The translations under genes and the position numbers were made by a program. This document shows, piece by piece, positions 1 to 64,000 of a stretch of DNA of 64,000 nt. The notes beneath the pieces are model-generated. The model did not search any database. It saw nothing but the letters and a program-made list of their open reading frames with translations, and was not told the origin of the DNA. Source of the DNA: Leifsonia sp. TF02-11. Lineage in GTDB: Bacteria; Actinomycetota; Actinomycetes; Actinomycetales; Microbacteriaceae. The stretch's first letter is position 1. The number at the start of each line of letters is the position of its first letter. Location of the stretch: the NCBI RefSeq assembly GCF_017565305.1, contig NZ_JAGEKP010000003.1:62001-126000 (forward strand), given 5' to 3'.

Positions 1-972
1 GGTGATCGCGAAGGTCAGCAGGGTCGGGAGGCCGGGAGGGGCGAAGACCAGGACGAACCAGGCCACGATGCCGAGCAGCGCGCCGATTCCGTAGAGCACG
101 CGCCGCGACATCCGGTCGCCCAGCTGCATGAAACCGAAGTAGGTCGCGGCGACGGTGCAGCCCCAGACCAGCACCTGCAGGAGGTCCTGCTCGACGGCGC
201 TGTGCACGCCGGCGGCCTCGTAGACGCGCGGCATGAAGATGCCGGCCTGGCCCGCGACCAGATTCCAGAACCCGTAGACACCGAAGAGGAAGAGCAGCGC
301 GGTGACGTTCACGCGCTTGGAGAAGAGGGCACGCATTCCGCGACCGGAATCGGCGGTGGACACGGCGCCCGTCTTGACGTCCGTCCAGAGCTTCGACTCC
401 GGCAGGCCCTGACGGACCCACCAGACGATGCCGGCCACCACGAAGAGGTGGAAGAAGATGATGCGGCTGCCCAGCAGACCGAGCGGAGCAAGCGCAGCCG
501 CGAGCGCGAAGCCGACGAGCGGGCCGATCGACCAGGCGAGCTGCGCCATCCCGACGTGCTTTGCACGCGCGTGGTCGGGCGCCTGCTCGGCGATGTAGGT
601 CCAGGAGGCCGGCACTCCGGCGCCGACGGCGATCCCGGTGATGAGGAACGCGGCGAAGAGCATCCCGGGGTTCAGGGCGAACACCGCGAGGAGGACGCCG
701 ATCATGTAGAGCAGAAGGTCGTACGTGTAGATGAACTTGCGGCCGAGGCGGTCGGTGAGCGGGCCGCCGAGGATGGCGCCGATGGCCGCGCCGAACGCGT
801 TCGCGCTGAAGGCGGCGAGGATGCCGACGAACCCGTCGGTCAGGTGGAACTCCGCCTGCCAGAACCCGAGGCTGGTGGCGATCGCGATGATCGACCCCGA
901 CTCGATGTAGTTGCTCATGGCGACCGAGCTGGTGGCCCGCCATCCGGTGGTGCTGCTGCTTCCGACTCTCAC
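1..972 (-). CDS. MFS transporter, sugar-porter-like (C-terminus cut by window edge)
   Basis: The 324 visible codons form an uninterrupted frame from a GTG at 972 to the left edge. The start is preceded by AAAGGA. Residues about 60-70 carry the MFS signature GGPLTDRLGRK (loop 2-3, G-x-x-x-D-R-x-G-R-K), following an N-terminal segment typical of the family (SNYIESGSIIAIATSLGFWQ). An alternative ATG lies at 918, but the GTG start keeps the usual 18-residue leader. It follows the RhaM-type mutarotase by 22 bp on the same strand, downstream of a LacI-type operator pair, so it is probably an uptake system for L-rhamnose, L-fucose or a related sugar. The substrate is inferred from context only. Confidence 0.85.
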   Translation of the reverse strand, partial: MRVGSSSTTGWRATSSVAMSNYIESGSIIAIATSLGFWQAEFHLTDGFVGILAAFSANAFGAAIGAILGGPLTDRLGRKFIYTYDLLLYMIGVLLAVFALNPGMLFAAFLITGIAVGAGVPASWTYIAEQAPDHARAKHVGMAQLAWSIGPLVGFALAAALAPLGLLGSRIIFFHLFVVAGIVWWVRQGLPESKLWTDVKTGAVSTADSGRGMRALFSKRVNVTALLFLFGVYGFWNLVAGQAGIFMPRVYEAAGVHSAVEQDLLQVLVWGCTVAATYFGFMQLGDRMSRRVLYGIGALLGIVAWFVLVFAPPGLPTLLTFAIT

Positions 973-994
973 GTCGTTGTGTTTCCTTTACTGC

Positions 995-1312
995 TCACTT
1001 GAGAAAGAAGTACTCGGTCAACCGCTTCATGGTGGAGTCGGGCGCGGCCTCCTCGGCGAAGAAGCCGGCCATGGTCGCCTGCCAGCGCGCGTTGACCTCG
1101 CGCTCATTCATCGCGGCGATCGCACCCTCGAAGTCGTCGGTCTCCAGGACACCGACGACCAGGGCAGCCTCGCGGTCGACGTACAGCGAGTAGTTCGACC
1201 AGCCGGTCTCGCGCAGGGCGTCGAGCATCTCCGGCCAGACGACCTCGTGCGCCGCCAGGTATTCCTCCACCCGCTCCGGCTTGAGCCGCATCGTGAAGCA
1301 CACCCGTTCCAC
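995..1312 (-). CDS. L-rhamnose mutarotase family protein (RhaM-like)
   Basis: This 105-residue protein matches the usual length (about 104) of the RhaM/DUF718 ferredoxin-like mutarotases, which interconvert sugar anomers. Visible family features are RLKPERVEEYLAAHEVVWPEML near the N-terminus and a C-terminal W-Q-x-T-M segment followed by TEYFFLK. The frame is open back to 1399, but that extension would read through both operators. I chose GTG at 1312, which has GAAGAGG five bases upstream. Members of this family are annotated for L-rhamnose and also sit in L-fucose clusters. The adjacent fuconate pathway makes L-fucose a good candidate substrate. It is the first gene of a unit with the MFS transporter. 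Confidence 0.85.
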   Translation of the reverse strand: MERVCFTMRLKPERVEEYLAAHEVVWPEMLDALRETGWSNYSLYVDREAALVVGVLETDDFEGAIAAMNEREVNARWQATMAGFFAEEAAPDSTMKRLTEYFFLK

Positions 1313-1331
1313 ATCAACCTCTTCGTCGCAA

Positions 1332-1358
1332 TGAATCGATTCAACCTGAATCGATTCA
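1332..1358. promoter_or_regulatory. Tandem LacI-type operators
   Basis: Two perfect 12-bp palindromes TGAATCGATTCA at 1332-1343 and 1347-1358 lie 15 bp centre to centre in the divergent rhaM/lacI intergenic region. The central CG is typical of LacI-family operators. They are 20 to 46 bp upstream of the mutarotase start, so a bound repressor would block that promoter. Confidence 0.8.
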
Positions 1359-1417
1359 AAGCGTATCACGGAACCGGACGCCTGCGCCGCCCGCTCCATT
1401 ACGATTGCTGGCGGGAG

Positions 1418-1429
1418 GGAATCGCTTCA
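1418..1429. promoter_or_regulatory. Third, imperfect LacI-type operator over the lacI start
   Basis: GGAATCGCTTCA matches TGAATCGATTCA at 10 of 12 positions and spans the gap between the Shine-Dalgarno sequence (GGGAGGG, 1412-1418) and the ATG at 1429. This suggests autorepression of the regulator. The functional role is inferred. Confidence 0.45.
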
Positions 1430-2439
1430 TGGCTTCTGCAAGCGTCAAAGACGTCGCGGCGCTCGCTCAGGTGTCGGTGGGAACCGTGTCGAACGTGCTC
1501 AACCGCCCCGACATCGTCTCCCCAGAGACCGTCGAGCGGGTGCACCTCGCGATGGAGAAGCTCTCGTACGTGCGCAACGAGGCGGCACGCCAGCTCCGCC
1601 TCGGCCACAGTCAGGCGATCGGCCTCATCTCGCTCAGCGGTGCAAACCCGTTCTTCACCGACGTCGCGACCGCGGCCGAGAACGCGGCATCCGACGCGGG
1701 CTACGAGGTCATCGTCGGCAACAGCAACGAACGCAGCGAGCGCGAGGCCGGCTATCTCAACCTCTTCGAGGAGCTCCGCGTGCGCGGAGTGCTCCTCTCG
1801 CCGGTCGGCGACGTGGCCCCGCGTCTGCGCCGGATGCGCGACCGAGACATCCCCGTCGTCCTGGTCGACCGCGAGAGCAGCGACAGCTCGTTCAGCTCGG
1901 TGACCGTCGACGACGTCGCCGGCGGCGCCCTGGCCGCTCAGCACCTCATCGATACCGGGCGCACGCGCCTCCTGTTCGTGGGAGGCCCCGTCGCCATCCA
2001 ACAGGTGAGCGACCGGCTCGCCGGCGCCCGGTCGGTCGTCGACCAGTACCCCGGCATCGCACTGGAGGAAGTCTTCGGCGACGCGCTCACCGTGCTCGAG
2101 GGCCGCAGGATCGGCCAGACGATCGCCGACCGCGCCCCCGGCGACCGGCCGGACGCGGTCTTCGCCGCCAACGACCTGCTGGCCATCGGCCTCCTGCAGT
2201 CTCTGTTCGTCGGCGGAAGGCTGGCCGTCCCCGACGAGATCGCCCTCGTCGGCTACGACGACATCCTCTTCGCCGGAGCCTCCGTCGTGCCGCTGACCTC
2301 GATCCGGCAGCCGAGCCACCTCATCGGCGAGACCGCCGTCCGGATCCTCCTCGAGGAGGCGGACGACCGGTCGCTGGAGCCGCGGCACATCCGCTACCAG
2401 CCCGAGTTGGTGGTCCGGGAGAGCACGACGCCGCGCTGA
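1429..2439 (+). CDS. LacI family transcriptional regulator
   Basis: A 336-residue repressor with an N-terminal LacI helix-turn-helix (SVKDVAALAQVSVGTVSNVLNRP, residues about 5-27), the hinge region QLRLGHSQAIGLI, and a periplasmic-binding-protein-like effector domain containing VFAANDLLAIGLLQ and the closing segment LTSIRQPSHLIGETAVRILL. Start ATG 1429 follows GGGAGGG with about 10 bases of spacing. An upstream in-frame codon at 1405 has no family sequence in front of it. It is transcribed divergently from the mutarotase/transporter unit and almost certainly binds the TGAATCGATTCA pair. The inducer is unknown, probably L-rhamnose or L-fucose. Confidence 0.95.
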   Translation: MASASVKDVAALAQVSVGTVSNVLNRPDIVSPETVERVHLAMEKLSYVRNEAARQLRLGHSQAIGLISLSGANPFFTDVATAAENAASDAGYEVIVGNSNERSEREAGYLNLFEELRVRGVLLSPVGDVAPRLRRMRDRDIPVVLVDRESSDSSFSSVTVDDVAGGALAAQHLIDTGRTRLLFVGGPVAIQQVSDRLAGARSVVDQYPGIALEEVFGDALTVLEGRRIGQTIADRAPGDRPDAVFAANDLLAIGLLQSLFVGGRLAVPDEIALVGYDDILFAGASVVPLTSIRQPSHLIGETAVRILLEEADDRSLEPRHIRYQPELVVRESTTPR

Positions 2440-2470
2440 GCCGGACCGGCACCCGAGAGGCCGCGGCGCT

Positions 2471-2659
2471 CCGGGCCGCGCGGTGGGCGGGGTAGGTGCC
2501 GGCGATGACGCCGATCACGGATCCGGGCGCGGGGAGCAGCGACGTCGCACCCAGCGCGCGGCGGAGGCCGATCTCGCCTGATCTCTCCTTGACCGACAGG
2601 ATCGTCACGTCGATGATCCCGAGTGCGCCGAGTTCCTCGCAGCGTCGTCGCACGTACAT
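2471..2659 (-). pseudogene. Remnant of a MacB/FtsX-type ABC transporter permease
   Basis: In one minus-strand frame this stretch reads TILSVKERSGEIGLRRALGA and then, after a gap, GSVIGVIAGTYPAHRAAR. These are the two best-known C-terminal motifs of MacB-like permeases. The transmembrane segments that should lie between and before them are missing, there is no ATPase partner, and the fragment is only about 63 codons. I read it as a decayed relic. It accounts for most of the 326-bp space between the LacI gene and the FAH gene. Confidence 0.6.
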
Positions 2660-2716
2660 CCCGCGAGAGCGGTGGCGACGCGCATCGGATGTCCCTCTCC
2701 CGGACCCGATCTTGGA

Positions 2717-2728
2717 TTCCTATAGGAA
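2717..2728. promoter_or_regulatory. Putative GntR operator 1 (FAH-SDR operon)
   Basis: Perfect 12-bp palindrome TTCCTATAGGAA, 38 bp upstream of the FAH-family start codon. It shares the core TCCTATAGGA with sites at 5777-5792 and 8800-8815, each in front of another gene of the same pathway. Confidence 0.7.
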
Positions 2729-2765
2729 ATAGTAATAGGCTGTAAGTCCCTGCGAAAGGACCCCG

Positions 2766-3617
2766 ATGCGATACATGCGACTCGGCCCCGCCGGCGCGGA
2801 GCTCCCGGTCGTCAGCGACGGCGAGACCGCGTGGGATCTGCGCCCCCTGACGGCCCACATCGACGGCGCCTTCCTGGCCTCCGACGGACTCGCCCGCGCG
2901 GAGGCCGCCGTCCTGGCGGGGACGCTTCCCGCGATCGACACGGCAGGGCTCCGCGTCGGCGCTCCGATCGCCCGCCCGCAGGCGGTCATCTGCATCGGGA
3001 TGAACTATGCGGCACACGCCAGAGAATCCGGAGCCGAGCCGCCGAGCGACATCGTGGTGTTCTACAAGCACCCGAACACCGTGGTCGGGCCGAACGACGA
3101 CATCCTGCTCCCGCCGGGCTCGACGACGACCGACTGGGAGGTGGAGCTCGCGGCCGTCATCGGCACCCGCGCCCGCTACCTCTCCTCCCCCGCCGAGGCG
3201 CTGGGCCACATCGCCGGATTCGCTGTCTCGAACGACGTGTCGGAGCGCGAGTATCAGCTCCAGCGCTCGCTGGGCCAGTGGAGCAAGGGCAAGAGCTTCG
3301 AGACGTTCAATCCGCTCGGCCCCTGGCTCGTGCCGACCGCGGAGGTCGGCGACGGGTCGGGGCTGCGGATCTGGTCCACGGTCGACGGCGAACCCCGGCA
3401 GGACTCGAACACCTCCGACCTGATCTTCGGCGTCGCCGAGATCGTCTACCGGCTCAGCCAGTTCACCGCCCTCGAGCCGGGCGACCTGATCAACACCGGC
3501 ACACCGGAGGGCGTCGGGCTCTCCGGGCGTTTCCCCTACCTCGGCGTCGGCGACGAGGTGCGAATCGGGATCGACGGTCTCGGCGAGCAGGCGAGCACGG
3601 TCCGCGCGGCGCGCTGA
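2766..3617 (+). CDS. Fumarylacetoacetate hydrolase family protein, probable 2,4-diketo-3-deoxy-L-fuconate hydrolase
   Basis: A 283-residue FAH-fold enzyme. Conserved elements are CIGMNYAAHARE (76-87), the metal ligands in DWEVELA (E125, E127) and SNDVSER (D157), the WSKGKSFETFNPLGPWL segment (172-188) and NTGTPEGVGLS near the C-terminus. In the oxidative L-fucose pathway an FAH-family enzyme cleaves 2,4-diketo-3-deoxy-L-fuconate to pyruvate and L-lactate. That role is assigned from the neighbours, since the family also includes acylpyruvases. GAAAGGA lies just upstream. It is first in an operon with the SDR gene, 44 bp downstream, and sits behind the GntR-type palindrome. Confidence 0.85.
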   Translation: MRYMRLGPAGAELPVVSDGETAWDLRPLTAHIDGAFLASDGLARAEAAVLAGTLPAIDTAGLRVGAPIARPQAVICIGMNYAAHARESGAEPPSDIVVFYKHPNTVVGPNDDILLPPGSTTTDWEVELAAVIGTRARYLSSPAEALGHIAGFAVSNDVSEREYQLQRSLGQWSKGKSFETFNPLGPWLVPTAEVGDGSGLRIWSTVDGEPRQDSNTSDLIFGVAEIVYRLSQFTALEPGDLINTGTPEGVGLSGRFPYLGVGDEVRIGIDGLGEQASTVRAAR

Positions 3618-3661
3618 CCCGGCGAACACGAACAGATCACACCAGCGCGAAGGAGACGTCG

Positions 3662-4408
3662 TTGTCCGATTTCGAAGGGCTCGTGGCCGCGGTCACGGGT
3701 GGAGCATCCGGCCTCGGCAGGGCCATCGCCGACGAGCTCGCGAGCCGAGGCGCCCGCGTCTACGCGCTCGACCTCGACGCGGCAGCGGTCGCCGCACCCC
3801 ACGTCGGCATCCGCTGCGACATCGGTGACGACGCCAGCGTGCGCTCCGCGATCCAGCAGGTGGCCGCCGACGCCGGCCGGCTCGACATCGTGATCGCCAA
3901 CGCCGGCATCGGCGCCCAGGGCGACGTGGAGGCCAACGACGACGCCGAGTGGACGCGCGTCCTCAACGTCAACGTGATCGGCTCCGCCCGCACCGTCCGA
4001 CACGCGCTTCCCCACCTGAAGGCCTCCCCCTCGCCGGCAGTCGTCTTCACCAGCTCCATCGCCGCGTGGGCCGGCCTCCCCCAGCGCGTGCTCTACTCCG
4101 CCTCCAAAGGCGCCATCTCGGCCATGACCCTCGCGATCGCAGCCGACTGCCTCCCCCTCGGCATCCGCGTCAACGCCGTCGCGCCGGGAACCGCGGACAC
4201 CCCGTGGGTGGGCCGCCTCCTCGACGACGCCGCCGACCCCCACGCCGAACGCGCCGCACTGGAAGCCCGCCAGCCCAGCGGCCGGCTGGTGCAGCCGCAG
4301 GAGGTCGCCGACGCCGTCGCCTACCTCGCCTCGCCACGCTCGACCTCCACCAACGGCGTCATCCTCGCCGTCGACGGCGGCATGTACTCCCTCCGCCCCC
4401 GCCGCTGA
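3662..4408 (+). CDS. SDR family oxidoreductase, probable 2-keto-3-deoxy-L-fuconate dehydrogenase
   Basis: A classical short-chain dehydrogenase of 248 residues. TGGASGLG (12-19) binds the cofactor, the acidic residue at the end of beta 2 (YALDLD) favours NAD, and NAG, the catalytic Ser (FTSSIAAW, about 131), Tyr145 and Lys149 (YSASK) are intact. Translation starts at TTG 3662, five bases after AAGGAGA, and no ATG fits better. In the oxidative fucose route an SDR oxidises the C4 hydroxyl of 2-keto-3-deoxy-L-fuconate to the diketo acid used by the upstream FAH enzyme. The specific substrate is inferred from the operon. Confidence 0.87.
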   Translation: MSDFEGLVAAVTGGASGLGRAIADELASRGARVYALDLDAAAVAAPHVGIRCDIGDDASVRSAIQQVAADAGRLDIVIANAGIGAQGDVEANDDAEWTRVLNVNVIGSARTVRHALPHLKASPSPAVVFTSSIAAWAGLPQRVLYSASKGAISAMTLAIAADCLPLGIRVNAVAPGTADTPWVGRLLDDAADPHAERAALEARQPSGRLVQPQEVADAVAYLASPRSTSTNGVILAVDGGMYSLRPRR

Positions 4409-4425
4409 CGCAGCCGAACGGGAGT

Positions 4426-4486
4426 GCCGAAGGGCACGTTGTTGTCCCTTTCGCGTGCCGAAAGGGACAACAACGTGCCCTTCGGC
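4426..4486. terminator. Perfect 28-bp inverted repeat between convergent genes
   Basis: Arms 4426-4453 and 4459-4486 are exactly complementary, with a 5-base loop CGTGC. The element sits between the SDR stop (4408) and the fuconate dehydratase stop (4492), so it can act as a shared bidirectional terminator. There is no T-tract. The stem is long and rich in homopyrimidine runs (TTGTTGTCCC), unlike ordinary short GC hairpins, so it may also be a dispersed repeat. Confidence 0.75.
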
Positions 4487-4491
4487 GTCCG

Positions 4492-5772
4492 TCAGGGGAG
4501 GTAGCGGTGCGCGTACAGCGACTCGGGCAGCATCTCCATGCCGGTGCCCGGCGTCAGCGGAGCGCGGTAGCGGCCGCCGACCAGCTCGACCGGAGCGACG
4601 AAGTGCTCGTGGAGGTGCTTGGTGTACTCGATCATGCGACCCTCCTGGCTGCCGGAGACCGCGACGAAGTCGAACATCGAGAAGTGCTGCACCGCTTCGC
4701 AGAGCCCCACGCCGCCGGCGTGCGGGCACACCGGTACACCGAACTTCGCGGCCAGCAGCAGGATGGCAAGGTTCTCGTTCACCCCCGCGACGCGCGTCGA
4801 GTCGATCTGCACGATAGCGGTGGCGTCGGCCTGCAGCAGCTGCTTGAACAGCACGCGGCTCATCGCGTGCTCCCCGGTCGCGATGGGCACGGGTGCCACG
4901 GCGCGCGCGATGGCGGCGTGGGCGAGCACGTCGTCGGGACTGGTCGGCTCCTCGACCCAGGCGAGGTCGAACGGCTCGAGTGCGCGGATCCACTCGACGG
5001 CCTGGTCGCGATCCCAGCGCTGGTTCGCGTCGATGGCGATCCGGATGTCGGGTCCGACCTCGTCGCGCGCGATCCGGAGGCGACGCAGGTCGTCCTCCAG
5101 CCGGTCGCCGACTTTGAGCTTGATCTGCAGGAAGCCGTCGTCCACGGCTTCTCGCGCCAGCCTGCGCAGCTTGTCGTCGGAGTACCCGAGCCAGCCGGGC
5201 GTCGTCGTGTAACCGGGATAGCCGGTTGCCAGGATCTCCGCCTCGCGACCGGCGCGGCTGGGCTCCGCCGCGCGCAGGAGCGCGAGCGCATCCTCCGGCG
5301 TCAGCGCGTCGCTGAGGTAGCGGAAGTCGACCAGAGCGACGAGCTCCTCCGGCGTCATCCGCGCGAGGAGCTGCCACAGCGGGAGGCCGGCGCGCTTGGC
5401 CTTGAGATCCCAGAAAGCGTTGACCACGGCGCCGATCGCCATGTGCATGACGCCCTTCTCGGGACCGAGCCAGCGCAGTTGCGAGTCGTAGACGAACTCG
5501 CGCCAGAATCCGCCGAGGTCGTCGAGGATCGCCTCAACGTCGCGCCCGATCACCCGCTGCGCCAGCGCCTCGATGGCCGCGACCTGGACGTCGTTTCCTC
5601 GACCGATGGTGAAGACGAAGGAGTGGCCCTCCAACGCGTCCGGGGCGTCCGTGCGCACGCGCAGGTAGGCGGCGGAGTAGTCGGGGTCGGGGTTCATCGC
5701 GTCCGAGCCGTCGAGGAACGCCGAGGTCTCGAAGCGCACGTCCAGGGTCTCGAAGCCGATCACGGTGCTCAT
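4492..5772 (-). CDS. L-fuconate dehydratase
   Basis: A 426-residue enolase-superfamily enzyme, the length of bacterial FucD and human ENOSF1. All catalytic residues are present: K218 and K220 (IKLKVG), metal ligands D248 (DANQRWD), E274 (WVEEPT) and E301 (ATGEHAM), and H351 ([11 protein letters not shown]). The N-terminal DVRFETS...[16 protein letters not shown] is diagnostic of the fuconate dehydratase subgroup. It dehydrates L-fuconate to 2-keto-3-deoxy-L-fuconate. ATG 5772 is preceded by AGGA inside the palindromic operator at 5777-5792. It lies convergent to the FAH-SDR operon and downstream of gntR on the same strand, with its own promoter. Confidence 0.95.
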
Positions 5773-5776
5773 GTCA

Positions 5777-5792
5777 ATATCCTATTGGATAT
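5777..5792. promoter_or_regulatory. Putative GntR operator 2 (fuconate dehydratase)
   Basis: ATATCCTATTGGATAT has perfect 6-bp arms ATATCC/GGATAT around TATT and lies 4 bp upstream of the dehydratase start codon, covering its ribosome binding site (AGGAT on the minus strand). Binding here would block both transcription and ribosome access. Confidence 0.7.
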
Positions 5793-5832
5793 AGCCACAA
5801 AGTCTCCAGCTGAGACCCGCGCACACGCGAGA

Positions 5833-5860
5833 ACGCCCACGTGGTCAGGCACGTGGGCGT
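5833..5860 (-). terminator. Hairpin downstream of gntR
   Basis: Arms ACGCCCACGTG (5833-5843) and CACGTGGGCGT (5850-5860) form an 11-bp stem with a 6-base loop, 27 bp after the gntR stop codon. There is no strong T-tract, so it is a terminator candidate only. Confidence 0.55.
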
Positions 5861-5886
5861 CGTCTCGACGGCGTCTCTCGCGGGAG

Positions 5887-6597
5887 TTACCGGGCCTCGG
5901 CGGCCTTCAGGCTCGACGAGATGCGCGCGTACGACGTGGTGAGATGGTTGCGCATCGCCTTCTCGGCCCGAGGTCCGTCGCCGGCACGCAATGCCTCCAG
6001 CACCGCCTCGTGCTCTCCGGAGGTCTCATCGACGACACCGTGCGTGAAGTAGATGCGGTACTGGTGGAGGTGAGGGCGCAGCCGCACGATCGCGTCGGCC
6101 AGCAGCCCGTTGCCGGAGTGGATGGCGATCAGACGGTGGAACTCGGCATCCTGGTTGGCGAAGTCTTTGTAGTCCTTGAACCGGTCGTCTCCGGAATGCG
6201 ACGCCTGGCCGCTGCGGTGCATGTCTTCGCAGAGCTGCTCGAGCTGATCGAGGGTCTCCGCGTCGATCTCGCCGGCGGCATGGCGGGCGGCGTACGGCTC
6301 CAGCAGCCGCCGCATCTCGAACAGCTCCCGGAGTCCCTCGCTGTCGAGCAACGGCGCGGCCGTGTAGCCCTTGAGCGCCTTCTTCACGACGAGCCCTTCG
6401 GACTCCAGCCGCGCGAGCGCCTCGCGCACCGGCGTGGGTGAGACGCCCAGCTGGCGCGCGATCCCGTCGATGCTTGCGCGGCTGCCCGGCTCGATCACCT
6501 GGTCCATCAGCAAGCCGAGCACCGCGTCGTAGACGTCGTCGGCCAGCGCGCGACGCGCGGGCAGCAAGTGTTCGCCAGCGGAAGGTTCGATGCTCAT
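5887..6597 (-). CDS. GntR family transcriptional regulator (FCD/FadR type)
   Basis: A 236-residue regulator with an N-terminal winged helix (SIDGIARQLGVSPTPVREALARLESEGLV, residues about 42-70) and a C-terminal FCD ligand-binding domain whose metal-binding histidines appear in DAEFHRLI, EHEAVLEAL and MRNHLTTSY. ATG 6597 has AGG eight bases upstream. The ATG at 6603 lacks a usable site. Its position in the middle of the fuconate genes, with matching palindromes in front of three neighbouring units, makes it the probable pathway regulator. FCD regulators usually respond to a small carboxylate, here perhaps L-fuconate or a keto-acid intermediate. Confidence 0.93.
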   Translation of the reverse strand: MSIEPSAGEHLLPARRALADDVYDAVLGLLMDQVIEPGSRASIDGIARQLGVSPTPVREALARLESEGLVVKKALKGYTAAPLLDSEGLRELFEMRRLLEPYAARHAAGEIDAETLDQLEQLCEDMHRSGQASHSGDDRFKDYKDFANQDAEFHRLIAIHSGNGLLADAIVRLRPHLHQYRIYFTHGVVDETSGEHEAVLEALRAGDGPRAEKAMRNHLTTSYARISSSLKAAEAR

Positions 6598-6627
6598 GTG
6601 CACATCCTAGGCTCGCGAGCCCGATCG

Positions 6628-7611
6628 CTAGAGGAAAGAGGATGCAGGATCGACGGGAGCGATCAGACGCTCCGCATCCAACTCGGCCCAGAGCGCAGCC
6701 GGAACGTCAGGCGCGGCCAGGGCGGCGTTGCGGACGATCTGCTCCGGGGTGTCCGCGCCGAGCACGACGGTTGAGACCGCGGGATGCCGGAGCGGGAATT
6801 GCACCGCCAACTGCGGGAGCGTGACGCCGTAGAGTGCGGCGACATCGGCGATCCGGTCGACGCGTCGGATCAGCGCTTCCGGGGCCGCGGCGTAGTCGAA
6901 CGTCGCCCCGGCGACAGGCCGATCGGTGGCGAGGAGGCCGGAGTTGAACACCGCCGCGACCACCACCTGCACGCCGCGCTCCTCCGCCGCCGGCAGCAGA
7001 TCGGCCGCAGCCGTGCCGTCCAGCAGCGTGTACCTGCCCGCGCACATGACGATGTCGAGGTCGGTCTCCCGAACGAACCGCGACAGCATCGCGGACTGGT
7101 TCATCCCGGCACCGTAGGCGCGGATCACGCCTTGCGACCGCAGCTCCGCCAGGGCGGGGAAGGCGCCGTCGAGCGCCTCCCGTTCGTGGTCGTCGGGATC
7201 GTGGACGAACAGGATGTCGATGCGGTCGAGACCGAGCCGGGTCAGGGAGTCCTCCACGGACCGCAGCACGCCGTCGCGGGAGAAGTCGAAGCGGCGCCGC
7301 AGCGTCGACGGCACGTCGAACAGGTTGCCGATGTCGCTCTGGCCCGGGCGGTAGTCCGGGTTCGGTTCCAGCAGGCGGCCGATCTTGGTCGACACCACGT
7401 ACTCGTCTCGCGGCAGGCCGCGCAGGCCTTCGCCGAGCCGCTCCTCCGCCAGCCCGAGCCCGTAGTGGGGTGCGACGTCGAAGTAGCGGATCCCGGCCTC
7501 CCACGCGGCGGGGATGATCGCCGGCCACACGTCGTCCGGGCGAGCGGCGTACAGATTGCCGAGCGCGGCGACGCCGTACCCGATCGCGCCCAGCTCCACG
7601 CTCGTCATCAT
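6628..7611 (-). CDS. Aldo/keto reductase, probable L-fucose (D-threo-aldose) 1-dehydrogenase
   Basis: A 327-residue aldo-keto reductase with the catalytic tetrad D45, Y50 (YFDVAPHYG), K76 (STKIGRLL) and H137 (ILFVHDPDD). The motif ALGNLY near residue 20 and the YFDVAPHYGLGLAEERLGEGL segment are typical of the D-threo-aldose/L-fucose dehydrogenase group, which oxidises L-fucose to L-fuconolactone. The ATG at 7611 overlaps the TGA of the upstream enolase-superfamily gene (ATGA), so the two are translationally coupled. It would supply the first oxidative step of the pathway. D-arabinose or L-galactose are alternative substrates known for this group. Confidence 0.88.
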   Translation of the reverse strand: MMTSVELGAIGYGVAALGNLYAARPDDVWPAIIPAAWEAGIRYFDVAPHYGLGLAEERLGEGLRGLPRDEYVVSTKIGRLLEPNPDYRPGQSDIGNLFDVPSTLRRRFDFSRDGVLRSVEDSLTRLGLDRIDILFVHDPDDHEREALDGAFPALAELRSQGVIRAYGAGMNQSAMLSRFVRETDLDIVMCAGRYTLLDGTAAADLLPAAEERGVQVVVAAVFNSGLLATDRPVAGATFDYAAAPEALIRRVDRIADVAALYGVTLPQLAVQFPLRHPAVSTVVLGADTPEQIVRNAALAAPDVPAALWAELDAERLIAPVDPASSFL

Positions 7612-8744
7612 GCCACGCGACGGTCGTCGATCGCGTCGAAGTCCCAGTCGATCCCGAGCCCCGGGGCGACGGGCGCCACGCCGTGCCCGTCGCGGATGAC
7701 GAGTTCTCGCTTCGTCACGGCGCGCAGCTGCGGGATGTGCTCCAGATAGAGCGCGTTCGGCACCGCGCAGCAGAGCGACACGTGGAGCTCCATGAGGAAG
7801 TGCGGCGCGACCGCGACGTTGAACGACTCGGCCAGGTGCGCGACCTTGAGCCACGGCGTGATTCCGCCGACCCGCGCGACGTCCACCTGCAGGATGGAGG
7901 CCGCACCGGTCTGCAGGTACTCGCGGAAGTGCCCGACCGAGTAGAGCGACTCGCCCACCGCGACCGGGAGCGTCGTCGACGCGGCCAGCCGGCGGTGGCC
8001 CGCGACGTCCTCCGCCGGAAGCGGCTCCTCGAACCAGAAGATGTCCAGCGGTTCGAAGAGTGCCGCCCGGCGGATGGCCTCCGCTGCGGTCAGCGACTGG
8101 TTGGCGTCGACCATGAGGTCCATGCCAGGCCCGACCGCGGCGCGCACGGCCGCGAGGCGCTCGGCATCCTCGTGGCCGCGCGGCTTGCCGACCTTGATCT
8201 TCACGCCGCCCAGCCCGCGCCGCTGCGACTCGAGCGCCTGGGCGACCAGCTCGTCGGTGTCGAAGTGCAGCCAGCCGCCCTCGGTGTCGTAGAGCGGGAT
8301 GCTCGGCCGCGCGCCGCCGGCGGCGACCCACAGGGGAAGCCCGGAGGCCTTGCACCGCGCATCCCAGACGGCGGTGTCCACGGCGGCGAGCGCCAACGAC
8401 GTGATCGCGCCGACCGTGGTCGCTCGCGTCGCCGAGAAGAGCGCCCGCCAGACGGCCTCCGGGCGGTGGGCGTCCAACCCGATCAGCACGTCGAGCAGGC
8501 ACGTGCGCAGCAGGCTGAGCACAGCCTCGCCTCCGGTGCCGATCGTGTAGCTGTAGCCGATGCCCTCAACGCCGCCCGCGGTGCGGAGGCGGACGAAGAT
8601 CGTCTCCTGCTTGAGGAAGGACTGCACGGCGTCGGTCCGGACGGTCTCGACCTCGAGGTCGCTCAGCCATGCCTCCGCGCTGACGATGGTGCCGTCGACG
8701 GCCGTGTGGGAGGCGGGGGCGAGGTGGGGCGGCGCGGGTGTCAC
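7608..8744 (-). CDS. Mandelate racemase/muconate lactonizing enzyme family protein (second dehydratase of the cluster)
   Basis: A 378-residue enolase-superfamily protein of the MR subgroup: KxK base pair K182/K184 (VKIKVG), metal ligands D213 (VDANQS), E239 (WFEEP) and E265 (VGESL), and the second base dyad D288 (QVDVARVGG) and H315 (APHFLMELH). It is clearly distinct from the fuconate dehydratase 3 kb away. The substrate is unknown. Sugar-acid dehydratase or lactone cycloisomerase are the likeliest roles. GTG 8744 has AAGGAG about 10 bases upstream. It is divergent from the amidohydrolase across a GntR-type palindrome, and its stop overlaps the start of the aldo-keto reductase. Confidence 0.88.
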   Translation of the reverse strand: MTPAPPHLAPASHTAVDGTIVSAEAWLSDLEVETVRTDAVQSFLKQETIFVRLRTAGGVEGIGYSYTIGTGGEAVLSLLRTCLLDVLIGLDAHRPEAVWRALFSATRATTVGAITSLALAAVDTAVWDARCKASGLPLWVAAGGARPSIPLYDTEGGWLHFDTDELVAQALESQRRGLGGVKIKVGKPRGHEDAERLAAVRAAVGPGMDLMVDANQSLTAAEAIRRAALFEPLDIFWFEEPLPAEDVAGHRRLAASTTLPVAVGESLYSVGHFREYLQTGAASILQVDVARVGGITPWLKVAHLAESFNVAVAPHFLMELHVSLCCAVPNALYLEHIPQLRAVTKRELVIRDGHGVAPVAPGLGIDWDFDAIDDRRVA

Positions 8745-8799
8745 GGGGCGGACTCTCCTTCGCGTGGATCGCGGGTCGGGGATCTTTCGGCCAAAGCCT

Positions 8800-8815
8800 A
8801 TTGCCTATAGGATAT
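8800..8815. promoter_or_regulatory. Putative GntR operator 3 (divergent promoter)
   Basis: ATTGCCTATAGGATAT contains the perfect core CCTATAGG with flanking half-site GGATAT, identical to an arm of operator 2. It lies in the 130-bp divergent region between the MR-family gene and the amidohydrolase and could control both directions. Confidence 0.7.
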
Positions 8816-8874
8816 GGAGAGTCCGTGTGATCCACAATCGATACATCCACCGCGCTTTCGAGGAGGAGCCGACC

Positions 8875-9705
8875 ATGACCGTCGACGCCCACCTCCATCT
8901 CTGGGACCTGGAGCGGGTCGCGTACCCCTGGTTGACCGAGGCGCTGGCACCGATCGACCGCACATTCGCTTTCGGAGAAGCCCAACCCCAGCTGGAGCGG
9001 GCGGGTGTCGACCGAGTCGTCCTGGTGCAGGCCGCGAACTCGGTGGAGGACTCGGCCGCGATGTTCGCGGTGTCCTCCCCGATGGTCGCGGGTGTCGTGG
9101 CCTGGGTCGACCTGCTCGACCCTGCCACGGCCTCCCGTCAGCTCGACGCGTGGTCGGAGCATCCCTCGTTCGTCGGCGTGCGGCATCTGATCCACGACGA
9201 GCCGGACCCCGACTGGCTCGGGCGGCCGGTGGTGCGCTCGTCGCTCGGGCTGCTGGCGGCACGCGGTCTGACCTTCGACGTGATCGGGGTGCTCCCCCGC
9301 CACCTGGAACACGCGATGGCACTGGCCGACGAATACCCGTCGCTGCAGCTCGTGATCGACCATCTCGGCACCCCGCCGGTCGGCGCAGCGACGGCGGAAC
9401 CGTGGGCGGGCCTGCTCACGGAACTCGCGCGCCGCCCGAACGTCTCCGTCAAGCTCTCCGGCCTGACCACGCTCCGCGGCGGCTCGGACGCTCCCCGACT
9501 GCGGCCATACGTCGAGCACGCCCTCGAGGCGTTCGGCGCGTCCCGCGTGCTCTACGGCGGCGACTGGCCGGTGTCGACGCTCGTGGGCTCCTATGCGCAG
9601 ACGCGGGCGGTCGCCGACGAACTGCTCGCCGGGGCGTCCGCGGAGGAGCGAGCCGAGGTGTTCGCGCACTCGGCCGAGCGGGCGTATCGGCTGCCGACGG
9701 GCTGA
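8875..9705 (+). CDS. Amidohydrolase family protein, probable L-fuconolactone hydrolase
   Basis: A 276-residue amidohydrolase-2 family protein with the N-terminal metal motif DAHLHLWD (H6, H8), followed by VIDHLGTPP, SVKLSGL and the C-terminal YGGDWPVS aspartate motif. This is the pattern of the metal-light sugar lactonases such as L-rhamnono- and L-fuconolactonase. ATG 8875 follows the strong site GAGGAGGAG. The reading frame is open further upstream but without family sequence. It would hydrolyse L-fuconolactone, made by the aldo-keto reductase, to L-fuconate. The first and second steps are thus on opposite sides of a shared operator region. Confidence 0.88.
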   Translation: MTVDAHLHLWDLERVAYPWLTEALAPIDRTFAFGEAQPQLERAGVDRVVLVQAANSVEDSAAMFAVSSPMVAGVVAWVDLLDPATASRQLDAWSEHPSFVGVRHLIHDEPDPDWLGRPVVRSSLGLLAARGLTFDVIGVLPRHLEHAMALADEYPSLQLVIDHLGTPPVGAATAEPWAGLLTELARRPNVSVKLSGLTTLRGGSDAPRLRPYVEHALEAFGASRVLYGGDWPVSTLVGSYAQTRAVADELLAGASAEERAEVFAHSAERAYRLPTG

Positions 9706-9741
9706 GATCCCGTCGAGGCGATCTGCACCGACAATGGTCGA

Positions 9742-10422
9742 ATGGACTTCGACCCGTCGCCGACCGACCCGGCCGCCCTCGCGCACCGCGCGCTCGCCCT
9801 CGTCCCGGCCGAGGGACGGGCGATCGTCGGCATCGCAGGCAGTCCCGGATCGGGCAAGACCACGCTGGCCCGCGCGGTCGTGGCGGCGGCGAACGCCGCG
9901 GCCGGTGCGGAGGCCGGGTCTGAGGTCGCCGCGTACCTCCCGATGGACGGCTTCCACCTCGCCGACGCGACCCTGGAGGCGTTGGGCCGCGGCGAGCGCA
10001 AGGGCGCCATCGACACCTTTGACGGCTGGGGCTTCGTCGCGCTACTGCAACGGGTCCTGGCCGATCGCGCGAACACGGTTTATGCGCCCGCGTTCGACCG
10101 GGCGGTCGGTGAACCTGTCGCCGGCAGCATCGCGATCGACCCCGGCGTGCGACTCGTCGTGGTCGAGGGCAACTACCTCCTCGCGCCCGCTGAGCCGTGG
10201 GCGCGCATCCGCGACCTCCTGGCCGAGAGCTGGTTCGTCGCGACGCCGGAAGCCGAACGGCTGCGGAGGCTGATCGAGCGCCACGTCCGGCACGGCCGCA
10301 CGCCGGAGGCCGCCCGGGCGTGGGCGACCGACGTGGACGGCGCCAACGCCCGCCTCATCGAGCCGACGGCCGCGACCGCCACACTGATCGTGGACGGCGG
10401 ACTCCCAGTCGCCGCTCCGTAG
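9742..10422 (+). CDS. Nucleoside/nucleotide kinase family protein (uridine kinase/phosphoribulokinase-like)
   Basis: A 226-residue P-loop kinase. The Walker A motif GSPGSGKTT occupies residues about 33-41, followed by the substrate-binding YLPMDGFHL and the VVVEGNYLL strand with the ARIRDLL helix, and the lid region RHVRHGRTPEAARAW. This layout is shared with uridine kinases, pantothenate kinases and the uncharacterised YggC-like and FrcK-like sugar kinases. The substrate cannot be told from sequence. It starts 36 bp after the lactonase on the same strand, so it may be cotranscribed with the fucose genes, but the non-phosphorylating route does not need a kinase. Confidence 0.85.
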   Translation: MDFDPSPTDPAALAHRALALVPAEGRAIVGIAGSPGSGKTTLARAVVAAANAAAGAEAGSEVAAYLPMDGFHLADATLEALGRGERKGAIDTFDGWGFVALLQRVLADRANTVYAPAFDRAVGEPVAGSIAIDPGVRLVVVEGNYLLAPAEPWARIRDLLAESWFVATPEAERLRRLIERHVRHGRTPEAARAWATDVDGANARLIEPTAATATLIVDGGLPVAAP

Positions 10423-10425
10423 GCT
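10420..10425 (+). promoter_or_regulatory. -10 box for leaderless glutaredoxin transcript
   Basis: TAGGCT ends six bases before the ATG at 10432 and overlaps the stop codon of the kinase gene. The same box-to-start distance recurs at many genes of the window. Confidence 0.45.
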
Positions 10426-10431
10426 GGGAGG

Positions 10432-10680
10432 ATGACCGACTCGTTCGAAACCGTCACCGTGTTCGGCGCCGACTGGTGCCGCGACTGCATCCGCTCCAAG
10501 GCCCTCCTCGACCGCCTCGGCGCCGACTACGAGTACATCGACCTCGTCGCGCGCCCGGAGGAGGCCGACCGCGCCCAGGCGATCAGCGGCCGCACCAACA
10601 TCCCGGTGATCGTGTTCCCCGACGGCCGCCACCTGGTCGAGCCGACCGATCCGGAGCTCGAGGCGGCGCTGGCGCTCTAG
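10432..10680 (+). CDS. Glutaredoxin family protein (mycoredoxin-like)
   Basis: An 82-residue thioredoxin-fold protein: VTVFGADWCRDC carries a CxxC redox motif (C20, C23 region), TNIPVIVFPDGR contains the cis-proline, and the ending ELEAALAL is typical of actinobacterial mycoredoxin-like glutaredoxins. It is probably a cytosolic thiol reductant using mycothiol. Its TAG stop (10678-10680) abuts the stop codon of the convergent helR gene with no base in between. Confidence 0.88.
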   Translation: MTDSFETVTVFGADWCRDCIRSKALLDRLGADYEYIDLVARPEEADRAQAISGRTNIPVIVFPDGRHLVEPTDPELEAALAL

Positions 10681-12867
10681 CTAGCTCAGCACCACCAGCT
10701 CCCGCGTCGACCGCGTCATCGCCACGTAGTGGTCGACGGCGCCCTCGATCCCCTCGCCGAAGCCATCGGGGTCGACCAGCACGACGAGGTCGAACTCGAG
10801 CCCCTTCGACTGTGCCGGCGTGAGCACGCGCACGCGATCGGAGGGCGGGACGACCGCCGCCGCGGCCTCGATTCCGGCCGGCTCCGCGATGACGCAGCCG
10901 ATTCCGGCCGGGTCGGCTGCGAGCCACCCGGCGACGCTCGCGGCGAGGTCGCCGCGCATCCCGTGCGCGACCGGGAGCCCGCTGCTGCGCACCGAGGTCG
11001 GCACGTTGGCGTCCGGGATGGCCGCGCGGATCACCGGCTCCGCCTCGGTCATGATCTCCTGCGGAGTGCGGTAGTTGATGCTCAGCGTCGACACCCGCGC
11101 GTCCGGGATGCCCACCGCGGCCAGCCTCGTCGCCCACGCCTCCGTGAAGCCGTGCCTCGCCTGGGCCCGGTCGCCCACGATCGTGAAGCTGCGCGACGGG
11201 CACCGCCGTAGCAGCATCCGCCACTCGGCGTCGGTGAGCTCCTGCGCGTCGTCGACGACGATGTGCGCGAACGGCCCGGCGAGCACGTCCGGGTCGAGGG
11301 TGGCGAGCGCCGCCTCGTCGATCAGCGAGGTCTGCGCGTCCGCCCCTCTCAGCATCGTCACAAGGCCCTCGCCGTCGTCGGCCGCGATCAGGTCGTCGAC
11401 CACGCGGTTCCTGCCCTCGCGCTCGAACGCGAGCACCGCCTCGCGCTCGCGACGCACCCGGGTCGCCGCCGGGTCGCCGATGCGCTGGCGCGCGGCGTCG
11501 AGCAGCGGGAGGTCGGAGAGCGTCCACGCGCGCGGGTCGTCGCGCTGCAGCAGCGCGACCTCCTCCGCGGTCAGCCCGGGCGCGCACTCCCGGAGGTAGG
11601 CGGGCACCGAGAAGAGGTCGCCGAGCACACCGGCCGGGTCGAGGAGCGGCCAGGCGCGGGTGAACGCGGTACGCAGCGCAGCGCTCTGCACGAGCTGAGC
11701 ACGCAACGGTGCGGCGGCGACGGAGTCTCCGGCCTTCGCCTCCAGGATCGTGAGCAGCTCCTCCCACACCTCGTCGCGGGCTTCGTCGTGCGGGGTGCCG
11801 GCGCCGGCCACGTCGAACGCGTCGGCCCAGTCGTCGGGCGTGAGCGGGAGGTCGGCCCACTCGGTCTCGACCACCATCCCGCGCGACGGCGGCGTCTCGT
11901 AGTGGCGCACTGCCCTCTCGACGGCCGCGACCAGCGCCGACGACGCCTTCAGCCGGGCGACCTCCTCGTCGGCCTCCGGCGCCGCGGTCGCCCCCTCGGC
12001 GACGAGGTCGCGCAGGGTGCACAGCTGCACGCCGTCCTCACCCAGGCTCGGGAGCACATCGGAGACGTACGCCAGGTACGCGGGGCTGGGACCCACGAAC
12101 AGGACGCCGCCGTGGCCGCGCGAGAGCCGCGGGTCGGCGTACAGCAGGTAGGCGGCGCGGTGCAGCGCGACGACGGTCTTGCCGGTGCCCGGGCCGCCGT
12201 CCACGACCAGCGCGCCGCGGGAGCCGTCACGGATGATGGCGTCCTGATCGGCCTGGATGGTCGCGAGCACGTCGCGCATCCGCGGCGACCGGCTCGCCCC
12301 GAGGCTCGCGATGAACGCCGACTGGTCGTCCAGCGCCGCGCGGGATGCCGCGTCGTCCAGCGCATCCGGTGCGAAGACCTCGTCCCAGTAGTCGGTGACG
12401 CGACCGTTCGTCCACCGGTAGCGCCGCCGGCTGACGAGCCCCATCGGGTCGCCGTGGGTCGCACCGAAGAACGGCTCGGCGGCGGGCGATCTCCAGTCGA
12501 CCAGCAGCTTTCGTCCGTCGCCGTCGGTGAGCCCGAAGCGACCGATGTAGGTCGGCTCCCCGCCGACCGCGCCGCCGTCCGGGGCGGCAGGGACCATGCG
12601 CCCGAGGCAGACGTCGCGGCCGTACCGGCCGAGCGCGCGCAGTCGAGCGCTCAGCCGGCGGACCTCGGTGTCGCGGTCGAGCGCTTTCTGGCCGTGGCCT
12701 CCCGGAGCGCGCAGCTCGGCGGCGAGCTGGTCGGACAGCTCGGCGACGGTGCGGCGGAGGGTCTCATCGACGGCGGCGAAGTGCTGCTCATCCCGGGCGA
12801 TGAGGGCGGGATCGGCTTTGAATTGAAGGTTTTCGGGCAGGGCGAAGGCAGTGGAGGTCGCAGTCAC
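10681..12867 (-). CDS. helR: RNA polymerase recycling motor ATPase HelR (HelD-like)
   Basis: A 728-residue UvrD-like superfamily 1 ATPase. The N-terminus FALPENLQFKADPALIARDEQHF and the segment YIGRFGL...LLVDWRSPAAEPFF are characteristic of HelD/HelR. Walker A GGPGTGKT is at residues 224-231, Walker B is HIVVDDAQELTD, and the C-terminal helicase motifs SINYRTPQEI and YVAMTRSTRELVVL are intact. HelR proteins displace stalled or rifamycin-bound RNA polymerase from DNA and confer rifamycin tolerance. GTG 12867 gives the family-typical N-terminus. A -10-like CAGAAT eight bases upstream suggests a leaderless transcript. A RAE-like palindrome lies just upstream. Confidence 0.93.
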   Translation of the reverse strand: MTATSTAFALPENLQFKADPALIARDEQHFAAVDETLRRTVAELSDQLAAELRAPGGHGQKALDRDTEVRRLSARLRALGRYGRDVCLGRMVPAAPDGGAVGGEPTYIGRFGLTDGDGRKLLVDWRSPAAEPFFGATHGDPMGLVSRRRYRWTNGRVTDYWDEVFAPDALDDAASRAALDDQSAFIASLGASRSPRMRDVLATIQADQDAIIRDGSRGALVVDGGPGTGKTVVALHRAAYLLYADPRLSRGHGGVLFVGPSPAYLAYVSDVLPSLGEDGVQLCTLRDLVAEGATAAPEADEEVARLKASSALVAAVERAVRHYETPPSRGMVVETEWADLPLTPDDWADAFDVAGAGTPHDEARDEVWEELLTILEAKAGDSVAAAPLRAQLVQSAALRTAFTRAWPLLDPAGVLGDLFSVPAYLRECAPGLTAEEVALLQRDDPRAWTLSDLPLLDAARQRIGDPAATRVRREREAVLAFEREGRNRVVDDLIAADDGEGLVTMLRGADAQTSLIDEAALATLDPDVLAGPFAHIVVDDAQELTDAEWRMLLRRCPSRSFTIVGDRAQARHGFTEAWATRLAAVGIPDARVSTLSINYRTPQEIMTEAEPVIRAAIPDANVPTSVRSSGLPVAHGMRGDLAASVAGWLAADPAGIGCVIAEPAGIEAAAAVVPPSDRVRVLTPAQSKGLEFDLVVLVDPDGFGEGIEGAVDHYVAMTRSTRELVVLS

Positions 12868-12892
12868 GATCGTCGATTCTGCGCCGCCACCA

Positions 12893-12911
12893 CCCCCTTG
12901 CCGCAAGCCCC
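12893..12911 (-). promoter_or_regulatory. Rifamycin-associated element (RAE)-like palindrome in the helR promoter
   Basis: On the minus strand the sequence is GGGGCTTGCGGCAAGGGGG. The core CTTGCGGCAAG is a perfect inverted repeat, and the site agrees with the published actinobacterial RAE (GGGGCTTGCGGCAAGGCCC, from memory) at 16 of 19 positions, differing only in the last three. RAEs occur upstream of rifamycin-inactivating and helR genes and mediate rifamycin induction. It lies 26 bp before the GTG start. Confidence 0.8.
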
Positions 12912-12945
12912 ACCCGGTCGCATATCCTGGAACTGCAGGCACACA

Positions 12946-12985
12946 CCGCCGCGCACGCGAAATCTCCGCGTGGTCGGCGGTTTTT
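12946..12985 (+). terminator. Intrinsic terminator in the helR/MBL gap, pointing right
   Basis: Arms CCGCCG-cg-CACGCG (12946-12959) and CGCGTG-gt-CGGCGG (12967-12980) form a 12-bp stem with a 2x2 internal loop, followed by TTTTT (12981-12985) on the plus strand. No plus-strand gene lies upstream. A possible promoter (TTGCCG 12898-12903, TATCCT 12923-12928) overlaps the RAE. Confidence 0.65.
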
Positions 12986-13026
12986 CGTTGAGTTCGGGCG
13001 TACTCGCGGGCTACGCGTTCCCGTGG

Positions 13027-13656
13027 CTACGCGGTCAGGCGGGCCGGGGCGCCATGGCCCGGGCAGACGAGCCGCGGCGTCGAGGCCGAGAGCGCGGAGA
13101 GCGTTGCGTCGGCGGCCGGGCGGTCGCTGATCAGGAAACCGGGGAAGTGCACGAGCCGGCCCTTCGAGACGCGAGCGGCATCGCCGATGAAGGCGACCCC
13201 GCGCCAGCGCACGATGTGATGGCCGGGCGTGTGGCCCGGCGCCGGCTCGGCCACGATCGCTGGAGCGATCTCCACGCCGACGTCGCCCGGCAGCGCGGTC
13301 AGCTCGGGAAGCTCTGCGCGTCCCAGCCACCCCGACCGGAACATCGCGCGACGCAGCCGCGTCGGCGCCTCGGTCTCGCCGCGAAGGATGCGGATGTCGA
13401 GGCCTCCGAGCCAGACTCGGGCGCCGGTCGCGCGCTGAACGGCGGCCGCACCCCCGACGTGGTCGGGGTCGTAGTGCGTGAGCACGATGTCGGTGAGCTT
13501 CGCGATGCGGGCAGCGGACAGCTCCTCGACCACGGCGTCCGCGCTCGAGGGCAACCCGGTGTCGACGAGGACGGCCCGGTCGCCCTCCTCGATCAGGTAG
13601 GCGTTGCCGCCGCTGGCGGAAGTCAGCCGGTGGACACCGGGGATCACGTCGCGCAT
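13027..13656 (-). CDS. MBL fold metallo-hydrolase
   Basis: A 209-residue metallo-beta-lactamase fold protein. The Zn-binding motif THYDPDH (HxxxDH type, about residues 59-65), PAPGHTPGHH, FIGDAAR and the last histidine CPGHGAP are present, so the metal site looks complete. Such small MBL hydrolases include glyoxalase II-like and lactonase-like enzymes; the substrate is unknown. ATG 13656 is preceded by TAGCAT seven bases upstream, consistent with a leaderless start, and earlier in-frame codons give no family sequence. It runs in the same direction as helR but is separated by a regulatory region. Confidence 0.88.
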   Translation of the reverse strand: MRDVIPGVHRLTSASGGNAYLIEEGDRAVLVDTGLPSSADAVVEELSAARIAKLTDIVLTHYDPDHVGGAAAVQRATGARVWLGGLDIRILRGETEAPTRLRRAMFRSGWLGRAELPELTALPGDVGVEIAPAIVAEPAPGHTPGHHIVRWRGVAFIGDAARVSKGRLVHFPGFLISDRPAADATLSALSASTPRLVCPGHGAPARLTA

Positions 13657-13771
13657 GAGTGGGATGCTAGCCCGCGTGTGCGCTGCTGACGCGCGATCCA
13701 TCACCGCCGGCGCACAATCCCATCACGACCTCCTGTTGGACTTCTCGTCCGGACGGGCGGAGGCTGGCGGC

Positions 13772-14752
13772 ATGACAGACATGCAGTACACCCACCTGGG
13801 GCGTTCCGGCTTGTCGGTGTCCCGGCTGGTGCTCGGCACGATGAACTTCGGGCCGGAGACGACGGCGGAGGACTCCTTCGAGATCATGGATGCCGCTCAC
13901 GCCGCCGGCATCAACTACTTCGACACCGCGAACGTCTACGGACGCAGCAAGGGCCGCGGCGCGACCGAGTCGATCATCGGCGACTGGTTCGCGAAGGGCG
14001 ACGGGCGCCGCGAGCGCACTGTCCTCGCCACCAAGCTCTACGGCGCGATGGGCGACTGGCCGAACGAGGGCAAGCTGTCGGCGCTCAACATCCGCCGCGC
14101 TCTCGACGCCAGCCTGAAGCGGCTGCAGACCGACTACATCGACATCTACCAGTTCCACCACGTGGACAGGGACACCCCGTGGGACGAGATCTGGCAGGCG
14201 ATCGAGGTCGCCATCACCCAGGGAAAGATCCTCTACGCCGGCTCGAGCAACTTCGCCGGCTGGCACATCGCGACCGCGCAAGCCGAGGCCCGCAAGCGCG
14301 ACGCCCTCGGCCTCGTGAGCGAGCAGTCGATCTACAACCTCCTCACCCGGCAGGTCGAGCTGGAGGTGCTGCCCGCCGCCCAGGCCAACGGCGTCGGCGT
14401 GATCGCCTGGTCGCCTCTTCACGGCGGCCTGCTCGGCGGGGTGCTCCGCAAGCAGAACGAGGGCCGACGTCGCCTGGAGGGGCGCGCTGCCGAGACGCTC
14501 GCCACGCAACGCGACGCGATCGAGGCCTACGAGTCGTTCGCGGCCGACCTCGGCCACGAGCCGGGCGACGTCGCGCTCGCCTGGCTGCTCAGCCGCCCTG
14601 GCGTCACCGGACCGATCATCGGCCCGCGCACCCGCGAACAGCTGGAGGCCGGCATCCGCGCCCTCGACGTCCACCTCGACGGCGCAGCGCTCGACCGTCT
14701 CGACGAGATCTTCCCGGGCCACGCGACGGCGCCCGAGGACTACGCCTGGTAA
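13772..14752 (+). CDS. Aldo/keto reductase (YdhF/YghZ-like)
   Basis: A 326-residue aldo-keto reductase beginning MQYTHLGRSGLSVSRLVLGTMNFG. Catalytic residues lie in YFDTANVYG (Asp, Tyr), ATKLYG (Lys) and YQFHHVD (His), and the NADPH-binding C-terminus includes GVTGPIIGPRTREQLEAG. ATG 13772 has GCGGAGG eight bases upstream; ATG 13781 is an alternative. It likely reduces aldehydes or ketones with NADPH; the physiological substrate is unknown. The next gene, another aldo-keto reductase, starts 14 bp downstream, so the two form an operon. Confidence 0.9.
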   Translation: MTDMQYTHLGRSGLSVSRLVLGTMNFGPETTAEDSFEIMDAAHAAGINYFDTANVYGRSKGRGATESIIGDWFAKGDGRRERTVLATKLYGAMGDWPNEGKLSALNIRRALDASLKRLQTDYIDIYQFHHVDRDTPWDEIWQAIEVAITQGKILYAGSSNFAGWHIATAQAEARKRDALGLVSEQSIYNLLTRQVELEVLPAAQANGVGVIAWSPLHGGLLGGVLRKQNEGRRRLEGRAAETLATQRDAIEAYESFAADLGHEPGDVALAWLLSRPGVTGPIIGPRTREQLEAGIRALDVHLDGAALDRLDEIFPGHATAPEDYAW

Positions 14753-14766
14753 CGAAAGGATCCCGA

Positions 14767-15627
14767 GTGAAGAACCGCAGAATCGGCGATGTCGAGGTCT
14801 CCGCGATCGGCTTGGGCGGCATGCCCATGTCGATCGAGGGGCGCCCCGACCGCAAGCGCTCCATCGACACCCTCCACGCCGCCCTCGACGCCGGTGTGAC
14901 GCTGCTCGACACCGCCGACGCGTACCACCTCCACGCCGACGAGGTCGGCCACAACGAGGAGCTGTTCGCCGAAGCGCTGCGCACCTGGAGCGGCGACGCC
15001 TCCACCGTGCTGGTCGCCACCAAGGGCGGCCACCTGCGCCCCGGCGACGGCAGCTGGTACGTGGACGGCCGCCCCGAATACCTGAAGGAGGCCGCCAAAG
15101 CCTCCCTCGCCCGCCTCGGCGGAGATGCACTGGGCCTGTACCAGTTCCACCGGCCCGACCCCGCCGTTCCGTACGAGGACTCGGTCGGAGCGATCCGCGA
15201 CCTCCTCGACGAGGGTGTCATCCGGCTGGCCGGCATCTCCAACGCGAACCCGGAGCAGATCCGCCAGGCTCAGAGCATCCTCGGCGGCCGCCTGGCGTCG
15301 GTGCAGAACCAGTTCTCGCCGGCATTCCGCTCCAGCGAGCCCGAACTGCGCCTCGCGGACGAGCTGGGCATCGCCTTCCTGCCGTGGAGCCCGCTCGGCG
15401 GCATCACCCGCGCCGGTGACCTCGGCGACCGGTTCGCGCCGTTCGCAGAGATCGCGTCGGCGCGCGGGATCAGCCCCCAGGTGGTCGCGCTCGCGTGGGA
15501 GCTGGCGCAGAGCCCGCACGTCATCCCGATCCCGGGCTCCTCGCGCCGGGAGACCATCCTGGACTCGATCACGGCGGTGGACGTCGTCCTCACCCCCGAG
15601 GAACTCGCCCGCCTCGACGCCGCCTGA
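14767..15627 (+). CDS. Aldo/keto reductase
   Basis: A 286-residue protein starting at GTG 14767 with GAAAGGA six bases upstream: VSAIGLGGMPMS, LLDTADAYH (Asp, Tyr), ATKGGH (Lys), LYQFHRPDP (His) and VIPIPGSSRRETILDSI (cofactor phosphate binding). The first beta-alpha unit is shorter than in the upstream paralogue, and the two share little sequence beyond the fold, so this is not a recent tandem duplication. The substrate is unknown. Second gene of a two-gene unit; the downstream LysR regulator gene is convergent. Confidence 0.9.
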   Translation: MKNRRIGDVEVSAIGLGGMPMSIEGRPDRKRSIDTLHAALDAGVTLLDTADAYHLHADEVGHNEELFAEALRTWSGDASTVLVATKGGHLRPGDGSWYVDGRPEYLKEAAKASLARLGGDALGLYQFHRPDPAVPYEDSVGAIRDLLDEGVIRLAGISNANPEQIRQAQSILGGRLASVQNQFSPAFRSSEPELRLADELGIAFLPWSPLGGITRAGDLGDRFAPFAEIASARGISPQVVALAWELAQSPHVIPIPGSSRRETILDSITAVDVVLTPEELARLDAA

Positions 15628-15662
15628 CCCCGCGGCTCGCTGGCGCCCTGCCGAGGGGGGCG

Positions 15663-16553
15663 TCAGGCGGGCTGCGTCGGCGCCTCGACGCGCGCCAGCT
15701 GGCGCAGGAAGGCCGCAGCGGCCGGGCTCGGCTCATCGGAGACCGCCACGGCGACCGTCCACTCGGGCACGTCCCCGCTGAGGGCGACAGCGCGCAGCTG
15801 GTCCGGACGCTTGCGGGCGAAGCTCTGCGGCACCACGGCCACGCCGAGGTTGTAGCCGACGAGGTCGAGCAGCGGGTGCACGTCGTTGACCTCCATCGCA
15901 GCGCGGTAGTCGAACCCGGCCGCAGCGAAGGCGCGCCGGGCGAGCGCCTGGGCGCCCCAGCCCTCCTGGAACCCGACCAGCGGCTCGCCGCGCAGCGCGT
16001 CGATCGGGATGCTGGTCTCGGCAGCGAAGCGATGGTCGGGATGGCAGAGCACCAGCAGCTGTTGCGTGCTCAGCGCGCGCAGCCGCACGCCGCTGGGCGC
16101 GTGACCGGTGTCGACCACCACGGCGACGTCGGCGCGACCGCCGGCGACCGCATCCACCAGCTCCTCCGATCCCGAGTAGCGCAGCCGCACCTCCACGCCG
16201 GGGTTCGCCGTGCGGAACGCCGCCAGTTCTGCCGGCAGGTCCACCGATCCGAGGCAGGGCTCTGCACCGATGGTGAGCCGGCCGCGCAGCAGCCCCCGCA
16301 CCGCGGCCACGGCATTGCGCGCGGCCGCCGCGCTCGCGAGCGTGCGCACCGAGTCGGCGAGCAGTGCCTGACCGGCCGTCGTCAGCTCGACGCGCCGGGT
16401 GCTGCGGATGAAGAGGGAGGTGCCGAGCTCCTGCTCGAGCGAGCGGATGGAGGCCGACAGCCCGGACTGTGAGATCTGCAGCAGCTCGGCGGCGCGAGTG
16501 AAGTGCCGCTCTTCGGCGACCGTGACGAAGTGTTCGAGCTGGCGGAGTTCCAT
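15663..16553 (-). CDS. LysR family transcriptional regulator
   Basis: A 296-residue LTTR. The N-terminal helix-turn-helix reads MELRQLEHFVTVAEERHFTRAAELLQISQSGLSASIRSLEQELG and is followed by the usual linker helix and an effector-binding domain (RLTIGAEPCLGSVDLPAELAAFR...). The target is not evident. It converges on the two aldo-keto reductases (36 bp apart) and could regulate them or genes outside the unit. The MazG-like gene lies 92 bp further upstream on the same strand. Confidence 0.93.
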   Translation of the reverse strand: MELRQLEHFVTVAEERHFTRAAELLQISQSGLSASIRSLEQELGTSLFIRSTRRVELTTAGQALLADSVRTLASAAAARNAVAAVRGLLRGRLTIGAEPCLGSVDLPAELAAFRTANPGVEVRLRYSGSEELVDAVAGGRADVAVVVDTGHAPSGVRLRALSTQQLLVLCHPDHRFAAETSIPIDALRGEPLVGFQEGWGAQALARRAFAAAGFDYRAAMEVNDVHPLLDLVGYNLGVAVVPQSFARKRPDQLRAVALSGDVPEWTVAVAVSDEPSPAAAAFLRQLARVEAPTQPA

Positions 16554-16645
16554 TCAGCAAGGATACTGGTCAATACACCCCGCATCATCGACGCGGGCGG
16601 ATAGGGAGTACCCGCCCGCCGCTCATTTTCAGCGGAGGCCACGGC

Positions 16646-16966
16646 CTAGTCGCCGGACTGCTGCGGCTTCCACACGAACCATTTGCGTGCGACCTCCGCC
16701 TCCAAGTCCACGTCGAACCGGCGCGCGATCAGCAGCACCTGCGCCAGAACGTCGGACAGCTCGGCGCGGAAGTCCGCCTCCCGCTGCGGCTCCGTTCGGC
16801 CCTTGTCGCGCGTCTGACCCGACCTCGCGAGATACGCCTGCATCAGCTCGCCGACCTCCTCGCCGAGCTTGAGCAGGAACCAGTCGTCCGTGCGGTCGAT
16901 GTCGTGGCGCTCCGCGTAGTGCGCGGACACCGCCTCGACCTCGTCTTGCAGTGCTGCGATCTCCAT
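16646..16966 (-). CDS. MazG-like NTP pyrophosphohydrolase family protein
   Basis: A 106-residue all-alpha protein with the MazG-type metal motif KLGEEVGELMQAYLA (ExxE, residues about 33-47) and the second half EADFRAELSDVLAQVLLIARRFD (ExxD). The length fits the small single-domain house-cleaning pyrophosphatases that hydrolyse non-canonical nucleoside triphosphates. An ATG start lies at 16966. It is followed after 92 bp by the LysR gene. The substrate is unproven. Confidence 0.85.
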   Translation of the reverse strand: MEIAALQDEVEAVSAHYAERHDIDRTDDWFLLKLGEEVGELMQAYLARSGQTRDKGRTEPQREADFRAELSDVLAQVLLIARRFDVDLEAEVARKWFVWKPQQSGD

Positions 16967-16995
16967 GCTCCGATCCTGGCAGCGACCGCAGACCC

Positions 16996-17526
16996 CTACC
17001 GCCGCAGCACACTCGGCCGAGGCAGTCCCAGGTCTTCGAGCAGGTCGCCGAGCATGCGGTCGAGCTCAAACCCGGCCTGCGTGATCTTGTTGTTGCCGAA
17101 GCCGCGCAGCGGAGCGCTCGGCTGGTCGGCGCTCAGCACCGTGCTGCCCTCCCCCGCCGCGTGCAGCTCGACCCGGAACGGCGCATACAGCGCTGCGGAC
17201 GCGTCGTGCCGGTACATCCGCGCAGCCGTCGCGTAGTCGCCGACGAGGTAGCCGACGCCGGGGACGTCGATCCCGCCCACCCGCATCACGGCGGTCGCGT
17301 CGCTGCTCCAGAAGCGCACCAGCCGGTGCGATCCGGGCCCGGCGAGCGAGCGCGTCAGCGTCGTCCAGTCGGCGCCGGAGTCGAGCAGACGGCGCAGGAG
17401 GTCGTGGTCGAGTTCCGGGACCTCCGCCTCGAACGCGGCGCGCAGTGCGGCGAACGGCACCTCGGCCTCCAGCTCGATGCGGGTCCCGTCGATCGGATGG
17501 AGGCGCTCGGTGGCGCGGTAGGTCAC
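16996..17526 (-). CDS. Uncharacterised protein with a DUF302-like region
   Basis: A 176-residue protein. The central and C-terminal parts ([33 protein letters not shown]...[16 protein letters not shown]...[14 protein letters not shown]) resemble the DUF302/TT1751-like fold, which has no known reaction. Start GTG 17526 overlaps the stop of the upstream panD-like gene (GTGA), indicating translational coupling. There is no signal peptide or membrane segment. The family call is tentative, but the codon use and coupling make it a real gene. Confidence 0.65.
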
Positions 17527-17831
17527 GCCGGCCCAGCGGTCGACGCGGCTGCCGGGCCACCGACCGCCACGGCGAACGGCGGCGCGCCCACGCCCTCGGC
17601 GAGCGCCTCGGCCGGATCGACGCCGATGACTCCGCTGCCGCGCGCCCCCGCGATCAGGTAGGTCTCGAACCGGGAGCCGTTGGTGACGTCCACCACCGCG
17701 ACCTGCTCGCCCGGAAGCAGGTCGGCGGCCTCCATCAGGTCGAGGTCGACGGTCAGCGAGCCGACGTAGTGGAGGTCGGCGTGGGTGACCGTCGCACGGT
17801 GGATCTTCGACGTGAACATGGTGCGGAGCAC
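17523..17831 (-). CDS. panD: Aspartate 1-decarboxylase PanD-like protein with aberrant, shortened C-terminus
   Basis: The N-terminal 70 residues are unmistakably Pan[32 protein letters not shown] contains the Gly-Ser self-cleavage site that makes the pyruvoyl group, and the sequence continues to [18 protein letters not shown]. After this point the conserved NGAAAHLVHPGD block and the following 40 residues are replaced by about 30 unrelated Ala/Gly/Pro-rich residues, and no other frame supplies the lost part. It is 102 residues instead of about 125-140. Start GTG 17831 follows GAAAGGA. It may be inactive or a remodelled variant. Beta-alanine synthesis should not be assumed from this gene. Confidence 0.7.
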
Positions 17832-17905
17832 GGCCGGTCCTTTCGTGGTCTCCTCCCATTGTCCCGCGGGTTCGGAGGGCACCGGCCGCAACGGGAGAAT
17901 GGAGC

Positions 17906-18808
17906 GTGCACAACCTCGGACTCCTCTTCGACGTCGACGGCCCGATCGCCAGCCCCGTCACCCGGACCATCGCCATCCGCAGCATCGTCACCGACCTGGT
18001 CGCCATGACCGCGGCAGGAGTCCCGATCGCCTTCATCACCGGCCGTTCCGGCGACTTCATCCGCAACCAGGTGGTCGCTCCGCTGTGCGACGCCGGTCTC
18101 GGCGAGGCGCTCGCGTCGCACGGTGCGCGGATGTTCGGCGTCTTCGAGAAGGGCGGCGCGTGGGCGCCGATCACGGGCGACGGGATGGGCGAGGTCGCCG
18201 TCGACGCCACCGTCGCTCTTCCCGAGGCGGCGGTCGACGGCATCCGGCGCCTGGTCAGGGACCGCTTCGCCGACACGATGTTCTTCGACGAGACCAAGCG
18301 CGCGATGATCTCGGTCGAGCAGCGCACCGATGTCGACTCCGAGACCTATGCCGGGGCGCAGAGCCGTTTCCAGGACGCCGCCTTCGACCTGCTGTCCGGG
18401 CTCGGCCTCGGCCTGCGGTACGGTGAGCGCGTCGCGCCCGACGCCGACGGCGCCGTGCCGTTCCGCATCGACCCGACGATCATCTCCTCCGACATCGAGT
18501 CGGTGCTCCTCGACAAGGACCGGGGCGCCCAGCGCGCCTTCGACTACTTCGCAGAGCGCGGCCCGCTCCCGCACCGCTGGCGTTCGATCGGCGACTCGCG
18601 CAGCGATTACAAGATGGCCGACTTCGTGCACAGCACCGGCCGGGAGGTCGCGCATGTCGACGTGCGCCCGGCCGACGGTGTACTCGATCGCCCCTACGAG
18701 GTGATCACGATCGGGGGCGCCGTCCACGACACCGCCGGCGCCGAGTTCCTCGCCCACTGGAGGCGCGAACTGGGGCTCGACGGCGACGAGGGCGACGGCG
18801 CGGTCTGA
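17906..18808 (+). CDS. HAD family hydrolase
   Basis: A 300-residue haloacid dehalogenase-like protein. The nucleophile motif is LLFDVDGPI (residues 6-14; DxD), motif II is FITGRSGDF, and motifs III/IV are [14 protein letters not shown] and [12 protein letters not shown]. The long cap between them suggests a C2-capped Cof-type phosphatase acting on a small phosphorylated metabolite. Start GTG 17906 follows CGGGAGA. It is divergent from the panD-like gene and convergent with the MOSC gene, with only 4 bp between the two stops. Confidence 0.85.
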
Positions 18809-18812
18809 CGCC

Positions 18813-19475
18813 TCACGCGGCCCGGCCGCGCACCTTCGCGATCGACTCCGTCATCTCGCGGTACAGCTCGACCTGTCCGTCGGCCTCCGCGGCGAGCAGC
18901 GCGTCCGCCTGTGCGGCATCCGCTCCGGCGAACCACGACGCGACGGTGACGCCGTGGCCCGGCTTGCGGACGACCTCCACCGTGTCACCCGCGCCGACGG
19001 TGCCCGTGTGCACGACCGCGAGGTAGGCGCCGACGCGTCCGGCCTCGGTGAAGCGCCGCACCCACTGCGGCTCGCCCATGCGTCGTTGAAAGGTCGCGCA
19101 CGGCGTTCGCGGGCAGGTGACCTCGACGACGAGCGTGTCGCCGATGCGCCAGCGCTCGCCGATCTCCGCACCGTCGACGTCGACGCCGACGGTCCGCAGG
19201 TTCTCGCCGAACAGCCCGGGCGGGATCGCCCGGCCGAGCTGTGCCGCCCAGTAGTCCGCCGCCTCGTCCGCGTACGCGTAGAGCGCTTTGCCGACGCCGC
19301 CGTGGTGCTTGCGATCGGCCTGCACGTCGCCGTAGAGCCCGAGGGTGCGCACCTTCAATCGCGGCGTGACCGGCTGCTTGTCGATCGCGGTCACGCCGAC
19401 GTTGCCGTCGTCGGGCCGCAGCTGCGCCACGCGACAGACGGCGAGGATGCGTGCGGTGCTGTCGTACGGAGCCAT
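18813..19475 (-). CDS. MOSC domain-containing protein (YiiM-like)
   Basis: A 220-residue protein with the MOSC sulfur-carrier fold: YGDVQADRKHHGGVGKALYAY near residue 55, GLFGENLRT, and the conserved cysteine segment TCPRTPCATFQRRMG, ending with a C-terminal helical tail typical of YiiM. YiiM-type proteins use molybdenum cofactor to reduce N-hydroxylated compounds. The specific substrate is unknown. It stands alone, convergent with the HAD gene. Confidence 0.9.
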   Translation of the reverse strand: MAPYDSTARILAVCRVAQLRPDDGNVGVTAIDKQPVTPRLKVRTLGLYGDVQADRKHHGGVGKALYAYADEAADYWAAQLGRAIPPGLFGENLRTVGVDVDGAEIGERWRIGDTLVVEVTCPRTPCATFQRRMGEPQWVRRFTEAGRVGAYLAVVHTGTVGAGDTVEVVRKPGHGVTVASWFAGADAAQADALLAAEADGQVELYREMTESIAKVRGRAA

Positions 19476-19537
19476 GCCTCCAGTATGACAACCGGCCGCC
19501 GGAGGTCGCTATCGCACCCTGCGGACGCCTGTTCGCC

Positions 19538-19819
19538 TCACGCCGGACGCGGCCGCACGAAGGCCACGACGGCACCGGCCAGAAGCACGAGGACCCCGAT
19601 GCCGGCAACGCCGAGCGCGAGCCACAGCCCCGTGTAGTCGGGCACGATGCTGCGCTGCGTGTACTGGGTATAGACGTTCACCGGCAGGGTCATCATCGGG
19701 CCAGAGGCCACCGACCGCCCCGCCGCCTCGATCGCCGCGAAGGCCCACACGACCCCGACGACCGTCGCCAGGCCGCCGGCCCCGAGCAGCCACACGACGT
19801 ACGGGCGGTGAGATCGCAT
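19538..19819 (-). CDS. Small two-helix membrane protein
   Basis: A 93-residue protein with two strongly hydrophobic segments (VVWLLGAGGLATVVGVVWAF, residues 8-27, and WLALGVAGIGVLVLLAGAVV, residues 66-85) joined by a polar loop with VNVYTQYTQRSIVPDYTG. I recognise no family. Low complexity and codon use support coding. It lies between the MOSC gene and the peptide transporter on the same strand and shares no obvious operon. Confidence 0.6.
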   Translation of the reverse strand: MRSHRPYVVWLLGAGGLATVVGVVWAFAAIEAAGRSVASGPMMTLPVNVYTQYTQRSIVPDYTGLWLALGVAGIGVLVLLAGAVVAFVRPRPA

Positions 19820-19880
19820 GAGAAGACCCTAGACCCGGCTGTGTCCCGTGGCTAGCTGACCGACTACAGCTAGCGGCCCG

Positions 19881-21386
19881 CTAGCGCACCCCGCGCATCA
19901 TCCGCAGCACCCACGGGCTCAGCAGGGCGAGGAGGAGGCCGATCACGACGGCGACCGCACCGATCACTCCGAAGTAGATGCCCTCCGTCGCCGGCGAGTA
20001 CAGCTTGGCGAGCTGCCCGGCCATCGCCGTCCCGAGCGCAACGGAGAGGAAGTACAGGGCGACCATCTGCGCCTGGAACGCGTGCGGAGCGAGCTTCGTC
20101 GATGCCGAAAGCCCGACCGGGGATATCAGCAGCTCGGCGACCGTGAACACCAGCAGGATGCCGACCATCGCCAGCAGCGGGGTGCTGTTCTTGCCGCCGC
20201 CCGCCCAGAACAGGAACAGGAAGAACGCCAGTCCCATGACGACCGTCCCCGCGGCGAACTTCAGCGGAGTCGGCGGCTGCCGGTCGCCCCACTTCGTCCA
20301 GATCGCGGCGAAGACGCCCGACAGGATGATGATGAAGATCGGGTTGATGGACTGCACCCACGAGACCGGGAACTCCCAGCCGAACAGGTTGCGATCGAGC
20401 CGCTTGTCCGAGTAGATCGTGACGACCGTGAACTGCTGCTGGTACAGCGACCAGAACGCCGCGTTGGTGATGAACAGCGGGATGAACGCGATGATCCTGC
20501 TGCGCTCGTCGCCGGTCAGCAGACGCGAGCCGAGGATGACCACGAAGTACGCGATCGCCGCGACGATCGTGACGCCGATCACCCAGAGCGCCAGGTTGAT
20601 CGCGTTGATCACACCGGAGAGCACGAGGGCGACGATCACGATGATCCCGGCGACGCCGATCCCGATCACCAGTGGATAGCGGCCGGAGGGCAGCGGGTTC
20701 GGCACCTCGCGCGCGGCATCGGGGAGGCGCTTGCGGCCCAGCGAGTACTGGATGAGACCGATCGCCATCCCCACCGCGGCCAGACCGAACCCCCAGTGGA
20801 AGCCGAGCGTCGACTGCAGCAGTCCCGTGAGCAGCGGTCCGAAGAACGCACCGAGGTTGATGCCGAGGTAGAACAGCGAGAAGCCCGCGTCGCGCCGCGA
20901 GTCGTGCTCGTCGTAGAGGGTGCCGACGATGCGGGTGGCGTTCGCCTTGAGGCCTCCGCTCCCGACCGCGACGAACAGGAGGCCGACGATGACGCCTGCA
21001 TAGCTCGGCAGCAGGGCGAGCGCGATGTGCCCGGCCATGATGACCACGGCGCTCCAGAACAGCACCCGCTCCGACCCGAACAGCCGGTCGGCCAGCCACG
21101 CGCCGAGGATCGTCGACAGGTAGACGGCGCCGCCGTACGCCCCGACGACCCCCGCAGCGGTCGCCTGGTCGATCCCGAGGCCGCCCTGCTCCGCAGAGTA
21201 GTAGAGGTAGATGAGGAGGATGCCCTGCATCCCGTAGAACGAGAACCGCTCCCACATCTCCACGCCGAAGATGTTCGCGAGGGAGCGCGGCTGCCCGAAG
21301 AAGCCCCGACTCGCGTCGCTTGTGGCGGTCGCGCCCGCGCCGCGGGTCTGGCCTTCCGGCCGGTTGCTGCTGCCCGTGTCGGTCAT
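19881..21386 (-). CDS. POT family peptide MFS transporter
   Basis: A 501-residue proton-dependent oligopeptide transporter. The PTR2 signature begins with VEMWERFSFYGMQGILLIYLYY (ExxERF, proton coupling), followed by GAYLADRLFG-type loop 2-3 sequence (ILGAWLADRLFG) and about 14 hydrophobic segments, as in bacterial POTs. It imports di- and tripeptides with protons across the cytoplasmic membrane. The frame opens at 21425; ATG 21386 (MTDTGSSN) fits best with GGGAG about ten bases upstream. The N-terminal 30 residues are a disordered Ser/Gly/Thr tail. Confidence 0.93.
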   Translation of the reverse strand: MTDTGSSNRPEGQTRGAGATATSDASRGFFGQPRSLANIFGVEMWERFSFYGMQGILLIYLYYSAEQGGLGIDQATAAGVVGAYGGAVYLSTILGAWLADRLFGSERVLFWSAVVIMAGHIALALLPSYAGVIVGLLFVAVGSGGLKANATRIVGTLYDEHDSRRDAGFSLFYLGINLGAFFGPLLTGLLQSTLGFHWGFGLAAVGMAIGLIQYSLGRKRLPDAAREVPNPLPSGRYPLVIGIGVAGIIVIVALVLSGVINAINLALWVIGVTIVAAIAYFVVILGSRLLTGDERSRIIAFIPLFITNAAFWSLYQQQFTVVTIYSDKRLDRNLFGWEFPVSWVQSINPIFIIILSGVFAAIWTKWGDRQPPTPLKFAAGTVVMGLAFFLFLFWAGGGKNSTPLLAMVGILLVFTVAELLISPVGLSASTKLAPHAFQAQMVALYFLSVALGTAMAGQLAKLYSPATEGIYFGVIGAVAVVIGLLLALLSPWVLRMMRGVR

Positions 21387-21445
21387 GCCGCCCATGCTCC
21401 CACCGCGACCCGCCGAGGTGAACACTGCGTTCTACGTCGGCGGGC

Positions 21446-22711
21446 TCAGGAGCGCGCGGCGAGGTCCTCCAGCACGGCCTCCAGCTGCTCGACCGCCCAG
21501 TCGAGGTCGGCCGGTTCGACCACGATCGGCGGGGCCAGTCGGATGGTGGAACCGTGGGTGTCTTTGGCGAGCACGCCTCGCTCCATCAGCAGTTCGCAGA
21601 CCTCCCTGCCGGTGGCGAGGGCCGGGTCGATGTCGATGCCGGCCCACAGGCCGGCGCCGCGCACGCGCAGCACGCCCTGACCGACCAGCCGCTCGAGGGC
21701 GGCGCGCAGGCGAAGGCCGAGGAGCTCGGCCCGCTCCTGCGGCTCACCGGTCGCCAGCAGCGCCACGACCGCGCGGCCGACTGCAGCTGCCAGAGGGTTC
21801 CCGCCGAAGGTCGACCCGTGCTCTCCGGGGCGCAGCACCCCCAGCACCTCGCGGTCGCCGACCACCGCCGACACCGGCACGATGCCGCCGCCGAGCGCCT
21901 TGCCGAGCAGGTAGAGGTCGGGCACGACGCCGACCAAGTCGCACGCGAACGTCGAGCCCGTCCTGCCCAGACCCGACTGGATCTCGTCGGCGATCAGGAG
22001 CACGCGACGCTCGTCGCACAGTGCCCGCAGCGCAGGCAGGAACTCCGGCGGCGGAACGATGATCCCGGCCTCGCCCTGGATCGGCTCGACGAGCACGGCG
22101 ACCGTGTTCTCGTCGATCGCTGCTGCGACAGCGTCGGCGTCACCGTAGGGCACGCTCCGGAATCCCGGCGTGTACGGGCCGAACCCGGCCCGCGCGTCCG
22201 GGTCGTCGGAGAAGCTCACGATGGTCGTGGTGCGACCGTGGAAGTTCCCGGCCATGACGATGATGTTGGCCTGCCCGTCCGCGACGCCCTTCACGCGGTA
22301 GCCCCAGGCTCTGGCGACCTTGATGGCGGACTCCACCGCCTCCGCGCCGGTGTTCATCGGCAGCACCAGGTCTTTTCCGGCCAGCGCCGCGAGCTCGGTG
22401 ACGAAGGGGCCGAGCTGGTCGTTGTGGAAGGCGCGGCTGGTGAGCGTGATGCGTTCGAGCTGGGCGCGGGCGGCGTCCAGCAGCAGCGGGTTGGAGTGGC
22501 CGAAGTTGACCGCGGAGTACGCGGCGAGGCAGTCCAGGTACCTCCGCCCGTCGATGTCGGTCACCCACGCTCCCAGACCTTCGGCGACCACGATGGGAAG
22601 CGGATGGTAGTTGTGCGCCGCGTGCTCGTCCTCGAGTGCGATCGCCTGCGCCTGGCGGTCCGTCGGGGCGGGGCTCGAGGGGTGGATCCGGTGGGCGACG
22701 GTGTCGGTCAT
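21446..22711 (-). CDS. rocD: Ornithine aminotransferase
   Basis: A 421-residue class III PLP aminotransferase. The N-terminus has HNYHPLPIVVAEGLGAWVTDIDGRRYLDCLAAYSAVNFGH, typical of ornithine-oxo-acid transaminase. PLP contacts appear at NTGAEAVESAIK and LIADEIQSGLGRTG, with the Schiff-base lysine in YLLGKALGGG. It converts ornithine and 2-oxoglutarate to glutamate semialdehyde. ATG 22711 has GAGAGGA six bases upstream. It is second in an operon after the DDAH-like gene, 40 bp apart. The PutA enzyme encoded 5 kb away can oxidise its product. Confidence 0.95.
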   Translation of the reverse strand: MTDTVAHRIHPSSPAPTDRQAQAIALEDEHAAHNYHPLPIVVAEGLGAWVTDIDGRRYLDCLAAYSAVNFGHSNPLLLDAARAQLERITLTSRAFHNDQLGPFVTELAALAGKDLVLPMNTGAEAVESAIKVARAWGYRVKGVADGQANIIVMAGNFHGRTTTIVSFSDDPDARAGFGPYTPGFRSVPYGDADAVAAAIDENTVAVLVEPIQGEAGIIVPPPEFLPALRALCDERRVLLIADEIQSGLGRTGSTFACDLVGVVPDLYLLGKALGGGIVPVSAVVGDREVLGVLRPGEHGSTFGGNPLAAAVGRAVVALLATGEPQERAELLGLRLRAALERLVGQGVLRVRGAGLWAGIDIDPALATGREVCELLMERGVLAKDTHGSTIRLAPPIVVEPADLDWAVEQLEAVLEDLAARS

Positions 22712-22751
22712 GGTCGTCCTCTCACTGTTCTGTCTCATCGTGGGCTCGGCG

Positions 22752-23612
22752 TCATCGCCGGAGTTCGAGCGTGCAGCACTTGACGCCGCCACCACCGAGC
22801 AGCAGCTCGGAGAGGTCGACGCCGATGGGTTCGTAGCCGTGATCGCGCAGCTGGCGGGCGAAGCCGACGGCACGGGAGGCGATCACGACGTGGTAGCCGT
22901 CGGAGTAGGCGTTGAGGCCGAGCACGGCGGCGTCGGCTCCGTCGACGAGGATCGCGTCGGGGTACCGCTCGGCGAGGAGCGCGCGGCTGTCGGCGTCGAA
23001 CGCGCGCGGGAGGTACGCGATGTGCTCCCGCCCCGGGGCGTCGTCCAGCACTGCGAGGGCGGTGTCCAGGTGGTAGAAGCTGGGATCGACGAGACGCAGC
23101 GTGACCACCTCACGCCCGAACACCTCGGCGAGCTCGCGGTGGCTGGCATCGCTGCTGCGGAATCCGGTTCCGGCGAGGATCGTCTCGCCGACGAGGAGGA
23201 AGTCGCCCTCGCCTTCGTTGATCTCGTGGGGCGCCACGACCTCGAAGCCTGCGGTGCTCAACCAGTCGCGGTACGCGGGACCCTCCGGTTGTCGTTCCGC
23301 ATACGCGAAGCTCGCGCCATAGGCGACATTGCCGATCACGAAGCCGCCATTTGCGGCGTAGACCATGTCGGGGAGGCCGTCGAGCGGCTCGATGAGCTGC
23401 ACATCGAAGCCGAGAGTGACGTAGAGGCGGTGCAGTTCCTCCCACTGCCGCATCGCGAGGGGCGTGTCCGTCGGCAGGCCGGGATTCATCCACGGGTTGA
23501 TCCGGTACACCACCTCGAAGTGCTCCGGCGGGCACATCAGGACCGCTCGCGCCCGGGGAGTGCGCACCGGGCGCTCGGCGCGGGCGCGCTCCTCCTCGTC
23601 GGTGATGGACAT
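22752..23612 (-). CDS. DDAH/arginine deiminase-superfamily amidinohydrolase
   Basis: A 286-residue GME-fold enzyme. Catalytic landmarks are PDMVYAANGGFV (Asp), EINEGEGDFLLVG (Glu), FYHLDTALAVLDD (His) and the C-terminal nucleophile Cys in GGGGVKCCTLELRR. Members are annotated as dimethylargininases, but those paired with rocD probably process arginine itself to citrulline or ornithine. The same order (AsnC regulator divergent from a DDAH-like gene followed by rocD) occurs in mycobacteria. Start ATG 23612 has no clear ribosome site. Its product is expected to feed RocD. Confidence 0.88.
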   Translation of the reverse strand: MSITDEEERARAERPVRTPRARAVLMCPPEHFEVVYRINPWMNPGLPTDTPLAMRQWEELHRLYVTLGFDVQLIEPLDGLPDMVYAANGGFVIGNVAYGASFAYAERQPEGPAYRDWLSTAGFEVVAPHEINEGEGDFLLVGETILAGTGFRSSDASHRELAEVFGREVVTLRLVDPSFYHLDTALAVLDDAPGREHIAYLPRAFDADSRALLAERYPDAILVDGADAAVLGLNAYSDGYHVVIASRAVGFARQLRDHGYEPIGVDLSELLLGGGGVKCCTLELRR

Positions 23613-23803
23613 GACGACCGTGTCACATACGATTGTCAGCGATTGTCTGCGTCTGAGCGCACGAAATCGCCGTCGAATCGCGGTTCGCGCACTCTTCTTG
23701 CGATCGGGGAGCCGTCGACGGCGATGAGCAACGCCCACGCGCATCCTTTGCGCGACGGCGCACGATCCTCGCGTAATCTTCCCCTTCGCGCAACGATCCA
23801 CCG

Positions 23804-23809
23804 TATGCT
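23804..23809 (+). promoter_or_regulatory. -10 box of the AsnC regulator gene
   Basis: TATGCT lies six bases before the GTG start at 23816, consistent with a leaderless transcript. Confidence 0.45.
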
Positions 23810-23815
23810 TGCGCC

Positions 23816-24253
23816 GTGGACAACCTCGATCGCAGCATCCTCGACCTGCTCCGCCAGAACGCGCGCGCCGGCTACGGCGACATCGGCGGGGTCGTCGGCC
23901 TGTCGGCCTCGGCGGTCAAGCGCCGCGTCGACAAGCTGGTCGCCGACGGGGTTATCCGCGGCTTCACCATCCAGGTCGACCCCGCGATCGACGGCATGAG
24001 CACGGAGGCCTACGTCGAGCTGTTCTGCCGGGGGACGGTCTCTCCCGAGGAGCTGCTGCGAATCCTCTCCGCGGTTCCGGAGGTCGTGGACGCCGGCACG
24101 GTCACCGGCAGCGCCGACGCGATCGTCCACATCCGCTCCCGCGACATCCCGAGTCTGGAGGCCGCGCTCGAGAAGGTGCGACTGGCGCCCAACGTCGACC
24201 ACACGCGGAGCGCCATCGTGCTCTCCCGGCTCATCAACCGCGGCAACAGCTGA
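23816..24253 (+). CDS. Lrp/AsnC family transcriptional regulator
   Basis: A 145-residue regulator: N-terminal helix-turn-helix (LDRSILDLLRQNARAGYGDIGGVVGLSASAVKRRVDKLVADGVI) and a C-terminal RAM/AsnC effector domain (FCRGTVSPEELLRILSAVPEVVDAGTVTGSADAIVHIRSRDI). GTG 23816 is the start. It is divergent from the DDAH-like/rocD operon across about 200 bp containing a repeated GATTGTC motif near 23630-23645, which could be its target. By analogy with the mycobacterial arrangement it should control arginine/ornithine breakdown. Confidence 0.93.
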   Translation: MDNLDRSILDLLRQNARAGYGDIGGVVGLSASAVKRRVDKLVADGVIRGFTIQVDPAIDGMSTEAYVELFCRGTVSPEELLRILSAVPEVVDAGTVTGSADAIVHIRSRDIPSLEAALEKVRLAPNVDHTRSAIVLSRLINRGNS

Positions 24254-24385
24254 CCGCGCACCGAGCCGGCTCCGGACCGCGATCAAGCAAACCTGACGGT
24301 CGTTCTGCGAGAACATTCAGCAGACGCTAAGCAAGGGAGGCCGTGATCCGAGCGCGGACACGGCGATCAGTGGCACGATGGGCGC

Positions 24386-25102
24386 ATGAAGCTCCTCGTT
24401 GTCGAAGACGATCCGGACATGGGAGGCCTCGTCGAGCGCGGCCTGGCCGCTGAGGGTTACGACGTCACCCTGGTCACCAACGGCGTCGACGCCCTCATCG
24501 CCCTGCGCGGCGACGCGTACTCCGCCGCCGCGATCGACGTCATGCTGCCCGGCATGAGCGGCTTCGAGCTGTGCCGCCACATCCGCGAGGCCGACAACTC
24601 GATGCCGATCCTCCTGCTCACCGCACGCGACGCGATCGAGGACCGCGTGCACGGCCTCGACTCGGGCGCCGACGACTACCTGACCAAGCCGTTCGCGTTC
24701 GCCGAGCTCGCAGCCCGGGTCCGCGCGCTGCTGCGCCGCGAGCCGAGCGGCATGCGCCCCCAGGTGAGCGTCGGCCGGCTGACGATCGACTCGCACGAGC
24801 ACCAGGCGCTCGTCTCTGGACACGAGATGCCGTTGAGTCGGCGCGAGTTCACGCTGCTTCGACTGTTCGCGACGAATCCCGACAAGACGCTGTCGCGTTC
24901 CGACATCCTCGAGTCGGTGTGGGGCACCACGGACAACATCGGGACCAACGTCATCGACCAGTACGTCTCGTACCTCCGCAAGAAGCTCGACCTCGCCGGC
25001 GCCGGTCTGTCGATCGTGACCGAGCGCGGTCGCGGCTACCGGCTGGACGCGAAGAACGCACTCGACGCGAAGCAGCCGTCGGCGGAGGCTCCGGCGCCGT
25101 GA
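24386..25102 (+). CDS. Response regulator transcription factor, OmpR/PhoB family
   Basis: A 238-residue two-component regulator. Receiver domain: acidic pair EDD (7-9), phosphoacceptor Asp in AIDVMLPG (about 52), LLTARD and the KPF lysine (about 102). The C-terminal winged helix includes LSRREFTLLRLFATNPDKTLSRSDILESVWG and NVIDQYVSYLRKKL. It is translated as an operon with the kinase gene, whose GTG overlaps its TGA. The signal and targets are unknown. The 130 bp upstream show no recognisable operator. Confidence 0.95.
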   Translation: MKLLVVEDDPDMGGLVERGLAAEGYDVTLVTNGVDALIALRGDAYSAAAIDVMLPGMSGFELCRHIREADNSMPILLLTARDAIEDRVHGLDSGADDYLTKPFAFAELAARVRALLRREPSGMRPQVSVGRLTIDSHEHQALVSGHEMPLSRREFTLLRLFATNPDKTLSRSDILESVWGTTDNIGTNVIDQYVSYLRKKLDLAGAGLSIVTERGRGYRLDAKNALDAKQPSAEAPAP

Positions 25103-26532
25103 CCTGGCTGCGGCGCCTGTCGATCACCGCGCGCATCACGATCGGCAGCCTCGTCGTCGCCACCCTCTTCGGCCTCGTCGCCGTCGTCGTGATCCGGGTC
25201 GGAGTGGCCTCCATCCTCCACAACGCCACCAACACCCTGCTGACCAACGATGTGACCGCGCCGGCGGCCTCCGTCGAGGCGAACCCGGCCGGCCCGTTCG
25301 ACCTGCCCGGCGGAGGCCAGGAGCTGGCCGTCGTCGACGCCAACGGCGACATCCTCGCCTCGACCCTCCCCGAGTCGCTGGAGGACCGCATCCCCCGGCT
25401 CCTCGCGCTCGGCTCCTCCCCGTCGACGTTCTCGGTCAACGGCAACACCTACGACGTCCTGGTGCGCACCGTGGCGACGACCGCGGGCGATGTGCACGTG
25501 ATCGCGGCCCGCAACGACGAGACGACGTCCCTCATCCTCGACCGCCTGACACTTGCCCTGTTGGTGGGTGCGCTGGTCCTGATCCTCGGCTTCGGCGCTG
25601 CGTCGTGGTTGCTGGCGCGCACGGCGTTGCGCCCGGTGAGCCGGATGCGCGAGCAGGCCGACCGCATCGCGGGCGGCGAGAGCACCGGTTCGGGCGACGA
25701 TCCGGAGGGGCTGCTGACGGTCGGCCCCGCCCAAGACGAGCTCTCCGAGCTGGCGACGACCCTGAACGACCTGATCAGGAGGCTGCGCGCCTCGGCGGAT
25801 CGGGAGCGCCAGATGGTGTCCGACGCCAGCCACGAGCTGCGCACGCCGCTGGCGGTGCTGCGCGGGCAGCTCGAGCTCGCCGAACTCGACGCGGGAGATG
25901 CGGACGCGCTCCTCGACGACATCCGCTCGTCGCATTCCACGGCTCTGCGGCTCGGCCAGTTGGCCAACAACCTTCTGGAGCTGTCCCGCATCGAGGCCGG
26001 CCCGTCGAGCGGTCGCATCGACTGGCGCACGCTCGTCGACGAGCTCACCGACGCCATCGACCGTGCCCGCCTACTGGTAAGCAGCGACGAGGACGCCCGC
26101 CCGATCTCGGTGGACTTCGACTACGACCCCAAACGCCGTCCGGACCCGGCGTCCCGGGTCGCTCTCTCGCCGACGGACTTCGGGCGCATCCTGGACAACC
26201 TCTTGGGCAACGCCATCACCGCGATCCGCACCAAGAAGGCGGGAGCGGGCCCAGAGGACGTGGTGAGCGCGACCCTGAACGTCGAGACGCGCTCGGTGGT
26301 GTTGACGGTGCACGACTCGGGTCCGGGGATGCCGGAGGACTTCATCCCGGTCGCGCTGGACCGGTTCACGCGCGCCGACGGCGCCCGCACCTCGACGTCG
26401 GGAGGCGGAGGCGGACTCGGGCTGGCGATCGTCGCAGCGCTGGCCGGCGCCGCGGGAGGCTCGGTGCAGCTCGCGAACGCACCGAGCGGCGGCCTCGTGG
26501 TCACCGTGCGGTTGCCGCTGGTGCGCGTGTAG
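25099..26532 (+). CDS. Sensor histidine kinase
   Basis: A 477-residue membrane kinase starting at GTG 25099, overlapping the regulator stop (GTGA). It has two membrane helices (residues about 12-35 and 150-172) enclosing an extracytoplasmic domain of about 110 residues, then a HAMP linker (RTALRPVSRMREQADRIAGGE), the H-box SDASHELRTPLAVLRGQLELAE, an N-box (RILDNLLGNAITA) and G-boxes (DSGPGMPEDF, GGGGGLGLAIVAALA). It autophosphorylates on the H-box histidine and passes the phosphate to the cognate regulator. The ligand is unknown. Confidence 0.95.
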   Translation: MTWLRRLSITARITIGSLVVATLFGLVAVVVIRVGVASILHNATNTLLTNDVTAPAASVEANPAGPFDLPGGGQELAVVDANGDILASTLPESLEDRIPRLLALGSSPSTFSVNGNTYDVLVRTVATTAGDVHVIAARNDETTSLILDRLTLALLVGALVLILGFGAASWLLARTALRPVSRMREQADRIAGGESTGSGDDPEGLLTVGPAQDELSELATTLNDLIRRLRASADRERQMVSDASHELRTPLAVLRGQLELAELDAGDADALLDDIRSSHSTALRLGQLANNLLELSRIEAGPSSGRIDWRTLVDELTDAIDRARLLVSSDEDARPISVDFDYDPKRRPDPASRVALSPTDFGRILDNLLGNAITAIRTKKAGAGPEDVVSATLNVETRSVVLTVHDSGPGMPEDFIPVALDRFTRADGARTSTSGGGGGLGLAIVAALAGAAGGSVQLANAPSGGLVVTVRLPLVRV

Positions 26533-26539
26533 AGCCTGT

Positions 26540-27391
26540 TCAGTGCCCGGTGCGGTCGGAGTCGACGCCCGCGTCGGGGCCCTGGTCGAGCCCGTCGAGC
26601 ACAGCGAGGTCGTCGGTGTCGAGTTCGAAGTCGAAGACCGCGAGGTTCTCGGCCATCCGCTGCGGGTTGCGCGACTTGGGGATCGCGACGAGCCCGTTCT
26701 GCACGTGCCAGCGCAGCACGATCTGGCCGGGGGTGCGACCGTGCTTGTCGGCGACCGCTGCAAGCGCGGGCGACGCGAGCAGGTCGCCGGAGCCGCCGAT
26801 GGGGCTCCACGATTCGGTCACGATCCCGTGCTCGACGCCGTAGGCGCGCTGTTCGAGCCGCGGGATGGCGGGGCTGAGCTCGATCTGGTTGACCGCCGGC
26901 GTCACTCCCGTCTCGGCGATGAGCCTGTCGATGTGCGCCGGCTTGAAGTTGGAGACTCCGATGGCCCGTGCTTTGCCGCTCTGCTGCAGTGCGATGAAGG
27001 TCTGCCAGGTGGAGACGTACTGGTCGCGCGCGGGCAGCGGCCAGTGGATGAGCAGCAGGTCGACGTAGTCGAGTCCGAGCCGCTGCAGGCTGGCGTCGAG
27101 TCCGGCGACCGCACGGTCGTCGCCCTGGTAGCCGCCGTCCAGCTTGGTGGTCACGAACCAGTCGTCGCGTGGGAGTCCGCTGGCCCGGATCCCGCGACCG
27201 ACGCCGGTCTCGTTGCCGTACTTGGCCGCCGTGTCGACGTGCCGGTAGCCGACCTCGGCCGCCGCGACGATCGCACGCTCGACCTCCGCGTCGTCGAGCG
27301 GCCAGGTGCCGAGACCGAGCTGGGGGATGCTGGTTCCGGAGTTCAGCGCGATCGCGGGCACGGCCGTGGAGAGGGACGGATTCTCGGTCAT
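26540..27391 (-). CDS. Aldo/keto reductase, 2,5-diketo-D-gluconate reductase-like
   Basis: A 283-residue AKR5-like enzyme: GTSIPQLGLGTWPLDD, YRHVDTAAKYGNE (Asp, Tyr), VTTKLDGG (Lys), LLLIHWPLP (His), IGVSNFKPAHIDRL and the NADPH-binding IPKSRNPQRMAENLAVFDFEL. All four catalytic residues are present. The family reduces a range of ketones and aldehydes with NADPH; the physiological substrate is not known. ATG 27391 is chosen; upstream in-frame sequence is non-homologous. Convergent with the histidine kinase (7 bp between stops). Confidence 0.9.
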   Translation of the reverse strand: MTENPSLSTAVPAIALNSGTSIPQLGLGTWPLDDAEVERAIVAAAEVGYRHVDTAAKYGNETGVGRGIRASGLPRDDWFVTTKLDGGYQGDDRAVAGLDASLQRLGLDYVDLLLIHWPLPARDQYVSTWQTFIALQQSGKARAIGVSNFKPAHIDRLIAETGVTPAVNQIELSPAIPRLEQRAYGVEHGIVTESWSPIGGSGDLLASPALAAVADKHGRTPGQIVLRWHVQNGLVAIPKSRNPQRMAENLAVFDFELDTDDLAVLDGLDQGPDAGVDSDRTGH

Positions 27392-27440
27392 GCGTCTCAG
27401 CGTACGCCCGGGTAAGGTGGCGCTCGTCGGAAGGAGCGTC

Positions 27441-27686
27441 ATGACCGTCATCCCACCCGTCCCGTCCGATCCGGACGACGTCGCCCTCGCGGTGGAGGCC
27501 GCGATCGAGGCCGAGGACCTCGCAGCGCTGCGGCGCCTCGCGGACGCCGGCAGCTCCGACGCCGAGGACGCCCTCGTCGAGCTCGCGGCCGAGCGCGGCG
27601 ACCTCGATGAGCTACGTCGCCTCGCGGCAGCGGGCAACACCGATGCCGCCGACGAGCTCCTCGAACTGGAGGAGGAAGAGGAGTAG
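27441..27686 (+). CDS. Small acidic helical-repeat protein
   Basis: An 81-residue, highly acidic protein (ends ELEEEEE). Two imperfect repeats, LAALRRLADAGSSDAEDALVELA and LDELRRLAAAGNTDAADELLELE, resemble Sel1/TPR- or ankyrin-like helical pairs. ATG 27441 follows AAGGAG with good spacing, which supports expression. Function unknown; it might be a protein-binding or anti-regulator peptide. It stands between the aldo-keto reductase (divergent) and putA (convergent). Confidence 0.7.
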   Translation: MTVIPPVPSDPDDVALAVEAAIEAEDLAALRRLADAGSSDAEDALVELAAERGDLDELRRLAAAGNTDAADELLELEEEEE

Positions 27687-27707
27687 ACCGCTACCGGCGG
27701 CGAGTCT

Positions 27708-30700
27708 TCAGATCACCCCCTCGGACAGCCGCGTCGGGTTGCCGAAGCGGTGGTTGGTGATCGAGATCGCCTGCTCGTGCACGAACGGCAACACCTCGAC
27801 GCGACCGGAGGGGGTCACGGCGCCGCTGTAGACCGCGACATCGGGGCTTCCGCCGAGCGCGGCGGCCAGTGCGGCGGGGTCGCCGCCGATGAGTCGGATG
27901 CGGTGGGCGCTGATGCGGCGTCCCCGCACGCGGGAGAGCCAGTGCGCGTCGGTCTCGACGACGACCTCCACGTCTCTGGCCTTGAGCACCTGTTGCGTCG
28001 CGCGCGGGAGCGTGATGCTGGTGCTCACGGTGAACGGAGAGCGGGCGACGGTCGCCGCAGCGAGCACCCGCAGCAGCTCAGGCAGTCCGCTGCCCTCCGA
28101 CAGCCGGATCGCCACGGGGACGGGCCGGTACCGGAAGATGTTGCGCTCGACCCCGAGTCCCGAGACGTCTTTCGCCTGGTGGTACTCGGTCGCGACGGCG
28201 ATCGCATCGCTGAGGGCGGACCGGCGCACGAGGTCGAAGGCCGGGTAGTCCATGGCGGACTGCCCCGATTCGATGAGGTCCGTCACGCGCGGTTCGAGAC
28301 CGCGCAGGTGCAGGCTGGAACTCGAGGCACCCGTCTCCGCCTCCCACGAGCCCAGCCCGATCAGATAGTTGGGTCCGCCGGCCTTGGCGCCAGCCCCGAC
28401 AGAGGACCGTTTCCAGCCGCCGAACGGTTGACGACGCACGATGGCGCCGGTGATGCCGCGGTTCACGTAGAGGTTTCCGGCTTCGACGGTGTCCAGCCAC
28501 AGCGCCAGCTCTTCCGAGTCGAGGGAGTGCAGCCCCGCTGTGAGGCCGTACTCGATCGCGTTCTGGTACCGGATCGCGTCGTCGAGCGTGCGTGCCGTCA
28601 TGATGCCGAGCACCGGACCGAAGAACTCGGTGAGGTGGAAGTACGATCCCGGCTGCACGCCCGTGCGGATGCCCGGCGACCAGAGCCGGCCGCTGTCGTC
28701 GAGCTGTTGGGGACGGACGAGCCACTCTTCGTCGGCACCCAGTGTGGTGAGCGCGTGCAGGAGCTTGCCCGAGGCCGGCTCGATCAGAGGACCCATCTGG
28801 GTGACCGGGTCGCTCGGGTAGCCGACCCGAAGGCTCTTCGTCGCATCGACGAGCTGATTGCGGAATCGCTCGGACCGGGCGACCGATCCGACGAGGATGA
28901 CCAGGCTCGCCGCGGAGCACTTCTGGCCGGCGTGGCCGAAGGCGCTCTTCACGATGTCGGCGACCGCGAGGTCGCAGTCCGCGCTCGGTGTGACGATGAT
29001 GGCGTTCTTGCCGCTGGTCTCCGCGAGCAGGGGGAGGTCGGGCCGCCACGAGCGGAACAGCCTGGCCGTCTCGTACGAGCCGGTGAGGATGACCCGGTCG
29101 ACGCGCGGGTCGGAGACCAATTGCTGCCCGAGTTCGTTCTCTGCGACGTCGATGAGCGCCAGGAGCTCTTGCGGGACCCCCGCCTCCCACAGGGCTTCGA
29201 CCATGACCGCTGCCGCGCGCCGCGCCTGCGGCGCCGGCTTGATGATCACTCCGCTGCCCGCGGCGAGCGCCGCAAGCACTCCCCCGGCCGGGATCGCGAC
29301 GGGGAAGTTCCAGGGAGGCGTGATGACGGTCAGCGACGACGGGACGAACCTGGCGCCCTGCACGACGTCGAGCTCACGAGCGAGCGACGCGTAGTAGTGG
29401 GCGAAGTCGACCGCCTCGCTCACCTCGGGGTCCGCTTCTGCGATGGTCTTGCCCGTCTCCGCCGCCATCACCTCGATGAGTCGGTCGCGGTTGGCTTCGA
29501 GGGCGTGGCCGGCCCGGTCGAGCAGCGCGGCGCGTTCTGCGCCGCTGCGTGCACCCCACGCGTGCCCCGAGGTGCGCACCGCGGCGATGATGCGATCGAG
29601 GTGCCCGGCGTCGACGACCTGGGCGTCCGCGATGGTCTTCGCTCCCAGCTCGCTCGCCACCGATCGCGCCAGGATTCGGCGGCCCCACGCACGGTTCGCG
29701 GCAAGGGACGGGTCGGTGTCAGCCGTGTTGTGGAACCCCGTCGCCGTCCCGTTCGGTACGGCAGGGCCGACCGAACCCGCCGAACCAGCCAGTGCAGCCG
29801 GCCCACCGGGCACCGCTGCCGTCGTCGGCGGCTCGAGCAGTCCGCCTCCCGATCCGCGACTGAGCCCGAGCACCACACTCGTCAGCCCCTCGGGCGCCGG
29901 TTCGGCTTCGACGGCGGGCGGCCGCAAGAACGACTCCGCGGTCTCCTGCTCCCACTCCCGTGTTCGGTCCTGTCTGCGGTTGGGCAGGGGCGCGGCGCCG
30001 TACGGCAACGGGTCCGCCTCGAGGTCGGCGACCGAGGCGAGGAACCGGTCCCGCTCCCGATCGAACAGCGCGGGGTCTGAGTCGAGCTCGAACACCGCCG
30101 ACATGAAGTTCTCGTGGCTGGCGTTCTCTTCGAGACGGCGGATGAGGTACGAGATCGCGACGTCGAACTCGCCGGGGTCGACGACGGGTGTGTAGAGCAG
30201 GAGCCGGCCGACGGTACGCTTGACGGCCTCAGCCTGGGCGGTCGCCATGCCGAGCAGCATCTCGAAGTCGATGCGATCGGCCACCCCGCGGCGGGACGCG
30301 AGCAGCCACGCGTAGGCGACGTCGAACAGGTTGTGCCCGGCGACCCCGATCTTCACGGCGCCGGTGTGTTCGGGAGTGAGCGCCCAGTCGAGCACGCGCT
30401 TGTAGTTGGCGTCGGTCTGCTGCTTGCTGCCGTAGGTGGCGAGCGGCCAGTCGTGTACTGCCGCGTCTACGCGCTCCATCGCGAGATTGGCACCCTTGAC
30501 GACCCGCACCTTGATGGCGGCTCCGCCCTGGATGCGGCGCTGCGTCGCCCACTCCGTCAACCGTTGGAGCGCGTCGAGCGCGTCGGGCAGGTACGCCTGC
30601 AGCACGATTCCGGCCTCCAGGCCGAGCAGCTGCGGGCGGCTGAGAATGCGTTCGAAGACCGCGATCGTGAGGTCGAGGTCGCGGTACTCCTCCATGTCGA

Positions 30701-31418
30701 GGTTGATGAACTTCGGCGCAGGTGACGACGCCGCGAGCTCGTAGAGCGGAACGAGTCGTTCGACGACCCGGTCGACGGTCTCGTCGAACGACCACATCGA
30801 AAGCTGCGATGCGATCGAGGAGACCTTGATGGAGACGTAGTCGACATCATCTCTGGCGAGGAGTGCGCGCGTGCCGTCGAGGCGTCGCGCCGCCTCCGTC
30901 TCGCCGAGCACGGCCTCCCCGAGCAGGTTGAGGTTGAGCCGTGCGCCGTGACCGGCGGGATCGCGCGGGGCGCGCAAGTGGGCGATGGCCGGGCCGAGCT
31001 TCTCCGGCGTGGCGTCGACCACGAGGTGGCCGACCATGCTGCGCAGCACGCGCCGGGCGATCGGGATGACGACCCACGGGAGGACGGGACCGAAAACGCC
31101 GCCGAGCCAGATCGCCGCGCGCATATACCACGGCAGGAACCGCGGGATCTTCTTGGCGACGCGCTGGAGGTTGTATCCGGCCACGAAGAGGTCCTGCGGG
31201 CGAGCGACGCCGTCGACGAACCCCACAGCGAAGTCGAGCCCGTCGGGGTCGCGGAGCACGCCGGCGAGGCGTTCGGCGGCAGGGTCGCGAGGCGCTTCCG
31301 CGCCTGAACCGCTCCCGGTGCCGCTCCCGCTCTCGGCCAGCCAGCGCCGAACGAGCTCGACCGCCTCCTGGGCCAGCACCGCGGGCCGCACCTCGTCCGT
31401 GTGTTCAACCATGTCCAC
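27708..31418 (-). CDS. putA: Bifunctional proline dehydrogenase / L-glutamate gamma-semialdehyde dehydrogenase
   Basis: A 1236-residue PutA without DNA-binding domain. The N-terminal proline dehydrogenase barrel includes YVSIKVSSI, VRVVKGANLAMERVDA and the FAD-binding ISYLIRRLEENA; the C-terminal aldehyde dehydrogenase has ITPPWNFPVAIPAG, LLAETSGKNA (general base Glu) and GHAGQKCSAAS (nucleophile Cys). A linker of about 100 residues rich in Pro, Gly and Ala separates them. It oxidises proline to glutamate and also consumes the semialdehyde made by RocD. GTG 31418 has GAGGA eight bases upstream; ATG 31412 is the alternative. Divergent from a LysR regulator. Confidence 0.95.
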   Translation of the reverse strand: MDMVEHTDEVRPAVLAQEAVELVRRWLAESGSGTGSGSGAEAPRDPAAERLAGVLRDPDGLDFAVGFVDGVARPQDLFVAGYNLQRVAKKIPRFLPWYMRAAIWLGGVFGPVLPWVVIPIARRVLRSMVGHLVVDATPEKLGPAIAHLRAPRDPAGHGARLNLNLLGEAVLGETEAARRLDGTRALLARDDVDYVSIKVSSIASQLSMWSFDETVDRVVERLVPLYELAASSPAPKFINLDMEEYRDLDLTIAVFERILSRPQLLGLEAGIVLQAYLPDALDALQRLTEWATQRRIQGGAAIKVRVVKGANLAMERVDAAVHDWPLATYGSKQQTDANYKRVLDWALTPEHTGAVKIGVAGHNLFDVAYAWLLASRRGVADRIDFEMLLGMATAQAEAVKRTVGRLLLYTPVVDPGEFDVAISYLIRRLEENASHENFMSAVFELDSDPALFDRERDRFLASVADLEADPLPYGAAPLPNRRQDRTREWEQETAESFLRPPAVEAEPAPEGLTSVVLGLSRGSGGGLLEPPTTAAVPGGPAALAGSAGSVGPAVPNGTATGFHNTADTDPSLAANRAWGRRILARSVASELGAKTIADAQVVDAGHLDRIIAAVRTSGHAWGARSGAERAALLDRAGHALEANRDRLIEVMAAETGKTIAEADPEVSEAVDFAHYYASLARELDVVQGARFVPSSLTVITPPWNFPVAIPAGGVLAALAAGSGVIIKPAPQARRAAAVMVEALWEAGVPQELLALIDVAENELGQQLVSDPRVDRVILTGSYETARLFRSWRPDLPLLAETSGKNAIIVTPSADCDLAVADIVKSAFGHAGQKCSAASLVILVGSVARSERFRNQLVDATKSLRVGYPSDPVTQMGPLIEPASGKLLHALTTLGADEEWLVRPQQLDDSGRLWSPGIRTGVQPGSYFHLTEFFGPVLGIMTARTLDDAIRYQNAIEYGLTAGLHSLDSEELALWLDTVEAGNLYVNRGITGAIVRRQPFGGWKRSSVGAGAKAGGPNYLIGLGSWEAETGASSSSLHLRGLEPRVTDLIESGQSAMDYPAFDLVRRSALSDAIAVATEYHQAKDVSGLGVERNIFRYRPVPVAIRLSEGSGLPELLRVLAAATVARSPFTVSTSITLPRATQQVLKARDVEVVVETDAHWLSRVRGRRISAHRIRLIGGDPAALAAALGGSPDVAVYSGAVTPSGRVEVLPFVHEQAISITNHRFGNPTRLSEGVI

Positions 31419-31541
31419 GACTGTATTCCTCGCTCCTGGGGCGACGCGGGACCACTCCCGATCGGTGGAGAAGTCACAGCCGACGACGCCTGTGGAAACA
31501 TTCTCGACGAGCGCTACTATCAGCAAAAGCGAACGTTTCCG

Positions 31542-31555
31542 AACGATATCGTTCA
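31542..31555. promoter_or_regulatory. Palindrome in the putA/lysR divergent promoter region
   Basis: GAACGATATCGTTC is a perfect 14-bp palindrome 10 bp upstream of the LysR start codon, with a related half-site GAACGTTTC at 31532. It is a candidate recognition site for the adjacent LysR regulator. Confidence 0.5.
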
Positions 31556-31565
31556 TCCAAGTCGA

Positions 31566-32501
31566 ATGGTTGAGATGCTCGACATCCGCAAGCTCCGCCT
31601 GTTGCACGAACTGAGGATCCGTGGCACGGTCACAGCGGTCGCCGCGGCCCTCTCGTACAGCCCGTCGTCCGTCTCGCAGCAGCTCGCCGCGCTCGAGCGC
31701 GAGACCGGCGCCGTCCTCCTGGTCAAGTCGGGTCGTCGGCTCCAGTTCACCCCGCAGGGCGAGCTGCTCGCCCTGCGGGCCGCCGAGCTCCTGGATGCCC
31801 TCGATGCCGCCGAGTCCGCCGTCTCGGAGTCCGCCGTCGCCGGTTCCGGTGCCACCGTCTCCGGCGTCGTCCGGGTCGCGGTGTTCCAGTCCGCTGCCCA
31901 CGCGATCCTGCCCGCCGCCATCGACACGCTCGCCCGTGACTACCCGGCGCTCCGGGTGGAGGTCACCGAGCGTGAGCCGGAGCAGGGCCTCTTCGAAGTG
32001 TCCGCGCGCGACTTCGACCTGGCGGTCGCCGAGCAGTACCCGGGCAGCACCCGGCCCCTGCGCTCCGAACTCGACCGGGCGGAGCTCGCCGCCGACAGCA
32101 TCCACCTGGCGGTCTCCGCCGACGCGAACGCCCGCATCCGCGCTGCCGACCTGTCGAGCGCAGCCGACGCCCCCTGGGTGCTCGAACCCGTCGGCACGGT
32201 GTCGCGCACCTGGGCCGTCCAGGTCTGCCGCACCGCAGGATTCGAGCCGGATGTGCGTTTCGAGACCGCCGATCTGGTCACCCACATCCGGCTCATCGCG
32301 TCGGGCAACGCCGTCGGGCTGCTCCCCGGTCTCGTCTGGGCCGGAGGTCGCCCCGAGGTCGACCTCCTCCCGCTTCCCGGTGCCCCGCGCCGCACGATCT
32401 TCACGTCCGCACGCCGCGCGGCAGCGACCAGCCCCGGAGTCGTCGCCGTGCGCGCAGCACTGGCCGCGGCGGTTCCCGCCGACCACACGCGGCAGCCCTG
32501 A
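31566..32501 (+). CDS. LysR family transcriptional regulator (putative putA regulator)
   Basis: A 311-residue LTTR: MLDIRKLRLLHELRIRGTVTAVAAALSYSPSSVSQQLAALERETGAVLL forms the winged helix-turn-helix, followed by an effector-binding domain (VVRVAVFQSAAHAILPAAIDTLARDYPALRVEV). The subgroup (LDIRKLRLLxEL) is common in actinobacteria. ATG 31566 and 31575 are both possible; no clear ribosome site separates them. Transcribed divergently from putA, so it probably responds to proline or a degradation product; this is inferred from position. Confidence 0.92.
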   Translation: MVEMLDIRKLRLLHELRIRGTVTAVAAALSYSPSSVSQQLAALERETGAVLLVKSGRRLQFTPQGELLALRAAELLDALDAAESAVSESAVAGSGATVSGVVRVAVFQSAAHAILPAAIDTLARDYPALRVEVTEREPEQGLFEVSARDFDLAVAEQYPGSTRPLRSELDRAELAADSIHLAVSADANARIRAADLSSAADAPWVLEPVGTVSRTWAVQVCRTAGFEPDVRFETADLVTHIRLIASGNAVGLLPGLVWAGGRPEVDLLPLPGAPRRTIFTSARRAAATSPGVVAVRAALAAAVPADHTRQP

Positions 32502-32511
32502 GCACGTACCG

Positions 32512-32517
32512 TAGGCT
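32512..32517 (+). promoter_or_regulatory. -10 box for the CrtI-like gene
   Basis: TAGGCT ends seven bases before ATG 32525, a leaderless layout. Confidence 0.45.
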
Positions 32518-32524
32518 CTGACGC

Positions 32525-34111
32525 ATGACCGACCCCGCAGCCTCCCCCGCCGCGTCCCACGATGTCGTGATCGTCGGCGGCGGGCACAACGGCCTCACCG
32601 CCGCCGCCTATCTCGCCAAAGCCGGTCGCAGCGTCATCCTGCTCGAGCGCCTCGACGACGTCGGCGGAGCGGCGGTCAGCGCCCAGGCGTTCCCCGGCGT
32701 CGAGGCGCGGCTCTCGCGCTACTCGTACCTGGTCAGCCTCCTCCCGCAGCGGATCATCGACGACCTCGGACTCGACATCCGGTTGGCCCGGCGGCGCTAC
32801 TCGTCGTACACCCCGGTCCCCGGCGACCCGGAGGGTGCGGGACTCCTGATCGACAACACCGACGCCGAGGCGACGGCCGCCTCTTTCGCCCGCATCGGGG
32901 CGGCCGGTGACGCCGAGGCGTTCACCCGCTTCTACGAGTCGACCGGCGCCGTCGCCCGCGCGCTCTGGCCGACGGTCACCGAGCCCCTGCTCACGCGCAC
33001 GGAGGCCAAGGCCCTCGTCGGCGACGACGAGCTGTGGGACGCGCTCATCGAGCGCCCGATCGGCGGCTTCATCGAGTCGCGCCTCAGCAACGACCTCGTG
33101 CGCGGTGTCGCGGCGACCGACGCCCTCATCGGCACGTTCGCCAGCGTCTCCGACCCCGACCTCGCCCAGAACCGCTGCTTCCTCTACCACGTCATCGGCC
33201 AGGGCACGGGCGAGTGGGACGTCCCGGTGGGCGGCATGGGCTCGGTCACCGGTGAGCTCGCCCGCGTCGCCCGCGAGGCCGGCGCCCGCATCGTCACCGG
33301 CGCGGAGGTCACGTCGATCCGCCCCGACGGCTCGGTGTCGTACACCCGCAACGGCCATGAGCGCCGAGTGGAGGGCCGGCACGTCCTCGTCAACGTCGCG
33401 CCCGACGTCCTCGACACTCTGCTGGGCGAGCCCGCCGATCCGCCGCGGCCGCGCGCGGAGGGCGCTCAGGTCAAGGTCAACCTGCTCCTGAAGCGCTTGC
33501 CGCGCCTGCGCGACGACTCGGTCGACCCGGCCGCCGCGTTCGGCGGGACGTTCCACATCAACGAGACCTACACGCAGCTGGAGGCCGCCCACGACGGCAT
33601 GCTGCGCGGAGTGATGCCCGAGCTCCTGCCGTGCGAGATCTACTGCCACACGCTCGCCGACCCCAGCATCCTCGATCCCGATCTCGCCGAGAGCGGCGCC
33701 CAGACCATCACCGTCTTCGGCCTGCACACCCCCGATCGCTGGCTGACCGACGACAACAACGACGCGACGAGGCGGCGCCTGCAGGGCGCCGTGCTCGCCT
33801 CGCTGAACTCGGTGCTCGCGGAGCCGGTGGAGAGCCTGTTGCTCACCGACGGCGAAGGCAACCCCTGCATCGAGACGAAGACCACCCGCGACCTCGAGCA
33901 CGCACTGAACATGCCGGGAGGCAACATCTTCCACGGCCCGCTCTCCTGGCCGTTCGCCGAAGACGACGACGCCCTCGGCACACCGGCCGAGCGGTGGGGC
34001 GTGGCCACGCGCCACGAGCGCATCCTGCTGTGCGGCTCGGGCGCCCGGCGCGGCGGCGCAGTGAGTGGGCTCGGCGGCCACAACGCCGCGATGGCTGTCT
34101 TGGAGGAGTGA
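32525..34111 (+). CDS. Phytoene desaturase-like NAD(P)/FAD-dependent oxidoreductase (PYROXD2-like)
   Basis: A 528-residue flavoprotein. The N-terminal Rossmann motif is DVVIVGGGHNGLTAAAYLAKAG (13-34) followed by LLERLDDVGGAA, and the C-terminal FAD motif is LLCGSGARRGGAVSGLGGHNAAMAVLE. The middle (GQGTGEWDVPVGGMGSVTGEL) resembles the PYROXD2/carotenoid-desaturase-like group. No other carotenoid genes are near, so a desaturase role in pigment synthesis is doubtful. The reaction is unknown. It lies 23 bp after the LysR gene but carries its own TAGGCT box. Confidence 0.88.
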   Translation: MTDPAASPAASHDVVIVGGGHNGLTAAAYLAKAGRSVILLERLDDVGGAAVSAQAFPGVEARLSRYSYLVSLLPQRIIDDLGLDIRLARRRYSSYTPVPGDPEGAGLLIDNTDAEATAASFARIGAAGDAEAFTRFYESTGAVARALWPTVTEPLLTRTEAKALVGDDELWDALIERPIGGFIESRLSNDLVRGVAATDALIGTFASVSDPDLAQNRCFLYHVIGQGTGEWDVPVGGMGSVTGELARVAREAGARIVTGAEVTSIRPDGSVSYTRNGHERRVEGRHVLVNVAPDVLDTLLGEPADPPRPRAEGAQVKVNLLLKRLPRLRDDSVDPAAAFGGTFHINETYTQLEAAHDGMLRGVMPELLPCEIYCHTLADPSILDPDLAESGAQTITVFGLHTPDRWLTDDNNDATRRRLQGAVLASLNSVLAEPVESLLLTDGEGNPCIETKTTRDLEHALNMPGGNIFHGPLSWPFAEDDDALGTPAERWGVATRHERILLCGSGARRGGAVSGLGGHNAAMAVLEE

Positions 34112-34207
34112 GAGGACTCGCACGCGACACCCAGGGATGGCCCACTGCCTTTATCGAACGCGTGTGACTATGGTGAGCAACAGGAGGGGCTCTTCAGGGA
34201 GGTCACC

Positions 34208-34762
34208 ATGCTGCCGCAACCGACAGGACGACTGGTTCGCAAGGAAGACGGGGTCTATGTGGTCCTCGACCGCATCTTCAAGGCTCCGATCGAGGAGGTG
34301 TGGTCGTACTTCACGCGATCACCGCGACTCGCGCAGTGGATCGGCGAGTACACCGGCACCGGGTCGACAGGCGCGGTCAAGTTCCGCATGAACGCGGAAG
34401 GGGACGATGCTGACTGGCAGAACGTGGCGGTCATGCTGTGCGAGTCGCCGCACCGCCTCCATGTCGACGTCGGCAAGGCTCCCGACTCCCTCGTGATGTT
34501 CGTCCATCTCACCGAGGCGAGCGGCCACACCACCGTCACCTTCGGGCAGCGGCTGCGTTCGATCGCCGGCTCGGCCGACTACTGCGTGGGCTGGGACTAC
34601 TACCTCGACCGGCTCGTCGCCGCGCACGACGGCAAGCCGATGCCGAACTGGGACGACTACTACCCGTCGATGCGCGACCATTACCAGACGCTGTGCCGCG
34701 AGCTCGACCACGACCTCCGACTCGAGCACGCCACGGCGCAACGGGACGGCACGACCGGCTGA
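34208..34762 (+). CDS. SRPBCC domain-containing protein (AHSA1-like)
   Basis: A 184-residue protein with the START/Bet v1-like signature VLDRIFKAPIEEVWSYFTRSPRLAQWIGEYTG (19-50), a central HTTVTFGQRLRS strand and a C-terminal helix with GWDYYLDRLVAAHDGKPMPNWDDYYPSM, typical of actinobacterial polyketide-cyclase/AHSA1 proteins that bind a small hydrophobic ligand. ATG 34208 is preceded by GGGAGG. No enzyme role can be assigned. It has its own 96-bp upstream region and converges on the glycosylase gene. Confidence 0.87.
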   Translation: MLPQPTGRLVRKEDGVYVVLDRIFKAPIEEVWSYFTRSPRLAQWIGEYTGTGSTGAVKFRMNAEGDDADWQNVAVMLCESPHRLHVDVGKAPDSLVMFVHLTEASGHTTVTFGQRLRSIAGSADYCVGWDYYLDRLVAAHDGKPMPNWDDYYPSMRDHYQTLCRELDHDLRLEHATAQRDGTTG

Positions 34763-34787
34763 ACGCGGGCACGATCGCGGTCGGCGT

Positions 34788-35741
34788 TCAGTGCCAGCGG
34801 TGATCCTGGAGGGCGACGCGCGGCCCGCGACGCTGGAAGCGGAAGCCGCTCGCGAGGATCAGCCGAACCACCCGCTGACGGTTCCCCCGCCACGGCTCGA
34901 GCAACTCGAGCATCCCGTCGTCGTCGACGCGCGACCCGGTGAGCGCCTCGCCGATCTGGTGGGCGAGGTGGTAGTCGCCGACGCTGACCAGGTCCGGGTG
35001 GGCGTGCGAACGCTGCAGCGTCTCGGCCGTCGTCCACTGTCCGACTCCGGGGATGGTCCGCATCGCCGTCTCCGCCTCGTCGAGGGAGGCCGCGGCCCCG
35101 ATCGCCCGTTCGAGTGAGGGAGCGACCGCCAGCACGGCCTGGATCGCGCGGGCGCGACGCGGGTCGACGCCGGCTCGGTGCCAATCCCAGGAGGGGATGC
35201 CCCGCCACTGCTGCAGCGTCGGCACCACCCGCATGCCCTCCGGGGCGGGGCCGGGCGCCGGCTCGCCGTACCAGCGCAGCAGGCGCGCCCAGGACCGGTA
35301 CGCCTCCAGGCTCGTCACGCGCTGTTCGACGATCGCCGGGAGGAGCGCCTCCAGCACCAGGCCGGTGCGCGTGAGCCGGAGCCCGGGGTTGCGGTGCAGG
35401 CTGTCGCGCAGGAGCGGATGCGACCGCACGTCCAGGCCCGACCAGTCGTCGCCTCTGCCGAGCAAGCCGGGAACGGCGTCGATCGCCCAGCGCGCGCCCG
35501 CACCCCAGGCGGCGGCACGCACGCTGCCGTCGGCGGCGGGGCGAAGGATCCGGAGCGTCGCCGGCCCCTCCGGCGTGCGCCAGGTGCGCCACATCCCCTG
35601 CAGATCCCACGACGTGGTCGGGTCGTAGGGACCGCGCCCGAGCTGACCGATCGTCCCCGCGAGGTCGAGGGCGCCCGCGGGGCGGTAGACCGTCTCCACC
35701 GCGCGCCCGGAGCGGGCGTCGGCGGGGTGGAGTGCGGTCAT
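34788..35741 (-). CDS. DNA-3-methyladenine glycosylase family protein (AlkA-like, HhH-GPD)
   Basis: A 317-residue protein with a helix-hairpin-helix-GPD core: LDEAETAMRTIPGVGQWTTAETLQRSHAHPDLVSVGDYHLAHQIG contains the hairpin (IPGVGQWTT) and the catalytic Asp in VGDYH. The N-terminal half is the AlkA-type accessory domain. It would excise alkylated purines from DNA as a monofunctional glycosylase. ATG 35741 is preceded by TAGCAT at seven bases (leaderless layout); the ATG at 35750 lies inside that box. Convergent with the SRPBCC gene. Confidence 0.87.
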   Translation of the reverse strand: MTALHPADARSGRAVETVYRPAGALDLAGTIGQLGRGPYDPTTSWDLQGMWRTWRTPEGPATLRILRPAADGSVRAAAWGAGARWAIDAVPGLLGRGDDWSGLDVRSHPLLRDSLHRNPGLRLTRTGLVLEALLPAIVEQRVTSLEAYRSWARLLRWYGEPAPGPAPEGMRVVPTLQQWRGIPSWDWHRAGVDPRRARAIQAVLAVAPSLERAIGAAASLDEAETAMRTIPGVGQWTTAETLQRSHAHPDLVSVGDYHLAHQIGEALTGSRVDDDGMLELLEPWRGNRQRVVRLILASGFRFQRRGPRVALQDHRWH

Positions 35742-35859
35742 GAACGGCATGCTACGTCACACGGCTGACCGCTGGGCCGATCGCGGGGCCGCCCCCGACC
35801 TCCGCTCTGCGCGGGCAGGGCTGGCCCGTTTTGTCGGTGGTCTCCCCTACCTTCTCCCC

Positions 35860-37230
35860 ATGGGAATCGAAATCACAGCCGATGATCTCGCGCGCCTGCG
35901 CGAGCGGGTACAGGGAACCGTCTACATCCGCGGCGACGCGGGACTCGCCGCCGAAGTCGCCTGCTTCAACCCGGCGATCCGGCACGACCCGGATGTCGTG
36001 GTCGCCGTCGTGAGCGAGGGCGACGTCGCCGAAGCCGTGCGCTTCGCCCGCGAGCACGATCTCCCGGTGCGCGTGCAGGCCACCGGGCACGGGTCGGAGT
36101 CGCCGATCGCCGGAGGACTCATCGTCTCCACCCGGGCGCTCGACTCGATCGTCATCGACGCTCCTGCACGCCTCGTCCGGATCGGCGCAGGCGTCCGCTG
36201 GGCTCCCGTCATCCAGGAGGCGGCCGAGCACGGGCTCGCCCCGATCACCGGGTCGTCCACCAGCGTCGGCGCCGTCGGCTACACCCTCGGCGGAGGCCTC
36301 GGGCCGCTGGCCCGCTCGCACGGCTTCACCGCCGACTGGGTCCGCGGCTTCCGGGTGGTCACCGCTCAGGGCGACATCGTCACCGCAGCTGCCGACTCCC
36401 ACCCCGAGCTCTTCTGGGCCCTGCGCGGAGGCAAGGGCGGCCTGGCGGTCGTCACCGAGATGACGCTCGAACTGGTGCCGCTCACGACGCTGTACGCCGG
36501 CAGCGTCTTCTTCGAGGGCGACGCCATCGAGCCGGCCTTCCGCGCCTGGGTCGACTGGGCCGCCGGCCTGGGCGAGGAGGCGACGACATCCGTCGTGCTC
36601 CTGCGGATTCCCGACGTCGACGGCCCTCCGCCGCCGCTGCGCGGCCGCACGGTCCTCAGCGTGCGGTTCGCCTACCCGGGCGACAGCGCGACGGGCGAGC
36701 GCCTGTTCGCCCCGATGCGGGAGGCCGCCCCCGTCTTCCTCGACGCCGTGGCCGAGATCCCGACGACCGCGGTCGCGAGCATCCACAACGACCCCGAGCA
36801 GGGCTCGCCGGCGTGGATCCGCGGATTCATGCTCGACGACTTCGACGCCGCCGACGGCGACACGCTGCTGGAGGTCGCCGGCCCCCGCGTCGACAGCCCG
36901 TTCCTCGCTCTCGAGATCCGGCAGCTGGGAGGCGCCGCCGGCCGCGACACCGCAGACGGCACGGCGGTCGGCGGGCGCGACAGCGGCTACACGCTGAGCG
37001 CGATCGCCGCCGATCCTGCGACGTTCGACAGCGTTGCTCCGGCGGCGGCCGAGGCGCTCTCGCGCGCTCTGCAGCACCGCATCTCCGCGGTCACCAACGT
37101 CAACTGGGCGGCCGACCTCAGCGACCCGTCGACCTTCGAGAGCGCGTGGCCGGCTGCGGTGTACTCCAGGCTCGCCGAGGTGCGCGCCTCCTACGACCCC
37201 GATCGCGTGTTCGCGTTCGGGCCGAGCTGA
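35860..37230 (+). CDS. FAD-binding oxidoreductase, berberine-bridge-enzyme type
   Basis: A 456-residue VAO/BBE flavoenzyme. The FAD-binding PCMH domain has DVVVAVVSEGDVAEAVRFARE, VRVQATGHGSESPIAGGLIVST (His in TGHG for 8-alpha-histidyl flavin), GSSTSVGAVGYTLGGGLGPLARSHGFTADWV and WALRGGKGGLAVVTE. The cysteine used for bicovalent flavin attachment is replaced in GGKGG, so FAD is probably monocovalent. The C-terminal BBE tail ends YDPDRVFAFGPS. ATG 35860 has TACCTT six bases upstream. The substrate, possibly an alcohol or sugar, is unknown. Confidence 0.9.
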   Translation: MGIEITADDLARLRERVQGTVYIRGDAGLAAEVACFNPAIRHDPDVVVAVVSEGDVAEAVRFAREHDLPVRVQATGHGSESPIAGGLIVSTRALDSIVIDAPARLVRIGAGVRWAPVIQEAAEHGLAPITGSSTSVGAVGYTLGGGLGPLARSHGFTADWVRGFRVVTAQGDIVTAAADSHPELFWALRGGKGGLAVVTEMTLELVPLTTLYAGSVFFEGDAIEPAFRAWVDWAAGLGEEATTSVVLLRIPDVDGPPPPLRGRTVLSVRFAYPGDSATGERLFAPMREAAPVFLDAVAEIPTTAVASIHNDPEQGSPAWIRGFMLDDFDAADGDTLLEVAGPRVDSPFLALEIRQLGGAAGRDTADGTAVGGRDSGYTLSAIAADPATFDSVAPAAAEALSRALQHRISAVTNVNWAADLSDPSTFESAWPAAVYSRLAEVRASYDPDRVFAFGPS

Positions 37231-37258
37231 GCACGCCGCTCGCCGCGAGCGGACGCCG

Positions 37259-37810
37259 TCACTCGCTCCAGACGCTCGGGGCCTCCGCGCGCGTGGACGG
37301 GAGTGCGGCGTCCGCTCCCCACTCCAGCAGCCATTCCGGAACCGTCACGTCGGTCGGGGCCGGCCCGACCGCGTCGAGCAACTCGTCGATCGAGACGACG
37401 CCGCCCGATCGCTTCAGAAAGCGGCCGCGGATGAACGCCTGGGTGTAAATCTCTCCGTCGACGGTGAAGCGCTGCTCCACATAGACGGCTTTCGCGTCGA
37501 AGCCCAGGATGCGCGACTCCACGACGAAGGGCTGCCAGAGCTCCAGCGACTTGCGGAACGAGATGGTCTCCGACGCGACGACCGGATACCAGCCGCGCTC
37601 CTCGAAGATCGCCCAGACCCCGTTCCGGCGGAGCAGATCGAAGCGCCCGATGTCCGCGATCGACAGGTAGACCCCGTTGTTCATGTGCTTGAGGATGTCG
37701 AGGTCGGTCGGCAGCACCCGGAAGCGGGTCCGTGCCACGTCCCAGTGATCGAGCCGCGGGCCGAAACGGGAGAGGAACGCGTGAAGCATCGTCCGGAAGA
37801 TCATGTGCAC
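37259..37810 (-). CDS. Acyl-CoA thioesterase family protein (4HBT hotdog fold)
   Basis: A 183-residue single hotdog-domain protein: RVLPTDLDILKHMNNGVYLSIADIGRFDLLRRNG (31-64) contains the Asp/His/Asn active-site helix of 4-hydroxybenzoyl-CoA-type thioesterases, followed by FRKSLELWQPFVVESRILGFDAKAVYVEQRF. It is similar to mammalian THEM6-like and actinobacterial thioesterases. GTG 37810 is preceded by TAGCAT at six bases; ATG 37804 is an alternative start. The acyl substrate is unknown. Convergent with the flavoenzyme gene. Confidence 0.88.
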   Translation of the reverse strand: MHMIFRTMLHAFLSRFGPRLDHWDVARTRFRVLPTDLDILKHMNNGVYLSIADIGRFDLLRRNGVWAIFEERGWYPVVASETISFRKSLELWQPFVVESRILGFDAKAVYVEQRFTVDGEIYTQAFIRGRFLKRSGGVVSIDELLDAVGPAPTDVTVPEWLLEWGADAALPSTRAEAPSVWSE

Positions 37811-37896
37811 GCGGTCATGCTAGTGACGCCTCACCGCGAGCTCATCTTCGTTGTCGACGGCCTCCAAGCCCGCTAGGGTTCTTCGAGGGGGAAATC

Positions 37897-38811
37897 GTGT
37901 CGTTTCGAACAAACCACGGCCGTCGTCGGCCGTCGGACCATTCCGCACGCACGCGCAGGGGATGGGCCTCGCTCGTCGCCGCCGTGGCCGTGGCCTCGCT
38001 GCTCACCGGCTGCGCACTTTTCGGCGGAGGTGCGAAGCCCACCGCGTCTCCCACCCACACCAAGACCCCCAAGCCGACGAGCACACCCCTGGGTCAGAGC
38101 AGGAGTCTCGCGACGGTCACTCCGGTACCAACGAGCACACCGGTCCCTGCTCCGACGCTGACTCCGGTGCCACAGGGAACGGTCGTCGCCGAGGGCAACG
38201 TGGCGTCGCCCCTGGGCAGCATCCACTTCCACTACCGCATCTTCTCCAACGGCAACAACACCTACTCGGCCCAGTACACGAGCTTCACCTCGACCGTCCC
38301 TGTCCCGGTGTCCGTCACCCTCATCGAGGTCGCGCCGAGTGTGGGCGACGGCCTCACCTACCACGGCGTCGGCGATCACCTGCTCGGCGGCCCGACGTCG
38401 GCGGCGCAATCGTCGACAGGGCTGATCGCCGACAGCCAGCCTTCGTACCTCGCCGCGCTGGTGACCTATTCCTCGGCCGCCTCCTTCGACGGCGTGCCGC
38501 AGGAGCTCGGCCCCGACAAGGTCCTCGCCGTCAACACGGTCCACTGGTCGGTGCCGGTGCGGCAATCGAACGTGCACCCGGTCGACGGCGGAACCCGCAC
38601 CAACGCCGCGGGAACCGTCACAGCGAAGACTGCGAGCGGCGCCCCCAAGAGCTACGAGGTCGCCCAGGGCGACACGACGACCGCCGTCGCCGATCGGTTC
38701 GGCATCCCGGTCGAATGGCTGCTGTGGCTCAACCCAGATCTCCCCGGCGGCGCCGGCAACCAGTTCCTGTACGCGTCGACGAAGCTGAACCTCGACCCCG
38801 ACAGTCTCTGA
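37897..38811 (+). CDS. LysM domain-containing lipoprotein
   Basis: A 304-residue exported lipoprotein. The start GTG 37897 follows GAGGGG. The signal peptide (charged RRGWASL, hydrophobic VAAVAVASLLTGC) ends in a lipobox with Cys at about residue 38. A Pro/Thr/Ser-rich stalk (residues about 45-95) follows, then an unassigned beta-rich domain and a C-terminal LysM repeat (SYEVAQGDTTTAVADRFGIPVEWLLWLNPDL). LysM binds peptidoglycan, so the protein probably links membrane and wall. Function of the central domain is unknown. Confidence 0.87.
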   Translation: MSFRTNHGRRRPSDHSARTRRGWASLVAAVAVASLLTGCALFGGGAKPTASPTHTKTPKPTSTPLGQSRSLATVTPVPTSTPVPAPTLTPVPQGTVVAEGNVASPLGSIHFHYRIFSNGNNTYSAQYTSFTSTVPVPVSVTLIEVAPSVGDGLTYHGVGDHLLGGPTSAAQSSTGLIADSQPSYLAALVTYSSAASFDGVPQELGPDKVLAVNTVHWSVPVRQSNVHPVDGGTRTNAAGTVTAKTASGAPKSYEVAQGDTTTAVADRFGIPVEWLLWLNPDLPGGAGNQFLYASTKLNLDPDSL

Positions 38812-38829
38812 GCCCTCGCCCGTGCCGGT

Positions 38830-40629
38830 TCACCGCGGCAGCGGGACCTCCAGGATGCTCGGCCCGGCAGGCGGCGCCGAGAGCGCCTGATCCAGCTCAC
38901 CCTTCGTGCGTGCCACACTGTGCGCCCACCCGTAGGCGCGCGCGAGCGCGGCCAGGTCCACCGATTGCGGAGTGTAGAGCACCCGGTCGAACGCGTCGGC
39001 GGGAGCCGTCGCCGCCACTTCGAGCCCGTCGAAGATCGTGCCGCCGCCGTCATTGCCGACGACGACCTGCAGGTGCGGCCGTTCCTCGCCGGGCGCGCCG
39101 AGCAGCGCACCGACATCGTGCAGCAACGCGAGGTCTCCCAGCAGCACCCGGGTGACGCCGGTCGCTCCGCCCTCCGCTCGTGCCGCCGCCGCGCTGGCGA
39201 GCGCTATCCCCGTCGCGGTCGCGATCGTCCCGTCGATCCCGGCGAGCCCACGGTTGGAGTGGACGACGATCTTCTTGCCGGGAACCAGCCGATCGGCGTC
39301 GCGAATCAGCCGAGAGGCACCGAACACCAGGCGGTCGTGCGGCCAGGTGTATCGCCACACCGCCTCTGCGAGCAGCAGACGCGTGATCGGCGCACGCACG
39401 GCCGCGAGCTCCGCGCGGGCGAACGCCAGGGCGTCGGACGGCTCGTACGAGCGCGCCTTCTGCACGTCGGGGGCGGTGGCAGCCGGATCGGCGGAACGCT
39501 CGGCCTCCTCGGTGAGCCTGCGGCTGGCGAACACCCAGCTGCCCACCCACGCGCGCACTTCCGGGCTCCGGACGTCGACAGCCTCCGGAGCGGCCACTCC
39601 GCCGACGATGCGCGCACGATGACCGGGGTTGTACGCCTCGGCGCCCGTCGGGGCGACGACGATCACCTCGACGTCGGCCCGCTGGAGGAGCGTGGGCACC
39701 TCCCTGCTGAGCGTGGGATGCCCGAACACGACGGCCCGTTCGACGCGGCCACCGAAGTCGTCCTCGCGGAGGAGTTCGCGGTACGCGACCACCAGTTCCG
39801 GCCCGAAGCGCGATCCGCTCGAGACCTCGGCGAGCAGCGGATATCCGCCGGCACGCGCGAGCTCGGCCGCGGCGGTGCCCGCGTCGGCGCCCGCGACGAC
39901 CACGGTCAGAGGTCCGTCCTCGAGCTCGACGACCGATCGGCCCAGTACGTGCGGTCCGACGGTCGTGGGGAGCTCGCCGCGCTCGAGGCCCGTGATGCTC
40001 GGAACGGCCACCGAGAGCGGCTCGCGGAACGCGACGTTGAGGTGCACAGGGCCGGGATCGGCGGTCGCGGCTCCGACGGCCTCCTCGACCGCGGCCCGCG
40101 CGATCGACCGGGCGGCGTCCTGCTCGCCCGCGGCGCCGATCGGGGCGGGGATGTCGCGCATGGATCGGACGACGGTCCCGTATAGCCCGTCCTGCCGGGT
40201 GGTCTGGTTGGACCGGATGCCGCGCAACTCGTCGGGCCGGTCTGCTGTGACCACGATCATCGGGAGGCCGGCCTCGTGGGCCTCCAGCACGGCGGGGTGG
40301 AGGTTGGCGGTCGCGGTACCGCTGGTGGTGACGATCACCGTCGGCGCTCCGGTCTCCCTGGTGAGCCCGAGCGCCAGGAACCCGCCGACCCGTTCGTCGA
40401 TGCGGACATGGAGCCGGGCGGCGCCTGCGCGTTCCAGCTCAGCGGCGGCGAGCGCGAGAGCCTGCGAGCGGGAGCCGGGGCTCACCACGAGATCGCTGAC
40501 GCCGGCTTCCACGAATCCGACCAGGAGCGCAAGCGCATAGTCGGTCGCGGGGCTGTCGACGCGTGGCAGTCGACCGGCCGTGCCGGCTTCGACGTCCGCG
40601 GGCTCTTCCGAGACCCGCGGGTCACCCAT
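38830..40629 (-). CDS. menD: 2-succinyl-5-enolpyruvyl-6-hydroxy-3-cyclohexene-1-carboxylate synthase
   Basis: A 599-residue thiamine-diphosphate enzyme of menaquinone synthesis that joins isochorismate and 2-oxoglutarate. MenD signatures are [17 protein letters not shown], the ThDP-activating glutamate region [33 protein letters not shown] and the Mg/ThDP motif [16 protein letters not shown] near the C-terminus. ATG 40629 overlaps the end of the PLDc_N gene by eight bases (ATGGGTGA), so it is translationally coupled to that small membrane protein. The remaining men genes follow at 41.3-45.5 kb. Confidence 0.95.
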
Positions 40630-40978
40630 CCCGTCGGCCGGTCTGGTCGTCGGGGCCGTTGTCGTCGAGCTCGGCGAGCTCCTTCTCGAGCCGCTTGATG
40701 CGCTCTTCCTGGTCGTGGTCGATCCGCAGCTTGCCGAGGAACTCCGGGTCATCGTCCGGAGCGCTGACGCGCCGGGCCGACTCGGCTCTCGCGCGCCGGC
40801 CGCGGCCGACCAGGAACCAGAGGATCCCGCCGATGATCGGGAACAGGATGATGATGAGCAGCCACAAGGGCTTGGGTAGGCCACGCACCCGGGAACGGTC
40901 GAAGAGGGCGCAGTCTGCCACCGAATAGATGTAGAACACCGCGGCTGCGACGCCGAGGACTATCCAGAGGCGAACCAT
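40622..40978 (-). CDS. PLDc_N domain membrane protein
   Basis: A 118-residue protein with two N-terminal hydrophobic helices ([25 protein letters not shown] and [22 protein letters not shown]) ending in GRGRRAR, the PLDc_N pattern, and a charged coiled-coil-like C-terminus ([20 protein letters not shown]). PLDc_N proteins are small membrane proteins without known catalysis. It lies immediately upstream of, and overlapping, menD; this association is common in actinobacteria. Confidence 0.85.
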
Positions 40979-41020
40979 GGCTACATCGTAACTCTCAGAG
41001 AGCGTGCCTAAGCTGGGAGG

Positions 41021-41326
41021 GTGAAGCGGATTCCCTCTTGGTTGACCTACACCGTGCTGCGCCTGGTGGTGTTCGTCGTGCCGCTGATCATCCTTCTCGT
41101 GATCGGCATCGTCTGGTGGGCCGCGGTCATCGCCGCTGCTCTGATCGGGCTCTGCCTGTCGTATATCCTGCTCAGCAAGCCGCGCAACGCCGTCTCGTCA
41201 GACCTGTACGCGGTTCGCCACCGCGACAAGCCGGCCCCTTCGCCCGACGACGAGGAGGACGCCGCGATCGACGCCGCACAGCCCGACGCGGAGCAGGGCG
41301 GAACCGCTTCCGGTCAGAAGGCGTAG
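41021..41326 (+). CDS. DUF4229 domain-containing membrane protein
   Basis: A 101-residue protein: LTYTVLRLVVFVVPLIILLVIGIVWWAAVIAAALIGLCLSYILLSKPR forms two adjacent membrane helices followed by a charged, acidic C-terminal tail. This pattern and the men-cluster location match DUF4229. GTG 41021 is preceded by TAAGCT six bases upstream, suggesting a leaderless mRNA. It is divergent from the PLDc_N/menD unit and its end overlaps the menA stop by 13 bp, tail to tail. The function is unknown. Confidence 0.8.
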   Translation: MKRIPSWLTYTVLRLVVFVVPLIILLVIGIVWWAAVIAAALIGLCLSYILLSKPRNAVSSDLYAVRHRDKPAPSPDDEEDAAIDAAQPDAEQGGTASGQKA

Positions 41327-42297
41327 GCCGCGCCCAGCGCGAGCGCCACGAGCAGCCCGGTGATGCTGGTGAGCTGCAGGGCGGTGATCAGTTCGCGCGG
41401 CGTCTTGCCGAACAGCGTGATGACGCAGGCCGGAAGGGCTGCGAGCAGGGCGAACATGCCGAACCACGCGAACGGGTAGAACAGCGCGAGCACCGCCAGG
41501 ATGCCGAAAGGCACCAGCAGGAACACGCAGAACACGATGCGCGAGGCCACGTTGCCCAGGAGGACGGCGAGGGTGCGCTTGTGCGCCTGCTTGTCCGGGC
41601 CGATGTCGCGGATGTTGTTCACCATGAGCACGGCACAGGCGATCAGCCCGGCGATCACCCCGCCGAACCACGCCTCCTGGTTCACGGATCCGGCGAGCAT
41701 ATAGGTGGTGCCGGCGGTGGCCACCAGGCCGAAGAAGACGAACACGAAGACCTCGCCGAGCCCGTAGTAGCCGTAGGGGCGCTTGCCGCCGGTGTAGAAC
41801 CAGGCCGCGGCGATGGCCGCCGCGCCGACGATGAGCACCCACCAGTACTGGGTGAGGAGGACGAGGATGAGGCCGGCGACGGCGGCCAGTCCGAAGAACG
41901 TGAGCGCGACGGCGAGCACCTTCTTCGGCGCCGCCTTGCCCGACCCGGTGAGCCGGCCTGGTCCGACACGGAACTCGTCGGTGCCGCGGATGCCGTCGGA
42001 GTAGTCGTTGGCGTAGTTCACGCCGATCTGGAGCAGCACGGCGACTGCGAGGCAGAGCAGCGATCGCACGGGGTGCCAGATCCCCACGCCTTCGACCACC
42101 TTGGCGGCGCCGACGCCGATGATCACGGGTGCGACGGCCAGCGGGAGCGTGCGGAGGCGAGCGCCGGCGATCCAGTCGGACGCCGTCGCCGGCCGCACGG
42201 CCGATGCCTTCGCACCGGGGCGCCCGCTCCTGCCGCCACGTGGTCCTCGCGCCGGCGGGGGCGCCATCCGCTGCATCCGGGAGTTGTTCTGGCTCAT
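41314..42297 (-). CDS. menA: 1,4-dihydroxy-2-naphthoate polyprenyltransferase
   Basis: A 327-residue UbiA-family membrane prenyltransferase: ASDWIAGARLRTLPLAVAPVIIG, the first Asp-rich motif NYANDYSDGIRGTDE and the second DIGPDKQAHKRTLAVLLG, spread over about eight hydrophobic helices. It attaches the polyprenyl tail to 1,4-dihydroxy-2-naphthoate. The N-terminal 35 residues are a basic, Pro/Gly-rich extension; ATG 42297 or a nearby later Met could be the start. It follows menE on the same strand. Confidence 0.94.
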   Translation of the reverse strand: MSQNNSRMQRMAPPPARGPRGGRSGRPGAKASAVRPATASDWIAGARLRTLPLAVAPVIIGVGAAKVVEGVGIWHPVRSLLCLAVAVLLQIGVNYANDYSDGIRGTDEFRVGPGRLTGSGKAAPKKVLAVALTFFGLAAVAGLILVLLTQYWWVLIVGAAAIAAAWFYTGGKRPYGYYGLGEVFVFVFFGLVATAGTTYMLAGSVNQEAWFGGVIAGLIACAVLMVNNIRDIGPDKQAHKRTLAVLLGNVASRIVFCVFLLVPFGILAVLALFYPFAWFGMFALLAALPACVITLFGKTPRELITALQLTSITGLLVALALGAAYAF

Positions 42298-42323
42298 CAC
42301 AGAGCGAATCGTAACAACAACGG

Positions 42324-43541
42324 CTATGTCTCCGACGACGCGGGGCCGTCGACGCGCGCGAGACGTGCGGCGCCGACGCGGTCGGGCTTTCCGCTGCTGA
42401 GGCGCGGGAGGGCTTCCACCGTGACGATGCGCGCAGGAGCGGCGGCACGCCCCAGCTCGCGGGCGACGAGGTCGCGCACGTCGGCGATGCTGTCGCTGCC
42501 TGTCGCGACGACGACCGGCACTTGCCCCCACTCGTCGTCGTCCGCCGCCACCACGACGACCTCGCCGAGCGTCGGCATTCCTCGGACGATGCGTTCGACG
42601 GCGTCGAGCAGCACCTTCTCGCCCCCGGAGATGATGACGTTGTCCGACCGCCCGCGCACTGTCACGCGCCCGTCGACGACCTCGCCCAGATCTCCCGTGC
42701 GGTACCAGCGGACGCCCGCGTCTTCGTGAAAAGACGCGGCGGTCCGCTTCTCGTCTCCGACGTAGCCTTCGGCCAGCGTCGGCCCACTGATCTCGAGCAG
42801 CCCCTCCACGGACCGCACGGCCGTCGTCCCGATGGGGACGCCGTCGTAGACACAGCCCCCCGCGGTCTCACTGGACCCGTAGGTGGTCAGGAGCCGAGCG
42901 CCGAGCGTCTCCGCGCGTTCCCGAAGGCGGGGATCGAGCGATTGCCCGCCGACCAGGATGCCGTCGAACCGCCGCAGCGCCGCGCCTGCCTCCCGAGCGC
43001 CCGCCTCTGCCGCTTCGACGATCCGCGCCAGCTGCACCGGCACGAGGGAGGTGTAGAGCTGATCGCCGTCGAGCTCCGCCGCCAGCTCGGCGAACCGCAG
43101 CGGGTCGAAGTGCCCGTCGCCGTAGTACACCGGCTCTGTGCCCGCCGCGAGTGAGCGCACGAGCACCTGGGCCCCGGCGACGTAGTGCGTCGGAAGCACC
43201 AGCAGCCACTGCCCCTGACCTCCCATGGCGCCGGCGGAAGCGGCAGCGCTGGCGAGGAGAGCGTCGACGGAGAGCGCGACCCGCTTCGGAACCCCGGTCG
43301 ACCCCGAGGTCTCGATGACGAGCGCGACGTTCTGGGGCGCCCGCTCACCGCTCCCTGGCCACCCGCTCTCCGGCGATCCACCCGACGCGGCGCCCTGCGG
43401 ACCGCCGCTCCCCGACGACCCACCCCGCAGACCCCCGCTCCGCGGGACAACCGCCGGCCCTCCGTCGGCGAGCGCCGCGCGGAGTGCGGCGAAAACCTCC
43501 GCAGGCTGCCCCGCGTCGACCACCCGGTACTCCCGTGTCAC
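42324..43541 (-). CDS. menE: o-Succinylbenzoate--CoA ligase
   Basis: A 405-residue AMP-binding adenylating enzyme, typical of short actinobacterial MenE. The P-loop ETSGSTGVPKRVALS, the adenine-binding TTYGSSETAGGCVYDG, the hinge WYRTGDLG and the C-terminal catalytic lysine in LSSGKPDR are all present. Residues about 36-70 are an unusual Gly/Ser/Pro-rich insert before the P-loop. It activates o-succinylbenzoate for MenB. Start GTG 43541. Forms a minus-strand series with menB upstream and menA downstream. Confidence 0.93.
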   Translation of the reverse strand: MTREYRVVDAGQPAEVFAALRAALADGGPAVVPRSGGLRGGSSGSGGPQGAASGGSPESGWPGSGERAPQNVALVIETSGSTGVPKRVALSVDALLASAAASAGAMGGQGQWLLVLPTHYVAGAQVLVRSLAAGTEPVYYGDGHFDPLRFAELAAELDGDQLYTSLVPVQLARIVEAAEAGAREAGAALRRFDGILVGGQSLDPRLRERAETLGARLLTTYGSSETAGGCVYDGVPIGTTAVRSVEGLLEISGPTLAEGYVGDEKRTAASFHEDAGVRWYRTGDLGEVVDGRVTVRGRSDNVIISGGEKVLLDAVERIVRGMPTLGEVVVVAADDDEWGQVPVVVATGSDSIADVRDLVARELGRAAAPARIVTVEALPRLSSGKPDRVGAARLARVDGPASSET

Positions 43542-43581
43542 CCGCTCACCCCGTCACCGGGGGTCGGCACCGCCGGCCCGC

Positions 43582-44493
43582 TCAGTACTGCCACGGGAAC
43601 GGCGACCAGTCCGGCTCGCGCTTCTCGAGGAACGCGTCTCGCCCCTCGACCGCCTCATCGGTGCCGTAGGCCAGGCGCGTCGCTTCGCCCGCGAACACCT
43701 GCTGCCCCACGAGCCCGTCATCCACCGCGTTGAAAGCGAACTTGAGCATTCGGATCGCGGTCGGAGACTTGGTGAGGATCTCCTCCGCCCACTCCACGGC
43801 CGTCTCCTCCAGCTCGGCGTGGGGCACGACGGCGTTCACCGCGCCCCGTTCGTAAGCGCGCTGCGCGGAGTACTCCCGAGCCAGGAAGAAGACTTCGCGC
43901 CCGAACTTCTGCCCCACCTGCCGCGCGAAGTACGCGCTGCCGTAGCCGGCGTCGAACGACCCGACGTCGGCATCGGTCTGCTTGAACCGGCCGTGCTCCG
44001 CGCTCGCGATCGTGAGGTCGCAGACCACGTGGAGCGAGTGCCCTCCACCTGCGGCCCAGCCGGGCACGACCGCGATGACGACCTTGGGCATGAACCGGAT
44101 GAGCCGCTGCACTTCGAGGATGTGCAGGCGCCCGCTCCGCGCGCTGTCGATCCCGGAGGCCGTCTCACCGTCGGCGTACTTGTAGCCGTCGCGGCCGCGG
44201 ATGCGCTGGTCACCACCCGAACAGAAGGCCCAGCCGCCGTCTTTGGGGCTCGGCCCGTTGCCGGTGAGCAGGACCACACCGATGCGCGGGTTGGTCCGCG
44301 CGTCTTCGAGCGCGGCATAGAGCTCGTCGACCGTGTGCGGCCGGAACGCGTTGCGCACCTCCGGCCGGTTGAACGCGACGCGTGCGATCCTCCCGGTGAC
44401 GTCGTGGTGGTACGTGATGTCGGTGAGCGTCCCGAAACCCGGGACGTCCTTCCACACCGCGGGGTCGAAGAGCTCTGATACTGCCGAAGACAT
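43582..44493 (-). CDS. menB: 1,4-dihydroxy-2-naphthoyl-CoA synthase
   Basis: A 303-residue crotonase-fold enzyme. MenB-specific features are FCSGGDQRIRGRDGYKY, the oxyanion-hole region VPGWAAGGGHSLHVVCDLTIAS, the catalytic Asp/Tyr loop DADVGSFDAGYGSAYFARQVG and the C-terminal EKREPDWSPFPWQY. It closes the second ring of the naphthoquinone. ATG 44493 is preceded by TAGGCT six bases upstream (leaderless layout). Divergent from menC by 57 bp. Confidence 0.96.
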   Translation of the reverse strand: MSSAVSELFDPAVWKDVPGFGTLTDITYHHDVTGRIARVAFNRPEVRNAFRPHTVDELYAALEDARTNPRIGVVLLTGNGPSPKDGGWAFCSGGDQRIRGRDGYKYADGETASGIDSARSGRLHILEVQRLIRFMPKVVIAVVPGWAAGGGHSLHVVCDLTIASAEHGRFKQTDADVGSFDAGYGSAYFARQVGQKFGREVFFLAREYSAQRAYERGAVNAVVPHAELEETAVEWAEEILTKSPTAIRMLKFAFNAVDDGLVGQQVFAGEATRLAYGTDEAVEGRDAFLEKREPDWSPFPWQY

Positions 44494-44499
44494 GCCCCC

Positions 44500-44505
44500 A
44501 GCCTA
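44500..44505 (-). promoter_or_regulatory. -10 box of menB
   Basis: TAGGCT on the minus strand, separated by six bases from the menB ATG, in the 57-bp menB/menC divergent region. Confidence 0.5.
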
Positions 44506-44550
44506 CGATCGCGCCGATCCCGGCGGATGCTCGCGTGCCAAACTTGTGGA

Positions 44551-45543
44551 ATGCTGGCCCACCTCGACGAACTGTTAGGGACGGCGTGCGTCGTCCAGCT
44601 CCCGATGCGAACGCGGTTCCGCGGCATCACGCTCCGCGAGGCCGTCCTCTTCGAGGGGCCGGAGGGCTGGACCGAGTTCTCGCCGTTCGTCGAGTACGAC
44701 GACGAGGAGGCCTCCGCCTGGCTGCACGCCGCCATCGACTTCGGGTGGCGTGCCCAACCCACCCCGCTGCGGGAGCTGATCCCGGTCAACGCGACGGTCC
44801 CCGCCGTCGCCGCGGAGGCCGTGGCGACGGTTCTCGACCGCTACCCCGGCGCACGGACGGCGAAGGTCAAAGTCGCGGAGCCGGGACAGACGCTCGCCGA
44901 CGACGTCGCTCGCGTGCGTGCCGTCCGCGATCGGCTCGGGCCGGAGGGGCGCATCCGCATCGACGCGAACGCGCTGTGGAACGTGGACGAGGCCGAGCAC
45001 GCCATCCACGCGCTCGCCCCGTTCGACCTCGAGTACGTGGAGCAGCCGTGCGCGACCGTCGAGGAGCTCGCCGAGATCCGCGCCCGCACGCGCTACATGG
45101 ACATCCCCGTCGCCGCCGACGAGAGTGTGCGCAAGGCGAGCGACCCGCTCGCCGTGGCGCGTGCCGGAGCCGCCGATCTGCTCGTGATCAAGGCACAGCC
45201 GCTCGGCGGAGTGCACGCAGCGCTCCGGATCGTGGCCGAGGCGGGCCTTCCCGTCGTCGTCTCCAGCGCGCTGGACACCTCGATCGGGATCGCGATGGGC
45301 GCTCGCCTGGCAGCCGCGGTGTCGGAGCTCGACTTCGATTGCGGGCTCGGCACGGTGGCGATGTTCGAGGAGGATGTGGCGGTGGACCCGCTCGTTCCGG
45401 TGGAGGGGGCCATCCGTGTCGAGCGCCCGGAGGTCTCGGCCACGCAGCTCGGTCGGCTCAGTGCGCCGGCAGACCGCCGCGACTGGTGGCTCGAGCGCGT
45501 CCGTCGCTGTTACCGGCTGGTGGAGCGAGCGACAGCGCTCTGA
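44551..45543 (+). CDS. menC: o-Succinylbenzoate synthase
   Basis: A 330-residue enolase-superfamily member of the OSBS group. Catalytic residues: KVKVAEPG (KxK), metal ligands in IDANALWN, EYVEQPCA and AADESV, and the second-base lysine in LLVIKAQPLGGV. It dehydrates SHCHC to o-succinylbenzoate. ATG 44551 is the chosen start; the frame opens at 44527 without family residues. Divergent from menB and convergent with the HAD-IIA gene. With MenA, B, D and E the window lacks only MenF, MenH and the methyltransferase. Confidence 0.94.
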   Translation: MLAHLDELLGTACVVQLPMRTRFRGITLREAVLFEGPEGWTEFSPFVEYDDEEASAWLHAAIDFGWRAQPTPLRELIPVNATVPAVAAEAVATVLDRYPGARTAKVKVAEPGQTLADDVARVRAVRDRLGPEGRIRIDANALWNVDEAEHAIHALAPFDLEYVEQPCATVEELAEIRARTRYMDIPVAADESVRKASDPLAVARAGAADLLVIKAQPLGGVHAALRIVAEAGLPVVVSSALDTSIGIAMGARLAAAVSELDFDCGLGTVAMFEEDVAVDPLVPVEGAIRVERPEVSATQLGRLSAPADRRDWWLERVRRCYRLVERATAL

Positions 45544-45564
45544 CCCCCGCCCACATCTGGCCGG

Positions 45565-46584
45565 TCAGGCGTAGAGGCGCTCCGGAACCTCGAGTCCGTA
45601 GATCGCGCGTCCCGAGTCCCAGATCGCCGCGCACGCGGCTCTGAGCAGGTCGAGCTCATCGACGCCCTCGTCGAGGATGCGGACGTCGTTGCCTTCGATC
45701 GCGACCGTCGACTTCCCGACCGTCACTGCGCCGTTGCGCGCAGTCTTCGCCTCGGGGTACGGCTCGCCGAGTCCGCGAAGGTCGCGCAGGATGTAGGTCG
45801 GTCGCGAGTCGGCGTCGGCGGCGAGGAGCTGCTTCGCGCGGTCGATCCCGGTCAGCACGAGCACGGAGTCGATTCCCGCCCGGTTCGCACCGAGGATGTC
45901 GGTATCGAGTCGGTCGCCGATGAACAGGGGCTTGGTCGCGTGGAATCGGGCGATGGCCTCGTGGAAGATCGCCACCTCCGGCTTGCCCGCCACCAGCGGA
46001 AGCCGACCTGCCGCGGTGTGCACCGCCGACACGAGCGTGCCGTTGCCTGGCGCGATGCCGCGCGCGACGGGGATCGTCCAGTCGGTGTTCGTCGCGATCC
46101 AGGGACGTTCGCTGTCGCTGCGTCCCTGCAAAGCGAACGCCGCTTCGGCCAGCTGCGCCCAGCCGACCTCCGGCGCGAAGCCCTGGATCACCGCGGCCGG
46201 GTCGTCGTCGGCTGAGCGAGTGACGGCGAACCCACCCTTCTGCACCTCGTCGACCAGGCCGTCGCCGCCGACGACGAGGATCGTCGATCCCGCCGGCACG
46301 TGCTCGCTCAGCAGCCGGACCGCTGCCTGCGGCGAGGTCACGACGTCGCGCGGCTCGACGTGGAGGCCGAGGTCGCTCAGGTGGGCGGCGACGGATGCGT
46401 CGGTCCGAGAGGCGTTGTTGGTGATGTAACCGACACGAGTAGTTTCGGCGACACCGTTCAGGCTCTCGACCGCGTGCGGGATCGCATTCGGCCCGGCGTA
46501 GACCACGCCGTCGAGATCGGCCAGCACGAGGTCGACGCCGGTCAGCGGCGTCGCGGCCTCACTCGTCCGTCGAAACAGCGCCAT
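45565..46584 (-). CDS. HAD-IIA family hydrolase (NagD-like)
   Basis: A 339-residue phosphatase: nucleophile motif VLADLDGVVYAG (DxD), YITNNASRTD (motif II), GKPEVAIFHEAIARF and GDRLDTDILGANRAGIDSVLVLTG (motifs III-IV), with the C2b cap typical of NagD/4-nitrophenylphosphatase-like proteins. It probably dephosphorylates a small metabolite. ATG 46584 overlaps the end of the upstream RG-rich gene by 26 bp, so the two are coupled. Convergent with menC. Confidence 0.9.
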   Translation of the reverse strand: MALFRRTSEAATPLTGVDLVLADLDGVVYAGPNAIPHAVESLNGVAETTRVGYITNNASRTDASVAAHLSDLGLHVEPRDVVTSPQAAVRLLSEHVPAGSTILVVGGDGLVDEVQKGGFAVTRSADDDPAAVIQGFAPEVGWAQLAEAAFALQGRSDSERPWIATNTDWTIPVARGIAPGNGTLVSAVHTAAGRLPLVAGKPEVAIFHEAIARFHATKPLFIGDRLDTDILGANRAGIDSVLVLTGIDRAKQLLAADADSRPTYILRDLRGLGEPYPEAKTARNGAVTVGKSTVAIEGNDVRILDEGVDELDLLRAACAAIWDSGRAIYGLEVPERLYA

Positions 46585-48322
46585 CGTCCGGCTCACCCTC
46601 CAGGTCTAAGTCGTCGCCGGCCTCCGGCTCACCTTCCAGGACGACGTCCTCACCGGCGTCCAGCTCACCCTCCAGGACGACGTCCTCACCGGCGTCCAGC
46701 TCACCCTCCAGGACGACGTCCTCACCGGCGTCCAGCTCACCCTCGAGTTCGAAGTCCTCCTCGATGACGTGGATAGTCTCGAGCTCTGCGTCCGCGTGCG
46801 CCTCCTCGAGAGCGAGCTCGGCCCGCTCCGCGCGCTCGCGCCAGATTGCCGCGTCGGCGTCGCGCCCGAGGGCCTCGAGCACTTCCGCGTAGGCGTGGAA
46901 CAGGTCGGGGCTCCAGCTGAACGCACGATTCGGGTCGAGCTGCGGGATCTCCAGCTCGGCAAGCGCCGCTTCATCCTGGCCGAGGTCGAGGCGAGCACCG
47001 GACATGGCGATCGCCAGCGACACCTGCACGTCGTTCGGCAGGCTCGCCCGGTCGACGGATCGCCCGAGCTCGAGCGCACGGTCGGGTCGGCCGACGCCGC
47101 GCTCGCTGTCGACCATGAGAGCGATCTGATCGTTGGACCCGGTGATCCGACGGTAGGTGCGCAGTTCACGCAGGGCCAGCGCGAAGTCGCCGGTCGCGTA
47201 GGCCGTGATCGCGAGCGTCTCTCGGACGACACCGATCCGGCCGGCCCGACGGGAGGCCGACAGCGCGTGACGGTGCGCCAGCTCAGGATCCGTGTCGATG
47301 AGCCGAGAGGCCATGACCAGGTGCTGTGCGACCCACTCCGCGTTGTCCTTGCTCAGCGTCTTGAGCTCGATGCGCGCTTCCTTTGCGAGGTCGCGGGCCT
47401 CGACATCTGCGGGGAGGTCGGGGTCGTCATGCCGCGGACGAACCGACCGCAACTCACGAGCGCGCTTCTCTTCTTCGGTCAGCTCGTACTGGTGGTCGCG
47501 GGCATCCCGGTCACCGCGGGCAGGCCGGCCGCCCTTGGTCCAGAGCTTGTCGTCGGAGCGCCCCGCGCCGGATCGCCCGCCGCCGGAACGCGGACCTCCC
47601 GAACGTCCGTCGCGCCCGTCGGATCGCCCGCCGTATCCGCCGCCGGCGCTGGGCTTCCTGTTCGAATCCCACGATCCGCCCTGACGCGGCGCTCCATCAC
47701 GCTGCGGCCGATCACCGCGCGGAGCACCATCTCGCTGTGACCGATCACCGCGCGGGGCACTATCACGCTGCGACCGGTAGTCGCGCTGGCCGCCGCGTGC
47801 GTCGCCACCGTCACGACCGTAGCGACCGCCGCCACTCTGACCATCGCGGCGGTTCTGGCTACCACCAGACTGGCCATCGCGACGATACTGACCACCGCTC
47901 TGACCGTCGCGGCTGTACTGTCCGCCGCGGCCACCGGATCCGGCGCCGCCGCGCTGACCATCGCGGTTCCAGTTGCCGTCCCGCTGTCGGTCCCGATCGC
48001 CGGAACGTGCCGGCGATCCCGAGCGAGAAGGCCCGCCCGTGCTGTTCCGTCGCGGGGAACCGTCGCCCGCCTGGGAACGCCCACGTCCCTGTGCAGATGA
48101 GTCGCGGCGCGGACCGCCTTCGGACGAGCCGCCCCGGCCGGCGCCGCCGCGGTTAGTGGACCCGCCGCGATCGTACGAGCGACCGCCGCTCTGCGAACGG
48201 CCACCGTTCTGCGAACGGCCTCCGCTGGAGGAGTCGTCGCGTCGTCCCCGACCAGTCCCGCGGCCGCGGTCGTCGCCGCGGGACGCGGATGTCCGGTCGT
48301 CGTCTGCCGGTGTATCGCTCAC
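46559..48322 (-). CDS. RG-rich disordered / TPR-like protein with acidic C-terminal repeats
   Basis: A 587-residue protein with three parts. Residues 1 to about 285 are an extremely low-complexity Arg/Gly/Ser/Asp/Gln tract with repeated GGR, RDG and DGQSGG units, resembling RNA-binding RGG domains. Residues about 290-500 form TPR-like helices (ELTEEEKRARELRSVRPRHDDPDLP, HALSASRRAGRIGVVRETLAITAYATGDFALALRELRTYRRI). The C-terminus holds three identical GELDAGEDVVLE repeats and is acidic. No enzyme motif is visible. It is located between the rRNA operon and the HAD gene. I suggest an RNA- or ribosome-associated role, which is inference only. Confidence 0.8.
   Translation of the reverse strand: MSDTPADDDRTSASRGDDRGRGTGRGRRDDSSSGGRSQNGGRSQSGGRSYDRGGSTNRGGAGRGGSSEGGPRRDSSAQGRGRSQAGDGSPRRNSTGGPSRSGSPARSGDRDRQRDGNWNRDGQRGGAGSGGRGGQYSRDGQSGGQYRRDGQSGGSQNRRDGQSGGGRYGRDGGDARGGQRDYRSQRDSAPRGDRSQRDGAPRGDRPQRDGAPRQGGSWDSNRKPSAGGGYGGRSDGRDGRSGGPRSGGGRSGAGRSDDKLWTKGGRPARGDRDARDHQYELTEEEKRARELRSVRPRHDDPDLPADVEARDLAKEARIELKTLSKDNAEWVAQHLVMASRLIDTDPELAHRHALSASRRAGRIGVVRETLAITAYATGDFALALRELRTYRRITGSNDQIALMVDSERGVGRPDRALELGRSVDRASLPNDVQVSLAIAMSGARLDLGQDEAALAELEIPQLDPNRAFSWSPDLFHAYAEVLEALGRDADAAIWRERAERAELALEEAHADAELETIHVIEEDFELEGELDAGEDVVLEGELDAGEDVVLEGELDAGEDVVLEGEPEAGDDLDLEGEPDDGAVSTDE
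46636..46743 (-). repeat. Three in-frame 36-bp direct repeats
   Basis: A 36-bp unit beginning CCAGGACGACGTCCTCACCG is repeated without change at 46636, 46672 and 46708. It is a multiple of three and encodes the acidic 12-residue unit of the RG-rich protein. Copy number could vary by slippage. Confidence 0.9.
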
Positions 48323-48416
48323 GACTTCTCCCTGTCGAGGTGGCGGGTCTCAGCCCAGCCTAGGTGCGTGGATCGCGCAAGGAACCGCTCGCGCGAAATT
48401 GTCCTGTTAACGCGAA

Positions 48417-48442
48417 ATGGCCACCCATCACTGGGTGGCCAT
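48417..48442 (-). terminator. Terminator of the rRNA operon
   Basis: Arms ATGGCCACCCA (48417-48427) and TGGGTGGCCAT (48432-48442) form an 11-bp stem with a 4-base loop just beyond the 5S 3' end, followed on the minus strand by a short T run (TTTCG). Confidence 0.85.
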
Positions 48443-48453
48443 CTCACAAAGAA

Positions 48454-48572
48454 GTCCGGCGGTGTCCTACTCTCCCACAGGGTCCCCCCTGCAGTACCAT
48501 CGGCGCAGAGAGTCTTAGCTTCCGGGTTCGGAATGTAACCGGGCGTTTCCCTCTCGCTATGGCCGCCGAAAC
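48454..48572 (-). rRNA. rrf: 5S ribosomal RNA
   Basis: On the minus strand it begins GTTTCGGCGGCCATAGCGAG and ends with the complementary CACCGCCGGACTTC. Internal conserved parts (CCCGGTTACATTCCGAACCC, GGTACTGCAGGGGGACCCTG) fit bacterial 5S. Ends are estimated to within a few bases. Confidence 0.95.
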
Positions 48573-48709
48573 ACTATTGATGTATCAAAGTGAACGATCA
48601 AGCTTCGCTTGAATCAGTTCTCGACCGTACATCGAGAACCACATAGTGGACGCGTGCAATCTCATGGCCCCTCATACCAGCCTTACAACAGTATGAGAGT
48701 GGTGATTAT

Positions 48710-53753
<5,044 letters not shown>

Positions 53754-54022
53754 AATGTTTAGCTCCAAGACGCAAGCGTCTGGAAACATAGTGCAGGATC
53801 GGAGAGGAATATCTCTTCTCCTGCGAGTTTGTCTTGACTAAATTCGAATGTCTGACATTCGTTATCTAATCCAAAGGAATCTCTTGCATCGACTTCCAGA
53901 CCGAGATCTTTTGGTCAATGCCGAGGTTTTTGGCATTTGACATTGTGCACGCTGTTGAGTTCTCAAGGATCGGACGCTCTCACCTTCAACCCTCTCGGGC
54001 TTCTCTGTGAGGCAACTTCTCT
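53754..54022 (-). other. rRNA operon leader
   Basis: About 270 bp of transcribed leader without a gene. It includes CCTTGAGAACTCAACA (53953-53968, minus strand), a boxA-like antitermination/processing element, and a hairpin pairing GTCAATGCC with GGCATTTGAC (53914-53941). The AT content is above the window average, as in other rrn leaders. Confidence 0.75.
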
Positions 54023-54050
54023 ACCTTACCACTCTCAGTCAGTTTGTCAA
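54023..54050 (-). promoter_or_regulatory. rRNA operon promoter
   Basis: Minus strand TTGACA (54045-54050), 16-bp spacer, TAAGGT (54023-54028). The -35 box is the perfect consensus, as expected for a strong rrn promoter. The gene-free stretch 54051-54370 upstream holds AT-richer sequence and no open frame that I trust. Confidence 0.8.
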
Positions 54051-54370
54051 GTTGGCCGTTTCGCGCTCTTTCGTTCATCCATCGTGGGATACATCCGATT
54101 TGCACGAACCGAACCGGTCAGACCTGCTCAGTGAGTGGGGTGTTAATCCTAAGCGCAGCAAAGCAACTCTTTCAAGTTGAGATTTGCCGCTAGGCTAAGG
54201 ATTCGGTCCCGCTTGAGGCCGGGGAGCTCTTCCGCTCTCCCGCACCTTTGGGGTGACAAGTAAGTACTTTACGCAGGCCTCCGGAACGTCGCAAATCCCG
54301 CTGACATCCCGGGCGTGTCGCACCACCTCTTCCGCGTGATTCCGCGGAAGTCGGGCCCGAAGACGCAGAA

Positions 54371-54399
54371 ACGCGGCCGCCCGAGAGGGGCGGCCGCGT
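54371..54399 (-). terminator. Terminator of the cytochrome c biogenesis operon
   Basis: Arms ACGCGGCCGCCC (54371-54382) and GGGCGGCCGCGT (54388-54399) form a 12-bp GC stem with a 5-base loop, 22 bp after the ccsB stop, followed on the minus strand by TTTCTG. Confidence 0.85.
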
Positions 54400-54421
54400 C
54401 TGAGAACGGATGCGGATCGGG

Positions 54422-55501
54422 TCAGGATCCCAGACCCGAGTAGGCGTGCAGTCCGTGGAAGAACACGTTGACGATGCCGAAGTTGAACAGCACAGCGGCG
54501 AAGCCGATGATCGCGAGCCACGCGGAACGCGATCCGCGCCAGCCGCGGGTCGCCCGCGCGTGGATGTAGCCGGCGTAGATCACCCAGATGATGAACGTCC
54601 AGACTTCCTTCGTGTCCCAACCCCAGTAACGACCCCACGCCTTCTCGGCCCAGATGGCTCCGGCGATGAGTGTGAACGTCCAGGCGATGAAGCCGACGAT
54701 GTTGATCCGGTACGCGAGGTTCTCGAGCGCGACCGCGCTCGGGAGGGTCTCCAGGAACCGGAACTGCTGCGGACGCGACTCCGCCACCTGCCGCTCGCGG
54801 CGGTACTGCAGCAGCTGCAATCCCGACAACGCGAACCCGAGGGCGAAGAACGCCGTGCCCAGCACGGCGACGATGATGTGGATGACCAACCAGTACGACT
54901 GGAGCGCCGGCTGCAGCGGGACGACCGGAACGTAGTAGCGCAGCAGTGCGACGCCCTGGAGCACGAGCACCAGACCGACGATGAACGTGCCGAGGTATTT
55001 GACGTCCCACTTGAGATTGACGACCAGGAAGACGCCGATGATGACCAGTGTTCCGGTCATCGAGAACTCCCACATATTCGCCCACGGCACCCGGTCGGCG
55101 GCGATGCCGCGGAACAGCGTGGCGACGAGGTGGGCGACGAAGCCGACGATGGTGAGCCCGAACGCCCAGCGGATGGACGTCGACGACGTGTCGCCGTTCA
55201 TCACGTCGTCCTCGACGCGGGAGCTGATCCGCGACGACAGCCTCCCCAGCGCGGACGACGCCTGGGGCGACGCCGGCGGGGCCGAGCCGCCCGCTGCGGT
55301 GAGTGTGGTCGTCGATGCTCCGACGGGCGCGGCGACTTCGGCGCGCCTGGCGACGGCACTGGGTACCACGGCGGCCTCGTCGGCCGTCGCCCTCGCCCCG
55401 CGCCGGGCGAGATCGAGGGCGAACGCGATGAAGGCCGCGGCGTAGAACCCCATCGCCACGTAGATGAAGACCGTGGACAGCTGGGACAGGGTATCGGTCA
55501 C
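54422..55501 (-). CDS. ccsB: c-type cytochrome biogenesis protein CcsB
   Basis: A 359-residue membrane protein of the system II heme lyase. The tryptophan-rich WWD-type motif WGRYWGWDTKEVW and flanking helices with conserved histidines (GFVAHL, LVIHIIVAVLG, FFHGLHAYSG) are present. The first helix is separated from the rest by about 80 residues of Ala/Ser-rich cytoplasmic loop. With ResB it exports heme and joins it to apocytochrome c. Last gene of the operon, 9 bp after resB. Confidence 0.95.
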   Translation of the reverse strand: MTDTLSQLSTVFIYVAMGFYAAAFIAFALDLARRGARATADEAAVVPSAVARRAEVAAPVGASTTTLTAAGGSAPPASPQASSALGRLSSRISSRVEDDVMNGDTSSTSIRWAFGLTIVGFVAHLVATLFRGIAADRVPWANMWEFSMTGTLVIIGVFLVVNLKWDVKYLGTFIVGLVLVLQGVALLRYYVPVVPLQPALQSYWLVIHIIVAVLGTAFFALGFALSGLQLLQYRRERQVAESRPQQFRFLETLPSAVALENLAYRINIVGFIAWTFTLIAGAIWAEKAWGRYWGWDTKEVWTFIIWVIYAGYIHARATRGWRGSRSAWLAIIGFAAVLFNFGIVNVFFHGLHAYSGLGS

Positions 55502-55510
55502 GATAAGACT

Positions 55511-57136
55511 CTAATTCGTCGGTTGTCGGGTGAGGAGGGCGGTGTGCTCGTCCGCGACGGCGGAGACGGCGGCAAGCAGGTTGGGGTCCTCGCCTCGTGC
55601 GAGGCCAGCGTACTCCAGCGTCAGTGATCCGTCCGGGTTCTCGACGGCCTTCACCCAGATGCGCCTGCGCGGGACGAACAAGGCGATGAGCAGTCCGCCG
55701 AAGATGGCCACGGCGAAGATCAGGACCCAGATCTGGGCGGGGTCGTGGTGCACGTCGAGCGACGCATAGCGTTTGACGTCGCCGAGCGAGATGGTGCCGA
55801 GACCGTTCGGGAGCTCGACGGTCTGCCCCGGCTTCAACTGGAGCGCCTTGGTCTTCGTTCCTGCGCCGGCGAGCTGGGTCATCTTGTCGGTGTTGAGGCT
55901 GTAGACCGACTGCGGCACGCCGCTGTCGACACCAAGGTCTCCCGCGTAGACGTTGAGGCTCAAAAGCGGGTCGTCCAGCCCGGGGAACGTCGACGTCAGG
56001 GCTCCCGCGGCCGTCTGGCTCTTGCCGACCGTTGGATAGAAGAAGCCGACCATCCCGACCTGCTCGCGCAGTCCGTCGGGGATCTTCACCCAGCCGAGCG
56101 ACGTGAGCCGCGCGTCCTGCGCGATGAACGGAACGGAGTCGCTGAAGACGACTTTGCCCTCCGGGTCTTTCACCGTGATCGTCGGTGCGTACCCATTGCC
56201 GAGGAGATAGACGTTGGTGCCGCCGATCGCGAGCGGGTCGTTGACCTTGATGGTCGCAGAACCCGAGGTGTCTCCCGGCCCGGTGGTCGTCACCTTGGCG
56301 GTGTAGTCGAGCGGCGTGCCGACGGCGTTCTGATTCTTGGTCTCGTAGGCGACGTCGAGGCTGTCGACCCTGATCGAGAACGGCTCGAGCGAGCCGTCGG
56401 AGAAGAACCGGCCGGGGTTGAACGAGTTGTACGAAGGGAGGCTGTTCACGAAGCTCTGTCCGACGACCACGACCTTCTGTCCGGTGTAGCCGAAGCCTCC
56501 CCCGATGCCGACGGCGACCAGAACGCCGAGGAGCGCGATGTGGAACACCAGGTTGCCGGTCTCGCGCAGGTAGCCGCGCTCGGCCGAGACCGACGTGGAC
56601 CGCGCGTCCTGATAGAGAGCGACGCGATAGCGCGAGCGACGGAGGATGTCGCGGGCGGACTCGATCGGGTTCGGCGCGTCGTCGCGCAGCTCGGCGGGCA
56701 GGATCCGCGACTGGAAGCCCGACATCCTGGTCAGTCGGACCGGCGTCTTGGGCGGCCGCGCCCGGAGCGCCTTGGCGTGGTGCGCTGTGCGCGGGATGAT
56801 GCAGCCGATCAGCGAGGCGAACAGCAGCAGATAGATGGCCGAGAACCAGAACGACGTGTAGACGTCGAACAGCTGGAACTTGTCGAGCACCGGAGCAAGT
56901 TGCGGATTGTCGTTGAAGTATTTGGTGACACCGCTGGGGTCGGCTCCGCGCTGCGGGAAGAGCGAGCCCGGGACGGCCGCGATCGCGAGCAGCAGCAGCA
57001 GGAACAGCGCCGTCTTCATGCTCGTGAGCTGGCGCCAGGCCCAACGCAGCCAGCCGAGCGGCCCGAGCTTGGGCTGGGCGACGTCCGGGTCTTCGCGCGG
57101 CGGCGCGGAGTCGATGTGATCAGAGGGCCGGGACAA
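55511..57136 (-). CDS. resB: Cytochrome c biogenesis protein ResB
   Basis: A 541-residue ResB/Ccs1 protein: a basic N-terminus, three early membrane helices (ALFLLLLLAIAAVPGSLFPQ, FWFSAIYLLLFASLIGCIIPR, LVFHIALLGVLVAVGIGGGFGYTG), a large extracytoplasmic domain, and a last helix (IWVLIFAVAIFGGLLIALFVPRRRIWV). The N-terminal GSLFPQR and CIIPR-T segments are typical. Partner of CcsB in heme ligation. Its start overlaps the ccdA stop by 17 bp. Confidence 0.95.
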   Translation of the reverse strand: MSRPSDHIDSAPPREDPDVAQPKLGPLGWLRWAWRQLTSMKTALFLLLLLAIAAVPGSLFPQRGADPSGVTKYFNDNPQLAPVLDKFQLFDVYTSFWFSAIYLLLFASLIGCIIPRTAHHAKALRARPPKTPVRLTRMSGFQSRILPAELRDDAPNPIESARDILRRSRYRVALYQDARSTSVSAERGYLRETGNLVFHIALLGVLVAVGIGGGFGYTGQKVVVVGQSFVNSLPSYNSFNPGRFFSDGSLEPFSIRVDSLDVAYETKNQNAVGTPLDYTAKVTTTGPGDTSGSATIKVNDPLAIGGTNVYLLGNGYAPTITVKDPEGKVVFSDSVPFIAQDARLTSLGWVKIPDGLREQVGMVGFFYPTVGKSQTAAGALTSTFPGLDDPLLSLNVYAGDLGVDSGVPQSVYSLNTDKMTQLAGAGTKTKALQLKPGQTVELPNGLGTISLGDVKRYASLDVHHDPAQIWVLIFAVAIFGGLLIALFVPRRRIWVKAVENPDGSLTLEYAGLARGEDPNLLAAVSAVADEHTALLTRQPTN

Positions 57137-57857
57137 AGCCGGAGATCACCCCCAGGAACTGGGACATGATGGCGGTCCAGAGACCGGTCGCCATCAGGAT
57201 GCCGATGACCACGAGCAGTGCGCCTCCGATGATGTTGATGACGCGGATGTGCCGCTTGAGGAACGCCACGGAGCCGGCGACCCAGTCGAAGCCGAGCGCG
57301 ACGAGCAGGAACGGGATGCCGAGGCCGATGCAGTAGAACAGCCCCAGCAGGGCTCCGCGCCACGGAGAACCGCTGCCGACGCTCAACGCGCTGATCGCGG
57401 CGAGGGTCGGGCCGATGCACGGCGTCCAGCCGAGGCCGAAGACGATGCCGAGGAGCGGCGCTCCGATGAGTCCGGTCGCCGGCCGCCAGGTCGGCTTGAT
57501 CGTGCGCTGGAGGAACGAGAACTGGCCGATGAACACGAGCCCCATCAGGATGACGAGCACCCCGAGCACCCGGATGACCACCTCCTGCCAGCGCACCAGC
57601 CAGAGCCCCAGCGCGCCGAAGGCCGCCCCATAGGCCACGAAGACCACGGCGAAGCCGAGGACGAAGAGGGCGACACCGAGGAGCACGCGGCTGCGGTCGC
57701 GCTTGGCGCCCGGGTCGCTCATCCCGCCGACGTACGCCAGATATCCCGGCACGAGCGGCAGCACGCACGGCGACGCGAACGACACCAGCCCCGCGAGGAG
57801 GGCGATGGGAAGCGCGAGGAGGAGCTGTCCGCTGAAGACGATCTGACCGACGTCCAC
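57120..57857 (-). CDS. ccdA: Cytochrome c biogenesis protein CcdA
   Basis: A 245-residue six-helix DsbD-like thiol reductant transporter. The two redox cysteines are in SFASPCVLPLVPGYLAYVGG and GWTPCIGPTLAAI. It carries electrons from cytosolic thioredoxin across the membrane to the lipoprotein thioredoxin encoded just upstream, keeping apocytochrome c cysteines reduced. It starts 2 bp after that gene and overlaps resB. Confidence 0.95.
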   Translation of the reverse strand: MDVGQIVFSGQLLLALPIALLAGLVSFASPCVLPLVPGYLAYVGGMSDPGAKRDRSRVLLGVALFVLGFAVVFVAYGAAFGALGLWLVRWQEVVIRVLGVLVILMGLVFIGQFSFLQRTIKPTWRPATGLIGAPLLGIVFGLGWTPCIGPTLAAISALSVGSGSPWRGALLGLFYCIGLGIPFLLVALGFDWVAGSVAFLKRHIRVINIIGGALLVVIGILMATGLWTAIMSQFLGVISGFVPAL

Positions 57858-57859
57858 GG

Positions 57860-58474
57860 CTACTTCCCGGCCACGGCGTCGGAGATGAGCGAGTCGAGGA
57901 TGCTCTTGTCCGGGATCGCGCCGAGGATCCGGGCGGCCACGCGGCCGTCCTTGTCGATCACCAACGTGGTCGGCGTCGCCTTGGGCGGGACGGTCTTGCT
58001 GAAGGCGAGCAGCACCGAACCGGTGTCTCGGTCGAGGACCGACGGGTAGGTGACGCCCTTGTCCTTCTCGAAGCTGGCGGCGGTGCTCGCGGAGTCGTAC
58101 AGGTTGACGCCGAGGAAGCTCACGCCCTGCGAGGCGTACTTCTCGGACAGCGACTGGAGGTCAGGCGCCTCCACCCGGCACGGCGGGCAGCCCGCGTACC
58201 AGAAGTTGACGACGAGGACCTTGCCCGCGTAGTCCTTCGACGACACCGCGCTGCCGTCCGCCAACGTGCCGGAGAACGAGACGGGGGCTCCACGGTTGCC
58301 CGCTGCGTACTCGCTCACGCTGCCATCGCCCGCGATGTAGTTCTGGCCGGAGCCGGAGCGGTACTGGTTGGCGAGCGCGTCGTTGGAGGTGCAGCCCGAG
58401 AGGAACAGAGCGGTCGCAGCTGCGACGGCCGGGACGGCGAGAGCGAGTCGCACACGAGCGGAGCGGGCGTTCAC
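57860..58474 (-). CDS. TlpA/ResA-like thiol-disulfide oxidoreductase lipoprotein
   Basis: A 204-residue exported thioredoxin-fold protein. The signal peptide ends in the lipobox LFLSGC (C about 28). The active site is VVNFWYAGCPPCRVEAPDL (CPPC, with the ResA-type WYAGCPPC context), followed by ATPTTLVIDKDGRV containing the cis-proline. It reduces the heme-binding cysteines of apocytochrome c outside the membrane. GTG 58474 overlaps the stop of the upstream phosphatase gene (GTGA). Confidence 0.93.
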   Translation of the reverse strand: MNARSARVRLALAVPAVAAATALFLSGCTSNDALANQYRSGSGQNYIAGDGSVSEYAAGNRGAPVSFSGTLADGSAVSSKDYAGKVLVVNFWYAGCPPCRVEAPDLQSLSEKYASQGVSFLGVNLYDSASTAASFEKDKGVTYPSVLDRDTGSVLLAFSKTVPPKATPTTLVIDKDGRVAARILGAIPDKSILDSLISDAVAGK

Positions 58475-59178
58475 ACGGCCCCCACATCGGTCGCGGTGGC
58501 GATCAGACTGCCGGCGGGCTCGGCGTAGCCGACCTCGACGAGGCGCAGTACCGGCGGCGCGGACGGATCGGCCGGCGCGGGCTCCTCGCCGGGGCGGGGC
58601 TGCGGAGCGGGGGCAGCCTCGGAGACACGCTCGAAGGTCGTGACGCTCGACAGCGCGCACCGCCGCTTGCGCGGGTCGTGCGGGAAGCTCTCGCCGGCGA
58701 CGGACAGGTGCGTGACCCAGATCGGCAGCTGGTGGCTCACCAGGACGACATCTCCGGACTCGACCGAGTCGAACGCGTCGTGGACCGCGGCCAGCATGCG
58801 CTTCTCGATGCTCGTGTAGGCCTCGCCCCAGCTGGGCCGCGGCGGATAGATCAGGAACGGCCAGTTGACCGGATTCTTCAGAGCGCGCCGCATGTTGGTG
58901 CCCTCGAAGTGGTTGGTGGGCTCGATGATCCGGTCGTCGACGATCGGCTCGAGATCGAACGCCTCCGCGATGGGGGCGGCCGACTCGCGGGTGCGCTGCA
59001 GCGGCGAGACGCGCAGCGATGACACGGGGCGATCGCGGGCCGCCAGGTCGTCCGCCGCCGCCAGAGCCATCCGGTGACCGAGCTTGGAGAGGCCGAAGCC
59101 CGGCAGCCTGCCGTACAGGATGCCGTCGGGATTGAACACCTCTCCGTGACGGACGAGATGCACTTGGCTTGCTACCAC
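58471..59178 (-). CDS. Histidine phosphatase family protein
   Basis: A 235-residue phosphoglycerate-mutase-like protein: VHLVRHGEVFNPDG (catalytic RHG), SPLQRTRESAAPIAEAF and VVLVSHQLPIWV (second catalytic His). A C-terminal stretch of about 60 residues is Pro/Ala-rich. A phosphatase gene at the head of the resA-ccdA-resB-ccsB operon is a conserved actinobacterial arrangement, but its link to cytochrome c assembly is not known. GTG 59178 with TAGACT six bases upstream indicates a leaderless transcript for the operon. Confidence 0.9.
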   Translation of the reverse strand: MVASQVHLVRHGEVFNPDGILYGRLPGFGLSKLGHRMALAAADDLAARDRPVSSLRVSPLQRTRESAAPIAEAFDLEPIVDDRIIEPTNHFEGTNMRRALKNPVNWPFLIYPPRPSWGEAYTSIEKRMLAAVHDAFDSVESGDVVLVSHQLPIWVTHLSVAGESFPHDPRKRRCALSSVTTFERVSEAAPAPQPRPGEEPAPADPSAPPVLRLVEVGYAEPAGSLIATATDVGAV

Positions 59179-59270
59179 GGGTCCAGTCTACGGAGCGCTT
59201 TGCCTTGAATTCACTGAGCGCCGGGCGGGGAGGGGGTCCATCGCCCCTCTGCGGCGGTAGACGCGGGCGG

Positions 59271-59276
59271 TAGGCT
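59271..59276 (+). promoter_or_regulatory. -10 box of aspS
   Basis: TAGGCT ends eight bases before GTG 59285, so the transcript should start at the start codon. The divergent box for the phosphatase operon (TAGACT on the minus strand) is about 80 bp away. Confidence 0.5.
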
Positions 59277-59284
59277 TGTCGATC

Positions 59285-60613
59285 GTGACCGCACGCGTTT
59301 TGATCAAGGACCTCGCCGCTCTTCCCGACGGCCCCGTCAGCGTCGCCGGATGGGTCGAGACCGTCCGCGACCAGAAGAAGGTGCAGTTCGTCGTACTGCG
59401 CGACGAGTCGGGCGCCGTGCAGCTGGTGAACCCGCGCACCGTCGACGAAGACGGCACCGTCGTCGCCGACGAGCCGGCCACGACCATCTCCGGCCTGTCG
59501 CAGGGCTCGTTCGTGCGCGCGACCGGCGAGCTCAAGCACGACGAGCGGGTCAAGCTCGGCGGCATCGAGATCAAGCTGAGCACCCTCGAGGTCGAGACGG
59601 CCGCCATCCCGGAGACCCCGATCGCCGCGGACAGCGGCATCGACAAGCGCATGGACTGGCGCTTCCTCGACCTCCGCGAGCCGAAGCACAACCTGATCTT
59701 CCGCGTGCAGACCACACTCGAGCACGCGATGCGTCAGTACTGGGTCGACAACGGCTTCATCGAGATCCACACGCCGAAGCTGATGGCGTCGGCGTCCGAG
59801 TCGCGTGCAGAGCTCTTCGAGCTCCCGTACTTCGAGACGACCGCCTACCTCGCCCAGAGCCCGCAGATCTTCAAGCAGATGGCCCAGGCCGCCGGCTTCG
59901 GCCGGGTGTTCGAGATCGGCCCGGCCTTCCGCGCCGACCCGAGTTTCACGAGCCGCCACGCGACGGAGTTCACGAGCGTCGACACCGAGCTGAGCTGGAT
60001 CGAAAGCCACGAGGACGTCATGAAGGTGCACGAGGACCTGCTCGTCGCCGGCTTCACCGCGGTCAAGGAGAAGCACGGCGCGGAGATCGAAGCGCTCTTC
60101 GGCGTCGAGGTCACCGTTCCGACCACGCCGTTCCCGCGCATCCCGCTCGCCGAGGCCAAGCGCATCGTCGCAGAGCAAGGCTACGAGGTGCCGCGCGCCG
60201 ACGACGACATGGACCCCGAAGGCGAGCGCCGGATCTCCCAGTACGTCAAGGAGACCTACGGCCACGAGTTCGTCTTCCTGACGGACTACGCGTCGAGCAT
60301 CCGCCCGTACTACCACATGCGTCACGCCGAGGACCCGTCGATCACCAAGAGCTACGACCTCATCTTCAACGGCGTTGAGATTTCGACCGGCGCTCAGCGC
60401 GAGCATCGCGTGGAGATCCTCGAGAAGCAGGCCGCGGACAAGGGTCTGTCGGTGGAGGAGCTGGAGGACGTCCTCGCGACGTTCCGGTACGGCATCCCCC
60501 CGCACGGCGGCTTCGGAATGGGTCTCGCTCGCGTGCTCATGCTCATGCTGCACCTGTCGAACCTGCGCGAGACGACCTACCTCTTCCGCGGTCCGACGCG
60601 ACTGACCCCGTAG
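59285..60613 (+). CDS. aspS: Archaeal-type aspartyl-tRNA synthetase (aspartate--tRNA(Asp/Asn) ligase)
   Basis: A 442-residue class IIb synthetase, about 150 residues shorter than the bacterial type because the GAD insertion domain is absent. The N-terminal OB-fold (VSVAGWVETVRDQKKVQFVVLRDESGAVQLV) binds the anticodon. Motif 2 lies in FEIGPAFRADPSFTSRHATEF and motif 3 in GGFGMGLARVLMLML. Archaeal-type enzymes are often non-discriminating and make Asp-tRNA(Asn) for the amidotransferase GatCAB. Start GTG 59285 follows a leaderless -10 box. Its last 71 bp overlap the convergent radC gene. Confidence 0.93.
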   Translation: MTARVLIKDLAALPDGPVSVAGWVETVRDQKKVQFVVLRDESGAVQLVNPRTVDEDGTVVADEPATTISGLSQGSFVRATGELKHDERVKLGGIEIKLSTLEVETAAIPETPIAADSGIDKRMDWRFLDLREPKHNLIFRVQTTLEHAMRQYWVDNGFIEIHTPKLMASASESRAELFELPYFETTAYLAQSPQIFKQMAQAAGFGRVFEIGPAFRADPSFTSRHATEFTSVDTELSWIESHEDVMKVHEDLLVAGFTAVKEKHGAEIEALFGVEVTVPTTPFPRIPLAEAKRIVAEQGYEVPRADDDMDPEGERRISQYVKETYGHEFVFLTDYASSIRPYYHMRHAEDPSITKSYDLIFNGVEISTGAQREHRVEILEKQAADKGLSVEELEDVLATFRYGIPPHGGFGMGLARVLMLMLHLSNLRETTYLFRGPTRLTP

Positions 60614-61289
60614 CGGACAGCGCGGTCCAGCGCTCGCCCGCGACGAGGATGTGCCCGAGGAAGCGGAGCCCGATCGTCGCGGCCGCCTGATCGAGCCTGC
60701 GCGTGAGCACGGTGTCGGCGACCGAGGGGTCGAGCGATCCGGACGGATGGTTGTGCGCCACCGCGAACGATCGGCCCCCTCGGGTGAGGACCGCCTGGAG
60801 GATGTCGGCCGGCTGGATCGACCGCTCGTCGACTCCGCCGTCGCGGAGCATCACCAGCTCGAGCGGGCGTGCGGCGCGGTCGGCGACCACGACGACGAAA
60901 CGCTCGCTGTCGCGATGCAGCAGCTCGGGCCGCACGACATCGGCGACAGCGGTGTGATCGACCAGGCGCGTCCAGGCCGATGAGCGCCCGGCGCGCCGCC
61001 AGATCTCGATGATCGCGACGAGACGGCCCGCGGTGGCCGGGCCGACGCCCGGGAGGTTCTCGAGCCGCGCGAAATCCATGGTCGCGAGCCCAGGAAAGCC
61101 GCCACAGCTGCCGAGGATCGACCGCGCCAGCGAGAGGACGCTGCGGCCCGTCTGACCCGAACCGAGGATGAGTGCGAGCACTTCATCGTCGGTGAGGGAG
61201 CCGACGCCGAGGCGGCGCATCCGCTCACGCGGCCGGTCGTGACTCGGCACGTCGGCGAGGGACTTCTCGGCTTCTTCCGCGATGGACAT
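60543..61289 (-). CDS. radC: RadC family JAB-domain DNA repair protein
   Basis: A 248-residue RadC. The N-terminal helix-hairpin-helix includes LGVGSLTDDEVLALILGSGQTGRSV and LENLPGVGPATAGRLVAI; the C-terminal MPN/JAB metal-binding motif is VAHNHPSGSLDPSVAD (HxHPSG...D). The biochemical role of RadC is still unsettled. ATG 61289 is the natural family start. The C-terminus (about the last 24 codons) is read from DNA that also encodes the aspS C-terminus on the other strand. Confidence 0.9.
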   Translation of the reverse strand: MSIAEEAEKSLADVPSHDRPRERMRRLGVGSLTDDEVLALILGSGQTGRSVLSLARSILGSCGGFPGLATMDFARLENLPGVGPATAGRLVAIIEIWRRAGRSSAWTRLVDHTAVADVVRPELLHRDSERFVVVVADRAARPLELVMLRDGGVDERSIQPADILQAVLTRGGRSFAVAHNHPSGSLDPSVADTVLTRRLDQAAATIGLRFLGHILVAGERWTALSATGSVASDRGRGRSSRAGSTGAA

Positions 61290-61419
61290 GGATCCACGGT
61301 ACGAACGTCGCCGTCGCTCGCTGGTCGGGTCCGCCCAATCTGTGGACAACTGGCTCCGAGCCCCCTCCTGTGGATGACAATGGACGGAGAGTATCCGGCA
61401 ACGAAGGAGTCGCCCCGCA

Positions 61420-62625
61420 ATGACCAGTCCCCTCCCCGAACTCCGACCCGACGACGTCGTCATCCTGTCGGCGGCACGGACCCCGCAAGGCAAGATCCTG
61501 GGTTCGCTCGCCAGCCAGAGCGCCGTCCAGCTCGGGGCCGTCGCCCTCCGCCGTGCACTGGAGCAGTCCGGCGTGGACGCCTCCGACGTCGACGCCGTGA
61601 TCTTCGGCCAGGTGCTGCAGGCGGGCGCAGGCCAGAACCCGGCCAGACAGACCGCGATCGGCGCGGGCATCGGCTGGAACGTCCCCGCGACGACGATCAA
61701 CAAGGTGTGCCTCTCCGGTCTCGCGGCCGTGATCGACGCTGCCCGCCTCATCCGTGCGGGCGAGGCGACGGTGGTCGCGGCCGGCGGCCAGGAGTCGATG
61801 ACCAACGCCCCGCACGTCCTGCCCGGCTCGCGCAAGGGCTGGACGTACGGCTCGCTGGAGGCCGTCGACTCGGCCGCGCACGACGGCCTGACCGACGCCT
61901 TCGACAAGATCTCGATGGGCGCCTCGACCGAGCAGTACACCGAGAAGCTCGGCCTCACGCGCGAGGCCCAGGACGCATTCGCGGCCTCGTCGCACCAGCG
62001 AGCCGGAGCCGCTGCGGCCTCCGGCCTCTTCGCGGACGAGATCGCGCCCGTCAGCATCCCGCAGCGCAAGGGCGACCCGGTGGTCGTCGCCGTCGACGAG
62101 GGCGTGCGACCGGATTCCACCGTCGAGGTCCTCGCGAAGCTGCGCCCCAGCTTCGCCGCCGAGGGAACGCTCACGGCGGGCAACTCCTCGCCGCTCAGCG
62201 ACGGGGCGGCGGCGCTCATCCTCACCTCGCGTGAGAACGCCGAGCGGCTGGGACTGGACTGGCTCGCGGTCGTCGGCGCGAGTGGCCAGGTCGCGGGCCC
62301 GGACAACTCGCTGCACTCGCAGCCGTCGAACGCCATCCAGGCGGCCCTCACGCGCGCAGGCTGGGGCGCAGACGACCTCGACCTGATCGAGATCAACGAG
62401 GCGTTCGCCGCCGTCGCGCTGCAGTCGACGGCGGACCTCGATCTCGACCCGGAGAAGGTCAACATCCACGGCGGCGCTATCGCACTCGGACATCCGATCG
62501 GGTCCTCCGGAGCGCGGCTCGCGGGCCACGCCGCGCACGAGCTCGCGCGACGCGGGTCCGGCCGCGCCGCGGTCGCGCTCTGCGGTGGCGGCGGGCAGGG
62601 AGACGCGTTGCTGCTCTGGCGCTAA
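61420..62625 (+). CDS. Acetyl-CoA C-acetyltransferase (thiolase)
   Basis: A 401-residue thiolase. Catalytic residues: nucleophile Cys in TTINKVCLSGLAAV (about 100), His in GGAIALGHPIGSSGAR and the second Cys in VALCGGGGQGDALLL. GQVLQAGAGQNPARQ is typical of biosynthetic and degradative thiolase II. It interconverts two acetyl-CoA with acetoacetyl-CoA. GAAGGAG (61402-61408) is upstream of ATG 61420. It stands alone, facing the citrate synthase gene. Confidence 0.94.
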   Translation: MTSPLPELRPDDVVILSAARTPQGKILGSLASQSAVQLGAVALRRALEQSGVDASDVDAVIFGQVLQAGAGQNPARQTAIGAGIGWNVPATTINKVCLSGLAAVIDAARLIRAGEATVVAAGGQESMTNAPHVLPGSRKGWTYGSLEAVDSAAHDGLTDAFDKISMGASTEQYTEKLGLTREAQDAFAASSHQRAGAAAASGLFADEIAPVSIPQRKGDPVVVAVDEGVRPDSTVEVLAKLRPSFAAEGTLTAGNSSPLSDGAAALILTSRENAERLGLDWLAVVGASGQVAGPDNSLHSQPSNAIQAALTRAGWGADDLDLIEINEAFAAVALQSTADLDLDPEKVNIHGGAIALGHPIGSSGARLAGHAAHELARRGSGRAAVALCGGGGQGDALLLWR

Positions 62626-62708
62626 CGGAGGAGATTCGGGAGCGGAGCGGCCCGATTCGCCGTCAACGGAGGAGATCCGGCCCGGGATGGGGCGGATCTC
62701 CTCCGTTG
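62622..62708. repeat. Repeat cluster and hairpin between thiolase and citrate synthase genes
   Basis: AACGGAGGAGATTCGG (62624-62639) is repeated as AACGGAGGAGATCCGG (62665-62680), and the second copy pairs with CGGATCTCCTCCGTTG (62693-62708) to give a 16-bp perfect stem with a 13-base loop. It lies between convergent genes and may terminate both; it may also belong to a dispersed repeat family. Confidence 0.65.
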
Positions 62709-62731
62709 CGTTCGGGCGGTAGCGCCGCGCG

Positions 62732-63859
62732 TCAGCGGGACAGGTGGCGCTCGGCGGGGCCGGTGTACTGCGAGAGCGGGCGGATCAGCGAGTTGGCGGC
62801 GTACTGCTCGAAGACGTGCGCCGTCCAGCCCGTGACGCGCGCCGCGGCGAACAGCGGCGTGAAGGTCTCGGTGTCGAAGCCCATCAGGTTGTAGGCCGGG
62901 CCAGAGGGGTAGTCGAGGTTGGGCTTGATGTTCTTCCGCGCGCCCATCGCGTTCTCGAGGGCGTCGTAGAGGTCGAGCATGTCGTGGCGGTCGTAGTGCT
63001 CGACCAGCGTCTCGAGCGACGCGCGCATCGTCGGCACCCTGGAGTCGCCGTTCTTGTAGACGCGGTGACCGAATCCCATGATCTTGCGCTTCTCGGCCAG
63101 CGCGTCGTCGAGCCACGCCTCCGCCCGGTCGGCGCTGCCGATCTCGTCGAACGCGTGCATCACGGCCTCGTTGGCGCCGCCGTGCAGCGGCCCCTTGAGG
63201 GCGCCGATCGCTCCGGTCACCGCCGAGTACACGTCGGAGAGTGTGGAGGCGATGACGCGAGCCGTGAACGTGGAGGCGTTGAACGAGTGTTCCGCGTACA
63301 GCACGAGCGAGACGCGGAAGGCGTCGACGACCACGTCGTCCGGAACCTCTCCGAAGGTCAGCCAGAGGAAGTTGCGCGCGTAGTCGAGGTCGTCCCGAGG
63401 CTCCACCGCCTCGAGCCCGCGACGGCGGCGCTGGATGTAGGCCACGATCGTCGGCAGCTGCGCGAAGAGGTGGACGGCCCTGCCGAGGTTCAGCTCGGGG
63501 TCGAGGATGCCGTTCTCCTGCTCCAGCGTCGGGTCGAGCCCCCCGAGCTGGCTGACCGCCGTGCGCAGCGCGTCCATCGGGTGCGCGGAGGCGGGGATGT
63601 CATCGAGCGCACGACGGGTGCGGTCGTCGAGCCGGCGCAGGCCGCGCTCCAGGTTCTCGAAACCCGCGAGTTCGTCGGCGGTGGGCAGCTCGCCGTGCCA
63701 CAGCAGCCAGGCGACCTCCTCGAACGAGCACTGCGCGGCCAGCTCTTGCACGGGGTAGCCGCGGTAGAGCAACGAATTGGTCTGCGGGTTGACGGACGAG
63801 ATGGTCGTGGTGTCGACCACGACGCCGGCGAGGCCCTTGTGGATCTCGGGGTCGGTCAT
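62732..63859 (-). CDS. prpC: Citrate synthase family protein, probable 2-methylcitrate synthase
   Basis: A 375-residue citrate synthase fold protein, the short type common for 2-methylcitrate/citrate synthases. LKGPLHGGANEAVMHAFDEIG and MGFGHRVYKNGDSRV carry the catalytic histidines, and SGPAYNLMGFDTETFTPLFAAARVTGW the aspartate. The N-terminus IHKGLAGVVVDTTTISSVNPQTNSLLYRGYPVQELA matches the methylcitrate synthase group. It joins propionyl-CoA (or acetyl-CoA) with oxaloacetate. ATG 63859 follows AAGGAG. The likely prpB end just upstream on the same strand supports the propionate role. Confidence 0.88.
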   Translation of the reverse strand: MTDPEIHKGLAGVVVDTTTISSVNPQTNSLLYRGYPVQELAAQCSFEEVAWLLWHGELPTADELAGFENLERGLRRLDDRTRRALDDIPASAHPMDALRTAVSQLGGLDPTLEQENGILDPELNLGRAVHLFAQLPTIVAYIQRRRRGLEAVEPRDDLDYARNFLWLTFGEVPDDVVVDAFRVSLVLYAEHSFNASTFTARVIASTLSDVYSAVTGAIGALKGPLHGGANEAVMHAFDEIGSADRAEAWLDDALAEKRKIMGFGHRVYKNGDSRVPTMRASLETLVEHYDRHDMLDLYDALENAMGARKNIKPNLDYPSGPAYNLMGFDTETFTPLFAAARVTGWTAHVFEQYAANSLIRPLSQYTGPAERHLSR

Positions 63860-63938
63860 GTGTGCTGCTCCTTCGCTGCCGGGGCGGGTGTCAGCGGCGC
63901 ACCCCGCCGTCGTGTGCCGAGGTGTCGAACGCGTCGTC

Positions 63939-64000
63939 TCACTCGTAGTCAATCAGGTCGCGGGGGTCGGCGCGATGTCGCATCCGGACTGCGCCGAGCT
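63939..64000 (-). CDS. C-terminus of a probable methylisocitrate lyase (PrpB), cut by window edge
   Basis: A minus-strand frame with stop TGA at 63939-63941 reads (C-terminal part) LGAVRMRHRADPRDLIDYE. The segment resembles the helix near the end of PrpB proteins (RxxLYDLIDYE). PrpB normally continues about 12 residues beyond this point, so this would be a slightly shortened end. Only about 19 codons are visible, so the call rests mostly on its position 79 bp upstream of the citrate synthase gene. Confidence 0.4.
   Translation of the reverse strand, partial: LGAVRMRHRADPRDLIDYE

Follow-up and report, generated by a model that had tools for sequence, protein, structure and literature searches.

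A second enolase-superfamily enzyme, outside the characterised groups tested, in an actinobacterial L-fucose oxidation island

The L-fucose oxidation island of Leifsonia sp. TF02-11 encodes, as well as its own L-fuconate dehydratase (FucD), a second enolase-superfamily protein of the mandelate racemase subgroup, here called MR. The protein retains its catalytic residues, falls outside the groups tested, is linked to fucose genes and transporters, and co-occurs with FucD. Its reaction, substrate and direction we infer: somewhat short of even confidence, we propose that MR is a dehydratase, possibly also a 2-epimerase, for a 6-deoxy-L-hexonate close to L-fuconate, the first candidate being the C-2 epimer 6-deoxy-L-talonate.

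Results

The window, meaning the whole stretch of 64,000 nucleotides analysed, holds MR (378 aa) as an open reading frame with a GTG start at 7608..8744 on the minus strand. Both of its domains exceed the Pfam cut-offs (MR_MLE_C, 223.9 bits; MR_MLE_N, 60.4 bits), bearing out the first-pass annotation, which had placed a second enolase-superfamily gene in the fucose island. The conserved core starts at about residue 19, and the AF2 model has a mean pLDDT of 91.5. The annotation had also described an ATGA coupling of MR to a sugar dehydrogenase. The sequence does contain this overlap (...GTG GCA TGA with an internal ATG), with a second ATG directly after the first, so that it measures four bases or one depending on the start used. 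The overlapping gene (6628..7611, minus strand; Pfam Aldo_ket_red) encodes an aldo/keto reductase, AKR, a probable L-fucose (L-galactose type) 1-dehydrogenase that, among solved chains, comes closest to L-galactose dehydrogenases (7ezi, 126 bits).

FucD lies at 4492..5772 on the minus strand and matches the L-fuconate dehydratase 2hne, its best solved relative, with 612 bits over 421 residues; the island thus has its own FucD, as had been stated. On the same strand, profile matches identify a GntR/FCD regulator (5887..6603), a relative of which at 35% identity or more is found in 70 of 81 MR loci. The plus strand carries a short-chain dehydrogenase (SDR; 3662..4408), probably a 2-keto-3-deoxy-L-fuconate 4-dehydrogenase judging from its place in the island, and an FAH-family hydrolase (2766..3617; PF01557; NF053535 at 251 bits, below the cut-off of 500), probably acting on 2,4-diketo-3-deoxy-L-fuconate. 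Divergent from MR is an Amidohydrolase_2 lactonase of the L-fucono-1,5-lactonase type (8875..9705, plus strand, its start taken from a relative; PF04909, 161 bits; NF052480, 173 bits, below the cut-off of 400). A LacI-family regulator (1405..2439, plus strand; profile matches) marks the island edge. Beyond it, a mutarotase (995-1399) and an MFS-like gene called by eye (1-918) are continued, immediately past the window edge, by a phosphorylative L-rhamnose operon (locus L077), and because of this continuity they do not obviously belong to the fuconate set. That operon scores above the cut-offs of TIGR02635 and TIGR02632 and below that of the rhamnulokinase model. With a phosphorylative rhamnose operon adjoining, rhamnonate is an unlikely substrate for MR in this genome.

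MR shows the features of the mandelate racemase subgroup: MR_MLE N and C domains, K-x-K, D-x-N, E, E, a D-H pair and a C-terminal E. Nine positions make up the catalytic set. Seven of them, K182, K184, D213, E239, E265, D288 and H315, stand where the annotation had put them, and N215 and E335 complete the set. None of the nine varies among 29 aligned orthologues or across 109 MR sequences (106 distinct), and the same residues occur in 61 FucD (59 distinct) and 8 L-talarate/galactarate dehydratase (TalrD) sequences. The active site had been described as intact and different. Intact it is, but not different, since every catalytic residue of FucD is present in MR; the two enzymes differ instead in capping-domain loops, overall sequence and length (378 versus 426 aa). 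The 50s-loop motif T-I-G (T67-I68-G69 in MR) is found in 109/109 MR and 58/61 FucD sequences. TalrD has S-K-R there in 8/8, a mark that we draw from these eight sequences (two of them solved chains) rather than from a published rule. W158 is common to all MR and all FucD sequences, and TalrD has F in its place. The loop of 3,6-anhydro-L-galactonate cycloisomerase (ACI) reads T-G-G; because it shares T67 and G69, T-I-G is no private mark of FucD.

By sequence comparison, MR lies outside every characterised group tested. The first-pass annotation had allowed that it might join a subgroup whose function is known and unrelated; it was found in none of the groups compared. In a tree rooted on FucD, one clade (support 0.70) unites all 109 MR sequences; it contains no FucD and excludes both TalrD and ACI, the latter represented by the single sequence 5xd7. 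Tree distances are 3.1-3.3 from MR to FucD and 2.4-2.6 to ACI and TalrD. The best NCBIfam match, NF047820 TalGalacDh, reaches 283.7 bits against a cut-off of 500. The models for L-rhamnonate (NF011968, 80.2 bits, cut-off 393), D-galactonate (NF010624, 140.9/311), D-mannonate (NF043051, 140.4/550) and archaeal arabinonate (NF040866, 127.3/650) dehydratases likewise stay below theirs. On curated cut-offs, tree and loop motifs we reject the assignment of MR to TalrD/GalrD, ACI, FucD or rhamnonate dehydratase.

MR nevertheless lies near TalrD and ACI in sequence and predicted fold. Its best PDB profile score is with ACI 5xd7 (289.8 bits), level with TalrD, and the solved folds closest to the predicted MR structure are tied between TalrD 3cb3 (Z 49.4, 1.6 A over 360 residues) and ACI 5xd7 (Z 48.9, 1.8 A over 357). 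TalrD (2pp0, 2og9/3cb3) resembles MR in VIA Z (48.5-49.4), in 34-37% structural-alignment identity, in the nine catalytic positions and in the first barrel strand (YNTSGGFLH in TalrD, YDTEGGWLH in MR), but is set apart by the NF047820 cut-off, the S-K-R loop, the separate clade and the fucose context of MR. ACI shares the fold, T67 and G69, and an L-galacto-type substrate, but differs in the 20s loop, the rest of the 50s loop and the first barrel strand as well as in clade. A 3,6-anhydro ring is moreover impossible in a 6-deoxy sugar. FucD and ENOSF1 (2hne, 2hxu, 4a35) have the catalytic residues, T-I-G, a GWL motif and the operon partners in common with MR; what separates them is identity (about 31% to 1yey in structural alignment), Z (43.5), length and clade. 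As characterised in the portions of the source consulted, S. coelicolor SCO3480 is a 3,6-anhydro-L-galactonate cycloisomerase (PMC9706016).

MR has orthologues across many actinobacteria and in some Chloroflexi. A collection scan confirmed at least 583 stretches as relatives, some genes perhaps counted twice, and 80 loci at 62-93% identity were kept. In a phylum sample of 396 genomes the orthologue was found in its own genome only, which we do not read as real confinement because the 80 orthologues retained from the scan come from many genera. We then counted fucose partners, that is AKR, lactonase, SDR, FAH, FucD, GH29, GH95 or mutarotase, in those MR loci that are flanked on each side by 7 kb or more (81 of 108), the other 27 being shorter on one side. 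At least one partner is present in 62/81 and two or more in 45/81, while 19/81 have no core partner. The loci include many close relatives and are not independent; three occur twice (L047/L117, L050/L158, L055/L183), and their removal gives 59/78 and 42/78. Without mutarotases the count is 56/81. In five loci (L149, L157, L170, L172, L182), MR was missed by the gene caller and found by tblastn.

Arbitrary 20-kb stretches from the organism's own family, a narrower range than that of the MR loci, had a fucose partner in 1/20 (the 20 were drawn from 15 of the MR-bearing genomes). Loci of other MR-family proteins had one in 0/8; these are eight of nine fetched non-orthologous loci, the ninth, L072, being left out although no partner was seen there either, and one contig (L074) spans only 7.5 kb. 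Six of the eight carry the S-K-R loop or its neighbours. Set against these controls, chance is rejected as the source of the fucose neighbourhood. In 73/108 MR loci, a same-strand transporter gene lies no more than 600 bp away.

The arrangement of the loci bears on function. AKR, lactonase, SDR or FAH is present with no FucD nearby in 25/81. One of these (L162) reads MR, a metabolite/H+-symporter-like gene, FAH, SDR and LutABC, and MR is therefore the dehydratase candidate of that operon. LutABC-like L-lactate oxidation genes, with a LutB score slightly below the curated cut-off, occur in 5/81 loci, and because two of the five (L139, L143) also hold FucD, they may serve the fucose branch. Amycolatopsis taiwanensis (L178) clusters MR with AKR, lactonase, SDR, FAH and LutABC and has FucD on another contig. 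In Micromonospora and Microtetraspora, MR and FucD stand in one same-strand gene run (L139, L143, L129).

MR is found in 27/299 family genomes, and FucD accompanies it in 27/27 against 108/299 overall (hypergeometric 1.1e-13, kinship not corrected for). Genomes with other MR-family matches only have FucD in 47/81 (Fisher 7e-6, likewise uncorrected). FucD was also present in 48/48 named MR genomes, these being the 48 of the 80 loci given to the search. Retention of FucD in every MR genome tested would also be expected if MR were an isozyme or purely a 2-epimerase, or if the two genes were simply co-selected by ecology.

Discussion

Our tentative reading, dehydration of a 6-deoxy-L-hexonate, counts on the complete catalytic set, the fucose linkage, the co-occurrence with FucD, the FucD-less loci, LutABC, T-I-G and W158, and the transporters. 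D213, E239 and E265 would hold Mg2+, which would bind the substrate carboxylate; K184 or the D288-H315 pair would abstract the proton at C-2, leaving an enediolate; loss of the 3-OH and tautomerisation of the enol would then yield 2-keto-3-deoxy-L-fuconate. Since C-2 and C-3 lose their stereochemistry on dehydration, the product of MR would be that of FucD from L-fuconate. It could join the shared route through SDR and the FAH hydrolase to pyruvate and L-lactate, the parent sugar being oxidised by the same AKR and lactonase. LutABC in 5/81 loci fits L-lactate as a product and points weakly to a 6-deoxy sugar acid. Against this reading, MR is in overall sequence nearer to TalrD and ACI than to FucD, 19 loci have no core partner, and LutABC is present in few. 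In the sections available, Xanthomonas FucD is described as having residual activity on L-galactonate, D-arabinonate and L-talonate (PMC13406643), and because of the last of these the C-2 epimer might not need MR.

It is unlikely, though worth weighing, that MR is a second, non-orthologous L-fuconate dehydratase, an isozyme distinguished by its kinetics, its regulation or the stereochemical face it uses. The shared catalytic residues and, mostly, T-I-G loop would suit it, as would the A. taiwanensis cluster, in which MR is the sole dehydratase candidate seen. FucD, however, is missing from no MR genome tested, and joint same-strand runs are odd for redundant enzymes.

Slightly less probable still is that MR handles another aldonate produced by the shared entry enzymes, such as L-galactonate or D-arabinonate. 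The annotation had suggested another aldonate in a shared pathway, and the general idea gains from neighbourhoods in other genomes, which feature dehydrogenases, lactonases and downstream enzymes of the same types. The resemblance of AKR to L-galactose dehydrogenases and the use of 3,6-anhydro-L-galactonate by ACI, among the nearest relatives of MR, also lean this way. Its example substrates, L-galactonate and D-arabinonate, are weakened. In the sections of that report at hand, FucD acts on both, so neither strictly requires a second enzyme, although activity that is only residual leaves room for a dedicated one (PMC13406643). The LutABC-like genes fit a 6-deoxy acid better, as L-galactonate or D-arabinonate should yield glycerate or glycolate. 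A lactone isomerisation step, also suggested, is unlikely on general grounds: enolase-superfamily chemistry requires a free carboxylate beside the abstracted proton, which fuconolactone does not have, and the island already contains a lactonase gene.

We consider it improbable that MR is a 2-epimerase only, passing the C-2 epimer to L-fuconate for dehydration by FucD. MR has K184 and H315, the two general bases, and strict co-occurrence with FucD is what such an enzyme predicts, but the 25 FucD-less loci, above all the MR, symporter, FAH and SDR arrangement, are simpler as dehydratase operons. Least probable, and by a long way from likely, is an aldarate dehydratase or cycloisomerase merely travelling with fucose genes, to which the tied folds and top NCBIfam match point, since that match falls far below cut-off, S-K-R occurs in 0/109 MR sequences, TalrD and ACI lie outside the clade and other MR-family loci have no fucose partners.

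Taking the dehydratase reading further, we think it possible, though doubtful, that the fucose regulons of actinobacteria and some Chloroflexi include a conserved branch that has gone unrecognised. It would comprise a dedicated importer, in many cases a mutarotase, and a new isofunctional clade of the mandelate racemase subgroup for the acid of a rare 6-deoxy-L-hexose, of which 6-deoxy-L-talose is the simplest choice; the clade would dehydrate this acid and might also epimerise it, so that two sugars would merge at 2-keto-3-deoxy-L-fuconate. If so, a widespread orthologue group would gain a tight, testable function where curated models name none, non-phosphorylative fucose catabolism would have a second entry point, one fold would be reused within one pathway for stereoisomers, and the sugar would be one that these bacteria meet but that is off the usual lists. 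An isozyme would be an ordinary finding. The titles, abstract openings and selected passages of the literature searched yielded nothing on this second enzyme. In the parts consulted of a study of SAR202 Chloroflexota, parallel enolase-superfamily paralogues are proposed for fucose, rhamnose and their acids (PMC10444878). As in the MR island, several MR-family enzymes are paired there with dehydrogenases in non-phosphorylative sugar-acid routes; SAR202, however, shows an 80-paralogue expansion within a genome, whereas MR is a single, conserved group of orthologues linked to fucose genes.

The L-fucose island

The gene for the mandelate-racemase-subgroup protein (MR; 7608-8744, minus strand) encodes 378 residues containing both MR/MLE domains. 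The MR stop codon shares bases with the start codon of the next gene, an aldo/keto reductase (AKR, 6628-7611), which confirms the overlap noted in the first-pass annotation. Nearby are genes for two regulators (GntR and LacI types), an L-fuconate dehydratase (FucD), a short-chain dehydrogenase (SDR), an FAH-family hydrolase (FAH) and a divergently oriented lactonase, a set expected to encode the enzymes from L-fucose to pyruvate and L-lactate. The fuconate dehydratase annotated earlier holds up by sequence: with 2hne as best solved relative (612 bits), it is a clear L-fuconate dehydratase. The solved relatives nearest to AKR are L-galactose dehydrogenases. NCBIfam matches of the lactonase and FAH are rightly named and score below the cut-offs, and therefore the roles of both rest on the whole island.

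Active site and superfamily placement

An alignment of 109 MR, 61 FucD and 8 L-talarate/galactarate dehydratase (TalrD)-type sequences (106, 59 and 8 distinct) was used to compare residues. K182, K184, D213, N215, E239, E265, D288, H315 and E335 are identical throughout. The active site of MR had been called different, which does not hold for catalysis, as these nine positions are the same in all three groups, but the loops do differ. Loops of the 20s and 50s type generally determine specificity in the enolase superfamily. The 20s loop consensus is RTDAVQSFLKQET in MR and another 13-residue sequence in FucD. The 50s loop reads T-I-G in 109/109 MR and 58/61 FucD, S-K-R in 8/8 TalrD-type sequences, and T-G-G in 3,6-anhydro-L-galactonate cycloisomerase (ACI). 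A 307-aa ORF in one locus (L107, 2658-3581, plus strand), by eye 5-dehydro-4-deoxyglucarate dehydratase-like, adjoins a TalrD-type homologue and would fit an aldarate role for the S-K-R group. The first barrel strand is YDTEGGWLH in MR, YTTSPGWLG in FucD and YNTSGGFLH in TalrD. Among well-conserved positions, 13 join MR with FucD against TalrD and 26 join MR with TalrD against FucD. By this alignment, MR is globally TalrD-like with some FucD-like loop positions, several of which (T67, G69 and others) are also ACI-like. We regard an L-fuconate dehydratase isozyme as a rather unlikely identity for MR.

A single-sequence search of the PDB with MR gave 2og9 (238 bits), TalrD 2pp0 (221) and ACI 5xd7 (209) as the top three, and the orthologue profile placed 5xd7 (289.8 bits) and 2pp0 (288.8) level. 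Using the AlphaFold2 model (mean pLDDT 91.5), the top VIA matches were tied: 3cb3 (Z 49.4, 1.6 A over 360 residues), 2pp0 and 5xd7 (both 48.9), 2ovl (48.5) and 4h19 (47.7), with mandelate racemase (46.8) and FucD (43.5) lower. All these matches belong to one fold, which says nothing about function. The subgroup placement suggested as a check was run as a tree of 182 sequences, in which 109/109 MR sequences form a single clade on a long stem with moderate support (0.70). The 8 TalrD-type sequences form a separate clade (support 1.0), and ACI, represented by one sequence, falls outside the MR clade with three other homologues. The placement is weakened by that lone ACI sequence and by the moderate support of the MR clade. 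None of the NCBIfam models listed for MR reached its own cut-off. MR is real and conserved, its superfamily is well known and its pathway context clear, and its function is named by none of the NCBIfam models listed; to specialists the finding would be useful more than surprising.

Distribution and gene neighbourhoods

MR orthologues occur in 27 of 299 family genomes, host included (55-100% identity, E < 1e-130); the next full-length matches are at 41%. A scan of named genomes confirmed at least 583 stretches as relatives. The best 80 of these (62-93% identity) come from Leifsonia, Microbacterium, Agromyces, Kribbella, Micromonospora, Actinoplanes, Planotetraspora, Nonomuraea, Amycolatopsis, Streptomyces and Chloroflexi such as Ktedonobacter. 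Among 396 genomes sampled across the phylum, the host alone has an orthologue, and the distribution is therefore scattered.

FucD is present in 27/27 MR-bearing family genomes versus 108/299 overall (hypergeometric 1.1e-13) and 47/81 with only other MR-family matches (Fisher 7e-6 versus MR genomes), both uncorrected for kinship. It is also present in 48/48 named MR genomes tested, a set sharing at least one genome (Compostimonas) with the family set. FucD found away from MR in 18 genomes (20 stretches) has another partner set in several and stands alone in others.

Four arrangements recur. Leifsonia and relatives have GH29 fucosidases, ABC importer, MR, AKR, GntR and FucD. A second opens with GntR, followed by a CUT2-type importer whose second gene is MR; in several genomes AKR, lactonase, FAH, FucD and SDR come next. 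A third has MR, a metabolite/H+-symporter-like gene (L051 copy, TIGR00883 374 bits, cut-off 443), FAH and SDR, once with LutABC behind. The fourth runs CocE-like hydrolase, MR, mutarotase, lactonase, AKR. A same-strand transporter gene lies within 600 bp of MR in 73/108 loci.

Of the 81 loci flanked by 7 kb or more on each side, 62 have at least one fucose partner, 45 at least two, and 70 a GntR relative (59, 42 and 67 of 78 with three duplicates removed). With mutarotases left uncounted, 56/81 retain a partner. Arbitrary stretches gave partners in 1/20 and GntR in 0/20, and loci of other MR-family proteins gave partners in 0/8. In 25/81 loci AKR, lactonase, SDR or FAH is present with no FucD seen within 7-10 kb.

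In two Streptomyces loci the gene immediately before MR encodes a 2-dehydropantoate-reductase-like protein (family named from L162; L144 copy 80% identical); in L063, L065 and L066, of a divergent 55-57% clade, it encodes a CocE/NonD-family hydrolase (named from L063). Aldehyde:ferredoxin oxidoreductase-like proteins, by eye only, lie near MR in L142 (17.6 kb) and L164 (8.1 kb).

Substrate and function

LutABC-like L-lactate oxidation genes occur in 5/81 MR loci. They lie directly behind MR, symporter, FAH and SDR in L162, where LUD and cysteine-rich domains were found, and directly before MR in L178; the LutB model TIGR00273 scores 442 and 436 bits respectively, slightly under its cut-off of 444.8. 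In L139 and L143 the same cluster also holds FucD. By pathway chemistry, L-lactate would form only from an acid that carries a methyl group at carbon 6, which favours a 6-deoxy acid as the MR substrate. A dehydratase feeding such an acid into the fucose route is consistent with the data. On this reading, the importer, MR and mutarotase run of Streptomyces L161, L166 and L177 would suffice to bring a further sugar into a fucose route already present.

The first-pass annotation had instead offered aldonates such as L-galactonate or D-arabinonate. In the published FucD substrate list (PMC13406643), L-fuconate is the relevant substrate, and activity on L-galactonate, D-arabinonate and L-talonate is residual; a separate enzyme for the two aldonates offered is thus less necessary, though still conceivable. 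We consider MR quite unlikely to be the dehydratase of another aldonate. A pure 2-epimerase is improbable.

Probable reduction of the host island

The nearest relatives (L039 and L108) carry five genes that separate lactonase from MR, namely a pair of GH29 fucosidase genes and the three genes of an ABC importer (one binding protein, two permeases). In the host genome lactonase and MR adjoin (gap 8745-8874), no full GH29 was found in its 50 contigs (one partial 29-bit match), and the best match to the importer's binding protein is 29% identical. The simplest reading, for a genome in 50 contigs, is loss of the GH29 and importer genes in the host lineage.

The host has a second cluster (L239, 11.4-20.0 kb) of FAH, SDR, lactonase, a regulator that is GntR-like by eye, an ABC importer, AKR and an enolase-superfamily protein of a third type, in which K-x-H (KLHAWG) replaces K-x-K. 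In L045 the K-x-H motif recurs in a protein whose gene stands two positions upstream of MR (nearest solved chain 1rvk, 168 bits). At the left edge of the window (1-1399), a mutarotase gene and another that by eye is MFS-like run on into a phosphorylative L-rhamnose operon beyond the window (L077) with RhaI (632 bits, cut-off 531), a bifunctional aldolase (1010, cut-off 568) and a rhamnulokinase-like protein (375, below the cut-off of 528).
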